Below, piece by piece: positions 1 to 64,000 of a stretch of 64,000 bases of DNA (positions are counted from its first letter, which is position 1; every line of letters begins with the position of its first letter). The notes beneath the pieces are model-generated. The model worked only from the letters and a program-made list of their open reading frames with translations, made no database searches and was not told where the DNA came from. The DNA comes from Capitulum mitella. Its lineage: Eukaryota > Arthropoda > Thecostraca > Pollicipedomorpha > Pollicipedidae. The stretch is taken from contig CP099849.1 of the NCBI GenBank assembly GCA_030062745.1, positions 24,540,144 through 24,604,143 on the forward strand, in the 5' to 3' direction. Both the position numbers and the translations under genes were made by a program.

Positions 1-2999
1 TTCGGGGGAGAGCAGATGGGAGCGTGGAAAAGTTTGACCGGCTTTTCCCCAGGAGGCGCGAGACAGGCGAGCCAATTTAACCCGGCTCCGACTGGGGGGA
101 GGGACAGCTGACAGTCCTCCCTGAGGTTTTTCAAAGATTGCAAGAACACGAACAAACGCAGCGTCACGAAACTTTGTGCACCTTTTCCTTGACGCTTTTT
201 CATCTTGTGTTAAAGTTTTGATCTCCGATTAAGTCCGGTGTCTGATCTCAGATTAAGTCTATTTCACCTGGGTCAGGTCAAACAGACTTATGCGCAAACA
301 AGTTCAAAGCCTTGTATTTTTTGGAAAACGGGAAAGGCAATGCAAATTTTAGGGATGAGAGATCTCAACAGAAGCATCAAATCTGTTATCTCAGATTTTT
401 TCGGAATCGTCCGGGTCATCGACCGAAAGTCAGGTCCATTTTCAAGGCATGCTGATAGTATTGCAGAACTTGCTCTGGCAGTTGCGAATGATACAATCAA
501 GTTCCAAAGGTTGAAAAAATGCATATTTGGAAATAAACAGGCCTTCGCCAACACAGTTACGCCAATTGTGTAGACTGATAAGAAATGAATTGTTAAAAAG
601 ACGGAAAACCATGACACGAAACACTAGTATCAAGAAACGCTACTTGGCCAGGCTTATTTTACCAAAATGAAGAAACGCCAAAATTCGTGCCCGTTAATTC
701 CATCCTACGTTCGACAACGGCACCCACCGTTCTGTGGTGCGAAAACCGCTGTGTCTATCTCAACGTTTCCACGTAAATATTACGAAATGAGAGGAATTAG
801 ACGCGTATCGGCATCTGCGGGCTTTTACCTACTCGTTGGTGCCTTGACTTAGACCTCATCACGGTCCTTGAGATCCTAATTGTTTTTCGGGTTCATGTAG
901 TCGGCTGTATGATATGTTATACGAGATACAGTACGAAAAACACATGAAGGGTGTAAATGGCTTACATATAATCCAAAAGTAAAGCATGAGGCGAGATTCA
1001 CCCCTTCTTGTCACAAGCTCTCCAACAGTATGCTTATTTTTATCGCGTGACCAACCGTTCGCGAGTAAGGGGGGGATTATCAAAAGTCCCCCACCCCCAA
1101 GTCCGGCGCGTATGACGCCGGCTGGCAGTCGGACGCGCGTTAAAACCCGGACCTCAAATCGGAGCGTCCTCCAGCGACAAGCCTATCCGGCGCCGGCCAA
1201 GCTCCGTCTCCGGCTTCCGAAGGCCGGCAGCGCGCAAGAGCCAGGAGCACAATCCACGCTCCGAGCGGCTTCGTGCCGCTAGCGGCGCCGGGAGAACAGG
1301 TCGGCCCCGGGCGCTGATCAACACGGAGCGGGCCGTCGCGGCAGTGGGCGTGGTCTCGTCTGGTCCCGTCACGGCGCGTCAGGTCGCGCGGCGCCAGCGC
1401 CTGCGAACCACGGCTCACTCGAGCACCTGCCGCGTGATCTGCGACCACGTGACACTGCGGGGTAAACAGCGGTGGCATGGCCAAACAGGTGGCCTGGAAA
1501 AACTCACCCGCAGGACAGTTATCACAACGAGAAAAAAATTACATACAAGGGCATGACAACCCCTTACGCGACCTCCCAGAATTCCGCCGTCACCAAAAGA
1601 TATCTCATCAGCGCCTTTTGCTGAGCATATCACAGTGATGATAGTCAGGGCTGCTGGTGGTGCATGAAATCAAGGCGTACCGTACAAGCACAACTATCCC
1701 TAAATCCTTGCGAAAACAACAATTCGTTACGCAACGTACCGTGCGAGGATTCTTCAGGTTATTGAAAGTGCGCCAGTTGAATGGGATTCACAATCCAACA
1801 CCAGATCAAGTGCCAAGACGTAGTTAGACTTGTACTGTCCAGAACAACACAAGCACCGACAAGTCGAGTATATCCCACAGGGAAATTATGTCGATGTTAA
1901 AGTTGGCCCGGCAAGCTCAGGATCATTATACTATAGGTGCGATGCTTGTCCAACGCACAAAGGCAATCTACTTTGCGGAAGTTAAATTCTCAGTCTCAAA
2001 ATTAATGACTGCTACAATGGCGTTCAATGTTGAAGTAGCGAGGCACGCAAACAAGGCAGTCCGCGAAAAATGACCCTATTACAATTTTACGTATCCATTT
2101 ACAATGCATGCGCTGGCCACAGGACACATTTTCCTGACATTCGCAGGCACCCAAGCTTTCACGTTCCGAGAATGCGAAACAAACTCGCTGCCGGGGAGCA
2201 GTCGGTGGTGGTGGTGATGTGCGGACCTGACGCTGCTCCGGGGCCTGACCCGGTATTTCTGACGTCCCGGCGGTGACCGACTGATGGTACTTTGGTGTCC
2301 TGTACACTGCGCTGGCTGCTCGCTCCTTCCTTTGGCAACTGACTTCAGTACTGCTGAACCCATCAATCCTTTAACACTAACGGTAAAAACTCCACCACTA
2401 GCTCTGATTCCTTCAATAGACCTTTCCCGAAAGTGCTACTAAGGACTTTGTTTTGTACATTCTTTATACGTTATCTTTACCTTTTCTTTCGTAACAAAAA
2501 AAAACTGATATGAAAAAAGCGAACACAAATCATCGGTGGAATCCGACAAAACGCACACTGAAATGATGGCAAAATCTTTCTTTATAACAACATGCAAACG
2601 TTCCAGAGGGGCTGTCATTCGAGGAATTACACCCTGTTATGTACAGTTCACGAAAGGAGAGACAAACCTCCAATAACTTCGTCGTAATGGGCACTTTTTG
2701 TTACCGGACTAACTTTTGCCTGCAACTAAACTCCATCCTGAGACTCCGGCGACTTAACACGGAACAGCTGACGAGACAGGCATCTCAGCACTCCTTCAGA
2801 CATCCGACAGCGGCCAGTTCGGCACAGGGGGAGGGCGGGGTGACAGGAACCCCGCCTGACGTTCTCAGACGCAGACGGCGGGACGACGGGCCAATATACC
2901 GCCCGCAGGTGCAGCCAATCACCGACCCCATGACCTCGCGAATCCGGACGTATGACGTCAAACCGAGCAGCGAGCCGAGTCGAACGCGTCACGTAATTC

Positions 3000-3180
3000 G
3001 CCGCAGTGGACCGATCTCCGGTCGTGACGCCACTCAATAATTAACGCCGGGGCGTGACGTCACACACGGCGGCGGACCAATCCGGAGACGAGCGTCAGCC
3101 CCGGCCACGGAGCGATCCCCAGACGTGACGTCACATCTGGCGGCGGACCGATCCAGAGGCGTGACGTCACACCCGGCAGC
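3000..3180. repeat. 36-bp minisatellite carrying CRE palindromes
   Basis: About five degenerate units of roughly 36 bp share a core of the form GGCGGCGGACCGATCC followed by CGTGACGTCAC. Perfect TGACGTCA octamers (the CRE/ATF consensus) lie at 3055-3062, 3126-3133 and 3162-3169. A further one at 2953-2960 lies just upstream, and decayed versions fall between. The octamer is better conserved than the spacer. It may be a CREB/ATF-responsive element or simply the best preserved part of a GC-rich minisatellite; sequence alone cannot separate these. Confidence 0.6.
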
Positions 3181-4260
3181 GGAAAGCCCCGCGTAAGACG
3201 GCCCCGCGTTGTGTGACGGCCCACTTCTCGGCGCGAACAGCCGGATCACCACAAGCTGAAGACATTTAAGAACGTCCGGAACCGGCCATTCTGGACGGTG
3301 CGAGGAATGACGAGCATTCCGGCGCGGCGTCAGAGCTCGATATGAACGGGACGGACCGGCCACCGGCTGTGGCACAGCACCATGCGACCTTCAAGAGCTG
3401 TCCCGCCCGACAACACGGCCGGTCTCTGGCCAACAGTCGCAGCAGTGCGTCAGTCGGCGGGTGTTCCGGGAGACGAGATGCTCGCATGCAGCTATCCGGA
3501 CCGAAGACGACGCTTCTGAGTTTCAGAGCACGTCGACAGCTCGGTCGTTTTGAGCTTAGTCACGGACGCATTCACCCACCGAGTCATCTGCGGCTACAAA
3601 ACCATGCCAACCACGGGGACAAGGTTAGGATTTTACTTTCGCGACCCGAGGTCGGTGGGAAGAAGGTTAAAAGACGAGAACAAAGCCGAACTGGTGTACC
3701 TTGGTGTGGCCAGTGTGACAAATGTACATCGGCCAGTATTGAGGACAATGTTTACAGGGTGCGCGTTCCGATTTCTTTGTGCAGTTACAACCCGAACTGA
3801 GAGAGACGTATCGCTATTTCAGAATGAGCAGCAGACTGATTATCCTGGTGCGTAATGGACTATGAAAACCATTAAGGAACATTATTATAATGGTATGATC
3901 GGATGACGGTGCGAGGAAGGACTCTTTTCCTTATTCGGGAACAAACGACCTGATTTCACCCAGTCGAAAAATTTTGAAAATAAAACGTCTTAAGGCCCGA
4001 AAACTTTGAAAAGGATGCAAAATTCTGACCATGCAGGAATATTAAACTGTTCGCGGTCAAACTAACGAGCAACACTCTCCCATGCCTGACCAGACTCGGG
4101 CTCAGACCGACAGCCAAAACTGAGACCGATCCGTCCGGTCCAGCATTCAATCACTCAGCACGACTCAGACGGCTCCGAGGCGGCCGACACCAGCACCGAG
4201 CCATCTCAGCGACGGAGTCCACGACCCCTCCGTCCAGATCCCCTGACGGCCAGCTGTGAC

Positions 4261-4351
4261 GGCTGCCCAAACCCCGTGCCGTTCCCGGTCGGGTTTGGGC
4301 AGCGAACCTCGGCTGCCCAAAACCCCGGGGCAGCCAGGGTTCGGGCAGCCC
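4261..4351. repeat. Alternating direct and inverted GGCTGCCCAA repeats
   Basis: The decamer GGCTGCCCAA occurs at 4261 and 4311, and its inverted form (TTGGGCAGC or near versions) occurs at about 4295 and 4341. The block could therefore fold into two adjacent hairpins. It lies about 220 bp downstream, in the minus sense, of the last visible ECT2 exon. No function is assigned. Confidence 0.45.
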
Positions 4352-4570
4352 AACCGCACAGGTCCGTTCGAGACTCTGCGACGATCAGGTCTGTCCAGAC
4401 CGCGTGAGACCGCTCAGACCCGCCCACGCCCGCCCAATGGCCCGTCGATCCAAGCCAACCGAAGACGAGGCCTCGTCCGTCCTGGGTGCAGCGCCGGCGA
4501 CCCGGCCAGCCGGCGACCTCCCGTCACCCCGGGACGGACGGCGCTCGCGCCGGCCGACGACCGGGAGCCC

Positions 4571-4745
4571 ACCTTGACGATTGTGTGCAGAACTTTGACG
4601 TAATTGGTCTCGGTCTGCAGCAGTTCGTGGAAGACCTGCTGCCGCGGAGACATGGAGCGCAGGTCGGGCGCCAGCGACGGCGACGCGCCCAGCGTCGGCG
4701 AGCAGCCATCTGGCGGCACACGACGCAACTGTGACTGCGCCCGAG
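4571..4745 (-). CDS. ECT2 exon: start of DH (RhoGEF) domain
   Basis: The translated C-terminal part reads PRQQVFHELLQTETNYVKVL, which matches the first helix of the ECT2 DH domain (human: AKELYQTESNYVNIL). The Glu of QTE and the ETNYV segment belong to conserved region 1, which contacts the GTPase. The donor GTGGGC follows immediately after the codon for the Lys of TIVK, in phase 0. The upstream acceptor is uncertain; candidates lie at about 4733-4745. The rest of the DH domain and the PH domain are absent from the window. Confidence 0.85.
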
Positions 4746-7700
4746 CTCTGACAGGGGTGACGGCGCCGATCGCCCGGATTCGAAACCACGTCACGCTGTA
4801 GCGCTAAAAACCACCGGAGAAAACGGCATGATGAATGATGCAAACACTGCTCGAAATCGTGCCATACAGTGACAGAAAACGACGTCACTAATCAGGCCAA
4901 TGCCAAAAAAGGTTAAGCCCAGGGCAACACAGCCATAAAAACGACGACCACCATACGAGTGGTTATAGCCGCCAGGCGGCTGCGAGGCTGAGGCAGCAGC
5001 GCCGTCCCGCTGAAGGGACGGACGCGTCGACCGAGCAGGAACGACGCGGCCTCGGCCGGACACACCCGTCTCGCAGGTAGGCACGGGAGGCGGAGGCGGC
5101 GGTGTGTTCGGAGTGCAGTCGGGAGGCTCCAGCGACAGGTTAGGATTCTCGAATATCGGGGTGAGGCGGGACGGGCGGACTCCTGGAAAGCGGCACACGG
5201 GCCGGGCTCAGAGAATGCAGCAGGACGCGGCCCACCGAGCCCAAGCAGCGGACTCTGAGGAAACCGCGAGACCTGCTCACAGGAGGTAGGACAGGCTCAG
5301 ACGGCATCACGAGACCGGCTCGGAGGAGGCAGGGCGGACCGGAATCGAATTCCGGACGCACAGAAGACATGAGCGGACGTCAGCTCAATACGACAGCGTC
5401 CTGACAGAACACACTGGCCCCCGTAGATCATGACCTCCCGCGACGGGTGAACTGCCACGCGCAGACCGGCGTCTGTCGGCGGCAGCCGCCGTCGCCGCCG
5501 GCGCGCACCTGCGAACGCCGAGCCGTCAGTGTCGGCGCCGGGCGTGGCGTCCAAGAACGAGCCCGACGTCGACAGCAGGTTGATGTCGTTGACGGAGGAG
5601 CGCCGCTTGGCCGTCGGCTGCCGGCCGGACGGGTCAGGTCAGGTCAGACGCTGGCACAGCAACCACGCGTGCCCGTCAAGAGAACGCGGGATGAAGTGAC
5701 GTTACACAGAGGCGGGGCAGAGGCTGTTTCGGTATTTCCCGACAAACTACGGAACATTACAAAGAATATGGTAAATGGCACCTGGCACACGGCAATGGAA
5801 CACTCAAAACGCCTCCCAATCACAGAGGTCACATCTTACGATATAACTGCAACACATCTCTACAACACGTTTTGTAAAACATACACTGCATCTCAAGATT
5901 ACCACTATGCTCTTTACAAATGAGCTGATATCGTCCTGCGCCCGTAAACGGAATGAGTCTTTCACCCTCCGAGGCATCTGACCTGTGACTGGCCGGCGGG
6001 GGGTGACGTCACGGCCGGACTGGGCGTGTCGCGCGCCAGCTGATGCAGCGTCTCGCGCAGCCGCTTCCGTTTGCGCGTGGTCCGAGAGCTGGGCGTCAGC
6101 GCGGGCACCAGCAGGGCCGACTGGGGGCTGGTCACCTCACGCGCCTGCCGAGGGGAGGAGCGGTCACCCGCCGGACAAGATGAGGAGACTCTGGCCCTGT
6201 CCGCTCAGAGCCCGTGCCTGCCTGTCTGATGGTGGCATTGCCGACCAAACTGTCCTGGAGGACTAGTCGCAAGTGCCGAAGAACACGCAGAGGGCTAGTC
6301 CCAGCACTGACTCGAAAACACAAACGTCGGCGACCATGATCACATCGCGGGACGGTGGAAACCGTACCGCGGCAGCCCCATCGCGAAACATGGCAAACGA
6401 CGACAAGCAAAAGTACGCAGGCTCTCGCAGCGCGTAGCAGCCGTGCATCGCCTGGCCGCCGGCGCTCCTACCGTGGGCGTCTGGAAGCGGTACATGGCCT
6501 CGTCGGCGGCGGCGTCCATCTGAATGCAGGCCCAGAACCACTCGGCCTTCACGATGTGGGCGCGCGGCGGCGCCGACTCGGGCTGCTCCTTGACGGTGCT
6601 GTCGTCCACCACCTGCCCACGGAGGAAGTCAACAGGGGGTCACAGACGAACCGGCACCATTTGGTCCAGACCAGGTCATCGGAGGTCACATCCGGGCCGG
6701 CAGCAGCTACCACACACCAGGCCATTAGGTCACGGCCGGGCCGGCAGCAGCTACCACACACCACGCCATTAGGTCACAGCCGGGCCGGCAGCAGCTGCCA
6801 CAGACGAGATCAGTGTCCTTCATATGCAAGCTGGAACATCACCCACATCGCTGCACGACATGCAATGCATGTGGCACCACAGCACGCCAGTTCGAGAAAA
6901 TGCCAGGTGAAGCTCACCCATCTGGGAGCAAACAGACAAAATCCAAGCTGCGAAAAATCTAAGCAACCAATTCAAACGGATGGAGCTACAACTTCGAGCA
7001 ATGACTCATTTCCACAGTACCGATCACCCGCACCTGGCCCTCCTGTAACGGCAAGGCGTCGCGCACCACCCCGACGTCTGCTGACAGCTGGACTACCTGC
7101 GCTCCCCGCGGCACTCACCAGGTGGGTGCAGGGCTCTGCCCCGGGCTCGTCGGCCGCCAGCTGGCCGCCGTTCTCCAGCAGCACCTCCAGCATGTGCTGG
7201 CGCTCCTCCTCGGAGAAGCCCAGCAGGCGGACGCGGGCGCCGAAGAACGGCCGAACCCGGTGCGGGTTCATCTGGCGAGCCGCACAGGTATCGGTCAGGA
7301 AACAGGCCAGCAGAAGAAGCTCGCAGTTTGGAGAACAAACAGCACAAACAGAACAAAACCACAAAATGGTTGGTCATCTGCCCAACATATTCGGTTTGGT
7401 GAATTAAGCTGCATGCAAACAAATGGATTGCATCGACAACCGCACATCAATATTGTAAATCAGTAGTCGTTGTGTGGTGAAATGAACGATTACACTGTTG
7501 GGCTTTCTGATCTCAAAAACGTGGCTAATTAATTATTTCTGGACATCCATCACAAACGACATGTTCCTGACACCTGTACCATAGGAAAACCTACGCTGCA
7601 CAGTGCTATGCAAAATCAAAAGAACTAGTTAATTGGGTAACAAAATGCCCCACTAAAATAATCACAACTACCACCGCAGTATATGAAAACCATGTCCCAA

Positions 7701-10700
7701 ATTATCAAACCCCTGCATGCGTGCAAATGGGGATGAGCCCCAAAACAGCAGTCCCCAGCCTGACTGCACTGATGCAAGATCTGATTTGCATACATGCATG
7801 ATTACAACTGCATGATCATTAAAATTTTCGCCACAGGGTGTAGCTGTGAGATGCTTGTTCAACTAAACGCCTCCTGGTCTGTTAAAGAAACAATTCAGAT
7901 GGGCCGGCAGGAGCACAATTAATGCACTAGCGACTCTTAGAGACAGCAATGATGATGAGTCAGTCCCTAATGTAATCAGGACCAAATGACGAATCGGTGA
8001 GACGTGGCGGACGACTCACGAGTTCCGGCTGAGTGGCGATCAGTCCGAGCTGTTCCCTCCTCTCCCAGACGGCCTCGATCCACGAGTCGCGCAACACGGG
8101 CAGACCGAACGTGACCGCGTACCTGCAGCGGCAGAAACAGGGCCGTCAACACCGGCAGACCGCCGCCAGCAGCAGGCACGTCACTGGCAGCAGACAGACT
8201 CGTCCTAGCAGCTGACACAGACTTATCAGCAGCAGCAGACAGACCCGTCCCGGCAGCAGACTCATCCCAGCAGCGGACACGGACTTGTCATTAGCAGCAG
8301 ACTCATCCAAGCAGCGGACATAGAATTGTCATCACGGCAGACAGACTCGTCCCAGCAGATGGCAGACTTGTAATCAGCAGCAGACTTTTCCCAGCAGTGG
8401 ACTCAGAGCTGCCATCAGCAGCAGACCGACTCGCCCCGGCCGCAGACAGACTTGTCATTAGTAGCCGACAACCTCGTCACAGCAGCTGACAAAGACCCGT
8501 CAACAGCATCCGACAGCCTTGTCACAGCTGCTGCTAATAAAGGATTATCGGCAGCCGCAGACAACTGTCAACAAGAGCAGACAGGAACCTGCCATCAGCA
8601 GCAGACACTAACCTGTACTTTTCTCCGGAGCAGGCGTTAGCCACCACGTGCGTGATATTTGGGCCCACCTCCCTGCGAACCGAGCCGCCCAGGTGGTGGA
8701 CCAGGTCCACCAGCCGCTTCTGCCAAGACAGGACACGTGACAGGTTAGCAGAAACAGAAACTGAACGAGTGACAGGTCAGCAGGCAGCAGGGACCAGCCA
8801 CATGACAGGTCAGCAGACAACAGACCGGACTCGTGGCAGGTCAGCAGACAACAGAGACCGGACACGCGACAGGTTAACAGACAACACAGACCAGACACGT
8901 CACTGATCAGCAGGCACCTGACCGGACACGTGGCAGGCCAGCAGACAACGGAGCACGGGTAGGCGATCGGTCGGCAGACAACAGACCAGACACGTAACTG
9001 ATCGGCAGTAAGAGACTGAACACGTACCTCGTCAGCACACCACAGAGACATAACATCTGACTGATCTCTAGACAACAGACTGGGCACGTGATTGGTCAGC
9101 AGACAACAAAGACCCACCAATGACATGTCAGCTGGCACGACAGAACATATTACTGACCAGCACAGCCGGAAACACAGAGAGGACAATGTTATCACACAGA
9201 AAGGACTCGTCACAAAAGATGAAACCGACCAGCAGAAGCAGCGGGCTTCGGATATTGCATTTTTCGTGGCAAAGCATCGCAGTATTACATTAAAAAGCGC
9301 GTCGCACATTCACGGTACAGTTAAAATGGTGATCTTCAGAACATGAGACACCAACTCGTTTACACGAGCACAAGACCATGACATTAGGATGACTGATCAC
9401 CAGTGAAATAGGTCTTCATCGCAGAAAGGCACTCAGTGCCGTCCAACAGAGAACCCACCAGCTGCTGTCGGATCCTGAACCCTGTGAAGCACATGGTGAC
9501 GTCCTTCATGGCGGCCGAGAAGAGCGGCCGCGAGAGGTTTGGCATCGGGATCTGGCGGGAGACGATGTCGAGCAAGGCCGGCCGGCCCAGCACGCTGCAA
9601 ACGAAGTCAGGCGTGCATCAGAAGGGGCAGAGTTCTGGCTCTCGCTGATGGCCGGCGAATGCAGCAATTATTCAAAATCTTAGATGCCTGACAACTGCAA
9701 TTATTAAATCGTACGCTGACACTAATCGGTAGTGAAATTTAAACTCAGCACAAACATTCTACAAGTTGTGTTACGAATGATGACAGCAAGAGGTGTACCA
9801 CTGTATGAAACAATACAATGCATGAACAATGCCAGTCTAAACAGCACATTTCCATTCACTGAGCTGAATAACTCACACTCCATCTGCATCCACCAGGTGT
9901 GTGAACAGTTCACCATCAAACTCCTTCACCAGAAAAATGGTTTCATATTCGGTGTCTGACAAGCATTCATCAACAGCTTTTGAAGTGATTGGCAGTTTCA
10001 GAGACTGAAAAAGAGAATGACACATTACAAAGTTGGCTGGTCATTATGAATGTAGCTCTTAAACAATGACTACATCATAATTAATGGTGTTAAACTGTAT
10101 CTGCTACCAAAGATTTCTAGCCTGCTACCTGCTTGCCTTGTTCACAACACCCATCACTCATCGGTGGCAGGAGCAAATTCGGAAAAACGAATAGGAGGGA
10201 ACGACGTGGTCCAGAGCAACTCTTGCAGTAGTAAAGAAACCATGGTATTTAACATAATAATTCAGAATGACACACAAATCACAAGTTTCTACTTCCATTT
10301 GGCAGCATGTTTTGCTGGACTGGAGTAATTTCAACCTGTTTAGGAGTCCCACACATCAGACAAATCCTCACCTCAGCAGCCTGAATCACTCTCGGATCCT
10401 CGGAAAATGATGACTCTGTTATGCAGAGACAGAGGCTGGCCAAGTCTGCCCCTGCAATAATGTTTTATGCCCTTGAGAATGGTACAGCATGGTCAGACAA
10501 ACAAGAATCGGTCACTGTCTGACAGAAATGGGAGCAGACTGGTGTCACGTCTGGTTACAAAACAATTTATCTTACAACACAGAGTTTACAGGGCAAATGA
10601 GTACCTGTAACAATGTTATATTAAGTCATTTATTTGCCATTTATATTATGCCATATATGCTATATTAACCTGTAAAACTGTTTGTTATATTACACCAAGA

Positions 10701-10753
10701 CAAATCTAAACAGCCATCTTACTTATGTTTGGGACAGGCTTTTCAGTTTCCAT
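4571..10753 (-). CDS. ECT2 RhoGEF, N-terminal part (3' end off window)
   Basis: ECT2 (Pebble in flies) is the guanine-nucleotide exchange factor that activates RhoA at the cell equator in cytokinesis. Its BRCT repeats bind phosphorylated RacGAP1 of centralspindlin. Twelve exons are recognised, 5' to 3': 10723-10796, 10372-10451, 9877-10004, 9459-9594, 8613-8719, 8020-8122, 7119-7271, 6472-6612, 5983-6144, 5509-5617, about 5064-5182, and 4571 to about 4745. Boundaries are GT-AG. The phases agree at every junction except the last one, where the exact donor and acceptor are ambiguous. The encoded order is BRCT0, BRCT1, BRCT2, basic linker, start of the DH domain, as in the animal family. I chose the ATG at 10751-10753 because it has a strong Kozak context (AAG before, G after) and lies about ten residues before BRCT0; the 5' part of that exon is then UTR. 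Human ECT2 has a longer N-terminal tail, so an upstream coding exon cannot be excluded. No frameshift is seen. Confidence 0.9.
5064..5617 (-). CDS. ECT2 exons: serine/proline-rich linker
   Basis: Exon 5509-5617 encodes a segment with SSVNDINLLSTSGSFLDATP. This corresponds to the human SLSIGSLLDISNTP stretch between the NLS and the DH domain. It ends in phase 1 and joins exon ~5064-5182, which starts GVRPSRLTPIFENP and runs into a six-proline tract. TP sites are present in both exons, consistent with Cdk phosphorylation sites in this linker in other animals. The 3' border of the second exon is ambiguous between two overlapping GT donors at 5064 and 5066. Confidence 0.75.
5983..6144 (-). CDS. 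ECT2 exon: nuclear-localisation linker
   Basis: This 54-codon exon is phase 0 at both ends. It contains a TP dipeptide followed by the basic run TTRKRKRLRETLHQLARDT. It aligns with human NTPNSNRKRRRLKETLAQLSRET, so both the NLS and the adjacent Cdk-type TP site are conserved. In the family this region keeps ECT2 nuclear in interphase. The 3' end of the exon also encodes a TSPPAG tract, whose DNA includes a TGACGTCA octamer inside coding sequence. Confidence 0.88.
6472..7271 (-). CDS. ECT2 exons: BRCT2 domain
   Basis: Exon 7119-7271 encodes VRLLGFSEEERQHMLEVL, an ENGGQLA segment and CTHLV. This is the BRCT core of a first strand, a helix, the GG turn and the THLV strand. Exon 6472-6612 continues with VVDDSTVKEQ and then HIVKAEWFWACIQMDA, the diagnostic third helix with its WFW motif (human: YVVKQEWFWGSIQMDA). 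Both exons are phase 0 at both ends, so each is an exact codon cassette of 51 and 47 codons. The intron between them holds a 44-bp minisatellite. Confidence 0.92.
6690..6800. repeat. 44-bp minisatellite in ECT2 intron
   Basis: Three tandem copies begin with CCGGGCCGGCAGCAGCTACC and continue with a CACACACCA...GCCATTAGGTCAC segment. The period is about 44 bp. The array is confined to the intron between the two BRCT2 exons. Confidence 0.8.
8020..9594 (-). CDS. ECT2 exons: BRCT1 phosphopeptide-binding domain
   Basis: Three exons make the domain. Exon 9459-9594 ends with DVTMCFTGFRIRQQL. Exon 8613-8719 encodes RLVDLVHHLGGSVRREV, then ITHVVANACSGEKY. Exon 8020-8122 encodes YAVTFGLPVLRDSWIEAVWE. 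In human ECT2 the phosphate-binding residues are T153 (in CFTGF) and K195 (in GEKF); both are conserved here (CFTGF, GEKY). Binding to phospho-RacGAP1 is therefore expected to be retained. Phases run 1 to 0, 0 to 2, and 2 to 0, consistent throughout. Minisatellites flank the middle exon on both sides. Confidence 0.92.
8150..8612. repeat. CAGCAGCAGAC minisatellite in ECT2 intron
   Basis: Many degenerate units of 25-45 bp are built from AGCAGCAGACAGACTCGTC-like modules. The array abuts the 3' end of the BRCT1 exon at 8613 and occupies most of the intron down to 8122. It is related to the array on the other side of that exon. Confidence 0.75.
8725..9115. repeat. ~40-bp minisatellite with E-boxes in ECT2 intron
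   Basis: About nine degenerate units of the form GACACGTG..AGGTCAGCAGACAACAGACC repeat with a period of about 40 bp. Several units contain a perfect CACGTG E-box (for example near 8745, 8928 and 9086). The array starts a few bases upstream (minus sense) of the exon at 8719. Confidence 0.75.
9877..10753 (-). CDS. ECT2 exons: N-terminus and BRCT0
   Basis: From the ATG at 10753, exon 1 encodes METEKPVPNI. Exon 10372-10451 encodes the first BRCT0 strand and helix (LCLCITESSF through VIQAAE). Exon 9877-10004 encodes TEYETIFLVKEFDGELFTHL, matching human EFENVFVVTDFQDSVFNDL. Junction phases are 1/2, 0/0 and 2/1. Unlike the 3' exons, these use AT-ending codons and contain few CpGs, in line with the CpG-poor block that contains them. 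They are weaker matches than BRCT1 and BRCT2 but are fixed by phase and order. Confidence 0.8.
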
Positions 10754-10786
10754 CTTGGTCAACACATTAATCTTGGCTGCTTCCCG

Positions 10787-12173
10787 GATCTCTGGGCTGC
10801 AAAATGAAGAAATCAGCAATGACATGCCATTAAGACTGGAAAAACCTTATCAAAACTTTGTTAAAAAAATGGAAGCAAATATGGTACACCATGCACAGAA
10901 GTGATGACATCCAAACTTCTGGCCACAGTGATGCCCAATAACCTGTAACATAACACAAACACATTTACATCATCACTGCAAAGTCCAGCCATCAACAAAA
11001 GTATCTGACCATGGTTGCAAATGGTTCTGCATGGTTGGAATGAAAAGTTCACATGACTGAGTCACATTTCTTGCTGGTAAAAGCAAGGATGTCACTATGG
11101 AAAACATTTTTCATACTCTGCACCAGGTCCTGCATAAAGCATGTTAAGAAATAGGATGATTTATTGAAAAGTTGGATAATTTGCCTTTGGGTCATAAGCA
11201 ACAATGGAACAATATTCACTGTCAAATTCTTTTGTTCTCAAAGATTCAGTCAGTCAAATCAAAGTCAAAGTCAAACCTGATGTTTCTGCATTAAAAAAAA
11301 CTTAACTCAACATTGTTTCTTATCATCACCTGGGGCATTCTGATGCTTCTCAAGCTGACTTAAAAGGTGCAACTGATTTCTAGGAACACAAGGCCTCAAC
11401 CCTGGTCATTGGTTATCAATATGGCCAAATTCACTCAGGCATTAAGGATATAGACTGCAATTCATGCTGTCAGACTTGTTCCTGCCACAGCTCTGAACTG
11501 CCACATCTGGTTATTGGCTGCCTCTCCAATAACCTTTGAACCCTTCATGCATCCAGACCTGCCTGTCCAATTTGTACTGCCTGGAGCAGACACCAGCTCA
11601 ATAATATTGTCTACTCAATGTTGACTGGTTGGTCTCAGATAAGGGGAGGAGTCATACAGCTGAGAGGAAGCCTAACAACAGAGGGATCCAGTAGCATGAA
11701 TTAATATCTACTTTGTTGACACCCAGCTGGCTGAATCTGGCCAGTGTTGGTTAGAAATACCTGTTTGACTACTCTATATTTACAAACCACATCACAGAGC
11801 ATAACTAAGTCACTGCTTTACAGTTAGGATGGCTGATGCCTGAAATGGCCTCACAGGAAGTGTGGTGAGTGCCCCATCTGTAGCTCAACCAGTCATGGAA
11901 TCACAAACATTATCTGACAAGACCAGCCCTGAAAGACTACAAGTGTGAGGAATGTGACTTCCTGCTTTCCTGAACCAAGATACAACCAACAAATAGCAGC
12001 ATGAGTGAAAAGGCAATACTGAGCTGGAGCCCACAGACTGTCTACTGCCTCATTTCTCTTATACCCCAGGCAAAATATTAATGTAGAGTTCTGAATCATT
12101 CACTGCTAGTAAACAGAAGCAAGATATATGCTCCAAATGAATACAGTTTTCCCATCAGGGGCATGAGATGCAG
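10787..12173. other. CpG-free block downstream of the putative ECT2 start
   Basis: I read this stretch base by base and found no CG dinucleotide from 10,787 to 12,173, about 1.39 kb, while TG and CA are abundant. The surrounding 9.6-12.35 kb is also CpG-poor, whereas the flanking sequence on both sides has many CpGs. In invertebrates, germline methylation of the 5' gene body erodes CpG to TpG/CpA, and constitutively expressed genes are the usual targets. Position just downstream of the putative first exon of ECT2 fits that. The methylation explanation is inference. No coding exon was recognised inside the block. Confidence 0.8.
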
Positions 12174-12208
12174 CGTAAAATATTGCAACACTTCAGAATG
12201 ATGCCATT

Positions 12209-12226
12209 CATTCATTCATTCATTTT
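12209..12226. repeat. Short (CATT)n microsatellite
   Basis: Four to five uninterrupted CATT units. No other significance. Confidence 0.8.
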
Positions 12227-12551
12227 TTCACCACTGGTACATTCCAGTATGACTACCTAAACAATGCACATACATTGGCAAAGATTTCAAGTATTTCCAT
12301 GACTTAACGATTTGAAAATAAACATTTATCATTCAAAAACTAAAAGAAATGTTTCAATTAGTGGCATGCAGCGAACCAACACACCATATCCAACCCGACA
12401 AACATCTGACCTGCACACGCGGCAAATATAACGCAATTTGAAACACCATTTCCAACACGAATTAGTTCAGTACAACACAGCAAAGTTCACCAAACTGAAA
12501 TAAGCCATTCATACAGCATTGCACGCCAGTTTACCCATCCTTTGTACTCAC

Positions 12552-12760
12552 AGCCTAGGAACTTAGGGTGCCACGATAGCGCCCTCCCGCTGGCACATGC
12601 AAACTCGCCGCCGCTGGTGCAGATGTTTTAAAATCCATCGCGTTGATTGGTTCTTCGATGACCTTGAGTCCTCGTAGGTTTAGGCTACCAAACTTTGCTC
12701 TTCGCTGATGAACGTGGTTGTGGTGGTGAAACGTGTTCTTGAGAAATGCTGTGCATGAAG
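12552..12760 (-). promoter_or_regulatory. Probable ECT2 first exon (5' UTR) and promoter area
   Basis: On the minus strand a strong donor (GTGAGTAC) follows position 12552. Upstream of it lies a CCAAT motif (ATTGG on the plus strand near 12645) and a short open frame beginning MDFKTSAPAAASLH that stops TAG a few bases before the donor. The local sequence regains CpG immediately upstream of the CpG-free block, as expected at a transcription start. I interpret this as a non-coding first exon with an upstream ORF. No TATA box is visible and the 5' limit is a guess. Confidence 0.35.
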
Positions 12761-12789
12761 GAATAAATTCAAGATACATGAGACACACA

Positions 12790-15700
12790 AAAGAAAAGAA
12801 TTGGGTTGCCTAACTTGAGGATATTTGCATCCTAATGTCACCAAAAATATTTTTGGCTAAGTTTCCAGGTTCTTGATTCTACGAATAAATGTGTCTCGAA
12901 AAAACCTGCCACCAGTGGTGTTCATATATCTTCTTTTTCGGGCGCCATGGTCCATAATGTGTATCTTGGCCCGTCCGGAGGTGACTCCCTCTGCCAATAT
13001 TTTCTGTCAGCTTTAAGGAGAGGAAAGTAGTTTGCTATCTGATAAATGATAGCCCCCCCCCCAAAAAAAAAACGGCACAGCAGCCAGAGGGGAGGAGGCG
13101 GGAGCCCAGGCCCCCCGAGACCCGCATTTCTCCTTGTTGAATAGTACCCACTCAGCGAGCGAGGTGTCTCGCCATACTTCATTTACGGGAATGGGTACCG
13201 GTGATCAACAGTTTTCTTAGTGAAAACCATTGCACATCGTCTTCCCAGCAGGCGATTTTGGTATGATTTCAGTTCTTACTGAGCTTCCACCTCCCTTTAA
13301 GAAAACCCTGGCCGCGCCCTGCCAAGAAAATAAAAGCTGCCTCCAGTCAAAATACAGTGTGTTAGGTCCGTTCAAGAAAAAAACTCACATTTGGGGAGAT
13401 GTTTATTGGAAATGTGTACGGCCCTCGGCTCGGTCACCCCCACGCCCTAATCATTACCACAAAATGATATCCTTGCCCGTCAGCACGATCATTAGCTCAG
13501 GATGGGATGAGAAAATGGAGATGCAATTTAGGTGTTCCTTCCCAAAGAATGCGCATACAAGTCATCCTAGAATGGGGATGGAGTCAGGAAGGTTTTGGCC
13601 CGTGTTAGGTACCTAAATTATGAAAATTGGCACCGTTTTTTCAACTAAATATACAGCTGAATCTTCCATTACAACACACTTCAGAGGCCTCCCTATCCAG
13701 TCTCTTTGGCAGTCTTCGATGTTGTAGAATCCTGATAACCTGCTCATAGACACCAATTCCATGCTGCTCGAGCAGGCCACTTTAATAGCCGTACGACAAC
13801 AATCTAAGCCAAACTGATTTGGCACCTGGAACTACCAAAAACCTTGCGTTTAAATCCAAGAGAAGTTCGCATGGTCTTTTTTGTCATCATTGCAAACTCA
13901 CTTGTCCGAGCCATTAACCCATAACTAAGGCCCTATACAGAGATAGGCAACAAGTCGAGCGTTTTTCAGTTTTGTTTGTCCTTGTCATATGCATAAAAAA
14001 GTATGCGGCTAGAACGCATCTTACCAAAAACGTGCGCAAGCGTAGAAAATGGGCAAATTCAACGAAGAAAACTGGCAAGCAGAGGGGAAGGTTTAATGTT
14101 AGTTTCCTGGTGCGAAGAAATATCCCGTACGCAAGGACGCTTGACGGGTCCAGGACCGAAAGATATCTGGATACTGAATCACATATGCTTGTAAAGAATA
14201 GAAAAAAAACAAGTATAGGAAGCTGCACCAATGACCAGGACCCGCTAATGCTCACATATGAGTGCTGGTGTCCCGTGACCAAGGGCCGGGGGGGCAACAT
14301 GGCCGTTCACAGAGTAATCAATGCAATTAATGTGGACACAAATCAGAGGTCCCGAGCCTTTTGTAAGCATTTAATCCAAATGTTTCAAATGCGAGCCGTC
14401 GGATTCAGATGCATGTCGAAGAAATCTTGTGCGACAGTTATTTGTCAAAAAGTAACGCCAGATGATTAACCCATTTTTTATTAAGAAGAAAGTAAAACTT
14501 GCATGACTCGCTTGATCTTGACCACCAAGTCAAGTTTCGTCCAGGAATCCTTAAGTATCCGTATTTCTAGAAAGCAATCTCGTGAAGTCTTGGCAGTATC
14601 AGGGCGCAACCAGCTCAGACAAGAAAAAGTCAAGAAATATGAACCAGTGCTTTTCTAAGACTTCTTCGGTGTTGGGCACTATAGCAAAAGGGCACATTAT
14701 GTGCCGCATGGTCCAGTATGAAAGAAGACCCAGTTTCATGAACATTCATACAGGAGGCGTATTCTGCTTTTCCCACCCGTACTTTAATCCGAAAGGGGCA
14801 CTTCTGACTGGTGGGCACATGCTGAGGGCCACTGGGCAACATGCCCACCACTCAGTGTGTGATAATCCCTGACGTGACCTACCATAAGACCGACGAATGA
14901 AGGCAAGATATTGGGAATGCAGTAATGAGCGAGGGCCCACCGGCCGTCCTAATAAAGGCTTCGTTTCCCGCATATCGTAAGTTTTTTCTCCTTCACAAGA
15001 GGCGCTCCGCGGGGTGATGGCGATGGCTGTTTGCCAGCCACTGTTTTCGCAGCCTTTCTCCGGGTCAGCGTGTGACCAGCTGGCAGCTCGTCTCCCGCCC
15101 TGGTCGCGGAGAACAGCACGGTCTCCGGCCGAGAGCGGTCCGATCCAGCGTCATTGTCATAGCCGAGTCTGCACCTTTGGCACCCGAAATGAACGCGATC
15201 GCCTTCAGCGAACAATAGATCTGGACTGAAAGGGCCGGCATGTGCTGTCTTGAGAAATCTTGTGGAGGTCTGCCACTCCGTATTGGAAAAACAATGGGAA
15301 TGCTATCCTGGCCTGACCTCGACCAGCCTAGGACACAACTGTCTTGAGGTATGATTAGCTTGAGGCTTCACATGCATTTCGTTGTACGTAATCCATGGAT
15401 AACAGATATGAAACTGTCGCCCACTGGAAGGGCCTCGAGACAATCACAACTGAGGCTAGCAAGCTTACCACGGCGTGGAGACCTGACCATGTTTCCCACG
15501 GCCGATGACAACTCACCGGCACTTGAGCTTCAGCCAGCGCCTGATGCCTGAACTCGCCCGGCCTGACCTCTGACAGCTGAGAGGGTATCGGGAGGCAGGG
15601 TAGGGCGCAGACCGCCCGCAGGGATAATAACTCCGAGGGATGGGCAGGGCGCGGCCGGCGGCTCAGCTCAGGGAGCGCCGGAAACTGAGAGGCCGCCGGC

Positions 15701-18180
15701 CGCCCCGTCCCTGCTGTCGGCACAACCGTGTGGTTCTGCTTGGTCGAGCTATTGAGAGTTATCGTAGCGCCATGTTATGATATCGTCAGCTTGTTGTGTT
15801 TTTAATTGTCCGATGTTCCTTCCTTCGAAACGTCGACATCTAAGACATCGGCCTGATGTGTGGTATTCTTTCCCCAGCGTGCCTTCTTCCATTCCAACGG
15901 AGCCGAACACGGAACCGGATACAGCGCATCAGAATACGATGACCTTGAATGCCACTCTCACCGATACATTAAATCCACCTGCCTTACAAAGACAGGATAC
16001 CCTCCGTTTTGGTTGGGGAGACGGCCTGTCAAGCTGATCCCAGGTCCGGTTCTGAAGCTGTCACCGTTTATGAATCATACGTTCGGTGAAGTTTGTCCCG
16101 ACTCGCAGCCGCACACGCCTGCTCTCCTGTGTTACAACTGTCTGGTTTAAATTACTCGTAAACAGTCGTCACAGCCAACGTCGCGAGTGAACATGGTCAT
16201 GCTCATGTCAGATACCGACGCAACGCTAAGTTTACATGAGATACCTGTTAAAACAAACGAACCACAAGATATCACATGGCCGAAGGCTTTCTGGAAGTCA
16301 CGCTACTGAACCGCCAGAAAATAAGGGCATGCATTTCGACATTGGATCCTACTTTCTCCGCACACTTGAACGTCATCCTAATCTGTGTTCAGTAAGCCAA
16401 ATTCCCTGTCGTCGTCGGCGACAGCGTATCAAACCAGTCGGCGTTTTCCGTATTTCAGGACGATGCGATGCCGCCGGTGCTCCGCCGCCTGACGCAGGAT
16501 GTTTTCCGGCGACGGGTGCAGACTGTGCGGTGACGTTTCCGGTGTTTGGAGGTCGTCGCCCCGTCGACGCTACTGAAGCAGGGTGGCCGGCCACCGTCCA
16601 CCCTGCTGGCCGCTCAAAGGCAGCAGAAACACGCGTGCAGCACGCCGCAGCGCAGATGAAGTGGCGTCATCTCTGACTTAAGAAAAACTTTTTTGGAAAC
16701 CAGATTTCAGCAACGGTATTTTAGAATTTCCGTCCATTCAGAAATTTTCGCGATTTGTTTTCACGCAGCACTGAACACAAACATACCAAAAAGCGTGGTG
16801 TCCATAAATGACACTGAAAAGGCTAGCTTTGGCGAATAACAACACCGTTCCTAGCTGGCACATGAAAAGAAACTACCTCAGCATGGCTCCGGCCTCACCA
16901 ATCTAAAAACGTCCGCTCACAAAGGGCCTGAGCTTCCGCCGCCAGTCGGCCGGTCGGCCGGTCAGCCGCGGCAAAAAGCCAAGGTCGGGCCGGCACCGTG
17001 CGGGACGGTCCCGGCCGCGGGGAGCCGTGACGGCCCCGGCGGAGCCTCCCGACCGGCTCCGCGCGGCCGTTACGGCCACCGGCCCGCTGTATATGGCGTC
17101 ACGGCGGCGGGTGGCCGTCCGCGGCACGGTCGTCGCCGAGCGACGTGATTGGTGGACGACCGGGGGTACGGTTAACGGAGTGGACATCCTCGGCGGCTGG
17201 AATGTGTCTCCATCTGGACGCCGTGGAAAAGAGCTAAAAGCGCGTGAAATCGTTCGCTGATTGGGTCAGTGATAGGGCTCCATTGAAAACGTGGTGAACC
17301 GGGCAAGAGGGATAGGACCAGGTAAGGACAGTCATCCAGAATGACTGCTAGTGAACCTCGTCGTATTATAGTGTGAAGTTCGTTTGGGGTGTCATTCGAT
17401 TGGACAGCCAAATCGGAACTAACTGAAATGTTGTGTGGGTAATTCGGCAAGATCAAAAGCATCATCTACCCATCATCATACCCCAACAGCACTGACCCAT
17501 CAGGTTTTACAAACATTCCAGTTACGTTTGCGGTTTATTGAACTTATCAACTTCGAAACAGAAACAGGCTTGCAGCAACATAAATCCGCATTTACCTTGG
17601 ACGTAATGCAGACAATAGATTCCGATAAGACAATGGTCTCTCTTCATTTTGTAATTTTCCTTATTTCTAATGCACGTTCTCGAACCACTTTTTTAACGGT
17701 GTATAATTCCTACGTAATATTTCGCGTGCACATGATCGCAAAAGTTTCACGTTTGTGCACAGAGCGGGTACGAACAGGCCATGTGAAGTCTGGAAGGCAC
17801 ACGCAGTATAACAAAGAAAACATGAAGATCACCGTGGATTAAAACCATCTACAATTATCTTTCAAGTTACCCTTAAAAATCAGCATCCGGTAGAGAAGAA
17901 TATGTCCGCAGGACTCGCCCGACTTGGCATGGGTCCAGGCCGCGTCATTTCTGCCTGACGTTGCACGCACCGTACACGATGGGGCGCCGACCGGAGCCCC
18001 TAGTCGGCCATTGTTTTGGTTCAGCGTAAGGTTGCGCGTCCTCCAGCACGCGACAGCGCTCTCTCGCAAACGTATTATGTGTCCCGCAGTCGTCGGGTAC
18101 TGCGGGTTCCGAACGACACCAGACGACACCGACAAGAGCAGGCAGCAGCGGTCGCGGCCGCCGAGCGAGGGCTTCGCTGT
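12790..18180. other. Intergenic region between ECT2 and lipoxygenase
   Basis: No domain or splice-consistent exon series is visible on either strand. Open frames of 90-165 codons (for example 13,972-14,469 plus, and 15,355-15,723 minus) have no recognisable similarity and lack composition bias. A poly-C/poly-A junction lies near 13,055-13,072. The stretch from 16.4 to 17.2 kb is GC- and CpG-rich. A TTTATT at 17534-17539 (AATAAA on the minus strand) could serve the lipoxygenase transcript, giving a 3' UTR of about 1.1 kb; this is weak. Confidence 0.4.
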
Positions 18181-18189
18181 ACCGGTCAG

Positions 18190-18600
18190 CCTCCAATGTA
18201 CCGGCTGCCACCTTCGAACGTGTCTGCCGTCACCTCCAAAGTATAGGCCATTACACTGGTCGTCAGCCTTCAGTGTGAGGGAGGGCGCCTTTTGATATGC
18301 GGACTGTCACCATTAAACACGTCAGGCGCAGTCCTGCAATTATCAATGCAATATGCAAATATGCAATTAATCGCGGTCAGCGGTCATTACGCTGGCCGTA
18401 ACCCTGCAGTATGCCTCCAGTGCAACGGCTCTGACCCTCCGATATGTCGGCGGCGACCCTCCAATGTACCTGCTGTGACCCTCCAATGTACCGGTTGAAA
18501 ACCTCCAATGCACCGGCTATCACCCTCCAATGTACGAGTCACCACGCCCAGACGTACAGGCCAGCACCATCCAATGTACTGATTGGATGTGAGCCCAGAC
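18190..18600. repeat. Minisatellite in lipoxygenase 3' flank/UTR
   Basis: Units of about 26-30 bp of the form ACCCTCCAATGTACCGGCTG recur at least ten times, best preserved between 18,435 and 18,580. The array starts about 50 bp downstream of the lipoxygenase stop codon, so it would lie in the 3' UTR of a normally terminated transcript. Confidence 0.8.
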
Positions 18601-18651
18601 TCTGCAGGGTCTTCTCTCCGCTCGCACACCATCGTCTCCCTCTTCCCCCTC

Positions 18652-19091
18652 CTACACGCTGATGGAGTTGGGCACGAAGGCCGGGTCCAGCCAGTGGTAG
18701 GGGAACTCGGCCGTCTCATTCCTGGCGGCGATGCGCGCGCTGAGCTCCTGCAGCTCGGTGCGCAGCCGCTCAGCCGCCGACGAGCCCACCGGGTCGTACA
18801 TGTAGCGCACCTCGAAGTCGCCCAGGCTCTGCGTGCCGCGGTAGCTCAGCAGCTTGGTGATGACCATGATGTCGCGCGTGGTGCTTCTGCTCGGCAGGTA
18901 GTTGATCAGCTCAGTCTCGGTCAGCTCCGGGCCGTCCTTGGAGCGGGGCGCGTTGCCGTACAGGATGCCCGGGTAGTTGGGCACGAAGCCGTACTCCTCG
19001 TACTGGGCGAAGTTGGCGGCGGCGTGGCCCAGGCTGCAGGCCGCCATCACGCTGGTCAGCACGTCCACCACCTCGGCGGCGCTGGAGAAAC
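18652..19091 (-). CDS. Lipoxygenase last exon: His/Asn ligands and C-terminus
   Basis: This exon carries CSLGHAAANFAQY, the H-x3-N pair corresponding to His550 and Asn554 of human 5-LOX. It ends PNSISV-stop, whose terminal carboxylate is the fifth iron ligand. Most animal enzymes end in Ile; here it is Val, which keeps the carboxylate and so should still bind iron. The stop codon is at 18652-18654. The 5' boundary is an AG acceptor that completes a Gly codon. Confidence 0.93.
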
Positions 19092-22000
19092 CTGGCGGCG
19101 GACGGGCGCAGCGGTCAGCTCGGAGACGTCGGACCAGCACAGGGCCGGCGCTGGTCGAGCTGGGCGCTGGAAATCGCCCCGCCGAAGATAACGGTAACGT
19201 CGGGAAAGCGGATGAAACGGAGAGGGCATAGTCATGCCTTTCGCGGAGCTGGCAAAGGCAGGGTCGCCGAAATGGATCAGTGGAAATCAAGGCCGGAACG
19301 GACGAAACACGCACGCCGCTGACCCGAAGAAGGAGAAATCAAACATTCGCAAAAATCGTTCGGTTCGTAGCATTAAACAATGACATGCCTGTGAGCCCGC
19401 CTACCCGCAAACGCGCTGATGTGACGTCCTGGCGGCCAATCAAGGAAGCCAATATCAAGGAAGCCGCATATAACCACAGATGTTACGGAGATGTTCATGT
19501 TCTCAGTCACCGCAGCCACCTTCCCAGCAACTAATATTACGAGGAGCATGCATTACAAGCCGTGCCGGTGGCACATTTGGTACGATTTCAGTCCGTGGAC
19601 CACTTACGGGTCCTCCATTAACAGCAAGACGACGCCCTCCTTCCATCCATTAAACTGACAGCAAATACACTGAACCGTTTTCCCCAGTCGCGTGCCACCG
19701 AGCCTTACCCTTCTCGTCGTCCCCGGGCACGCCGAGCAGACCCACTCCACCCTGGTCCCTGGGCCGGCTCAGCTCGCGCCGCCACTCTTGGAGCTCCCAG
19801 TCACCGCTCAGCCGCTCCGGCTCGCTGTAGACGGCCTCCACCACGGCGCGCACGTAGCGCTCGATGGCCGCGTAGAGGGCGCACGCGTCGTCCCGGTACG
19901 GGTAGTCGGGCAGCACGGCCGGGTCCATGACGCCCCGCTCGGCCACCTGCCGCGGCACGATGCCCATCGTGTCCATCCGCCAGGTCCGGATGCTGCGGGA
20001 AGGTCCGGTCAGGTCAGATCCACGGTGTCCATCCGACAGGCCTGATACTGCGGCGAGGTCAGGTCAGGTTAGACCTACGGTTCCACCCACCGGGTCAGGA
20101 TACTGCGGGGAGGTCAGGTCAGGTCAGGTCAGATCCACAGAGTCCATCCGTCATCCGTCCGTCAGTCAGTCCGTCATCAGTCCATCCGTGCGAATGAAAA
20201 GGCCAGGTCAGGTAGGGCCAAGTCAGGTCGGAGCCACCATGACCATGCATCAGGTCCACAGTAGGAGTCACACAATTCACACCAGCGGTGCGAGGGGGAC
20301 GGCAGTTCGGGGAAGATCGGGCCAAGTCGGGTCGCTCCCTTCAGGTCAGATGATCACTGCAAAAGACACGCACCAGGCACGGTAAGCAGCACTGTGGCCA
20401 ACTGGACGGAATCCCATTCATATTTCATGGTACCGCAGCGAATATGTCAGACACCTAAGCATTTTTTTAGCTGGAAAACTCCCATTTTCGTAGTGAGCTG
20501 TCAAAACAAACGTCTTCGTGTCCAAATAAACAAAGGGAGGAGCTGCTTGTTTGCTGTCTGTACAGGACAAGAACAGAGAACGCAGCCATAAAAAAAAACA
20601 AAGTAAAATAAACAAGACGCTCACCGCTGGAATGCGCGAATGAGCGCTGAATCAGTGGTAAAAATACAGCCGGCTGGGTAGCTGAGACTCACTAGCGGGG
20701 ACCACTGTACCCAGCACATTATGAATGGCTGCGTGATCGGCACTCCGTCACGTGGCTGCCTAATCAGCTGGACCAGCGACTCTGTACCGGTAGGCAGTGA
20801 CTTGCGCCTTAAAGATTACTCTCGTCTCATGAGGCCTACCAAGCCCCTTCTACAGTCTGTCTCGGCATAGCCCGGTTCAGAGCGTCCACCTCCGGTCCGG
20901 TCAGGCCCAATCGGAGCGCCTCGCTCGCGCCAGCGCGGCCGTGCACCCTGCCGCGAACCGCTCACCCCCGCCTGATGAGCTCGAACATGCCGTTCACGCC
21001 GACCGTCATGCCCTTGTCGACCCAGCCGCCGGGCGAGATGAGCTTCTCCAGCCCGCGGCTGTTGATGGCGATCAGGTAGAGGAAGTGCGGCGCCAGCAGC
21101 CGGAAGAGCGGGTGCGACGGAGACAGGTGCCGGTGCGTGCAGATCGCCACGCCCTCCATCAGCAGGTGGGTGTAGCCCAGGTGGGTGCACGACTGGTGGT
21201 GCTGCGCCTCGGCGTTGTTGTAGAACATCTTGGCCAGCAGCCACAGGTTCGGAGGGTCGCTGGGGAGGAACACCTGGCGGAGGGCGAGAGCGCGGGCTAG
21301 GAACAGACTTAAGGGCATTCGGAAATGCATTTCCGCACTATTTCTATATTACCGTTCAATATCGTGGCTTCGGGTATCCGCACAATGTTTAATAAATGTG
21401 ACCCATATTCGACGCCGGCGGCGCAAACAAGCGTGGTTGCCAAGGCGTTTGACGCTTGTTTTTTTTTTGCATCTGCCTTAGTTCAGCATGCTGCAACCAG
21501 ATACCAAAGCAGTTTTTCACTGACTTTTCAACCTCTGTGTTTCTGGATGTCTTTCAAGAGTCACTGCTGCCACCGAGTCCCTGAGGGGCAAGGGATAATG
21601 GCTTACGCCAGTGTTCAGTGTATCCCTTAAATCCGGTACATGGCCCATGGCATACAGTTTTATAACATCGTACTATACATACCGGGTTATCAGGTCCCTT
21701 TTTCTGGAACAGCTGGATGGCTAGAGGTGCCAGTTGATTGTTTTTCTTCAAATAGAACAAGGCGATGGGACAGCAGAGCTGAAAAAAAACACGAAATGAT
21801 GGCATTATTTCAATGTGCCAAAAAAGAAGTGTTCCTCTACATCTTTTCTTTTGCCTATGATAATCGAGTTTGTGATTTTGTTTGGAGATGCTTCTGAAAA
21901 CAACACACACACGATGAGGGCCAACGCGGAAGAGCTTTGGCCGACTGATGAAGACATGCATCAACCGTAAAATATCTGCACCTCTTGTGTTGAGGTCACG

Positions 22001-25000
22001 AGGTCAAGATACGTACTATGTCGAGCTCGTTTTCACCCTGAACCTGACGCCATGATGTTTTCAAGTTGGACGTCATTCTGCGGCGGTTAGTACAACATCA
22101 CGCCATGACTGTCCCTTGACTGGTCAACCCTATACGCCTTAGGACAGAGACTGGGGCGTTCGCTGTGGCTGCGATCGAGAAGCCGCCGCGGTCTGAACGT
22201 GAATCGGACACAGCGTCCGCACGGACATGGAGGCGTCGCCGAACTCCGTCAGGCATCCCCACCTAATGGGGGAGGGAGCGGAGCAACGTACCTGAGTTCC
22301 CTCAACACCTTCGATGCCCTCCAGCGTCTCCAGGTCCACGATGAAGATCTTGTTTTTCTTGAGCGCCTCCTCTAGGGACAGGCCCTCAAGGAGTGGCTCC
22401 AGCATGGCCGCGTCCACGCCGAGCCTGAAACCAACGACGCGGGGCGGAGCTGTCGGTATCTCTCCGGACCGCAGGACCGAGATTAATGAGGAGCCGGCAC
22501 CACGGCGGCCCGCCGCCAGGCCCGCTCTTCGACGCTTCGTTACGTTCGAGACCCTTCACGACGGATGCCGCATGCAATCATCGGCCGTTCACCTGGTTAT
22601 CGCTCGGCCCTTCTGGGCAGCCTAGCCTTGGCGACATTTCGCGTGGGCAGACAATCAACGGAGAAGCGCGGAGTTAACGGATGGCAGTAGCGAGGGACGT
22701 CACCAATCCAAGCCAGTACACCCGGAGAGCCATTATCAGGTGTGATGAAGCTTCCGAGAAGCCAAGCCCGACCGGTGCCCGGAAAACTGAATCGTTAACA
22801 AAGCCCATGGCGAAACAAACATACACGTTAGCAAAGGTGACACCAGCACCGGATTTACGGCATTTCCTGTCAGCCGCCGGCAGCAGCAGATTCGTTTGCA
22901 GGAACGTGTGGTGCAGGCCAGGTAATAACTGATATCCAGGAACCCATCCCCCACTTTTTACACTTGATAATGCCCAACAGGATCTGACGCTCATGTGAGA
23001 GTTGCAAAGCTTTTGTGAGTTCCTCAGAACCGTCTGGTATATCCTTTCCATGAAAATCGGATTCAGCGGGCATGGACAACCGCCACCGCAAACGGCAAAA
23101 GACAATTTGGTCACGCGCCGCTATAACGAAAAGCAACGAGGAAAAAACTGTCAGCCTATGTTTAGTTTTACCACTATAATCCCACTTTTACGAGCCCATT
23201 TCAGACTATGTTCGGCGTCAGTCAACTGTGGGAGTGCGACACGTCATCCGCAGACTCGGTGATTTTCTGCCCGCCAAGTCGGGTAAACACAGGATGTGGG
23301 GCCTACGAAATCTGGCCGTGGGCCATTGACAGGTGCTAGACCGAAGGCCACGCCCAGGAACATCCACGGGTGGGGAAGTGCCGGCAAGATCTGGATTTAG
23401 ACCGACTGGTGTCGACAACGAAAAACCGTGCACTCACTACAGACAACCTTTTAATTATCCGGAAAAACCTTGTGTAGGCGGATAATGGACTGTCGAAGGT
23501 TAGTGGTTCGGAGATAGGTGCTGGGTGCGCCCCTGACTGGAAGGAGCGGCGCTCCCACCAGAGTGGTCCGTTACTACAGGCCGCCGCCTGTCGAACTGGG
23601 TGCATCCCCTGGCTGGACAAAGCGGAAGGCCCGGGCAGTGGTCCGCTGCTACCAGGCTGTCTTCCGCTGAGCTTGGGGCCGCCTGGCTCGTGCTGTTAGG
23701 CAGTGCAATCCGAGCCAGGGGAGGGGAGGGGGGCGGTTGACTCGCGCTATCTCTACCGGTACGGCACGGGCTGGGGAGGGAGGAGAGAGAGAAAGAGATA
23801 GGGGTCGGCTATCTCTTTCTCTCTCTCGCCATGGGCTTTGTTAACGGTTCAGTTCTCCGAAAGAGACAAGTCGTGCGGGCTGGGCCGGTATGGCACGGGC
23901 CGAGGGGAGGGTAGGAGTCAGCTAACGGTGCAGTCTCGGCCAGTATGGCACAGGCCGGGGGAAGCCTGCGGTGCAGCCACCGCTCAGCCACAGCTTAGCG
24001 GCCGCACCGCCTCCGCTCAGCGGCCAAACTCACTTCTCCGGGAGCTCGTTGCAGAGGGTGATGAGCACCGGGTTGACGCCCTGGATGCGCTGCAGGGCAA
24101 ACCAGCGGTCTGTGGACCAGTGCTGCATCGCCTGAGGACAACATCGGTCTAGGGTTAGACAAAGCAAGCCGATCACGTTACGCCGCCAGCCAGAATGGGG
24201 TGGCGCATGCCAATCTGCGTTACACCATTCTGAGACAGCATCTCTGAATAGGCGCATTTGTTCAGAGATGCTGGGCACCGTAAGTCAACAACAGCTACAG
24301 CTTACTTAGCGCGTAAAAATACGTGCAAGGGATACGATCCGGACTTATGTGGTTTCAGCTTGTTCGAGGTCAGGACGAGACAAGACAAGACAAGACGCGA
24401 GATACTTATGAAGCGTCTGGCGACAGACGGTGGGTATATTTTTCAGTTTTAATCCAGGTAACATGCAAGAGAGACATGCAACGTTTCTTTTAACACACGG
24501 CACCGAAGCATTACCAGTACCAGTGTTCGTCAGGAAAAACGGAAATCGACAACGCGAGGTAGTAACACGCTTCGTTATTTCGTGCCGCTCAGAATCGTTT
24601 CGACGTGACGTCTGATGTTTCCACATCAACCACGATCTCCCTGAATGAAGGTGAGAACGGCTGCGCCACGCATAGAGGTGTCCGGGCAGGACCTGAATAG
24701 GGGAGCATGAAATGTCACTGGTCTTCCGGTTATCATTTGGCACACGACGCTCCAACACAAGGCTGACGTTCGCTCCCACACGCAGATTACAGACCGACCC
24801 TGGTCTTCTATTAAATCGTGACAGCTCGTGCACTCCCACCCTCTCATGACTGTGCAGACAAGGGGCTTCACCAGCGATGCACCAGAGACGGGCCGGGGAA
24901 CGTCTCCTCCGTGCACCCGGTCGCGGAAAACCCGCGTCGCGTTCGCCGAAACGCCTGCAGGCCCGCCACGTGGCGTGACGGAAGGTCACGGTCCGGGGTG

Positions 25001-25963
25001 ACGGTAACGCGGCGTCTTCTGACCTTGGTCACGGGCCGCCAAGAGCCGAGCAAACAGCGCTTGTCTGCGTTGGGGCCCACGGCTTTCCCGCACCACAGCA
25101 GAGGTCTCTTTGCAGTTAAGTGCGCGATTTGCAAGGCGATTGCGATTTATGAGCGTGAAGCCAGTACTGGTGCCTGCAAGCAGAGTTCCGTGAGGCTTGT
25201 TCCTCCTCGATTTGTCAGGTGCTGCCTCTACAGGCCAGTCCAGGTTGGTCCGTCCTTGTTCTGACGTTGGCGGAACAATGTCAGGCGCGGACCAACTGGG
25301 AACTAAAGCGAAAGGCAGCATCGGCTGTCGTGTCACAAAAGCAACCAACGAAGAAAGGGGGGAAGGGCGGAAGACGGAAGGAAAACTACTCACACTAGGC
25401 TCTCCGAGGCTGTTTTGGTATCCCGTCATCAGTTCATCAAAGGAGGCCCACTTGGTATCCGATGACCCGATGGAGGACGTCTTCAAGAACAGCCGGGCCT
25501 TCTCCTTCAGGAAGTCAAACTGCCAGCCGGGGCGGCGTCACGTCAGTGTGGCTTAAAACATGCCTCCACCAAGATGGTTTTAGCAAATGGTAAGTACGTT
25601 TCGGAGGCAAGTGATTTACTCTTTATGGATAGTATCACATGACTGCGTCTCATACATCCGGCACAAGAGAAATTGCAACTGCGAGCATGAAAAAGAACAC
25701 ATTTAACTGAGGTCCGAGCCACATTATACTTTGGTGAATTAAATCCCAACCAATGCTGAAAGTGTTCTCACCCGAACAGTCAATGTGTATGGAGGATCAA
25801 ACCGTGAGGCTCTGGCACGAAACATCATGCTGTGCTCGGACACCAACTGACAGACTGCAAGGAAATTGGCTGTGAATAATACAACAAAAACTGGGAGCAA
25901 ATGAAAATCCTTGTTTACCTTGTAAGAAAACGAGAACGTTTCATCCTCTGGTAGGTCTTTTAT
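18652..25963 (-). CDS. Lipoxygenase, catalytic domain (5-LOX-like)
   Basis: Lipoxygenases are non-haem iron dioxygenases that add O2 to polyunsaturated fatty acids to make hydroperoxides (oxylipins). Nine exons, 5' to 3': 25919-25963, 25772-25846, 25394-25519, 24034-24131, 22292-22424, 21683-21778, 20966-21273, 19709-19992, 18652-19091. All introns are GT-AG, all phases agree, and the sum is 1605 bp: 534 codons plus stop, without frameshift. Landmarks match human 5-LOX in order: NPVLI..CNELPEK, KIFIVDLE, CPIALFYL, FLPSD...WLLAK, the first His pair, YPYRDD, HAAANF and the C-terminal PNSISV. The position aligned with Ala410 of human 5-LOX is Ala (LIAINS), which predicts S stereospecificity. The N-terminal PLAT domain is supplied by one of two upstream exons. 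With the exon at 32.4-32.9 kb the protein would be 703 residues, normal for the family. Positional specificity (5, 8, 12 or 15) cannot be read from this sequence. Confidence 0.93.
19965..20115 (-). repeat. 55-bp tandem triplication spanning a 3' splice site
   Basis: The end of the exon at 19992, its AG acceptor and about 25 bp of upstream intron are repeated twice more in tandem. Acceptor-like CCGCAG junctions therefore lie at 19992/19993 (the one fitting the reading frame), 20047/20048 and 20102/20103. Each unit also carries CTGAC copies in the minus sense, which fit the animal branch-point consensus. The upstream units contain a degenerate copy of the exon start; the middle unit is one base shorter there. 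Use of the extra acceptors would lengthen the exon by 55 or 110 bases and shift the frame. Confidence 0.8.
20966..21273 (-). CDS. Lipoxygenase exon with first iron-ligand histidines
   Basis: The exon encodes FLPSDPPNLWLLAKMFYNN, then AQHHQSCTHLGYTH. The second His of HHQ and the His of CTH correspond to His367 and His372 of human 5-LOX. It then runs into the conserved HP-F-LL-PH helix and LIAINS. It enters in phase 0 and leaves in phase 2, completing Gly with the first base of the next exon at 19992. All residues expected for activity are present. Confidence 0.93.
22780..23862. repeat. Inverted repeat ends ~1.05 kb apart in lipoxygenase intron
   Basis: The segment at about 22,781-22,813, containing GTTAACAAAGCCCATGGCG, reappears inverted at about 23,826-23,860. 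The match extends to AACTGAA..CGTTAAC on the other side. Together with the simple repeats between them, the pair could be the terminal inverted repeats of a degenerate non-autonomous DNA transposon, or the relic of a local inversion. No transposase is visible inside. Confidence 0.5.
23783..23827. repeat. Perfect 19-bp hairpin in lipoxygenase intron
   Basis: Positions 23783-23801 (purine-rich, GAGAGAGAGAAAGAGATAG) are exactly complementary in inverted order to 23809-23827, with a 7-base loop GGGTCGG. The stem is pure purine on one arm and nearly pure pyrimidine on the other. It sits at one end of the 1.05-kb inverted-repeat pair and may be part of it. Confidence 0.85.
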
Positions 25964-25999
25964 CTGTAACAGAAGAATTGTTAGCCGATCATCATTGAT

Positions 26000-27254
26000 A
26001 CCTCAGAGTCCCTTATCTTTCATGCAAGATAACGTATGGGTGCTAAAATGTACTGTGGGGGCGTGAGGCATACATCAAGTCACTTTCAAGTCGCCCGTTG
26101 TCGTCTTTTCTATTTCTTTTCTTCCTTTTGGTGATTAAACTTTGTCCTTTAGATGTGAGGCGAAACACTTTCCTGAGTGCCGCACCACAAAAAATTGCAG
26201 TCTAAACCTTATCCTCTTATCGAACACATTTCTCAGTACCAACGACGAACAATAGTCGCGTGATCGCCATTTCTGCACCTGGCAGCGCTCACACTCACTC
26301 TCATAATACGAAGAGAATGTGTGCGGCCCATTTATGAACAGTAACGCTTCCCGGAAAAAACAAAGATCACGGCGAGACCGTAACTTCACATAGCGGCAGT
26401 CAGTCGGTTATGGCCTCCGATGCGAATGACGACAGCCATGAGCTGGCAGGCGACTGGTCGTGGCCATTGGCGGGCGGCCAGCCGGTTGGAGCGGTGATAA
26501 GCGCAGATAACAGGCTGCAGGAACGGCCCTGCCCAAGCCTGCAGCTGACAACAGCGCGCCTCCCGAGCAGAGGCGCTGCCTCTCCCGATAGCCAGGGGCA
26601 GCCGACGCCCCGCCCCGCCCGGCCCGCCACTGTGTCAGACACGACGTCGTGCATCTGAGAGCAGACCCATGGCGTTCTCAGCCGCCAAACTGCGACGGAG
26701 GTCGCTGGCTTCCTGAATACCAGTACTAAGTGCACACATACTGTCCTGTGCATGGATATGACTAGGAGTGTAGCTGAAATTCACCTGTTTACTGAGGACA
26801 GTAAAAGACAAAGTACAACTTTCTATCCGCAAAGACCCACTGGAACCGATACCGTACCGTGTGGGATGTACATGAACTTCAGACGTGTTTATCTGGAGAG
26901 TTCTCAAAAGTATTTTGCGACGGTACTGGCTGTTGCGGCCAACTCCGCCTCACGTTCAGGCGAAGAAAGTGTTGTTTAAGCATCGCACTGTCATGGTATA
27001 ATGTCAGGCATTTTCACATCGACGGCCATGTTAGGCTGTTGCTTATGGGACTGTCGATATCCAAAACGATTCACGCACTCCGAAACTACAAATTCTACCG
27101 ACTAAAGCGCTAATGAGGCTGATGCGGCAGCTGCATATTGATGACCAGCGCGACGACTCTTCACCGCTAGGCCCGCCAAATCTACGGCAGAGGCGAGCCC
27201 TCGAGAACGCCCGGAGAAGGCCGACTGGCAGCCGGCGGGCGGGGTCACCAGTAC
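26000..27254. other. Lipoxygenase intron, no recognised feature
   Basis: This is the interval between the first catalytic exon and the nearer PLAT exon. Short open frames occur on both strands without domain similarity or splice pairing. I see no repeat of note apart from mild GC enrichment near 26.4-26.65 kb. Confidence 0.5.
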
Positions 27255-27802
27255 CTGCGCCGGTCCGTCCGGGAATCCTCTGCAGGTAGCTGTACGTGCG
27301 TCTCTTCTCGCGCAGCTCGGCGGCCCTCATGGCGCCGTCCACGTGCTGCTTGCGGCAGCGCCGAATCGAACAGGCTGAACGAGTGGAGTCGGCCGGCGCC
27401 GAGCCAGCGGTGCACGGGGAACACGGCCGCCGGCCGGCCGGCCGCATGCACCTCCACGCGGTCCAGCAGCCAGGCGTCGAACAGGCCGAACGCGTCGCGC
27501 CACAGGTGCAGGCGCGTCACGGGCCCGAGGTGCGGTGCTCGCACGCGCACCGTGCAGCTCGAGCGGCGCTCGTTCACGTTGCTCCAGCTGCGCGCCAGCT
27601 TGACGGGCAGCGAGACGCCGCCGGCCGCGTCGCCCAGCTGCAGGAATACGTTGGCGTCGGTGCCGGCGCCGCGCCGGTCGCCCGTCACGACGCGCACCAG
27701 CAGCGTCTCGGCGAGCTCGGTCGATTCCGGCTCCGGGCTAGTGCGGCGGCTGCCGTCCAGGCAGCAGGCGGACAGCAGGCACCGCCTCAGGCGTTGACGC
27801 AT
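27255..27802 (-). CDS. Lipoxygenase PLAT exon B (frame-disrupted)
   Basis: The exon encodes a PLAT/LH2 beta-sandwich, the calcium/membrane-binding N-terminal module of animal lipoxygenases. Visible motifs are GDRRGAGTDANVFLQLGD, then WLLDRVEVH, FPVHRWL and LFDSALPQ. The open frame starts at an ATG at 27802. After LPQ (near 27,350) the reading continues one frame over as AAELREKRRTYSYLQRIPG, and the donor GTACTG at 27254 is then reached with one base too many. Two single-base insertions would explain both; removing two bases gives 182 codons ending in phase 0, which fits the exon at 25963. It is either an alternative first coding exon, the start of a second gene, or a decaying duplicate of exon A. 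The frame breaks may be assembly errors in very GC-rich DNA. Confidence 0.75.
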
Positions 27803-28158
27803 CGCGAACTCTGGCTGGCCTCTAGCGTCACTTGCCGCTGCCGTCGCCGGTCACTGCCGCCGCCAATCACCGCTGTCGCTGGTCTCTGCCGAGAGTGATC
27901 AGCTGCCGTCACCGTTCACTGGCGTCACTGACTGGTCCCGGGACTGTTCGCTGCTAGCTGGCCACTGCTGTCCACGGATGCCAGCCGCGGGTAGTTGTTC
28001 GGAAAATTAAGTCCGATCTCTTGGACGGCAGTCCGATGTGGAACGGCGGACAACTGGCGTGCTTCTGAACTGGCTACTGCCTATTCAGGCTACTTATTCT
28101 CACCCACAACTCGCGCTGTTTGCCGAGACGGCTCTTGAGCACTCGTAGGCCGTGGTCG

Positions 28159-28181
28159 GTGGGCGGGGGGGGGGGGGGCGC
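28159..28181. repeat. Poly-G tract
   Basis: A run of about 14 G follows GTGGGC. It is a likely site of length miscalls, and it lies upstream (minus sense) of PLAT exon B. Confidence 0.8.
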
Positions 28182-28871
28182 CACGGAGCAAGAAATACCG
28201 CACCTCCGTGCCACCAACGTCATAAAATCAGTCCAGTCACGGTCAGAACGCCAATGTCAATACGGCGAGAAATGCGTCACCCGGCGCCGAGGGTGGCCAA
28301 GTGGTACAACGTCATCCGGCCCGGAGCCTCACGGGTGCGGCTAAAGAGATGAGTTCCGTCATTCCGGGCCCGCACACACACCACGCGTAGTCAGCCGGCA
28401 GAAAACAGCTAAATCGCCCGCCTCAGCAATTCAGATTTCCAATGATTCAAAACAAACGGATCTTTCTCGGAACCGCACATAGGTTTCACCTTAAGTCAAC
28501 AAAGGTTGGCTCAGTGATGTATTAGATCACAACACTTATAAGCCCAGTCCTTTTTAACGAACAGCTGACCAGATTGTAAGTAGAAGATGGTAGAAACACA
28601 ATCGAAAGTCACTGCTGTCGCCACCTTGGGGTCTTCTGCTATGGAAACAATTGCCACATACCGCCTGGCACCGCTTCATTATTACCATATGTCGTAGCAC
28701 GTTTTTAACATTAGTGCGAGCATGCGGTAAAAAGGTTTTCGGCCAGGTGAGGTGCAGTGTTAAGTTAACTGGTCAAAGCTTTCGGTCCGCCGGGCATTTA
28801 CATGCAACCCAGCTTTTTTCACACATCTTCCAAAAAAGAGGAATCCGTGAACTATGAAGCATTTAGTTCAC

Positions 28872-29634
28872 TTAGGTCAACGACTTCGCAAACCAATGGC
28901 CAAATGTAACCAGTGTAACAAAATTGAAATGCCAACAAAATGCCAAGTGGATTATCAACTTTCGCAAACAAACTGCAATAACTTCCCGCGCCATGAGCCT
29001 TCTCGACACATTCACGTTCTGAAAGTCAGTTACATGGAACACCAGAGTTGCTCCGGCTGCAACGGCCGCTGTCGACGTCGACGCTGACCCGTCGCTTGTG
29101 GTCCCACTGAAGCGGATCCCAGTCATCACGCTCGTGCAGAGTGCCTTCTGTGCGCTCATGTCAGTTACTGCGTAATTTTCCAGGCTGGTCACAGGCTTGT
29201 GGCCAGTGAGTTGGGTAAGGTACTTCCTAGGGCATCCTGTGCCAAGTGCATTTTTGACGCAGGTTTTGCGCGCCGAGTGGTTGCTTCTTTTGCCCGCGAT
29301 GCCAGCGCCTTAACATGTCCTTATTTCTCTCAGGCGACCAGCAGCGATTCACTGTCAAGAAGAAAGGACTGTCCTCCTGCAGCATCTTGATCGGGTGGCG
29401 CGGGGCGAGCAGGTTGCACGTCTGCACCAGGCATCTGTCGAGGTTCTCCTTATTTACAAAGGCGTTTGGCTTGAACGTCCGGCTACCAGAGGCCGATCCC
29501 CCGTCGCGGGTCTTGGTTAGCCACTCGTTAAATTCTATATACTCAGTGCCCATGTGGTCAGTCTTCCGCCGCACATCGCCCCATCTCAGCTGGCGGCTCT
29601 CGTCACGGCCGCTATGGACGAACAGCATCGTCAT
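28872..29634 (-). pseudogene. Crypton-like tyrosine recombinase remnant
   Basis: A 135-codon frame (29634 to 29227) contains SGRDESRQLRWGDV, which fits box I of a tyrosine recombinase (Arg in G-R-x-x-E/S). It then has GTEYIEFNEWLTKTRDGG, a KPNAFVN segment and DSPFFLTV, the layout seen in DUF3504/Crypton-derived proteins. Just downstream in another frame comes LTQLTGHKPVTSLENYAV, the box II signature with His and the putative nucleophilic Tyr, followed by a Ser/Thr/Ala-rich tail. The split between frames near 29,200-29,227 and missing parts of the HxxR region indicate decay. The element lies between the two lipoxygenase PLAT exons, antisense to nothing and in the same orientation as that gene. 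Confidence 0.65.
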
Positions 29635-29649
29635 GTGCCCTCAGAGTGT

Positions 29650-32370
29650 GCGCTGAAGGGCCTCGGGCTATTAGACACGAACTGACCTGCGTCGTACAGC
29701 ATCTGCTCTTCCTCTTTGATGATGGCGAGCGCTTGATTTGGGCGAACTCCCCTTAGACTTGAGAGACTTGAGTTTAGCCCTTTTTATACCTTTCAGCCCC
29801 TGGTAATCTGCATCTTTCTCAACGTCCCTTGCCGATCTCCTTCACATACAGACCAAGAACTGAGACCGTTGAATGCGTAGCGCTGGTCTCGTGATCGCCA
29901 CCGTCGGCTTTTTTTCAATTGCATCACTCATAAACAGAGCAACTTGTCGAGTCCGTTACCACGTACTCTGGGTCTCCAATGCCGGACGTTGCCGCGAAGT
30001 CCTTCAGCCGTAACCCAGTAGCTAGTTTTTCACTTGGTGGAATCACTTTTTGCAGCACGTATAAAATCTTTAATCTCGTCATGTTCATGGTCACCAATGT
30101 CATAACGCAGACAATATGGGGAATACGGTCTTCGCTTCTCCATACGACCAGTCAACACATAGAAAAAATCATAAAACACTTGGGCTGGAATAATTTTTCG
30201 GGATCCTCGGTCGTCGTTGACCCTCGACCTTCGGTCTTGGGCGGAAAATGCAACAACGACCTCAGTTCTGAAAAAATTATTTTATCGGCCCCGTGTGGTT
30301 TTACGTGTTGTCGGCTTTTTGTTTTGTTTTTATTTCGATTTTGTTCAGACCGAGTGAAGAGGCAAGCGCAGCGAACGACTGAATGCGGTCCTTCAGGCGG
30401 CGGCAATTTGGACTTGACTGTGCACTTCCTTGCTGGTCCGTTTCTTTGTTTGCTAGCTTGTTTGCTCGATTTCATACTTAGGTTTCAGAGGTTTTTCGTG
30501 AGCTGGAACGAGAAGCGGGGCGAATTTGGTACCAAATTTTGCGTTCGTGAATCCCTTGTATTGCTTGGGCGCGATCTGCAGTAAGCGGCGTTCTGTCGCG
30601 CTTTCGAGTGAGATCAATATTTCCCCCTTATGATGCAGAGGCATGTTAGTGAAAAGCGGGCGCACTCGATCTTTCGCGTTCCTGGTTTTGATACGAAAAA
30701 TGTCAAACAAAATGTATTCAATTGACAACCTCCGAGCAATGTAGATGAACAAAACGCTTCCGGTTCTGATATGCAAAATGTCAAAGAAAATGAATTTAAG
30801 CAAAAACATCTGCGCAGAGTAGATAACCGGTATGTGCTAAGCATAAAAGCAATATTAATATCAGAACAGAAGCCAACGACGACGCAGTTACATGTCCCCT
30901 TGATGTAACCACAATTTTCAGCGACTGTGAGGCCGGGGGTCTGACGTAATGGACTGGACTAACGTAATGTCCTCAGTCCATCTGATGCATCTAACAAACG
31001 GCTCTCTGCCTGCTTCATCCCCTGAGCAAAGTAAATGTGCACAATATTCTGTCTATTCTATTCTTCTGTCACAACGCATTGTATGACATTAAACAATACC
31101 AGACCGTCGCAATGAAACAGGCACCATATACCACCAACGCCATTTATAACCAAACGCCAAAGTGGGTGCTTGCCAAGCTTACACAGCAAAAGCTGCAGTC
31201 TGAAACAGTTTCTTCAAATTCCAGCTGTATTTTTGTCCGAATATCTGTTTGCGTGTGATCTGGTAAAACGTTTCAGCCCATGGTCAAAAGTGTTCCCCCA
31301 GATCAAAAGGCATTGCGGCGAAACGCTATATCACACGCACGAGCAAACGCAAAAAGGGATATTCCAGTATTTGGTAAAACAGAAGGACTGGGTTTCGGTA
31401 ACGTCGCATGTTGTGTCTCCCACGACGTCTGTTTCATGCTATACATGCTTGACTAGTGGCATGGATTGGACATTATGCTATGCAGGGTTGCACGCTAGTC
31501 AAAAAATAACATTAGAGAAACCAGATTGTTCAAAGGCAATATATTGAACAAGCAGGTACCAAACGAACACGACATATGCTACGTTATGTAATGCGTTGTA
31601 CTCCATGATTATTTTTTACTGAAAAAGAGTGCCATCCGAGAAATCTCTGTTTAATGTAGCAAACAAGCAGGGACCAAGCTGACTTGAAAGATTCTACTGA
31701 ATGGCGAATTCATGTTCCTTCACCCTTCGCAAGTTTTAAAGTTCTCGGCGCAAAATAATCCCTCACTTTACCAGTCCGCCTTACTGGCGCCCGACAGGAA
31801 AAGGTAGTCTGGACCATTCGTCCTTCGTGTTCCAAAAGATTGCATTGACTTTTAACACAGACTAGCTATAATTCTTGTCCAAGCACCTGCGTCGCAAAAA
31901 AGCAGAATTGCATGAGGAATCATGACGTGAGGTCACGAAATCGCAGATGGTTTGCTTCGTCAGCGTTCCGCGAGTACATCAGACAAGGCACTCTTCGAAG
32001 ACGTATGCTAAAGTAGCACGAGCTTTTGTTTCAAACATAGCAGAACGCTGGAGTGAAATAAATGTGGTTAAAAAAAGCTATGCGCATTGTCAAATTTTCG
32101 TCGCCATGAAATATTGCGACTGCCTATACGCCACTGATGTAGCATGGCTTCTAGTCAACTCTGTCCAAATACTTCTCAGCCAATACGAGAACCGTTTGCG
32201 TCAAAGTTGGTTTGTGACCTTGCTGGTCCATCCTCCATCAATGCCTTTCAGCCGGCACACGGCACTGTATATTTTCCAGGTGTCCTATGGCTGCTGACCG
32301 GTACCGCACCAGCACCCTCCTGCCCAGTCCGTTGCATGTCTGCCCCCACCCGCGCCAGCTGCTCCGACCG
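29650..32370. other. Interval between recombinase relic and PLAT exon A
   Basis: Mixed-composition DNA with no recognised gene. A 201-codon plus-strand frame (29,979-30,584) has no recognisable motif and is not supported by splice signals. Two diverged copies of a ~78-bp unit (starting GGTTTTGATACGAAAAATGTC and GGTTCTGATATGCAAAATGTC) lie at about 30,684 and 30,762. Nothing else stands out. Confidence 0.45.
30684..30840. repeat. Two-copy ~78-bp tandem duplication
   Basis: Two adjacent units share GATA(C/T)G(A/C)AAAATGTCAAA(C/G)AAAATG and then GTAGAT, at a period of about 78 bp, with divergence of roughly a fifth. Function unknown; probably an old local duplication. Confidence 0.55.
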
Positions 32371-32376
32371 ACTCAC

Positions 32377-32885
32377 CTGCGCCGGGCCACCCTCAATGCG
32401 CAAGGTGTACTCGTACACCTGCCGCTTGGCCTCCAGCTCGTTCCGCCTGCGCTCCAGCTCGCCCGGCTCGTCGTCCTGCGGCAGGCTGATGTCGTACTGC
32501 CGGATCCGGTAGTCGGTGTCGCCGCGGATCCACCGGTGCACGGGGAACACCCACTTGCTGTGCACGCGGCGGTCCTCGACCTCGACCAGGTCGAGGAACC
32601 AGGCGTCGCCGAGCCCGGCGCGGTCGCGGCGCAGCACGAGGCTGTCGATGTCGCGCAGCGCCGGGTCCTCCGGGAACGGGTACTGGCAGACGGTGCCGCG
32701 CTTCCAGGTCGTTGAAGAACCAGTGGTCGAGCCGGCGCGGCGCCGTCACGTGGCCGGCCGAGTCGCGCAGCTGTACGTAAACGTTGGCGTCGGTGCCGGC
32801 CGCCTTGCGGTCGCCCGGTGTGGACCGAGATGACGAACCGGTCGCGGCTCAGCGCCAGCGCCACGCGCGGGATGACGTTGCCCAT
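32377..32885 (-). CDS. Lipoxygenase PLAT exon A (frame-disrupted)
   Basis: From ATG at 32885 the exon encodes MGNVIPRVALALSRDRFVIS and then VHTG. After one extra G (near 32,820) it continues DRKAAGTDANVYVQLRDS, HVTAPRRLDHWFFNDLE. After one extra A (near 32,706) it runs RGTVCQYPFPEDPALRDID, DAWFLDLVEVEDRRVHSKWV, FPVHRWIRGD and ELERRRNELEAKRQVYEYTL. This is a complete PLAT domain plus the connecting helix of lipoxygenases. The donor is GTGAGT at 32376. The exon is 509 bp; minus the two inserted bases it is 507 bp, exactly 169 codons ending in phase 0, which matches the first catalytic exon at 25963. That arithmetic argues that the two extra bases are recent or artefactual rather than random decay. 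A possible AG acceptor just before the ATG suggests an upstream 5' UTR intron. Confidence 0.82.
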
Positions 32886-32899
32886 GGCGGCGCGGCGGC

Positions 32900-34935
32900 G
32901 GCGACCTGCGGGAGGCGCCGATGCGGTCAGCGGAAACGGGTCTGTGCACGGATGGAGACGGCGCTACGGGCGGCAGGGAGCTCGAGAGAGCGACGGGGAC
33001 TGAACTGCTGGCTCTGAATTACGGCAAGCTCAGGAGACGACACACACAGTGCTCTGTTGAACAGGGCGAAGTCTGAGGCGATAGGCATTGCTGTGCGGTG
33101 AACGATGTCTTACGTGTCCAGTCGTTGGTTCAATATCCATCTGTCCGATGGTCGTAACATCACACAGCTATTACACCTGTTTGACGGCCATTAAAAGACG
33201 CATCTGTCCTGAGGCAGGCAGACTGTATACATGTCTGATGCACCTGTCCAATGGACAATGCAAGCGCTGAACGGTCGGCAAACGATGCAGCTCTACATGG
33301 TGCTTCTACGTAATGCATCACTATGAAGAGAGAGGCCGAAGGCCGAATACGTTATTTCAACAGCGGAAAAAAATCAAATTGAGCCGTCCGATCCGGGTCG
33401 ACCATGACGTTTTCTGAATGCTAGTGGCTCCGCAACTACCGGGCAAAAAATAATGAAATTTTCACAAGATAGCTCAAATAGCTCACTTCTTTGAGTTTTA
33501 TGTGGTAACATTTGCGATGTGTCAACCTGCAAACTCTTCCTTCCACGCAGCTATTCCGGGAGTAATGTTTTCACTTCTTTATAGCAGTCGTCAAATCTTT
33601 GCTCCAGTGCAGGGCCCAAGAGTGCTGACGGATCGGCACATTCCGCACACCGTTCGAAAGGTCTCGCGCTCCCCACCAGTGCACCGGCTAATTTTCGTCG
33701 CACTACAACCTGTCGTTGGCGCGTGATGCGCACTTCAAGGAGGATTTTTCGTTCAAAGGAGTAAGACGCAAAACGATAATTATGAAGGGCGGTAGAACAT
33801 CGTCTCGGTTTCGATACGTTGGTTCTCTTGGTGACCACAGGGCAGATCGGCTCGAAACCCGTCAACTTGGAACGAGAACTGAATGGGAAGTCGCGTGGTG
33901 CAGCACATTCTAATGCGTGCGGCACGGGCCACGCTGAAGGGAGGACAGTGTGAAAAAAACGTTTCTGAGCCTTTTCGAGGATTGGGTGTGGTGATCCAGA
34001 GACCGCAGCGACTAGAAAAAAGCACCACGGTGTAGTTCCAAGTCTTTTTTTTACACGACAGCCAAACATTTCCGGTCCCCGGCTTGGGCAGCACGCCGCG
34101 TGAAACGGGATCTCATAGTCATTCCCCAGGCTCCTGATCGGATGCACTTCAATATCGTACAGAAGATATATGCTTTTAACAATACAAAGTCCACCGATAC
34201 ATAGCCCGTTGTTTGTGCCCCATATCAGCCCCAAAACATGATTGGATTTTACTGTGGTTTGGTTACAGTGCATCTTTTTCTAAAGTCCTGCACGTCCTAA
34301 CGAAGATTTTGCAAAAAAGAATCATTTGCCAGCAGCTGTCGCAGGATAAATTCACAGCCCAATAAGTTAATCGATGCTCGCACGGCCCAATAGCAGGGGT
34401 CCACTGCGTAAAAAAACTGGACGTCTTTTGTTTTTGAATTTGTTTTGGTTTCAGCAAGTTGTACTGGTAGCCCCGGGTTAGAAATACTCGAAATGGATAT
34501 CGCCTCGAAAGAAATTAAACGCCCGATCGCACACCATCATGCAAGCGCAACAGGAGACAGTACATGTCACGTACAGGGGATTAATACCGTGAAAATGCAT
34601 AAAGGAAAAAATTTGATACAAGTGGCAACGAAATAAGCCTCGCTCTTATGTGGCCAACAAGGCATCTTTCTGATTACATCCCACCACAGACTTCTTTAGT
34701 GCTGGACTTCGCGTGAAAAATGATCGTATCGCACAACGGACCCTGCATCGGCAAATCCGGTTTTCAGATTTAACCGCCATTTACCCGGTAATCAGGCGAG
34801 ATATCGACGCGATTTTTTACACGTCGTGAGTTCATAACACGGTGGAGATGTCCTGAAAAATTGCTGCGACCCGCTCAATAGTTTCTTTGTGACGTGGGAG
34901 TATTTACGTTTGAATATTATCGTCCCACCCGGCCA
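32900..34935. other. Region upstream of PLAT exon A
   Basis: No recognised gene. The longest frame (240 codons, minus strand, 33,551-34,273) has no recognisable domain and no codon bias that I can see. The promoter of the lipoxygenase should lie in or near the right-hand neighbourhood of 32.9 kb, but no TATA box or other clear core element was found. The sequence becomes AT-richer after about 33.3 kb. Confidence 0.4.
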
Positions 34936-34936
34936 T

Positions 34937-35110
34937 GTGGTCAACGGAACTGGAGTCGTTCTATAGTTTTGGTGTGCGAATTTGCGCGAGACTTTTCCAG
35001 TACCCGACATTTAACTAAGACGAGCAAATTAGCAATAGCTGTCAGGTAAACGTTGGGCGATTTGGATTTTTCAGTTCCGACCGTTAACGATAATTGTCGT
35101 ATAGTGGTAT
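34937..35110 (+). repeat. Left diverged direct repeat (LTR candidate)
   Basis: About 160 bp here match 36,325-36,490 in the same orientation. The best-preserved shared cores are GGTAAACGTTGGGCGATTTG and ACATTTAACT, and a G(C/T)GAATTTG(C/G)GCGAG segment also matches. The pair brackets the gag-like fragment, as LTRs would. Termini and target-site duplications could not be fixed by eye. Confidence 0.55.
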
Positions 35111-35339
35111 TCAGGGCCGGATAGGTAAAGCTTGTCATCAGTCGCTGGATATTTGACGACATTTTAATGTAGCGGCATTCAATCGTTCCAACAGAGTAAT
35201 CAGTTATGCGTCTCGTGTGTCGGCACCGGCGGGCTAAGGTCTGAAGACATAGAGTTAAGTTCGCAAAGACGTTCCCTTATCAACGAAAACGAGCTCGACT
35301 GCGGTTTCCATCAATAAGTTCATTGGAGAGGAAAACAGA

Positions 35340-36090
35340 ACTGTCTCAGCTCGAAAGTCGAGCAGGCGCAAACAGCTGCAACCGCGCGGGCGGCGCGGGC
35401 ACGCGATCAGGCAGAGATCGATGTTATGGAGGCTAGGGCGGAGGCCCAGTGCGCCTTGGATGATGCCGAGCTCGACAACTTGGAACTGTACCTGCTGGAC
35501 GAGGAGGGAAATCCCAGTAGCTCAGTCGGATCATGTTGCTTTACGCCGCTCCGCTCTGCAGTCCCTGCAGCCGTCTGCGCAAAAACGTCGTGACCGCATC
35601 GAGGGGAGGGGAAGGGGGTGAGTTGAGAACGTTCAGCGAGAAAACTCCACTGACGGTTATAGCAGCGCCCAATCCCGTGCCCCGTGCCACAGCACAGCGC
35701 TGCCCAAGCTACACTTTGAAGCATTCAGTGGCTCCCCAAGTGGACCACGGGCCGACAGCGGCTCCGCTAATGAACCGGAAACCAGCAGCAGAACCCGAGG
35801 CGGACCGGGAGTCGACAGCGGCTCCCCAAGTAGACCGGGTGTCAGCAGCGGCTCTGCTCGTGGATCGGGAATCAGTAGTAGCTCCCGAGGCGATTCTTCC
35901 GAGTTCCATTCTGCCTGGACGTCACACCTACGCGCTGCCTCTCGGACCGTTCAAGCCGCGCGTCGTGGGAAGCGGGAGGGCTTGGCGGCGATCACAAACG
36001 GCGGCCGACCAGCTTTGGAGACGGCGACTGAAGAAGTACCTGCCTGCGCTGACCTGTCGTGGGAAACGGACAGCAAGCTATTGAGCGCTG
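35340..36090 (+). pseudogene. Bel/Pao-like gag remnant
   Basis: A coiled-coil stretch (SKVEQAQTAATARAARARDQ, then EIDVMEARAEAQCALDDAEL and a DEEGNP end) is followed, in another frame, by ALPKLHFEAFSGSP. That fits the L-P-K-L-x(4)-F-x-G-x-P signature at the start of Bel/Pao and related gag domains. The frame then enters a six-fold 10-residue Ser/Gly/Pro repeat before EFHSAWTSHLRAA, which resembles the next gag motif. Internal stops and frame changes make it non-functional. No protease, reverse transcriptase or integrase is visible between the flanking repeats, so this is a deleted or non-autonomous copy. Confidence 0.55.
35727..35910 (+). repeat. 30-bp repeat encoding decapeptides inside gag
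   Basis: Six consecutive units of about 30 bp encode SGSPSGPRAD, SGSANEPETS, SRTRGGPGVD, SGSPSRPGVS, SGSARGSGIS and SSSRGDSSEF in one open frame. The frame is the one that encodes LPKLHFEAFSGS just upstream. The repeat appears to be an expansion of the SGSP segment of gag. Confidence 0.7.
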
Positions 36091-36324
36091 CAAACCGGCG
36101 ACTTGCCACTAATTTTCGATGACCGCGTGCCGGGAGGGCAATGACTTTTGGGCCGGGTACTAATGGCCGGGTGGCGTCACCAGGTGCAGATAGGCGCATG
36201 CTTTCGGCACGTGTGTGGTCACACGGCGCACTCACACCGACCAGGAAACACAATAAATTTGTTGGAAGAGGAAACGGGGTGCGGTTGATTTGTATCGTGG
36301 TCATGCGCTCGTGCGGCACGTCGT

Positions 36325-36490
36325 GACACTTCTCTGGAGTCACCCTCTGGTTCTTGGCGTATGAATTTGGGCGAGGCTGTTCCTATAGCCCAAACATTTA
36401 ACTTGGCCGTACGGATTAGCAACGACTGGTGGGTAAACGTTGGGCGATTTGGATTGTTAAGTTTGGACCGTTAGTAATGAATGTCGCCAA
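36325..36490 (+). repeat. Right diverged direct repeat (LTR candidate)
   Basis: Counterpart of 34,937-35,110, about 1.38 kb downstream and in the same orientation. Similarity is strongest over GGTAAACGTTGGGCGATTTG. The level of divergence implies an old insertion if these are LTRs. Confidence 0.55.
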
Positions 36491-36499
36491 GTGATTTTT

Positions 36500-39400
36500 G
36501 AGTTTAAGCAAGCTAAGCATTCGGCAAGAATTAGCAGGCCGTAACGTCACTTTGACAACCAGCAAAAAGGAGAAGCAGACAGGCAAAACCCGTTTTTGTC
36601 TTCCCTGAAACTAGCGGCTGGATCCGTCCCTGGGTGACGCTGCGATCTCAGCCGACTATCGGGCGCTGCAGGACTGGCGGCCGGAAATCGGGGTCCGCTG
36701 TAAACCGCCCTGCTCAAAATAACCGTTCGTGCAAAGTCCAGATGTGGAGAAATCTCTCATCTCACGTCGCGAATACTGCTTGCGATCTCCAGACATGCGT
36801 CTTGAATAAATTTGTACTGACTGCATTGTCGAAGATAACCCATGGCGTTTTGAAATGATCGGAGTGAGGCGTTTTCCCTCAGTGGCCGACCTTAGACCAC
36901 AGCCGAAATAATGCATGAAGGTGGCGATGGCGCCGTTCTCTATCAGTTGCCTGGCGCATCAGAACATTATCTGAGAGCACAGCTGATACCAGCCCCAGAT
37001 TTACACGTACTGTCATTCACATCAAGAACGGGCGTAAAGGTAGGCTCGTAATCCACCCCAGCCAAACACGGGTGCTGAAGACGTGTCGTGCCGAGGATGA
37101 AGCGTCCCCTGCATTGCGCCAAACCCATTACTCACCTTTATGAGGAGAAAGTCAATGACCGAAACACTCAGGGGCGGCTTAGTAAGTCACATTAAATCTA
37201 GCCAAAGTTGGAGGGGCCAGTATCCATGTTGGTGGGCTCAAAACCAAAGGTGGCGGGGTCCTAAACTCACCACCTTTGCAAAAAAGTTAGGCACGTAGCC
37301 AAGAAGTTTCCTCGGGGGAGAGGACCAATGTCAAATTTCGTCTAAGCCACTAGCATATGGCAAAATTTATAGGACTGGGAAAAGCAGCAATTTTTCTGTA
37401 AATGGCCTCATGTTTAACGCACAAGAAAACGCATATAATGTTTGCTTTTGCATCATATATATGACCACTATTCAGTTTCCCTGCGAAATAGCTAAATATC
37501 TAGAGCAGACCACTTGGTTCGGGGACGGACATGACCTCCATGACCCATGACCCCCTTGGCTACGTGCCTGTCAAAAGTATATGAAACTCCGCGCCTGCTA
37601 CTACGGTTGACTTTACCACCAACAATCTTTCGAAACAGTGATTTTCTGGGAACAGACATGTGGTCAACTGGAATTTAGCGATTACCTGCCGCTTTACGTG
37701 CTGGTGACTGGGAAATCGTTTGCCAGGTGTACGAAAGCTGTAACCGAATATGGCGAGTAGCAGGCCACATACCAGCATGCAGACAAAGGTCGTTCTCACG
37801 CGAACTGCAACGTAAAAGTTCCAAACAATTCAACTCCGATTAAACAGGAAATGTCTCGTCAGGCCGAGAGGTGACAATTTACGAACAAAGCAGAAGTGAA
37901 AAAAACAGGTCAGTAGCAATTCTTTTTGGCCTGCAGCAAATTAACATCTTAGAAGTAGAACATTCTGCGAGAACATTCAGGTTATTCCACTGCATAAAAG
38001 GTCTCCACGAATAACACCTTACTTCATTTCGCAACATATACTGCATCTTACAAGAGCTTGATAATGCGGCAACTGACTGTCTTGCTTCAAGATCCCAAAA
38101 TGTTTGGAGGTATCAATGATCAGCAGCATTGTTCATCCCTGTGCCAACGACCACGTTTTACATGGCATCTCATTACGCGCATCAAAAAGTTTTGTTTCTT
38201 TTCAACGACACTGCCATCAGCGAAGGGGCGTTCTCAAAGCAGACAAGGCAAGAGACATTTTTGGTCATTTCGTTCCACGGAATACCATACAGCCAATGTA
38301 AGGAATATCAAAAGTTGGCAGGGCCATCGTCAAGTGCCTACGGCCACTGCCCTAATTGCCCTTCGAGCTGCTACACACATGGACACAGCGTCTCATTATA
38401 AATTGACGGATGACCCACGAGCATTAACAGCAACTGGACTCTGGACCGCTTATTGCGGCTTTCTTTGCTGCTATGTATGAGCCATTCTATGTTTGCACTT
38501 CACAGTTTTTCGTATCTTCCAAAAAAAATTTGGAACATATGCTTAAATTTTCTTTCATAATTTACTTTATCTTATTTCAAAGAACGATCACATAAACAAT
38601 CAGCAAAGTCTCGGCCACAATTAAACCGACTTAAATTACATGCCCTAAAAAATCTAAAGCGGGCGGACTCAGCAAGAAATGGTATTTCAGAATCATGATA
38701 CAGCTCCGGTATATAACGTTACTGGAGTTGTCAGTTTCCATCAAATCAACTCGCCCCGACCAATTCCCCGCCGAACGGGAGCTCGGGTGCGCTGCGGCGC
38801 CCACTAGTGGATTACCTCATCTCAGGAGCCACGTCCCTCACCCCGGCGGGACGTCGAGGTAAGGGCCGCGTTCCCTGGCCGCCGGGTCAGGCCACAGAGG
38901 GCCGCGACCTCACACGGGGGCCTGAACGGACCGTCAGGCGGCCAGGGCAGGTCAATGCGGGCCACCGCCGGTACACTGGCAGCCGCAGCGGACCACCAAA
39001 CGCAGCGGCTACTCGAGGCGCTGCTCTCTGTGCGTTAATCCCACGAGGCTCTCAAGGTCAAATTTTGTGCCGCCGCTGCGTACTTTGCATGACGGTCAGG
39101 CCGGCTGTGCGGTAGATTAGCGACTGCACGAGCCGGTCTCGGTGCTGAGCGCGGTGGCCTCCGCGCGCGATTAACTGCTCGGCATGCCTGCACGATGCGG
39201 CGCTTGGGAAGCTCGCGGTCACCAGCAGGTCCAGCTGCTGGTCCGCTAGTAAAAACGACATTCTCGAAGGGAGTGATGGAATGACCACTATTGTTCAGAT
39301 TTGAATACGAGACAAAACGGCTGCCCAAAGCCCTTAGCTGACTGTGGTGGGATGGTGCCTGCAGAGTGGGCGAAGCAAGTGGCTCAGGGCGACGGGTGAA

Positions 39401-42010
39401 AAGATGTTATGCGTAGAAATGAATCTAAAAGCTATACTCGGCCACGACTGCAGTCGTTGAAAACGGGCCAGGAATCAGTCGTTCTTGAGCATGGGTAGGG
39501 TTCGGGGAAAACACGCCGACCACGAGCCGGACGTGAGGTACAGCGACGCAAGATGGACCACGACTTTTGAATCCGGCCAGAACTATTTACCAGCGCTTAC
39601 TGCACCCACGTAGTGCGCACAACGATGCGGCGCCTCCCCGCATCATTCGCCTTAGCACAAGATTCATTAGAAAAACCTCGTCGCTCCGAGAGCAGTTGGT
39701 TTTCGATACAACAACCGTATCTTTGATGTAGGGGGGGGGGAGGGCGATTCGGCCACCGCTGGCTTTCCGGCCGAAGCCAAAAAGGCTGTGCCATCGCGTG
39801 GAAACTTCATAGTATTCCTGGTATTTTATTTTGGTATCATGGCATTTGGTATTCTTCTCATACGTATTCTTCTTACACAATACGTCAAGACTAAAACTTC
39901 TTATATGTGGCAGGAGCGGTCCCAGGAGACGTTTCTTGGAGACATGTCAGACCACACTGAGGTCGTGTCAGGCGCGTGGCCTCTTCTTTAGTCAGTGGTG
40001 CTGCAAGCTGATGTTTGACAACACTTTCATTCGATGTATAACATTTATAAAGTGACCATCCAAATACTCCATCGGATGTCTGGACACTGTCAAGGGAGAT
40101 TGAATGGGATATCTAGGGGATTATGCAACGACAGTGGGTTCTGAGTGCTGAACACAAGGTACAGTACGATAACTAAACGCTTTTACAAACCTCGACATTG
40201 ATGCCAAGGACAGCTATTGGAAGGATGTGGAAAGGTAAAGTCATTTATGGAATATACGGAGTAGCGTAGCCGGGGGGTCCTAGGGGTCCTGGGACTCCCC
40301 CGAAATTTTTCGGTCCACGAAGGGGTCCCGGACCCTCTGGCAAATAGCGAGATGCCTCCTGATCGGGAAAGGTCAATACCCCGGCATGTACCTACCAAAA
40401 GGCGAGTACCGCAAAGGATGCTCCTCTGCAAAGGAGCCGCCGGCCAGAAAATGTCCTCCTGCCATGAGCTGGTGTCGGTCGGTCAAAACAAAGTGCACAT
40501 CCGTTGAGAAGTTGAGAAGCTCACATTTTGAAGGAGGTTGGGCTGTGAGGCCCCCTCGATCTACCCCCTCCCTAAATCATTTATGCAGAACGATACTCCT
40601 GGCCATGGGGCCCCCGTAGTGTTCAAGGGCCCCTCAGCGTTGGAGGCCCCCTCATCCTTTGGGATGCCCCGAAAAAGAATCCTGGCTACACCATTCAATA
40701 TACGAGCAGACACACGACAGATACTTGCACATGAATTGGCAGGCGCGGATCCAAGAAAAAGAAAGGACACGCACAAGAAAATGAGAAGGATGAGTTTGCT
40801 TTCCGAATACATCACTGACGTTTTCAATGGACCACAATCACCTGCTTTCGTGATTTCAATAGACGTATGACTGGCATAGCTTTCGAACGACGAAGGCCAG
40901 CGACCCCAAAATTTCCGCACCCCCATCCGGAAAACAACCGCCTGCGGTCAGCGATATAAACAACCAGGTCACCCGAGGTCATGTCGCATGGCATCACAAG
41001 TTGAATCATAGACGCAGTTTTCAGGTATTGGTAGTTGTTGTCTTTTGTCGCAGTTGTCTTTTCATTAAAACATGGATTGCATAGTTTTCGTAGAAAATAA
41101 CACGAAGACCAAGACCAGATCGCGGATTAAGGGATCTTGAGCGAGATTAGCGGCGGCCATTTGTTGGCTTCGTGCGGCGTTCGTTAGCCTCTTTCCTGAC
41201 TCAGAGACGTCTACAACGTTCGAAGTAATATAGATGCAGAAAACCATATACCATTTTTGTGCTTCTCACGACGTTTTTACAGTCATGCAAAAGGTCAAAG
41301 GTGAGGCCAAGACTACTGAGATTAAAAGTGAACGCTCCAACAGACAAACTGAATGCATGGGCCTGGTTTCAGCTCACGCGTACTCAGGCCATCCAACATA
41401 TCAGAGGCAGATCGAACCAACCGCGAATAAGCCCCTGGCCTAGTGCCAGCATTAACTAGCCAGTATGTGAGCTGCCAGGGCCGGGTCGGAAACCGCCGGG
41501 GGAGTCTGCACCGGCGCCCCGGCCGCACAGCGCCTGAGGCGCCGGCTCACCCCGCCAGCCGGGTCACGTGACCGGGGCCACATCACGGCACGGGCCGGCG
41601 GCCGCAGCGCCAGCCGGACCGTCAAACAACACCTCCCGCGACCAGGGGAGGGCTTTGCTCGACACGTTCGTTTGGTATAGCTCAAACTATAGACACCAGG
41701 CGCCTTGTGAGCTCTACTGAGGTGTTCGGCAGTAATTTTAACGGCGTACGGCATCGTCTGCCTCCATCTACCTGCCGTGAAGCAACATTCCTATCTACGA
41801 GCGGTATTTCGCCTCGGTCAGTAACTGGTCTTTATTACGACAGGCTCCTATTCATTCCTGACTGCATTTCACTTCAGCCTCCCAAGTAAATCGATTGCCA
41901 ATCTTATTCACCAGCGCATAATTCCGGACTCGATTTAAATTGATCACTGTTTGACACCTGCATCATCGAGTCTCACCTCAGTCAGACGTTGCTTCCCGTC
42001 GGCCGCCTCG
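36500..42010. other. Gene-poor region with transposon debris
   Basis: No splice-consistent gene was recognised. A plus-strand frame at 38,058-38,480 contains ALIALRAATHMDTASHYKL, which faintly resembles the LALHAxTGCDTTS motif of arthropod transposon-associated proteins, but it is too degraded to call. Sequences near 39.70-39.93 kb (a poly-G run, then a GGRIALPPP-type reading on the minus strand) and at 40.26-40.69 kb look like non-autonomous transposon ends. GC-rich patches occur near 38.8-39.2 and 41.5-41.65 kb. Confidence 0.4.
40255..40695. mobile_element. Non-autonomous transposon remnant
   Basis: The left end reads GCGTAGCCGGGGGGTCC and the right end, inverted, reads TGTAGCCAGGATTCTTTTTC. 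Both are of the type commonly found at ends of non-autonomous elements in invertebrates (GTAGCCxGG). Between them are runs of CCCC and a tract with GGGGGCCC blocks. It contains no transposase. Classification to family is not possible from sequence alone. Confidence 0.4.
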
Positions 42011-42016
42011 TCTCAC

Positions 42017-42192
42017 CGTGTGCTGTCTTCCTGCGCGCTCCGGCCGGTCCCGCACGCGTCTCCGCCGCGCGCCCTGTACTGACTGGGCGAGCACGCCGTG
42101 CACGTGCCGTCGCCTCGGGCGGCGGACGCGGGCGTGCAGGCCCAGGTGGCGCTGTCGGCGAGCACGTCCGGCGTCGGCGCTGCGGCGAAGTT
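42017..42192 (-). CDS. Orphan cysteine-rich exon
   Basis: A 176-bp stretch on the minus strand has a good acceptor (GCCTCAG), an open frame throughout and a good donor (GTGAGACG, phase 2). It encodes ATWACTPASAARGDGTCTAC, then SPSQYRARGGDACGTG. The cysteine spacing and the C-x2-C-x-P-x-x-Y/F pattern resemble the GCC2/GCC3 (ephrin-receptor-like, TNFR-like) modules of secreted or cell-surface proteins. I could not find companion exons, so it may be part of a long-intron gene, a relic, or chance in GC-rich DNA. Confidence 0.35.
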
Positions 42193-42199
42193 CTGAGGC

Positions 42200-43680
42200 C
42201 CGGGAGGTTATCAGCGCAAAGTCCGGACAGGTACGCTGCAGGCCGTGTCGGCTTAGGCGCGGGCGAAACTGAGATAAGGCGGACCGGGCGCGGTTAGGCT
42301 CGGCTGGGTACGGCTGGGTGCTGCAAGGCATCAGGTCTGTAGTTACATCCGGTGCAGTTTGCCTCAGACCACGAATCGAGGAGTCCGGCAGATCAGCGTA
42401 CGCGGTGGAAGCCTTCAAAAATCAGCGCGTTTTGCATGCTGAAGTGCCGACAGAAATCAACGCGTGAAGACACTGTAGCCCTAGCACGAGGAGCATCCGC
42501 CGCGTGTCGCCGAACTTACGTCTAGGAGCTGATAGAGAAACGCACCACTAGAGGGTTTGACTATTCCCTTCTCGATCGAGCTCTGCACAACTAGACCGGA
42601 CGGAAACGAACACATCTGTGCAACAGGAGCAGTCCGCCGGGTGTGGGGCTGGGGGTCGGTGGGCGACCACCGCCCGCCGTGGCGCCAGAAGCGCATCATT
42701 CACACACGAGGGGTCCATCCTGGTAGCGCCGGCTGTGGCCCGTTCCCGCGAACTGTGGCTGTACCCTGGCAGGGGGCACACCTGTGAGGCTCGTTTCAGG
42801 CAAATGCACTTCTGGTGGAAATGGAGACAGGTCGTTGGAGCTATTGTGGACGAAACGCTCAAACACCTCCGCAGGCCGTGAAGGGCTGTGAACAATAACA
42901 AGACCCAATGGCCATGGCATCGTTTCAAATCGTGAACGCGAGGCGTACTACGATGTCCGCCGCGGTTAACTTTGCACGCCTTTGCACGCCTTTGCACGGA
43001 CTTTCCTGTCGCATCCCGATGAGGAACCGCCGGTGGATTGCCCACGCGAAATGTCCGTCGGCAGCGCTGGAGAAAGAGCCAGGCTCGCATACAGAGCTCC
43101 AGCTGCCGTCTCTACTGAAACAGCCCGGTCTGACTAACTTCGGTTTATTTATGAAAGATTTCTGCATTGAAAGAAAATGTCTGCTGAGTTCATCCGTCAG
43201 AAAATGATGAAAGTGCATGTTTACATGTTTTAGGATATCTGATTAAACTTAATTTGTTTCCAATGCTACTGTCTTTCATTTTGCGCATAGTTTAGATATA
43301 GTGGCAATACCCTTCTGATAATTCGCCAGTCTCCTCGTAAGCTTTCGCCCGTCTGCTTCAGTTCCCTTCTGACATGCGATGGTGTCAACATTCTTTTCTG
43401 ACGTCTCCGCACTTGGAGAATAAGCGTGCCGCTTGTTTCCGAACAGTTTTCGGTGGCTTCAGCATCGTAAACGAGCAACACGGGCCGCGCGGAACGTCGC
43501 CTCTTTCCACCACACGACCCCCGCCCGGCGGCTCGGCAGGCACGGGTCAGACCGGCTCGAAACGCGTTCATTTCGAGAACGGAACGGGCCGCCAGCTGGC
43601 GTCCAGCGCGTTTTGGTGCGACAAAAACAGCGAATGCTGTCCGGTGTGTTCGGGGACAATGGTTCGGTGCTGTTTGGTCC
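42200..43680. other. No recognised feature
   Basis: Open frames of up to about 200 codons occur in this moderately GC-rich DNA, but none shows a domain or consistent splice partners. A short triplication of TTTGCACGCC-like units occurs near 42,970-43,000. Confidence 0.4.
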
Positions 43681-43684
43681 TCTG

Positions 43685-43830
43685 GGGCTGAGGGGAATGG
43701 GCAATGCTGTCTGGTCCCCTCTGCTGTTGAGGGGAAGGGGCGGTGCTGTCTGGTCCCCTCTGCTGTTGAGGGGAAGGGGCGGTGATGTCTGGTCCCCTCT
43801 GAGGTTGAGGGGGAAGCGGCCAGTGCTGTT
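43685..43830. repeat. 40-bp minisatellite
   Basis: Four tandem units of about 40 bp built on GAGGGGAAGGGGCGGTGCTG and TCTGGTCCCCTCTG. They keep several frames open, which explains long spurious frames on both strands here. Confidence 0.85.
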
Positions 43831-44083
43831 CGCTGGAGAGGAACCAGAGCTGAGTCGTCTGCGCCGGATACCAGTGATCTCACTAACAGGTGGGCGTATA
43901 AAACACAAACCGCACTGCGCTATCTCAAGACGGCGTTATCAGTGCTCAGCGGAATGTCCTAATCTTCCACTAAAAAATGCGGCGTCATCCAACACGAAAC
44001 TGCAGTCATCTAGCACAGAAATGCCGACACCCCTGCAACTCTGGTGTCCTCCAATACCCTACAACAGCATCATCCAACCCCAC

Positions 44084-44109
44084 TTTATATATATATATAT
44101 ATATATATA

Positions 44110-44158
<49 letters not shown>

Positions 44159-44168
44159 AAATATATAT
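44084..44168. repeat. (TA)n microsatellite
   Basis: About 35 nearly uninterrupted TA/AT dinucleotides, broken by one GC and by TTTGTAA near the end. Confidence 0.95.
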
Positions 44169-44574
44169 TCAATACACTCATGCGATCACCCATCAGCATA
44201 CGATGCCCACAAGCTGAAGCGTAATGGAGCACACTGCGCGTCTTTTCACAACAAGCTGTGACAACGGAGATGAGGGGCAATTTGGATGAGTTTAGCAAGG
44301 TCGTCCTAAGACGCGCGCTCTCAGAACGAGTTAAGACCAACAGGCACCTGCCACTTTTACTCATTCCTCTTTTTCCAAAGATGTCAGCATGAGAGCGGGA
44401 CACATGATGATAGAGGCTAAGCGCTTTTCAAAAACTCTGTTATTTACTCTTTCCTTGTCCGTCGCGGACATGACGTTGTTCTTGCTTGCACAGGGTATGT
44501 CACCACTGATATGAGTCCGTCTGTTGCAACATCCGCAGGAAAGATGGTGGAAACCGCACGACACGTGCGGGCGC

Positions 44575-44690
44575 TGATTGGCTGTGGATCTGTCGAGGTG
44601 AAAAAACGTCCCATCGTATTCGGCCGCTCGTCCGGAGAACGATTGGCTGGTGAGCATATCTAGTATAAAAAGAGAACAGAGCTGTGACAG
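44575..44690 (+). promoter_or_regulatory. Possible core promoter
   Basis: TATAAAA lies at 44664-44670, preceded by two ATTGGCTG (inverted CCAAT) motifs near 44575 and 44641. The spacing between the second CCAAT motif and the TATA is short, and no coding exon was found downstream before the CT-rich array, so this is a weak call. Confidence 0.2.
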
Positions 44691-44861
44691 ATTTTCAAAT
44701 AGAAATCCTAGCTATTCGCTTTAGCAGGGTGCATTTTTAGGTTGAGTAGGAGTCGGATGGCAATGGTTGCAGAATGCAGATGTAACCGGGAGTGCTCTTC
44801 TCAGTGCAGCTTCTCCGTGATTTGCTTCACGTGGGGCGCGGGGTATACCAGCGGAAGAGTC

Positions 44862-45003
44862 TCTCTTTCTCTCCCTCTCTCTCTCTCTCTCTGTCTCTTT
44901 TTCTCTCTCTCCCTGTCTCTCCCTGTCTCTCTCTCCCTCTCTCTCTCTTGTCCCTTTCTCTCTCTCCCTCTTTCTCTCTGTCTCCCTCTCTCTCTCTCTC
45001 TCG
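44862..45003. repeat. (CT)n-rich microsatellite
   Basis: About 140 bp of imperfect CTCTCT with interspersed CCTGTCTC and TTT, all pyrimidine apart from occasional G. It could form triplex DNA. Confidence 0.95.
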
Positions 45004-45389
45004 GCCGATAACCGGGATATACCCGGTTCTATGGTATACCCGGCAGGTAAACCACAGAAGCGGGTGTGACTCTCTCGGCGGAGGCGTAAGCCGTGACTAT
45101 GACACCGCGCTATCCGGCCGCTCGGGCGGATAAACAGGCTGAGTCAACAGCGCTGCCCTCTGAAGTGGCCAAAGCAAACCTGGGCCGGGTCGGGCGACGC
45201 GCCGGAGGACCGATAGTGCGGCGCCGAATGCCGCGGCAGCCTTTCCTCTGACGGGGTCCGTCCCCGGAGGCCGGTCCGCCGGTGTGACTCACAGCCGGCG
45301 CGACACGTCCGTCTGCAGCTCCGCAGAAGGCCGCCGCCGTCGTCTGGACGGTCCCGTGACCCGGTGTCTGTCGCACGACACAGTGGATA

Positions 45390-46040
45390 CGTCGTTGTTG
45401 TACTGTGCCCAGCGTGTCCCTGGTCTGGCTCAGGACACAGTGGATCCCGCTGTTGTCTGGACGGTCCTGTGTCCAGCGTGTCCCTGGTCTATCGCACGAG
45501 CCAGTGGTTACGCCGTCGTTGTCTAACGCCTCCTATGTCACGCCTACCCCTGGGTCTGGCTCAGGACACAGTGGACACGCCGTCGTCGTCTAGGCTCTCC
45601 TATGTTGCGATCCTATCTCATATCCCACCCTGCCTCTGGGTTTATCTCAGGACACAATGGACCTACCGTTGTTGTCTGGACTATCATATGCCTGTCATGT
45701 CCCTGGTCTATCGCAGGACACAGCGGGCCCGTCGCTGTTGTCTAGACTCTACTATGTTCCGCCGGCCCCTGCGTCTATCTCAGGACTCGCTGGACCCCCC
45801 GTTGTTGTCTGGACGGTCCTGTGTCCAGCGTGTCCCTGGTCTATCGCACAAGCCAGTGGACACTCGTTGTTGTCTAGACTGTCACATGCCTCTCACGTCC
45901 CTCGGTCTATCGCAAAACACGGTGGACCTGTCGATGTTGTCTAGGCTTTCCCATGTTACATCGGCCCCTGCGTCTGTCTCAGGGCTTGCTGGACCCGCCG
46001 TTGTTGTCTGGACGGTCCTGAATCCCTCGCGTCCGTGTGC
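45390..46040. repeat. ~65-bp minisatellite
   Basis: About ten units share the core GTTGTTGTCTGGAC (or TCTAGAC) followed by CTCAGGACACAGTGGAC-type segments. Core-to-core spacing is mostly 65-69 bp, with a few of 79-90 bp, giving a higher-order alternation of CTATCGCA and TCTCAGGAC versions. The repeat keeps the plus strand open for 231 codons, which I do not regard as a gene. Confidence 0.85.
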
Positions 46041-46049
46041 CCATCCAAG

Positions 46050-48070
46050 GGCACAGTGAGACCGCCACTGTGTCCGGCCGGCTCCGTGTCTGCGGGCTGA
46101 CATCGTTGTCTCGAAGCCAGAACACGAGGAGAGGCGGCAGCCTCAGAGGGTTATAGTTACGGAAACGCTTAGTCTGACTGACAGACGGACGGATTATCTC
46201 AGGACAGATGGACAGAAAAATCATGTTATAATGAACATAGTTTCTATTACGACAAATGCAAAGCTGGATCCTTTGTTTTCAGGAGCACAAGGACTCATTT
46301 TACGAACGGAGACTTGCAGTCTCGGTACAACACATCGCCGGACAAATAATCAATACCGAGATTCAACGGGCATACGTTTTTGTTTGCTCTTTTTCAACCA
46401 CGTAACATTTAATCAAGAACAGCCTTCTTACCAACAGAGGATGTTGTTCTTCTGAAATGGATGCTGAGCTTTACAGTGTTCCTAGGGCAGTCCAGAATTT
46501 TAAAAAGGAGACCTGCCATTTGAATTTTTGTTCGACCCATTTGCAATGAACATTTCAGATATGGAATTCGTAGAGTCAGTTAACCCTGTAGAGATGCTAC
46601 ATTCAATTAAGTTATCGGTTATCTACTGGTCCAGCTCGCCACGTACAAATGATTTCATTGCACTGTCCAGGTGTCCTCCGCAGGGAACACGCCCTTAATG
46701 AGCCTCACCCTGGATCATCTTCGACCCACAGTCCTTTTGTGCAATGCATTCAGGATCATGGAGGTTGTCCTGTGTACTTTTGGTGCCGTCTGGACCCCGG
46801 CAACATTATATGATAAGGCAGCATGATGGGGATGAACAGAAAAAATGTCTTAACCTCCTTGCTGGGCTCACCGACAATGTTCAGAAAACGACGTCCATGT
46901 TCAGGGCATGGCGGCATTAATTGTCTCGTGCACGAAGCACTTTGCTTGTGGCGTCATCTAGGTCATAAATAACCAGACCGCGGCGGCTCCAGACAATCTG
47001 AAGCGAGAGACCGTGCCATACTGTCCAGCATCAACCGTATCGTACCGCATTTGTTCGTGAGGGCTCCTCCACACAGTGGCTGCTAGGGTCCAGTCCGTAC
47101 AATATAAGGGCATTAACACATCTCTCACTATAAAGCATTCTCCTCCCGCCCCGCCCAGCGCCCCCACCGTGCCCGATTCCCCGACCTCACAGTCAACAGT
47201 GTCGACTTAGGTGGACACAGCTCTGACAGCGCTTTAGTAATTGCTGCTGCGAGGTGGCCCGTGTTACGGCAGCGAGGCCAGCTGAGACGGCAGCGGCTGT
47301 ATGTGAGAAGAACCGCTAGGTGACAGTGAAACAGACGCCCGGCATGTGAAGGGCCGCGGCGCAAGCGGCAGCAGCCGTGCGTCAAGCTGAATATTTCATC
47401 ATCCGTTCTCCTGTCCTCACTGAGCCCAATCTGGACCCCCATAAACACGCGACACACTCACACATACACACGCTCACTTATGTCTTCCCGTCACTCATGA
47501 CGTTCCCATCAAACCTATCTTTAATCTCGCACCTCAGGGCTTGTGGACAGAACACTAACCGACTCACCAACAAAGAGCGACTCAAAACTCTAGTGACCAA
47601 GAGTGAGAAATTCAACATCATTTCATCCTTTGTCGTAATGTCTCTCACCTCATGTCTATGTCTACCACCTCTTTTCATTGCCAAGAGATGTGCAACAAGG
47701 AACAGTCACTTAAGGCAATGCAATGAAATGATTTCGTTGTTTGGATGACAAAAAAATATTGCGGTTAATCTCATTCAAGAAAAGGAATGCTGGTTCTAGG
47801 CATTAGCTTTCCGCAGATTCTAGGACAACGTCAAAGCAACTGGCCACAAATCCTCGACAAAAGAGCAGGACTCCCCACCGTTCTAATGCAACTGTCAGGC
47901 ACTTACATGCCATTTGCAAGGAAGCCGGAACTCAACTCCGATCCGGCAGAAGGTCGTCCCTGAGACCAGAGGTGCACAAAACGTCAAAACTGTCGCATAC
48001 AAAAGCCAAAAATCCCAAACCTGTCACATTTCGAATTCGGCCAAATTTCATCCTACCAGCCGAAATAATG
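46050..48070. other. No recognised feature
   Basis: Mixed-composition intergenic DNA with only short frames, none with a domain. No RNA gene or clear repeat was recognised. Confidence 0.4.
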
Positions 48071-48079
48071 CATTAACCC

Positions 48080-49105
48080 TATTCCCGGCAGGCGGGGATT
48101 CGGCCCCCCCCCCGAGGTCTCGAGAACTACACATCCGATTTCATCGTAACGAACGGCAATCTATTTGCCATGACGTGAACTGCATTTTTACGGAAAGAAC
48201 CTTTCAAAATTTTGAAATGGGTGGATACAGGGGACAAAAAAGCCAAAATGGGAAATATTTTTGGACTTGCAATTCTTTTGTTTATCAGCCGATTTTAGCG
48301 AAATTGACATGAATCGAGAGATCATCAATAGGACTTTTATCATTGGTCCATACATTTGAAAATTTGAGAAAATTCATAAAGGCGTTCACAGGGTTCCAAA
48401 AATAGGAGGATTAGCTTTTTACACTGAATAAACAAAAAACTAAAAACACTTTTTTGATTTCTAATAGTCATGTTATGCCAAAGAAAAACAACTCGTGTTA
48501 CAGTATTTGTACAATATTAGCATAGGCGGTGCCATGGACATGAGAAAGGGAGAACTGCCATGGTCACATGTTCACCAGGTCAACTTACGACCTCTGACCT
48601 TAAATGGCCTCCAGTGACAGAGTCACTTGGGATGATTTTAGGTTCATTTTACATTGTTTGAAAACGTTTCCAGTCATTTCAGTTCACTTTATTTTTAAGA
48701 TTCCATATCTCGGCTGTTGTGATATAAGGTATGCACACTGACATTTTAGGTCGTTAGCTTCCGTGACCCGACCTGATATCAAGCTGAAACTTGATACAAA
48801 AATAGAAGGCATCCCTCTACATCATATATGTTCTGGGTTTGGCATTTGAGTAAATAGCACCAAAATTATTACAACGAAATCAAATTTTGAATTTTGGCCT
48901 TCACCTGACCTTGTGAAATGACCTCAGATAAACAAAATCGCATTTGTATGTTGCCCAACTATTAACCTATATATCCATATGAAGTTTTAAGTTTTATCTT
49001 AAAAACGCTATTTTTGGTGGACATTTTCCTTTTACCCTCAACAGGGCCAAAATGGCCTGAGGTGCCTCTCAAAAACGTTGCCTGGCTCCGCCCCTGAGCA
49101 AAGAA
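48080..49105 (-). mobile_element. Non-autonomous transposon remnant, ~1 kb
   Basis: Read on the minus strand, the right boundary begins CAGGGGCGGAGCCAGGCAAC, a very typical start of dispersed non-autonomous elements. The left boundary ends in GGCCGAATCCCCGCCTGCC after a run of nine to ten Cs. The interior is AT-rich, without a transposase, and includes short stretches with TGACCT motifs. Family assignment is not possible without comparison to other copies. Confidence 0.45.
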
Positions 49106-49109
49106 GAAA

Positions 49110-49770
49110 TACAAAATTTTGTTACAGTACGTAAAAGAATAGCTGGGAAAAATCGCCAAGTTTCGTGAAGCTGCGTCAGAAACCCTGGAATTGGCAAACG
49201 AAAACCCCGAGGGGATGGATTCAGCTATCTCTGTGACGGGAATAGGGTTAATTACTTCCTTCCAGAGCCAGTGCATGGAGCTGCTCGCATGTTTGTAGCG
49301 ACGTCTTGTGTTGCTTGCCTGAAATCTGTATTTTCCTCAGAGAGTGATTATTTGTCGCACGTCTGCTTTTATCTCAACCCTTATCTGCCACCCACGCTGA
49401 CAGACAAGTTGGCAGATTTGCACACCTCAGCGTGAGGTACTGACGGCCCACAAAAATGTTTCAACGGTGCGATGGATTTTGCAATACGTACTCATCGTAC
49501 GACGACCCAAAGACATTCAGGACGCCCAAGTCCGTATCCTTTACCCAGCAGATGTTCCAGCTGACCTCAGGTGCCCTTAGTGATCTGACTCTTTATGTGT
49601 GCATGTATTGCATTGTATTGCATTATATTATACACTATGGGGACGTCCACAGCGATACAACGCATGCCGTGACTATGACTAAATCCCGATTCGAAAACTA
49701 GGAAGTTTACTTAGTTAAAACACGCACTCAGTCGTTCATCATGTCATTAGCGGCAGCAAAAGCAAGGCGA
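49110..49770. other. No recognised feature
   Basis: AT-rich interval between the transposon remnant and the LINE 3' end. It has only short frames and no repeat of note. Confidence 0.4.
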
Positions 49771-49777
49771 AGCTTGG

Positions 49778-51840
49778 TTATGTGACAATGGGCCCGAGAT
49801 GGAAATGGACAGTGGCTTTGAACTGAAAAGCAGAAAGCGAAAGCGAGTCGGGATGTAGCAGGCTGAGATCAACGTAGGCGCGATAATAAAACGTCCGTTT
49901 CCCTGTCTCTGTACGCGGGCGAGAGAAGCGGAAATGATCGTCTCGCCGGGTATGGCGAACACGGGTTTCACTATTTCTAATGAAAAAGGAAGCCAAGCCC
50001 GCGGGCTCGCCACCGGAGAGCGCCTGATGGGATAGTGTCATCATGTTGCCCGCGGAAAACCTACCAGGGCGCTGCAGATCAGATACGTGGTCAATTTTTT
50101 GCGTCCAGAAATGACTTTCCCGGCAAAGTTGATTATTTTTTGTAGCCGAGGCAGTCTTTTTTGAGCCACCGCCATAAACGGCAAGACACTACCAAATGTG
50201 GGGGAGCAGCAGGGTGGGGACGACAATGCGCAGCGCCCGGTGCGGAGGTGGTTTCACCGGTGTACAAGGCCAAACAGCAAGCCTGAACAGCGCTTAGTCA
50301 TGACCGAGGCATGTGGGTGCCAAGAAAGAGATCGGTCGAAAATCAAGTCGAGATTTTTCACGGTGGTAACAAGAGACAGCAGTGCGTCCCTGAACCTCAG
50401 TAAAGACAGGGATGTTAAGCAGATTTTGTTGGCTCCAAAAAGCATCAGCTGAGTTTCGCTCGCGTTCATTTTAAAGGAATTCGCGCAAAGTCAGAGGTCC
50501 AGTGAGCAAATGATGCTTTCCATGAGCAAAATAAGATCCGAAGAGAAGATTTTTGTCGCTGACGAACACTTCTGTGTCATCCGTGTACTGAATGATGTCA
50601 ACATTTTCGGTGAAAAGGCTGACATCAGTGGCAAATATGCTGTACAAAAGAAGGCACAGAGATAAGCCCTAAAACACACCTTTGCTGTTAGGCAGCTTTC
50701 TAGAGGTGTGTTCCCTTCCAGACGTCAGTGAAGCTGACACTCTGGGTATGACCGCGGAGGTAGGTAGAAAACCAAGAAGTATCAACGCCGTATTGTGCAA
50801 GTTTCAGAAGTAATTCTGAGTGATCAGTAACATCAAAGCATTTGCTGAGGCGCAGGAATCAGAATGTTTCCAGACGTCGAGGGAATTCTACAGAACTCAG
50901 AGATGAATTAACAGAATGGAGAATGATGCAACTAGACTATCCCGAACGAGGCCTTGAACACACCCATTCCGGGACCGTCATGCCCGGCAGACGAACTCCG
51001 CATGCTAAAAATCACCTTCCGGAGCTCGCCGCATGAGACAGATGACACGGTGAAGGTGCAGGCGCCAACGCGCGGGAGGCGGCGTGGTAATTCAGGGCAG
51101 CCCAGGGCGGCGACGTCGGCGGCCACCCCCGGGCCAACGCCAACAAAATAGCTGTTGAGCGTATCTGCCCAGACGCCTGGAGTACTGCTCGCCGCATTTC
51201 TTACTGCCGATGACAATTTTGAATAAAGCGCCAAACAGAGCCGGTGGCACTTATTCTTCGTTCAGTATTAGTAAAAACATTTGGCGAACAGTGGAACGGA
51301 CATGTCTGTTTAAGTCTTCATAAAGAATGGAATCGTGGCCGTGAGTGCGCAGGGCATCACGGCGGCCAGCCATAAAGGACAGAGTTTGCTGGGAGATTTA
51401 TGGCAAGGCTGGGTTGCGGATTTTCTTAGACATGAGCGGAGAATGCTGGTCGAGAATTGGGAAGAACACAGAGAGGAGAGGAGACCACTTCTCAGCAACA
51501 GACGGAGACGAAAATACGCCCGATCAGTCAGCAAAGTGGAGATCGAGATGAAAGAGGCTTGAATCAATGTGATAGAAAGAACACTGAAAAACACACGTTA
51601 GCGCTCGGCGGGGCCAAGACACAGAAATGCTGAAGCAAATGATGCCATGGGGACTAAAATCGCAGAGCAAAGTGGTACAGCTAGGAACAGTGCAGTCACC
51701 TCCTTTCAGTATCGCTTCCAGTAGCGAGCTGCTGGTAAAAGTTACGCCTCTAATAAGAAACGTAACTTTATTAAAGTTACACATATGTTACATAAAGTCA
51801 CGCATGTGCAGTCAAACGCAGTACCGCTTCTACCAAGCGA
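49778..51840 (-). pseudogene. LINE (endonuclease + reverse transcriptase) pseudogene
   Basis: Read 5' to 3' on the minus strand in drifting frames. First comes an endonuclease C-terminal part (VTFTSSSLLEAIL, then SVSWPRRALT and a FHLDLHFAD segment). Next is the linker ADTLNSYFVGVGPGVAADVA, then SSSAGHDGPGMGVFKASF. The reverse transcriptase follows: FDVTDHSELLLKLAQYGVDT with WFSTYLRGHTQSV, the catalytic box IIQYTDDTEVFVSD (YTDD, normally YADD), ASETQLMLFGA, SLSWHPHASVM, then KRLPRLQKIINFAGKVISGR and a C-terminal RTRQDH-like segment. The order is that of Jockey/CR1-type non-LTR retrotransposons. Several stops and frameshifts show it is dead. Its endonuclease-proximal part overlaps the left end of the regucalcin tandem duplication. 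Confidence 0.8.
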
Positions 51841-54455
51841 CGGAGAGGGCCTTGTTTATTTCTGCCAACATGCTCCTCATAGCGGGATCTGTTAGGTACC
51901 ATCACCTCATAGTCTTGTGGGTACCTCAGTCCATTCTTACGTACGATTGTCAGACAGTCTGAAAGCTGCTGACTTTTCCTCTTTATGTTCTACAAGTGCA
52001 TGCTTGAAAGAGGCTTCGCTAAATGTGAGAGAGGGCAGCTTATCGGCTCATGGCGTCTCCTACGCTTACTGAACACCGCCCTCTTGAATGGGACTTGTTG
52101 CTGTCTGCGCCTGAGCTGTCTCATTCAAGGTGACGTCTTCACTCTGTTGACCTTACGATTTGAGCGATACCATCTCAGTAACAGTGGGGATACAAACAAC
52201 CATGGCGTTGCTGGCACGTAAAAATAACAAAAAAAATAAACAGAAATAAAACAATTTCATTCAAGGACAGTTACCGATAATGAAGCCCTGCTGGTTTCAG
52301 CATTTCGATTTAGGCTTCATACAATTACCAACAGTGAACCACTGGGCCACATACGAGTTTTCATCTCTGTTTCAAAGTTCACGTGTGGTGTTCTCGCGAC
52401 AACCTGCAGTCGGACAGCGGACAGACCTCAGACAGAGCCACTGTTTAGTGACCAGGCTGTCTGCAAGGCTTGCAGGCTCAAGGTGGGTACCACTGAAACC
52501 GCCACATTTTTTCTGCCATTTCCCAGGGTTTCTTCTTGGTCTCAGGGCGTGCTGCATCTCCATTATCGCCGTGTGCCAAAAATATAACACATGATAATGT
52601 TTTTAAGAAAATTTCTCGAATTTCAAGTCCAGAACATACCTCAAAATGCTCATCAACAAAACTGTTGTTTGGTCTACCCTCATGCGTGAAGATTCTGAAA
52701 AGATGTCGAAATCGCGTAACTGTATATACCTGTATATAAATGCACTTATATATGTATTTATGTATATATAACTGTAAAACTGTACATAGCTATATATCAA
52801 ATGCAAGTTTAGTTATTTTTGTCTAATGTGCTAAATATTATAAACAACGCCCGTTTTATTTCTGAGGTCATTAATACATTTCAGCATGGGATGTCACGAG
52901 ATAACGTCAAGCTTTAGTAAGCCTGGGATCCCGTTGAATGGTGCGATTTCATGTTTTGCTGGTAAATAGGGAAAAGGCTGATGAGTTCACCCGGCGGCGG
53001 CGCTATTTCTAGCTAAGATAAGCAGACCACCTCAGACCGTGCACGGCATCCCCCCTACATGAGGAGTCATCCAGCGTGACAGAATCAGACTGCTTATATT
53101 ACACGTGCATGACTTATTTTCTGGGGAGAGAAGAAATGTGTTCACTTTGTTCGCAACTTATCTCCTCGCTACATATTTCTCCTCTTCAACGAGAGGTGGG
53201 GGCGGGGGGTCGGTAGGCCGGGCTCGCTATTCCTTCAACGCGCCCTTGCCCAGCACCTTATTTATGTGAACAACGACCTCGGAGTGGCGCTGGCATCTGA
53301 ACAGCGCTACCGTGAGTGAATTAGCTGCTCTCACCGTCACATAGCTCCATCGCTGATAGGGGCACGAACATCCGACAGCCACCATCTGTGTTCTGAGAGG
53401 TGCACTCCGATTTACTGCTGCACATTTGTACGGAGCGTCGCAAACCGTAATTCGTTTCCTGTGCGGAAAAGCTGACAACTATTGATAGCTAGTACGGGCA
53501 CTAAAAAGAAAACGTTTTCGCTTCATGCCCAATGTCGGCAGAAAATTTTGCATCCAGTTGCTGTGATGTTTTACGTCAGGCTCTCACCGATTTTTCTAAC
53601 ATCTCGCGCCACCTCTGCAGAAGCCTGCCGTAGCCTCCAGAGCCATGGTGAAAATCGAGAAGATTTCCAGCGGCCACCAGCTGGGAGAAGGTCCTCACTG
53701 GGACGACGCCACCCAGTCACTCTACTATGTGGACATCATTGGACAGAACATTCTGCGCTGGGACGAACGGCGGCAGAGGGAGACCAAAGTGCACATCGGT
53801 GTGTAGCATCGACTGCAGTAGCCAGCCAAGAGCCCCTTTCAACGTAGTTTTAGTCTTCATTAGGAACTGAACGCTGTTCAGTTAAGGAGGACCCACGCTT
53901 AACGTCGTAGTGCAAAATATCACTATATACTGCAGAGCCGGGAACAGAAAGACCACTCTATGATACTCTAAAGCATCCAGCAAAAGTTTTCACAATGTCA
54001 GAAGGTGGCGAATTTTGTTCTCGACTTTCTTTGTGTTTTGAGATGGCTATTGAACCAATGCAAATGACGCAACCCACAGGCTTCTGCGTGAAACCGGTGT
54101 TTGGAATAATGGCGGCCATTTAAAAATTATTACAATTTTTCATGTTTTTCTCCTCAGTTCCACTGCATTTCAAAATAATGCTTCAAACCAACGCTTCAAC
54201 TCAGGACGAAGTCCAAAACATTTCCATGTGTTAGGGGAATAGAATCAGTGAGGTTCGGACCAGAATGCAGAATGGCTTTCTGACTCCACCAAGTAGCTTT
54301 GGAACTGCAATGAATTATTAGTACATAGGCATAAGATGATGTTCAATTCCACACGGAAAAGCATTCCACGATGCATTCGGAATTAGTCTGAGAGGGTTGG
54401 TGCAATCTGAATAGATTAACAGAAAATCATCTCGTGGCAGCAGAAAGACGTCTTT
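51430..54455 (+). repeat. Tandem segmental duplication, unit 1
   Basis: About 3.0 kb here is paralogous to 56,485-59,365, in direct orientation and offset by about 5.03-5.05 kb. The similarity runs through the LINE 5' part, the AACAACCATGGCGTTGCTG segment, the presumed regucalcin promoter region, exon 1 and about 650 bp of intron 1. It starts inside the LINE near 51,430 and stops in intron 1 near 54,455. Confidence 0.85.
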
Positions 54456-56111
54456 CAATCTCATGACGCACAAGAAATATACGACCTTCATAAATGCCAG
54501 TTAGTACCCTTTTCCGTTCATCTCAGGAACGGAGAAGAGTGCTGCTGCTGAAAAGTGGCCCGCCCTGTCCAGCCGTATCAGAAGCTCACTGGTGCCCTTT
54601 CCACGTCTGCCGACAGAGTCGGACCAAAGCCCGTCGAGTGCAATCGCCGGCTTCACCACCCTGGTGGTGCCCGTGCGTGGCAGGCCGGACAGCTACGTCA
54701 TCACCCGGGGCAACCGGCTGGCCACCCTCGACTGGGACGGTTGCTCCCAGGAGCACACTGTGCGGGAGTTCGTCGCCGTGGACCAAGATGTGCCGTTCCC
54801 CATGCGCTTCAACGACGGCAAATGTGACCCGCAGGGCACTCTTTTTGTTGGTACGCACCGTGGTGTGTAGGTGAGGGGCTGGGTGAGTGATGTGCATCCC
54901 TGTGGCCCAGGATCATAGCCTTTGTTACGCATTTTTTGTCTGTGATTACCCAAAAGCTGACTGAGATTGGCTTCCATATTTTCTTGCGCGTCTCAGTTAA
55001 GCCTACGTCATGTAAGTTACCCCATAAATATCACGTCGATAACACCGGCCAGGACCTCCGTCCCTTCTCATGACGCTTAGTATCGGTTTTTCATTTTTTT
55101 TGTTTTACCTCCTCGGAGCAAGAATCATCAGCAAGCTCCTGTGGTCATTTGCTGTCATCTCAACGATGAAAACACCTCACAGCAGCAATAGTGATACTAG
55201 ACCACGAACCGAACCCAATCGTCTAACCATGTCGAATAAATGAGACAAAAGCCAAAGGCGACAAAGTACAGGCAGTGATGAATGCTAAACAGCTAGCCGC
55301 CAGAGAGCACCAGCGTGCGCATGATCGGCTCCCTGGTTCTGGCTGGCAGGCACCATGAGTGAGGAGACGGCACCAGGAATCCCCAGACCGGGCGCCGGCT
55401 CCATCTACTTCCTTCAGCTCCCGTGACGGCAGCGCCACCAAGCGGTACTCCAACGTCAGCCTCTCCAACGGGATGGCCTTCAGCGCGGACGGAACCAGGT
55501 TCTTCTACATCGACACCTGCGCCATGAGGGTGGACGTGTTCGATTACGACATGGCGAGTATCAGTGAGTACATCGACGGACATCAGTGCACAGGGGCGCA
55601 GCCTGGGTTTTCTTACGGGGGGGGGGGCTCACGGCACTGTCGCGAATTTTCCCGCTCCACCATCAAAACTCGACTGCTCGTAACATGTGCTTCGGTTGCC
55701 ATCCTTGCCGCCTTCCTCCGAAACCCTTTTTATTTTTCTAGGCAACAGACGCCCAGTGTTTGACGTCAAGGCGGCCCGTATACCGGGCCTACCGGACGGT
55801 ATGACCATCGACACCCAGGGCCGGCTCTGGGTGGCGCTGTATTTCGGTGGAAGCGTCATCTGCGTCGACCCCAGCACCGGCCAGCTGGTGGACCAGGTGC
55901 ACCTGCCGGCGACCAACATCACGTCCTGCACGTTCGGCGGTCCCCGGCTACGACACGCTGTACGTGACGTCGGCCACAGCTGGGCTGGCCGAGTGGCAGA
56001 TGGTGGCGCCAACCCGACGCCGGCGCCACCTTTAAGGTCACCGGCCTGGGGGCTCGCGGCTCGTGCAACGTCGACTGCAGCATCGACTACGAGAAGCTGA
56101 AGGCGCTCTAG
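53645..56111 (+). CDS. Regucalcin/SMP-30 copy 1 (frame-disrupted)
   Basis: Regucalcin (SMP-30) is a six-bladed beta-propeller gluconolactonase/calcium-binding protein of the cytosol. Exons: 53645-53798, 54617-54850, 55350-55563, 55742-56111, with the same phases as the intact copy 3. Active-site positions are present: Glu in GEGPHWD, Asn in MRFNDGK, Asn in LSNGMAF, Asp in LPDGMTID. Exon 3 has one extra base near 55,412 that leads to TGA at 55422-55424. Exon 4 has two extra bases (near 55,944 and 56,011), making it 370 bp instead of 368. Exon 3 also lacks two codons relative to copy 3. All three disruptions are single-base insertions, so a recent pseudogene and an assembly artefact are both possible. 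AATAAA follows at 56382-56387. An AG at 53624 before a segment conserved in all three copies suggests a 5' UTR intron. Confidence 0.85.
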
Positions 56112-56381
56112 GAGAGAAGCTCGCTCCGAATAGCGGACGGACGCATTCCTCAAAGCCAGCTTCCGCTTCCAATTGATGTCACAATCACAAATGACGAACA
56201 GAGATATTGAAGGAGACTTGCCAGGGACCTTCAATTTGAACGCGTGTATACGTACAATGTTGTCGGATGATCCGTTACTGCGAATAGTCCTGATGTACGT
56301 TCGTCACGGTATATAGAAGTGAAGTGGTATATCTACAACATAAGTCAGAGTGTGTGCTGAGCTAAGTCACATGTTGTGTGA

Positions 56382-56387
56382 AATAAA
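56382..56387 (+). terminator. Polyadenylation signal of regucalcin copy 1
   Basis: AATAAA lies 271 bp downstream of the stop codon of copy 1, at a normal distance for a short 3' UTR. It is immediately upstream of the second unit of the tandem duplication. Confidence 0.5.
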
Positions 56388-56460
56388 ACGAAAAAGACTG
56401 CGTCAGTTCGTCTTAACAGTGACGGAATTCGGATACGGTTCATGGGTGAGACAGAGAAGC

Positions 56461-56841
56461 CTAAAAGTTGTAAAGCCACCTGCTTTCATGCAACGGGTAA
56501 TGGGGAATTGGGCAGAACACAGAGAGGAGGGCAAACCACTTGTCAGCAACAGATGTAGATGAAAATACGCCAGGCCAGTCAGCAAGGTGGAGATTACGGT
56601 GAAAGGGACTTGAATCAATGCGACAGATGGCGCACTGGAAGACAAACGTTGGCGCTCTGCGTGGCCCAGACACAGAAATGCGAAAGTGAACGATGTTAAG
56701 GGGACGAAAATTGTAGTGCAATGTACTGCAGTTAAGAACAGTGCAGTTACCTGCACTCAACACTACATCGAGTAGCGAGCCGCTGGTAAAAGTCACGTCT
56801 CTGATAAGAGACGTAAGTCTTCTTAAATTATGCATATGCAC
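56461..56841 (-). pseudogene. LINE endonuclease-region fragment (duplicated)
   Basis: A 126-codon minus-strand frame reads LTSLIRDVTFTSGSLLDVVL, then FRISVSGPRRAPTFVFQ and RIDSSPFHRNLHLADW, then VADKWFALLSVFCPI. This is the end of a LINE endonuclease domain and the linker to the reverse transcriptase. It is the paralogue of the 5' part of the LINE at 51.4-51.8 kb and is present only because the tandem duplication begins inside that element. Its frame is better preserved than in the parent copy. Confidence 0.75.
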
Positions 56842-59365
56842 TCAAGCGCAGTACCGCGTACACCAAGCGGCAGAGACAGCCTAGTTTATTTCCCCCAGCA
56901 TGCTCCTCATAGCAGTATCTGTTAGGTACCATCACCTCATAGTCTTGTGGGCATCTGTGGGTCCGTCCTTGCGTACGATCATCAGGCAGTCTGAAAGCCA
57001 GAAGCTTTTTCTCTTTATGTTCCATCAGTACAAGCTTAAAAGAGACTGCGCTAAGTGTAAGAGCGGACAACTTATTGGCTCATGGCGTCTTTTATGTTTA
57101 CTAAATACTGCTCACTTGAATGGGACATGTTGCTGTCTGCACCATGAAATGTCTCGCTCAAGTTTACGTCTTCACTTTATTGACATTACGACTCAGTAAC
57201 GTCAACTTAATATCACTTTGAGCAATACCATCTCAGTGACAGTGGAGATGCAAACAACCATGGCGTTGCTGACTCGTAAAAATAATGAAAAAAATGAACA
57301 AAATTAAATATATCGTTCAATATATCATATATCATATAATATCATTATGAATATATCATATAATATCATTGAAGGACAAATGCCGATGCTGAAGCCCTTC
57401 TGCTTTCAGCATTTCGATTTAGCCTTCACACTTACCAGCAGGAGCGAGTGGGCCTAAGGAGAGTTTCCATCTCTGTTCGAAAGTTCACGGGTGGTGGTGT
57501 CGCGACAGCCTGCAGTCGAACAGCGGACAGACCTCAGAGCCAGTTTGGTGACCAGGCTGCCTGGAAGGCTTGCAGGCTCAAGGTGGGTACCAATAAAATC
57601 CCGACATTTTTTTCATATCTCAGGTTTTCTTCTTCGTCTCATGGAGTGTTGCACCTCCGATACCGCTGTGTGACAAAAATGTAAAACATGGTGATGTTTT
57701 TAAGAAATTTACTCAAATTTCGTGCTTCAAAACATACCTGAAAATGCCCACAAATAAAAATGTTGTTGCTTGGTCTACCCTGATCTGTGATAATTCTGAA
57801 ACGTTGTGTAAATCGCGTAACTGTTTTATGGAATGAAACTTTAACTATTTTTATCCAGTACGTGAAATACTATACTCCACGCCCGTTTTTTGAGGATTTT
57901 AACAATTTTCATCTTGGGATATCACAAGGTAACGTCAAACGTTAGTAAGCCGTGGATTCCGTTGAATGGTCTGATTTCATGTTCTCTTGGTAAATAGGGA
58001 AGAGCTTGATGAGTTCATCCAGCGGCGACACTATTTAAAGCTCAGATGAGCGAACCGCCTCATACCACGCGCAACATCGCTCCTGCCTGACGAGTCATCT
58101 AGCGTGACAGGATCGAACTGTTATATCACATGCGTTTGACTGACTGATTTTTTATGAGGAGGAGGGGGAGGGGTAAAAGATGTGTTTGCTTTCTTCGCGA
58201 CTCATCTCCTCGCTGCATATTTCTCCTCTTCAAAGAGGGACGGGGGGGGGGGGTCCGAAGGCCGGGCCCGCTATCCCTTGAATGCGCCCTTGCTCAACTT
58301 CTGTAACCAACATCGGAGTGGCGCTGGCATCTGAGCAGCGCTTCTGTGAGTGAACTGGCTACTCTCACCATCACATAGCTCCATCATTGATAGTGGTACG
58401 AACATCCGACAACCGCTATCTGTGTTCTGGTAGGTGCACTCCGACCGACAACAGCGCAGTTGTACGGAACATAGCAAACTGTGATTCTTTGTCTGCGGAA
58501 ACGCCGGCAACAGTTGGTACCCAGCACGGGCTCTAAACGGGAAATGTTTTCACTTCACATCCAGTGTCGGCAGAAATTATGCATCCGGTCGCGGTGGTAT
58601 TTTACGCCAGGCTCTCGCCGATTTCTCTGACATCACGCTCCACTGCTCAGAAGCTGCCGTAGCCTCCAGAGTCACGTTGAAAATCGAGAAGATTTCCAGC
58701 GGCCACCAGGTGGGCGAAAGTCCCCACTGGGACAACGCCACTCAGTCACTCTACTATGTGGTCATCATTGGACAGAACATTCTGCGCTGGGACGAACGGC
58801 GACCAAAGTGCACATCGGTGCGTAGCATCGACTGCAGTAGCCAGCCGAACCCCTTCCAACGTAGTTTCAGTCTTCATTGGATCTGAACGTTGTTCAATTT
58901 AGGAGGACCCACGCTTAACGTCGTAGTGCAAAATATCACTATAAACTGCAGAGCTGGTAACAGTAAAACCACTCTAAGGTACTCTGCATAATCCAGCGAA
59001 GGTCTTGATCATGTCAGAAGGTGGTGAATTTTGTGGTTGATGACTTTCATTGCGTTTTGAGATGACTCTTGAACGAATGCGAAGGACGCAACCCACAGAC
59101 TTCTGTGTGAAACCAGTGTTTGGAATAATTGCGACCGATTTACAATCATTATAATTTTCCATCTTTTTCTCAGATCTACTGCATTTAGAAATGATGCTCA
59201 AACCGACGTCTTAACTGAGGACGAAGTCCAGACACCCATTTTTAAATTAGGAGCTGAGAACAATTCCACAAGGAAAATCACCCCAATATGCATTCGAAAT
59301 AAGTCTGAGAGGGTTGGAGCAATCGGAATAGAGTAATTGAAAATCTTCTCGTGGTAGCAAAAAGA
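56485..59365 (+). repeat. Tandem segmental duplication, unit 2
   Basis: Paralogue of 51,430-54,455. It differs by an AT-rich insertion near 57,310-57,365, the loss of about 110 bp of intron 1 and scattered substitutions. It ends near 59,365, where a tandem satellite replaces the sequence that should lead to exon 2. Confidence 0.85.
58674..58817 (+). pseudogene. Regucalcin copy 2, exon 1 relic
   Basis: The sequence KIEKISSGHQVGESPHWDNA is clearly exon 1 of regucalcin, with the 5' splice donor still intact (GTGCGT). Three lesions mark it as dead. The start ATG has become ACG (58674-58676). Ten bases are missing near 58,800 compared with copy 1 (144 bp instead of 154), shifting the frame. No exon 2, 3 or 4 follows before copy 3. 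The catalytic Glu (GESPHW) is retained. Confidence 0.9.
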
Positions 59366-59403
59366 CATCATCATATATATCAAGACCAAAGCCAGGATCA
59401 ATA

Positions 59404-59845
59404 AGGGTCAAGGTCACGAAAGGCCAAGGTCAAACAGCTTGTGACCTGACCCAAATTTGCTTTGCAACATGTCGGTTTGTATGAAATATGCATTCAAAGG
59501 CCATAATAAAAACACGTGTACGCAAACTGATACGCTTACATATACCAGGGTCTGTCAAGGTAAAGGTCATCAAAGGCCATAGTCAAATATCTTGTGACCT
59601 GGCCAAGATTTTTTTGGGGCGTGGCGGTTTTTATGAAACATGCATTCAGAGACCCTAATAAAAACACGTGTGTGCACACGGAAACGCATTCATATATACC
59701 AGAGTCATTTCAGGTCAAGATCACCAAAGGTCAAAGGCAACTGTTTTGTGAGCTGGTCCAGATTTGCTTCGCAATATGTTGATTTGTATGAAATATACAT
59801 TCAAAGACCCTACTAAAACACGTTAGGCACACTGATTCTCTTATG
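59404..59845. repeat. ~145-bp tandem array with AGGTCA motifs
   Basis: Three units start at about 59,404, 59,547 and 59,701. Each has AAGGTCA-like motifs at its start, then TTGTGACCTG, a GTATGAAATATGCATTCA segment, AATAAAAACACGTG and a CATATATACC end. AGGTCA half-sites, sometimes as TCAAGGTCA (an FTZ-F1/ERR-type site), recur in each unit. The array begins where the segmental duplication stops, inside what would be intron 1 of copy 2. Confidence 0.8.
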
Positions 59846-59849
59846 TGTA

Positions 59850-60605
59850 TACATATATACATATACATACATACATAAATATAGACGCCAGAAGTGACCA
59901 AATGTATCGATGTTGGCTACCTTCACTGAAAATATGCCAAAAGATACATGTTGCGCCCTCATTTACTCTCAAACTCTCCCGTGTTGTTCGAAATCTGATC
60001 TGCAAAAGATAAAAAAATGACGCCATAGGTCAATGACCTGACATTACCTCGATCCAGAATCTTCAGTCAAGACACCAAATGAATGTAAATTGTCGTATTC
60101 CATGTTCTAACGGCCCAACAAACATTCTTTTCACGTTTCATTCAAAAAGTTGCACGGAATGGCCCTTACAGGCCAAGAAAGTGTCCAAAGTTGACCTTTT
60201 GCACCCTATTTGACCTTAAAGATATCGACCTGGTGTCATGAAACTTGCACACAATGTAAATGGTTACAACCCTACTCTGTTCATAAAATTTCATATCCCT
60301 GGCTCTTTCGTTGCCGAGAGAGGGGCACTTTTAGGATCCCCCTTCCAGTGCGCGTTAACGCAAAACTCCCTTCCACTGCGCAGATTAAATGGCTCTCCTG
60401 CCTGAGACGAAGACAGGCAGCGCTCCAGGCGAAACTCAAGCACAATGTACCCGGAGCATGCTATTAATGTTTGCGGTCGACTGAAATGCAGATGGTATCG
60501 GAAAAACGCTTCTTTCAGCAAACGTTGCTCGTCGGTGGAGTGCTCAACTTTGACAAAAGTATGCGATGTCCATATTTTTTTTGTGGCTGCGACAGTATCG
60601 AAGCT
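59850..60605. other. No recognised gene; possible transposon end
   Basis: AT-rich DNA with a TATACATA tract at 59,850-59,880. A segment (60,190-60,330) with TTGACC, ATATCGACCTGGTGTCATGA and AAACTTGCACA resembles dispersed invertebrate repeats. No coding exon was found. Confidence 0.35.
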
Positions 60606-60609
60606 GGAA

Positions 60610-61128
60610 TCAGACAGCTTTTAAATGCGGCATTTTTTTTAGGCGCCTTTGCCTACCGTTCTCCTTGCCATCCGATTTTGACTGCTTTTTATGCGTCGTT
60701 TTCAGTCTGCGAGATGAGTTTGGTTTATGCTTTAAGAGTGACATATGCATGACAATTGTGTATGATTTTAGAGGACTGACTTGCAGCTGATGCGTCGACG
60801 ATTTAAACAGATCGATGCATTTCATTCCCCGCTGGAGTGCGGTGCAGGTAACATCATACCGGCTCTTCTCAGACGACCTTGTGGGCTCGCCTACGTTGTA
60901 AATACTGACCATGGCAGAGATGCAAACTGACTGCGCGAAAATCATTCGTGGGTAGGTAGCCGGTGATTGAGACTCCTTGTTCATTATTAAGTACTGCCTC
61001 TGTATGGCAGTGATGATGTAGTCTGAGTACGTTGAGAAGGCTTCATTCACAAAGTCCATCTCCCTGGGGCTGGCCGCAGCACAGTTTTCATCTCTTTCGG
61101 TGCGACGGCTGACGTGTAGCCCCGGCAA
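60610..61128 (-). CDS. Unrecognised 172-codon ORF, possible transposon origin
   Basis: The frame is long for this AT-balanced region. It includes FVNEAFSTYSDYIITAIQRQ and then ICISAMVSIYNVGEPTRSSE-like text. The latter faintly recalls the F-N-x-R-R-G-G-E-P-S-R segment of Crypton/KCTD-type tyrosine recombinases, but the key arginines are not in place. The C-terminus is very basic. It may be a degraded transposon fragment; I do not assign a function. Confidence 0.2.
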   Translation of the reverse strand: MPGLHVSRRTERDENCAAASPREMDFVNEAFSTYSDYIITAIQRQYLIMNKESQSPATYPRMIFAQSVCISAMVSIYNVGEPTRSSEKSRYDVTCTALQRGMKCIDLFKSSTHQLQVSPLKSYTIVMHMSLLKHKPNSSRRLKTTHKKQSKSDGKENGRQRRLKKMPHLKAV

Positions 61129-61612
61129 GGTTCTCGAAGGTGGACGGAGGCTGTCTCCAGCGGAGCGTCTCGTCCGTACTGTGGTCTATCAGGGAGGCCG
61201 CCTAGCATACAGGTGTGTACTTAAGTGTTGCGTGACTTCCCAGGTTTTAGAACTCTGCTCGCCGCAGGAACTGTCATATCGCTAACTGAACATCATCGCT
61301 AACCTACCACCAGGGAACGAAGTGAACGATGTGATATTTAACCACATTGGACCACGCGGGCATGGGATGCACTTCTTCGAACCTAGGAGTCGAGGAACTT
61401 TTGCCCCTAAATTTAGACTTCTTAAAAACATCAATAACTGTGTTCTTAGTGGCATCATTTGAACAACGATTCAGCCTGAATGGAAATTTTGCACTGAATG
61501 TTTTCTAAAACGTCACCGTGACGGAAGTCACCAAAGACGCACAGACCAATACAGAGAGAACGCCGCTTCCTTTTAGTGCGCACTGCAGAAGCTGCCGCTA
61601 CTGCGAGGAACA

Positions 61613-63684
61613 ATGGTGAAGATCGAGAAGATTTCCAGCGGCCACCAGCTGGGAGAAGGTCCTCACTGGGACGACGCCACCCAGTCGCTCTACTATGTGA
61701 ACATCATGGGACAGAACATTCTGCGCTGGGATGAGCGGCGGCAGAAGGAGACCAGAGTGCACATCGGTGCGTGACGCCGACTTCGCGAGCCGCTGGAGAT
61801 TGCAGTGGCGTCTGCCGTAGGTGTTCGGCTCGAAATGCAGCTGCGCTGTCTGGGAAAACGAAAAATGAATCGTAATGAGTTCACAAATTAATCTTTCCAT
61901 GTTCCAGAAATCGTTCACGGTACGAAAATTTTTAGCTCCCAGTTTGCGTATTTCTGTTGCCAGTTATTGCAGAACAGCATGCCACAATAGGCGTCTTCAG
62001 CAAGCATTTACTTTTCCAAGCGGTCGTCCTTGCCATTTCAACACCATAACCAAAGTCTCGTGTTCGTGTATAGACATAGTTAACTCGTGCATCAGCTCTA
62101 GTTTTCTGTAAGCTTTTGAAAGCTTTGTCTCGACAGAGTCTGACCCTGAACCAGCCAGCGGCATCGCCGGCTTCACCTCCCTGGTGGTGCCCGTGCGTGG
62201 CAGGCCGGACAGCTACGTCATCACCAGAGGCAACCGGGTGGCCACCCTTGACTGGGACGGCTGTTCCCAGGAGCACACCGTGCGAGAGTTTGTTGCCGTG
62301 GACCAGGATAAGCCGTTCTCCATGCGCCTCAACGACGGCAAATGTGACCCGCAGGGCACTCTTCTGGCGGGTATGGCGTTTGTTGCTGTGGTGCTGCATG
62401 AATAGCGAAGGGGCCGAGAGGAGAATGGTGAACGAAATGAGGGAATGTCTCAGCTGCTACAGCGAGAGCAAATGTCACATTTGCCCTCGCTCTAGGAGCT
62501 TGACGGATACAGCTGTCAAATGGAATCGCAATGGATCGGCATGGCACTCCCTACGAGTATATGCTTACTGCTGGCCATGCTGGTAGCAATGATTAAGTCA
62601 ATGACGTTTTGCCGTCTTCTGCGACGATCAGCTGCGTCAAGCTGCGCCGGAACATGACCCCGGAAGTTGACATTGTCGACGAGCTAGCCCAACCATTAAC
62701 CTGAATCAAACGCTTGACGCCTAAGTGTACCTTTCACCCTTCTGAGGTCGGGGCCGAGCGAACGCGAGTGTTTGGACACACCTTGAGGTCCATGAAATGC
62801 TTGAATACTTTGTCTAGTCATGCTGACTTATAGATATATATTTCGGCACAGTCATTTGCCCAGTTTGCCACCAGCGTGTGCATGATCGGCTCCCCGGTTC
62901 TGTCCGGCAGGCACCATGAGTGAGGAGACGGCACCAGGAATCCCCAGACCGGGCGCCGGCTCCGTCTATTCCTTCAGCTCCCGTGACGGCAGCGCCACCA
63001 AGCTACAGGACGGCATCAGCGTGTCCAACGGGATGGCCTTCACCCCGGACGGCACCAGCTTCTTCTACATCGACACTCCCACCATGAAGGTCGACCTGTT
63101 CGACTACGACGTGGCAAACACGAGCGTCAGTGAGTTCACCGACGGACAGCAACGGTGTCAGCCAGCGCCGTTGTTATATCTGCACCGTTGTTTTATATAC
63201 TGACTTTCTGACTACTCTGAGAAATAACAGGCACATATGGACTTCTAATCTGGCGAGCGATATTGACTCAAGCTGTGCTACCGACACACTTCTAGCCGTT
63301 CTCTCTCCCACCCTAGGCAACAGACGCCCAGTGTTTGACGTCAAGGCGGCCCGTATACCGGGTCTCCCGGACGGCATGACCATCGACACCCAGGGCCGGC
63401 TCTGGGTGGCGCTCTTCTTCGGCAGCAGCGTCATCTGCGTCGACCCCAGCACCGGCCAGCTGGTGGACCAGGTGCACCTGCCGGCGACCAACATCACGTC
63501 CTGCACGTTCGGCGGCCCCGGCTACGACACGCTGTACGTGACGTCGGCCACAGCCGGGCTGGCCGAGTGGCAGATGATGGCCCAACCCGACGCCGGAGCC
63601 ACGTTCAAGGTCACCGGCCTGGGGGCACGCGGCTCGCGCAACGTCGATTGTAGCATCGACTACGAGGCGCTGAAGGCGTTGTAG
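61613..63684 (+). CDS. Regucalcin/SMP-30 copy 3, intact
   Basis: Four exons: 61613-61766 (154 bp), 62137-62370 (234), 62911-63129 (219), 63317-63684 (368). All introns are GT-AG in phase 1. The CDS is 975 bp for 324 residues, slightly longer than the vertebrate protein (299). The protein matches regucalcin end to end: ISSGHQLGEGPHWDDA, LDWDGCSQEHTV, RLNDGKCDPQGTLLAG, MSEETAPGIPRPGAGS, SVSNGMAF, FYIDTPTMKVDLFDYD, IPGLPDGMTIDTQGRLWVAL, CVDPSTGQLVDQV and TSCTFGG. The metal/active-site residues of the family (human Glu18, Asn103, Asn154, Asp204) are all conserved as Glu, Asn, Asn, Asp. Reaction in the family: hydrolysis of aldonolactones such as gluconolactone, with calcium or another divalent metal. 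The ATG is fixed by homology with copy 1. AG before a segment conserved among the copies (61588) suggests a 5' UTR intron. Confidence 0.96.
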
Positions 63685-64000
63685 GAGAGGAGCTCGTCCT
63701 GACTCGTAGAATCACGCAATAAGACGCCTAGTGCGGTACATGACGATGGATGTCTACTCGTTTGCTGCTTACGTCAGTATCTTTCCTTTACGCATTTACA
63801 CAATACAACAGAAGATTTATCAATTCTGTTTATTTTTCTTTAAGCTTGATCGACCCATTTCAATATTTTACACCCGAAGAACTGCAAGTCTTAACGTCAC
63901 GCGCCTTTGTATTCTTCACTGCCATTGCTGAGCGGGTCAAAAATGCCAATGGAAAATAGATCTTACAACAAAAAATATACTTTAGTACTTGAATGGGCAT
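63685..64000. other. 3' flank of regucalcin copy 3
   Basis: AT-rich sequence after the stop. AATAAG at 63718-63723 is the nearest variant polyadenylation hexamer; no canonical AATAAA is seen within the window. No further gene is recognised. Confidence 0.4.

Follow-up and report, generated by a model that had tools for sequence, protein, structure and literature searches.

Methylation of gene bodies with a bias towards the 5' end has been described in several arthropods. In Daphnia, methylation is highest at exons 2-4 and drops beyond exon 4, while the introns stay near zero throughout (PMC6097596). In Nasonia, exons and the 5' ends of coding regions are enriched for it (PMC9075658), and a 5' end bias is known for the honeybee as well (as cited in PMC8857917). 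Arthropods are said to mostly favour exon methylation (PMC7343188). The same source reports two crustaceans with little difference between exons and introns, although one of the two had depleted exon methylation, and also a loss of gene methylation in crustaceans. In crayfish, the bodies of housekeeping genes are reported to be methylated (PMC6172769).

Three cnidarians carry more methylation in their introns than in their exons (PMC8857917), and in Ciona, methylated domains lie over gene bodies while the start is unmethylated (PMC3827831). Methylation has also been read indirectly, from the ratio of observed to expected CpGs (o/e). In the copepod Eurytemora (E. carolleeae), a gene mean CpG o/e of 0.5 was called extreme, and it is the genes with the highest, not the lowest, o/e that are enriched for conserved cellular functions (PMC11706791).

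The locus compared here with these systems is the 5' end of a minus-strand gene, identified below as ECT2, within a 64-kb window (the whole stretch of DNA that was analysed). Three features of its CpG content are listed first.

10787..12173, no strand: CpG-free block; 0 CpG, with 58.7 expected; putative intron 1 holds 1377 of the 1387 bases
9775..12173, no strand: the whole depleted domain, 2.4 kb; limits drawn by eye from the positions of CpGs; about 100 CpGs expected, 11 present
12174..12551, no strand: the part of intron 1 nearest the promoter, in which CpGs reappear, and upstream edge of the domain; o/e 0.78 over 12174-12600

As far as its sequence tells, the block fits 5'-biased gene-body methylation in both position and signature, a kind that is already known. 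As in Daphnia, Nasonia and the honeybee, the pattern sits just inside the gene, concerns the CpG context, spares the promoter and fades after a few exons. The domain covers transcribed sequence (putative intron 1 through exon C), with its promoter side spared, the start site being placed by means of a splice donor. Unlike those methylomes, which peak in exons, the ECT2 peak is intronic and is known from a mutational scar alone. The domain also resembles the mosaic domains of Ciona, which lie over ubiquitous genes, in being discrete, related to a gene, spread over exons and introns alike and absent from the start-site zone; however, the Ciona domains are central over genes, whereas that of ECT2 is confined to the 5' part (PMC3827831). 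With the surveys that use CpG depletion as a proxy in Eurytemora (PMC11706791), Cnidaria (PMC8857923) and Ecdysozoa (PMC8821070), it shares the reasoning from o/e. Those surveys give gene-level values, while the ECT2 block has an o/e of 0.00 over 1.4 kb, in a window close to 1.0.

What is unusual in the ECT2 block is the degree (0.00 over 1.4 kb), along with the strongest footprint being in an intron. Because of the latter, such a footprint would be understated by gene-level or exon-level CpG ratios. Among the papers listed, none has a title or an abstract opening that deals with kilobase CpG-free introns in invertebrates, which is not a proof of absence; the term 'CpG desert' is in use in a snail paper (PMC7513791).

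The gene and its exons

The predicted protein identifies the gene that carries the block as the cell-division gene ECT2, on the minus strand. Pieces of minus-strand reading frame match ECT2 in solved structures (best chain 4n40, E 8e-34). When exons A-E are joined, the ECT2-specific BRCT0 domain (ECT2_BRCT0, PF21243; E 2e-10) is obtained, followed by the twin BRCT (PF12738; E 4e-9). A DH-like start, recognised by eye near 4.4-4.8 kb, is a candidate for the RhoGEF part of the protein. The exons used in the rest of the text are as follows.

12552..12680, minus strand: exon 1, putative and non-coding; donor GT at 12551-12550; set by eye, upper end arbitrary
10797..12551, minus strand: putative intron 1, 1755 bp, from splice signals
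10723..10796, minus strand: exon A, with the probable start codon; CpG o/e 0.26
10372..10451, minus strand: exon B; CpG o/e 0.35
9877..10004, minus strand: exon C; the joined exons give ECT2_BRCT0; CpG o/e 0.17
9462..9594, minus strand: exon D, the first exon past the depleted domain; CpG o/e 1.01
8624..8719, minus strand: exon E, lower end approximate; CpG o/e 0.76

The splice signals of exons A-D agree with the reading phases at which they join. Further upstream, a non-coding exon 1 probably stops at 12552/12551, where there is a good donor; both this exon and the start site were placed from the donor by inspection of the sequence. With the donor taken as the end of exon 1, putative intron 1 covers 10797-12551, and the block would make up most of it. 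The first-pass annotation had put the block between the probable first exon and the first coding exon, a placement that fits the splice signals and the reading phase, with the first exon putative.

CpG loss, its signature and its limits

The block contains not a single CpG, where its own base counts (305 C, 267 G) predict 58.7. It is bounded by the CpGs at 10785 and 12174, the longest inter-CpG gap of the 64-kb window, and was chosen for study as such. The second-longest gap, of 237 bp (10548-10785), adjoins the block, and no comparable tract exists elsewhere in the 64 kb. The whole window has 4134 CpGs, with an o/e of 0.97 and a G+C of 51.6%, against 41% in the block. So high a CpG level suggests an invertebrate. 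A comparison set was made of 88 overlapping 1387-bp windows at 100-bp steps, with a G+C of 36-46% and lying outside 9600-12600. These hold 40-90 CpGs each (mean 56.6).

The CpGs that are missing are matched by two other dinucleotides. TpG occurs 121 times where the mean o/e of the comparison windows predicts 85.4, and CpA 143 times where 119.1 are predicted. Together, the two stand about 60 above the level of the comparison windows, and the CpGs that are missing come to a similar number, 58.7 by composition or about 50 at the comparison windows' o/e of 0.85. TpG has a surplus of 36 and CpA one of 24, a difference short of significance (P 0.16), and a near-equal surplus is expected of a symmetric mark. 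Since GpC is normal (o/e 1.12) and CC stands at 0.94, the loss is specific to C before G. Such a deficit of CpG with a matching surplus of TpG and CpA is the balance expected from the decay of methylated CpGs, and it is also one of the features by which mosaic invertebrate gene-body methylation is recognised. The CpG-free observation is real, explained in kind and unusual in degree. The recount agrees with the first-pass annotation on the absence of CpG over about 1,387 bases, on the CpG-rich neighbouring sequence and on the frequent TG and CA.

Low CpG and the surplus can be separated, as 12.8-14.0 kb, upstream of ECT2, has the first without the second. Here the CpG o/e is 0.56-0.66, while TpG and CpA are no higher than in the comparison windows. 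The low CpG at 12800-14000 is of another origin than that of the block.

The signature also bears on the proposal that intron 1 was stripped of its CpGs without methylation, through selection or a sequence preference of chromatin (for example, against CpG in the transcript, or for nucleosome or regulatory sequence). Such a process would suit the position at the 5' end of the gene and a loss fuller than ordinary methylation decay predicts. Yet TpG and CpA specifically match the missing CpGs, a balance that selection against CpG does not require, and the coding stretches of the same transcript have normal CpG from exon D on. It is, consequently, considered very unlikely.

The depletion does not stop at the block. 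The intron pieces of the domain, the limits of which were picked for low CpG, retain 2 of 81.4 expected CpGs if a 57-bp cluster is excluded, and 7 of about 85 if it is counted. Exons A-C retain 4 of 15.5 (o/e 0.26, 0.35 and 0.17), and the retention differs between introns and exons within the domain (P 0.007). The depletion is thus weaker across exons A-C than in the block, and it is gone before exon D. From D onward, the six coding stretches have o/e values of 1.01, 0.76, 1.22, 0.80, 1.13 and 1.19, where the limits are approximate for the last five and the last three were assigned by eye. The contrast of exons A-C with D is a control within one gene, and two CpG states in a single gene place an edge of the domain between about 9.6 and 9.8 kb. 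Below about 9775, CpG returns more softly than on the 12174 side. The edges proposed earlier, sharp near 12.2-12.4 kb and softer near 9.6 kb, are about right.

One short stretch inside the domain keeps its CpGs.

10155..10211, no strand: CpG-keeping stretch of 57 bp in the intron between exons B and C; 5 CpGs against 3.7 expected; set apart post hoc

It contains an inverted repeat, ATTCG...CGAAT. Three probes of 19-21 bases taken from it matched nowhere else in the window with up to 4 mismatches. The stretch may be a recent insert or a protected site.

Beyond the soft edge, the CpG o/e is 0.6-0.7 at 8.2-9.2 kb, which may be a continuation of the domain; CAG/ACA-rich tandem repeats raise CpA there. 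These repeats, in ECT2 introns at 8167-9114, measure 17-97 bp and have CAGCAGACAGAC-like units, and the CpA o/e reaches up to 1.69 in 400-bp windows.

A CpG-poor piece of mobile, virus-like or transferred DNA that landed in intron 1 would explain why this intron is the longest among those mapped between exons 1 and D and why its composition is unlike its surroundings. It would not explain a depletion that spans three ECT2 exons and several introns. Moreover, 9 of the 33 ORFs of at least 30 aa that overlap the block were scanned with Pfam and gave no convincing match (best E 0.07, below the cut-offs), and there was no match in Rfam. Within the window, 9600-12700 gives just two self-matches, both of them short and weak (56 bp, E 0.08; 26 bp, E 0.6). 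No match was found in phage or plasmid records either, which would not hold most animal elements. On these grounds, with self-matches sought across the 64-kb window, a repeat or insert origin was rejected as very unlikely. The idea that an A+T-rich intron is devoid of CpG by chance, or that the block is an assembly artefact, is negligible despite the low G+C of the block, as none of the 88 windows of similar G+C falls below 40 CpGs, 2000 sequences from a first-order Markov model with 7 of the 88 as its training set never go below 37, and the 305 intact cytosines outside CpG speak against an artefact of chemical conversion.

Probable germline methylation and the completeness of the loss

The block is most probably the mutational footprint of heavy germline CpG methylation over the 5' gene body of ECT2. 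It is proposed that a DNMT system would methylate the transcribed CpGs that lie between about 0.4 and about 2.8 kb inside the putative exon-1 donor, with the promoter-proximal chromatin being protected. The 5-methylcytosine would then deaminate to thymine, so that CpG becomes TpG or CpA. In introns, this decay would be unopposed and the CpGs would vanish, whereas in exons, selection would retain a few of them.

The methylation reading is favoured because GpC is normal and all 305 cytosines that remain are in a non-CpG context. The first-pass annotation had spoken of old germline methylation at the 5' gene body. We infer the same from the CpG-specific loss, the gain of TpG and CpA, the CpG-richer promoter side, the edge between exons C and D and the uniqueness of the tract in 64 kb. 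The germline methylation has probably been long-standing, and its scar would outlast a loss of the methylation system for a time. An active methylation system and a constitutively expressed ECT2, both put forward in the first-pass annotation, would be further assumptions.

Three points count against this reading. The strongest depletion is intronic, whereas arthropod methylation is mostly biased towards exons (PMC7343188) and Daphnia introns have next to none (PMC6097596). In Eurytemora, conserved cellular functions are enriched among the genes of highest CpG o/e (PMC11706791). Further, a CpG count of zero exceeds the ordinary equilibrium of decay.

The last of these was explored by neutral simulation, in which CpG transitions were raised k-fold; transitions had a weight of 2 and transversions of 0.5, a single A+T bias was applied, and there were 200 or 1000 replicates. 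The late o/e came to about 0.25-0.27 at k 10, 0.14-0.15 at k 20 and 0.08-0.09 at k 40; with a stronger A+T bias, the values were about 0.23, 0.13 and 0.08, respectively. At k 10 and k 20, CpG-free sequences of 1387 bp made up 0 of 1000; at k 40, they made up 5 of 1000 and, under a second bias, 13 of 1000, and at k 80, 54 of 1000. Under the stronger bias, they numbered, depending on the time point, 0 of 200 (k 10), 0-1 of 200 (k 20), 0-9 of 200 (k 40) and 21-34 of 200 (k 80). For the intron pieces of the domain, the Poisson probability of at most 2 CpGs out of 81.4 is 4e-7 at k 10, 9e-4 at k 20 and 0.05 at k 40, and is softer if the 57-bp stretch is counted. These rate factors are rough, as the model is simple, the block was selected for being the longest gap and the limits of the domain were drawn by eye.

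The simulations suggest that methylated CpGs decay unusually fast, or that selection contributes to some extent. For comparison, CpG mutability is given as more than tenfold in humans and about twofold in amphioxus, over CpGs in general (PMC12862219). It is tentatively proposed, as a rather doubtful extension, that this lineage clears methylated intron CpGs almost fully, with a mutability far above the roughly tenfold of mammals, for example through weak T:G mismatch repair, and that domains would be legible at near-exon resolution. Under such fast decay, the 57-bp stretch would either have been inserted recently or enjoy local protection.

The pattern comes from a single domain in a single window. 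Should it extend across the genome, genes with and without methylation could be separated by sequence alone, with edges located to a few hundred bases. Near-zero CpG would, in that case, also set a lower bound on the decay rate of methylated CpGs in an animal germline.

Other contents of the window

Stop-to-stop ORFs of at least 120 aa number 100 in the window, and 20 of them were scanned against Pfam. Among these 20, lipoxygenase and PLAT domains were found on the minus strand at 18.6-27.9 kb, and SMP-30-like domains on the plus strand at 55.4-56.1 and 63.1-63.7 kb, with a match below the cut-off at 58.5-58.9 kb. In the SMP-30/regucalcin-like pieces on the plus strand (55359-63681), one part of the profile is matched twice, and hence at least two copies are present. 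In 1-kb bins placed around the lipoxygenase/PLAT and SMP-30-like domain matches, the CpG o/e never falls below 0.74. ARAGORN and Rfam gave no match in the window.

Minus-strand ORFs at 28875-29640 include a DUF3504 match below the cut-off near 29.5 kb (E 3e-5). They presumably resemble a tyrosine-recombinase mobile element. Lastly, a tandem repeat with a period of 154 occupies 59406-59843; GGTCAAGGTCA-type motifs abound in it.
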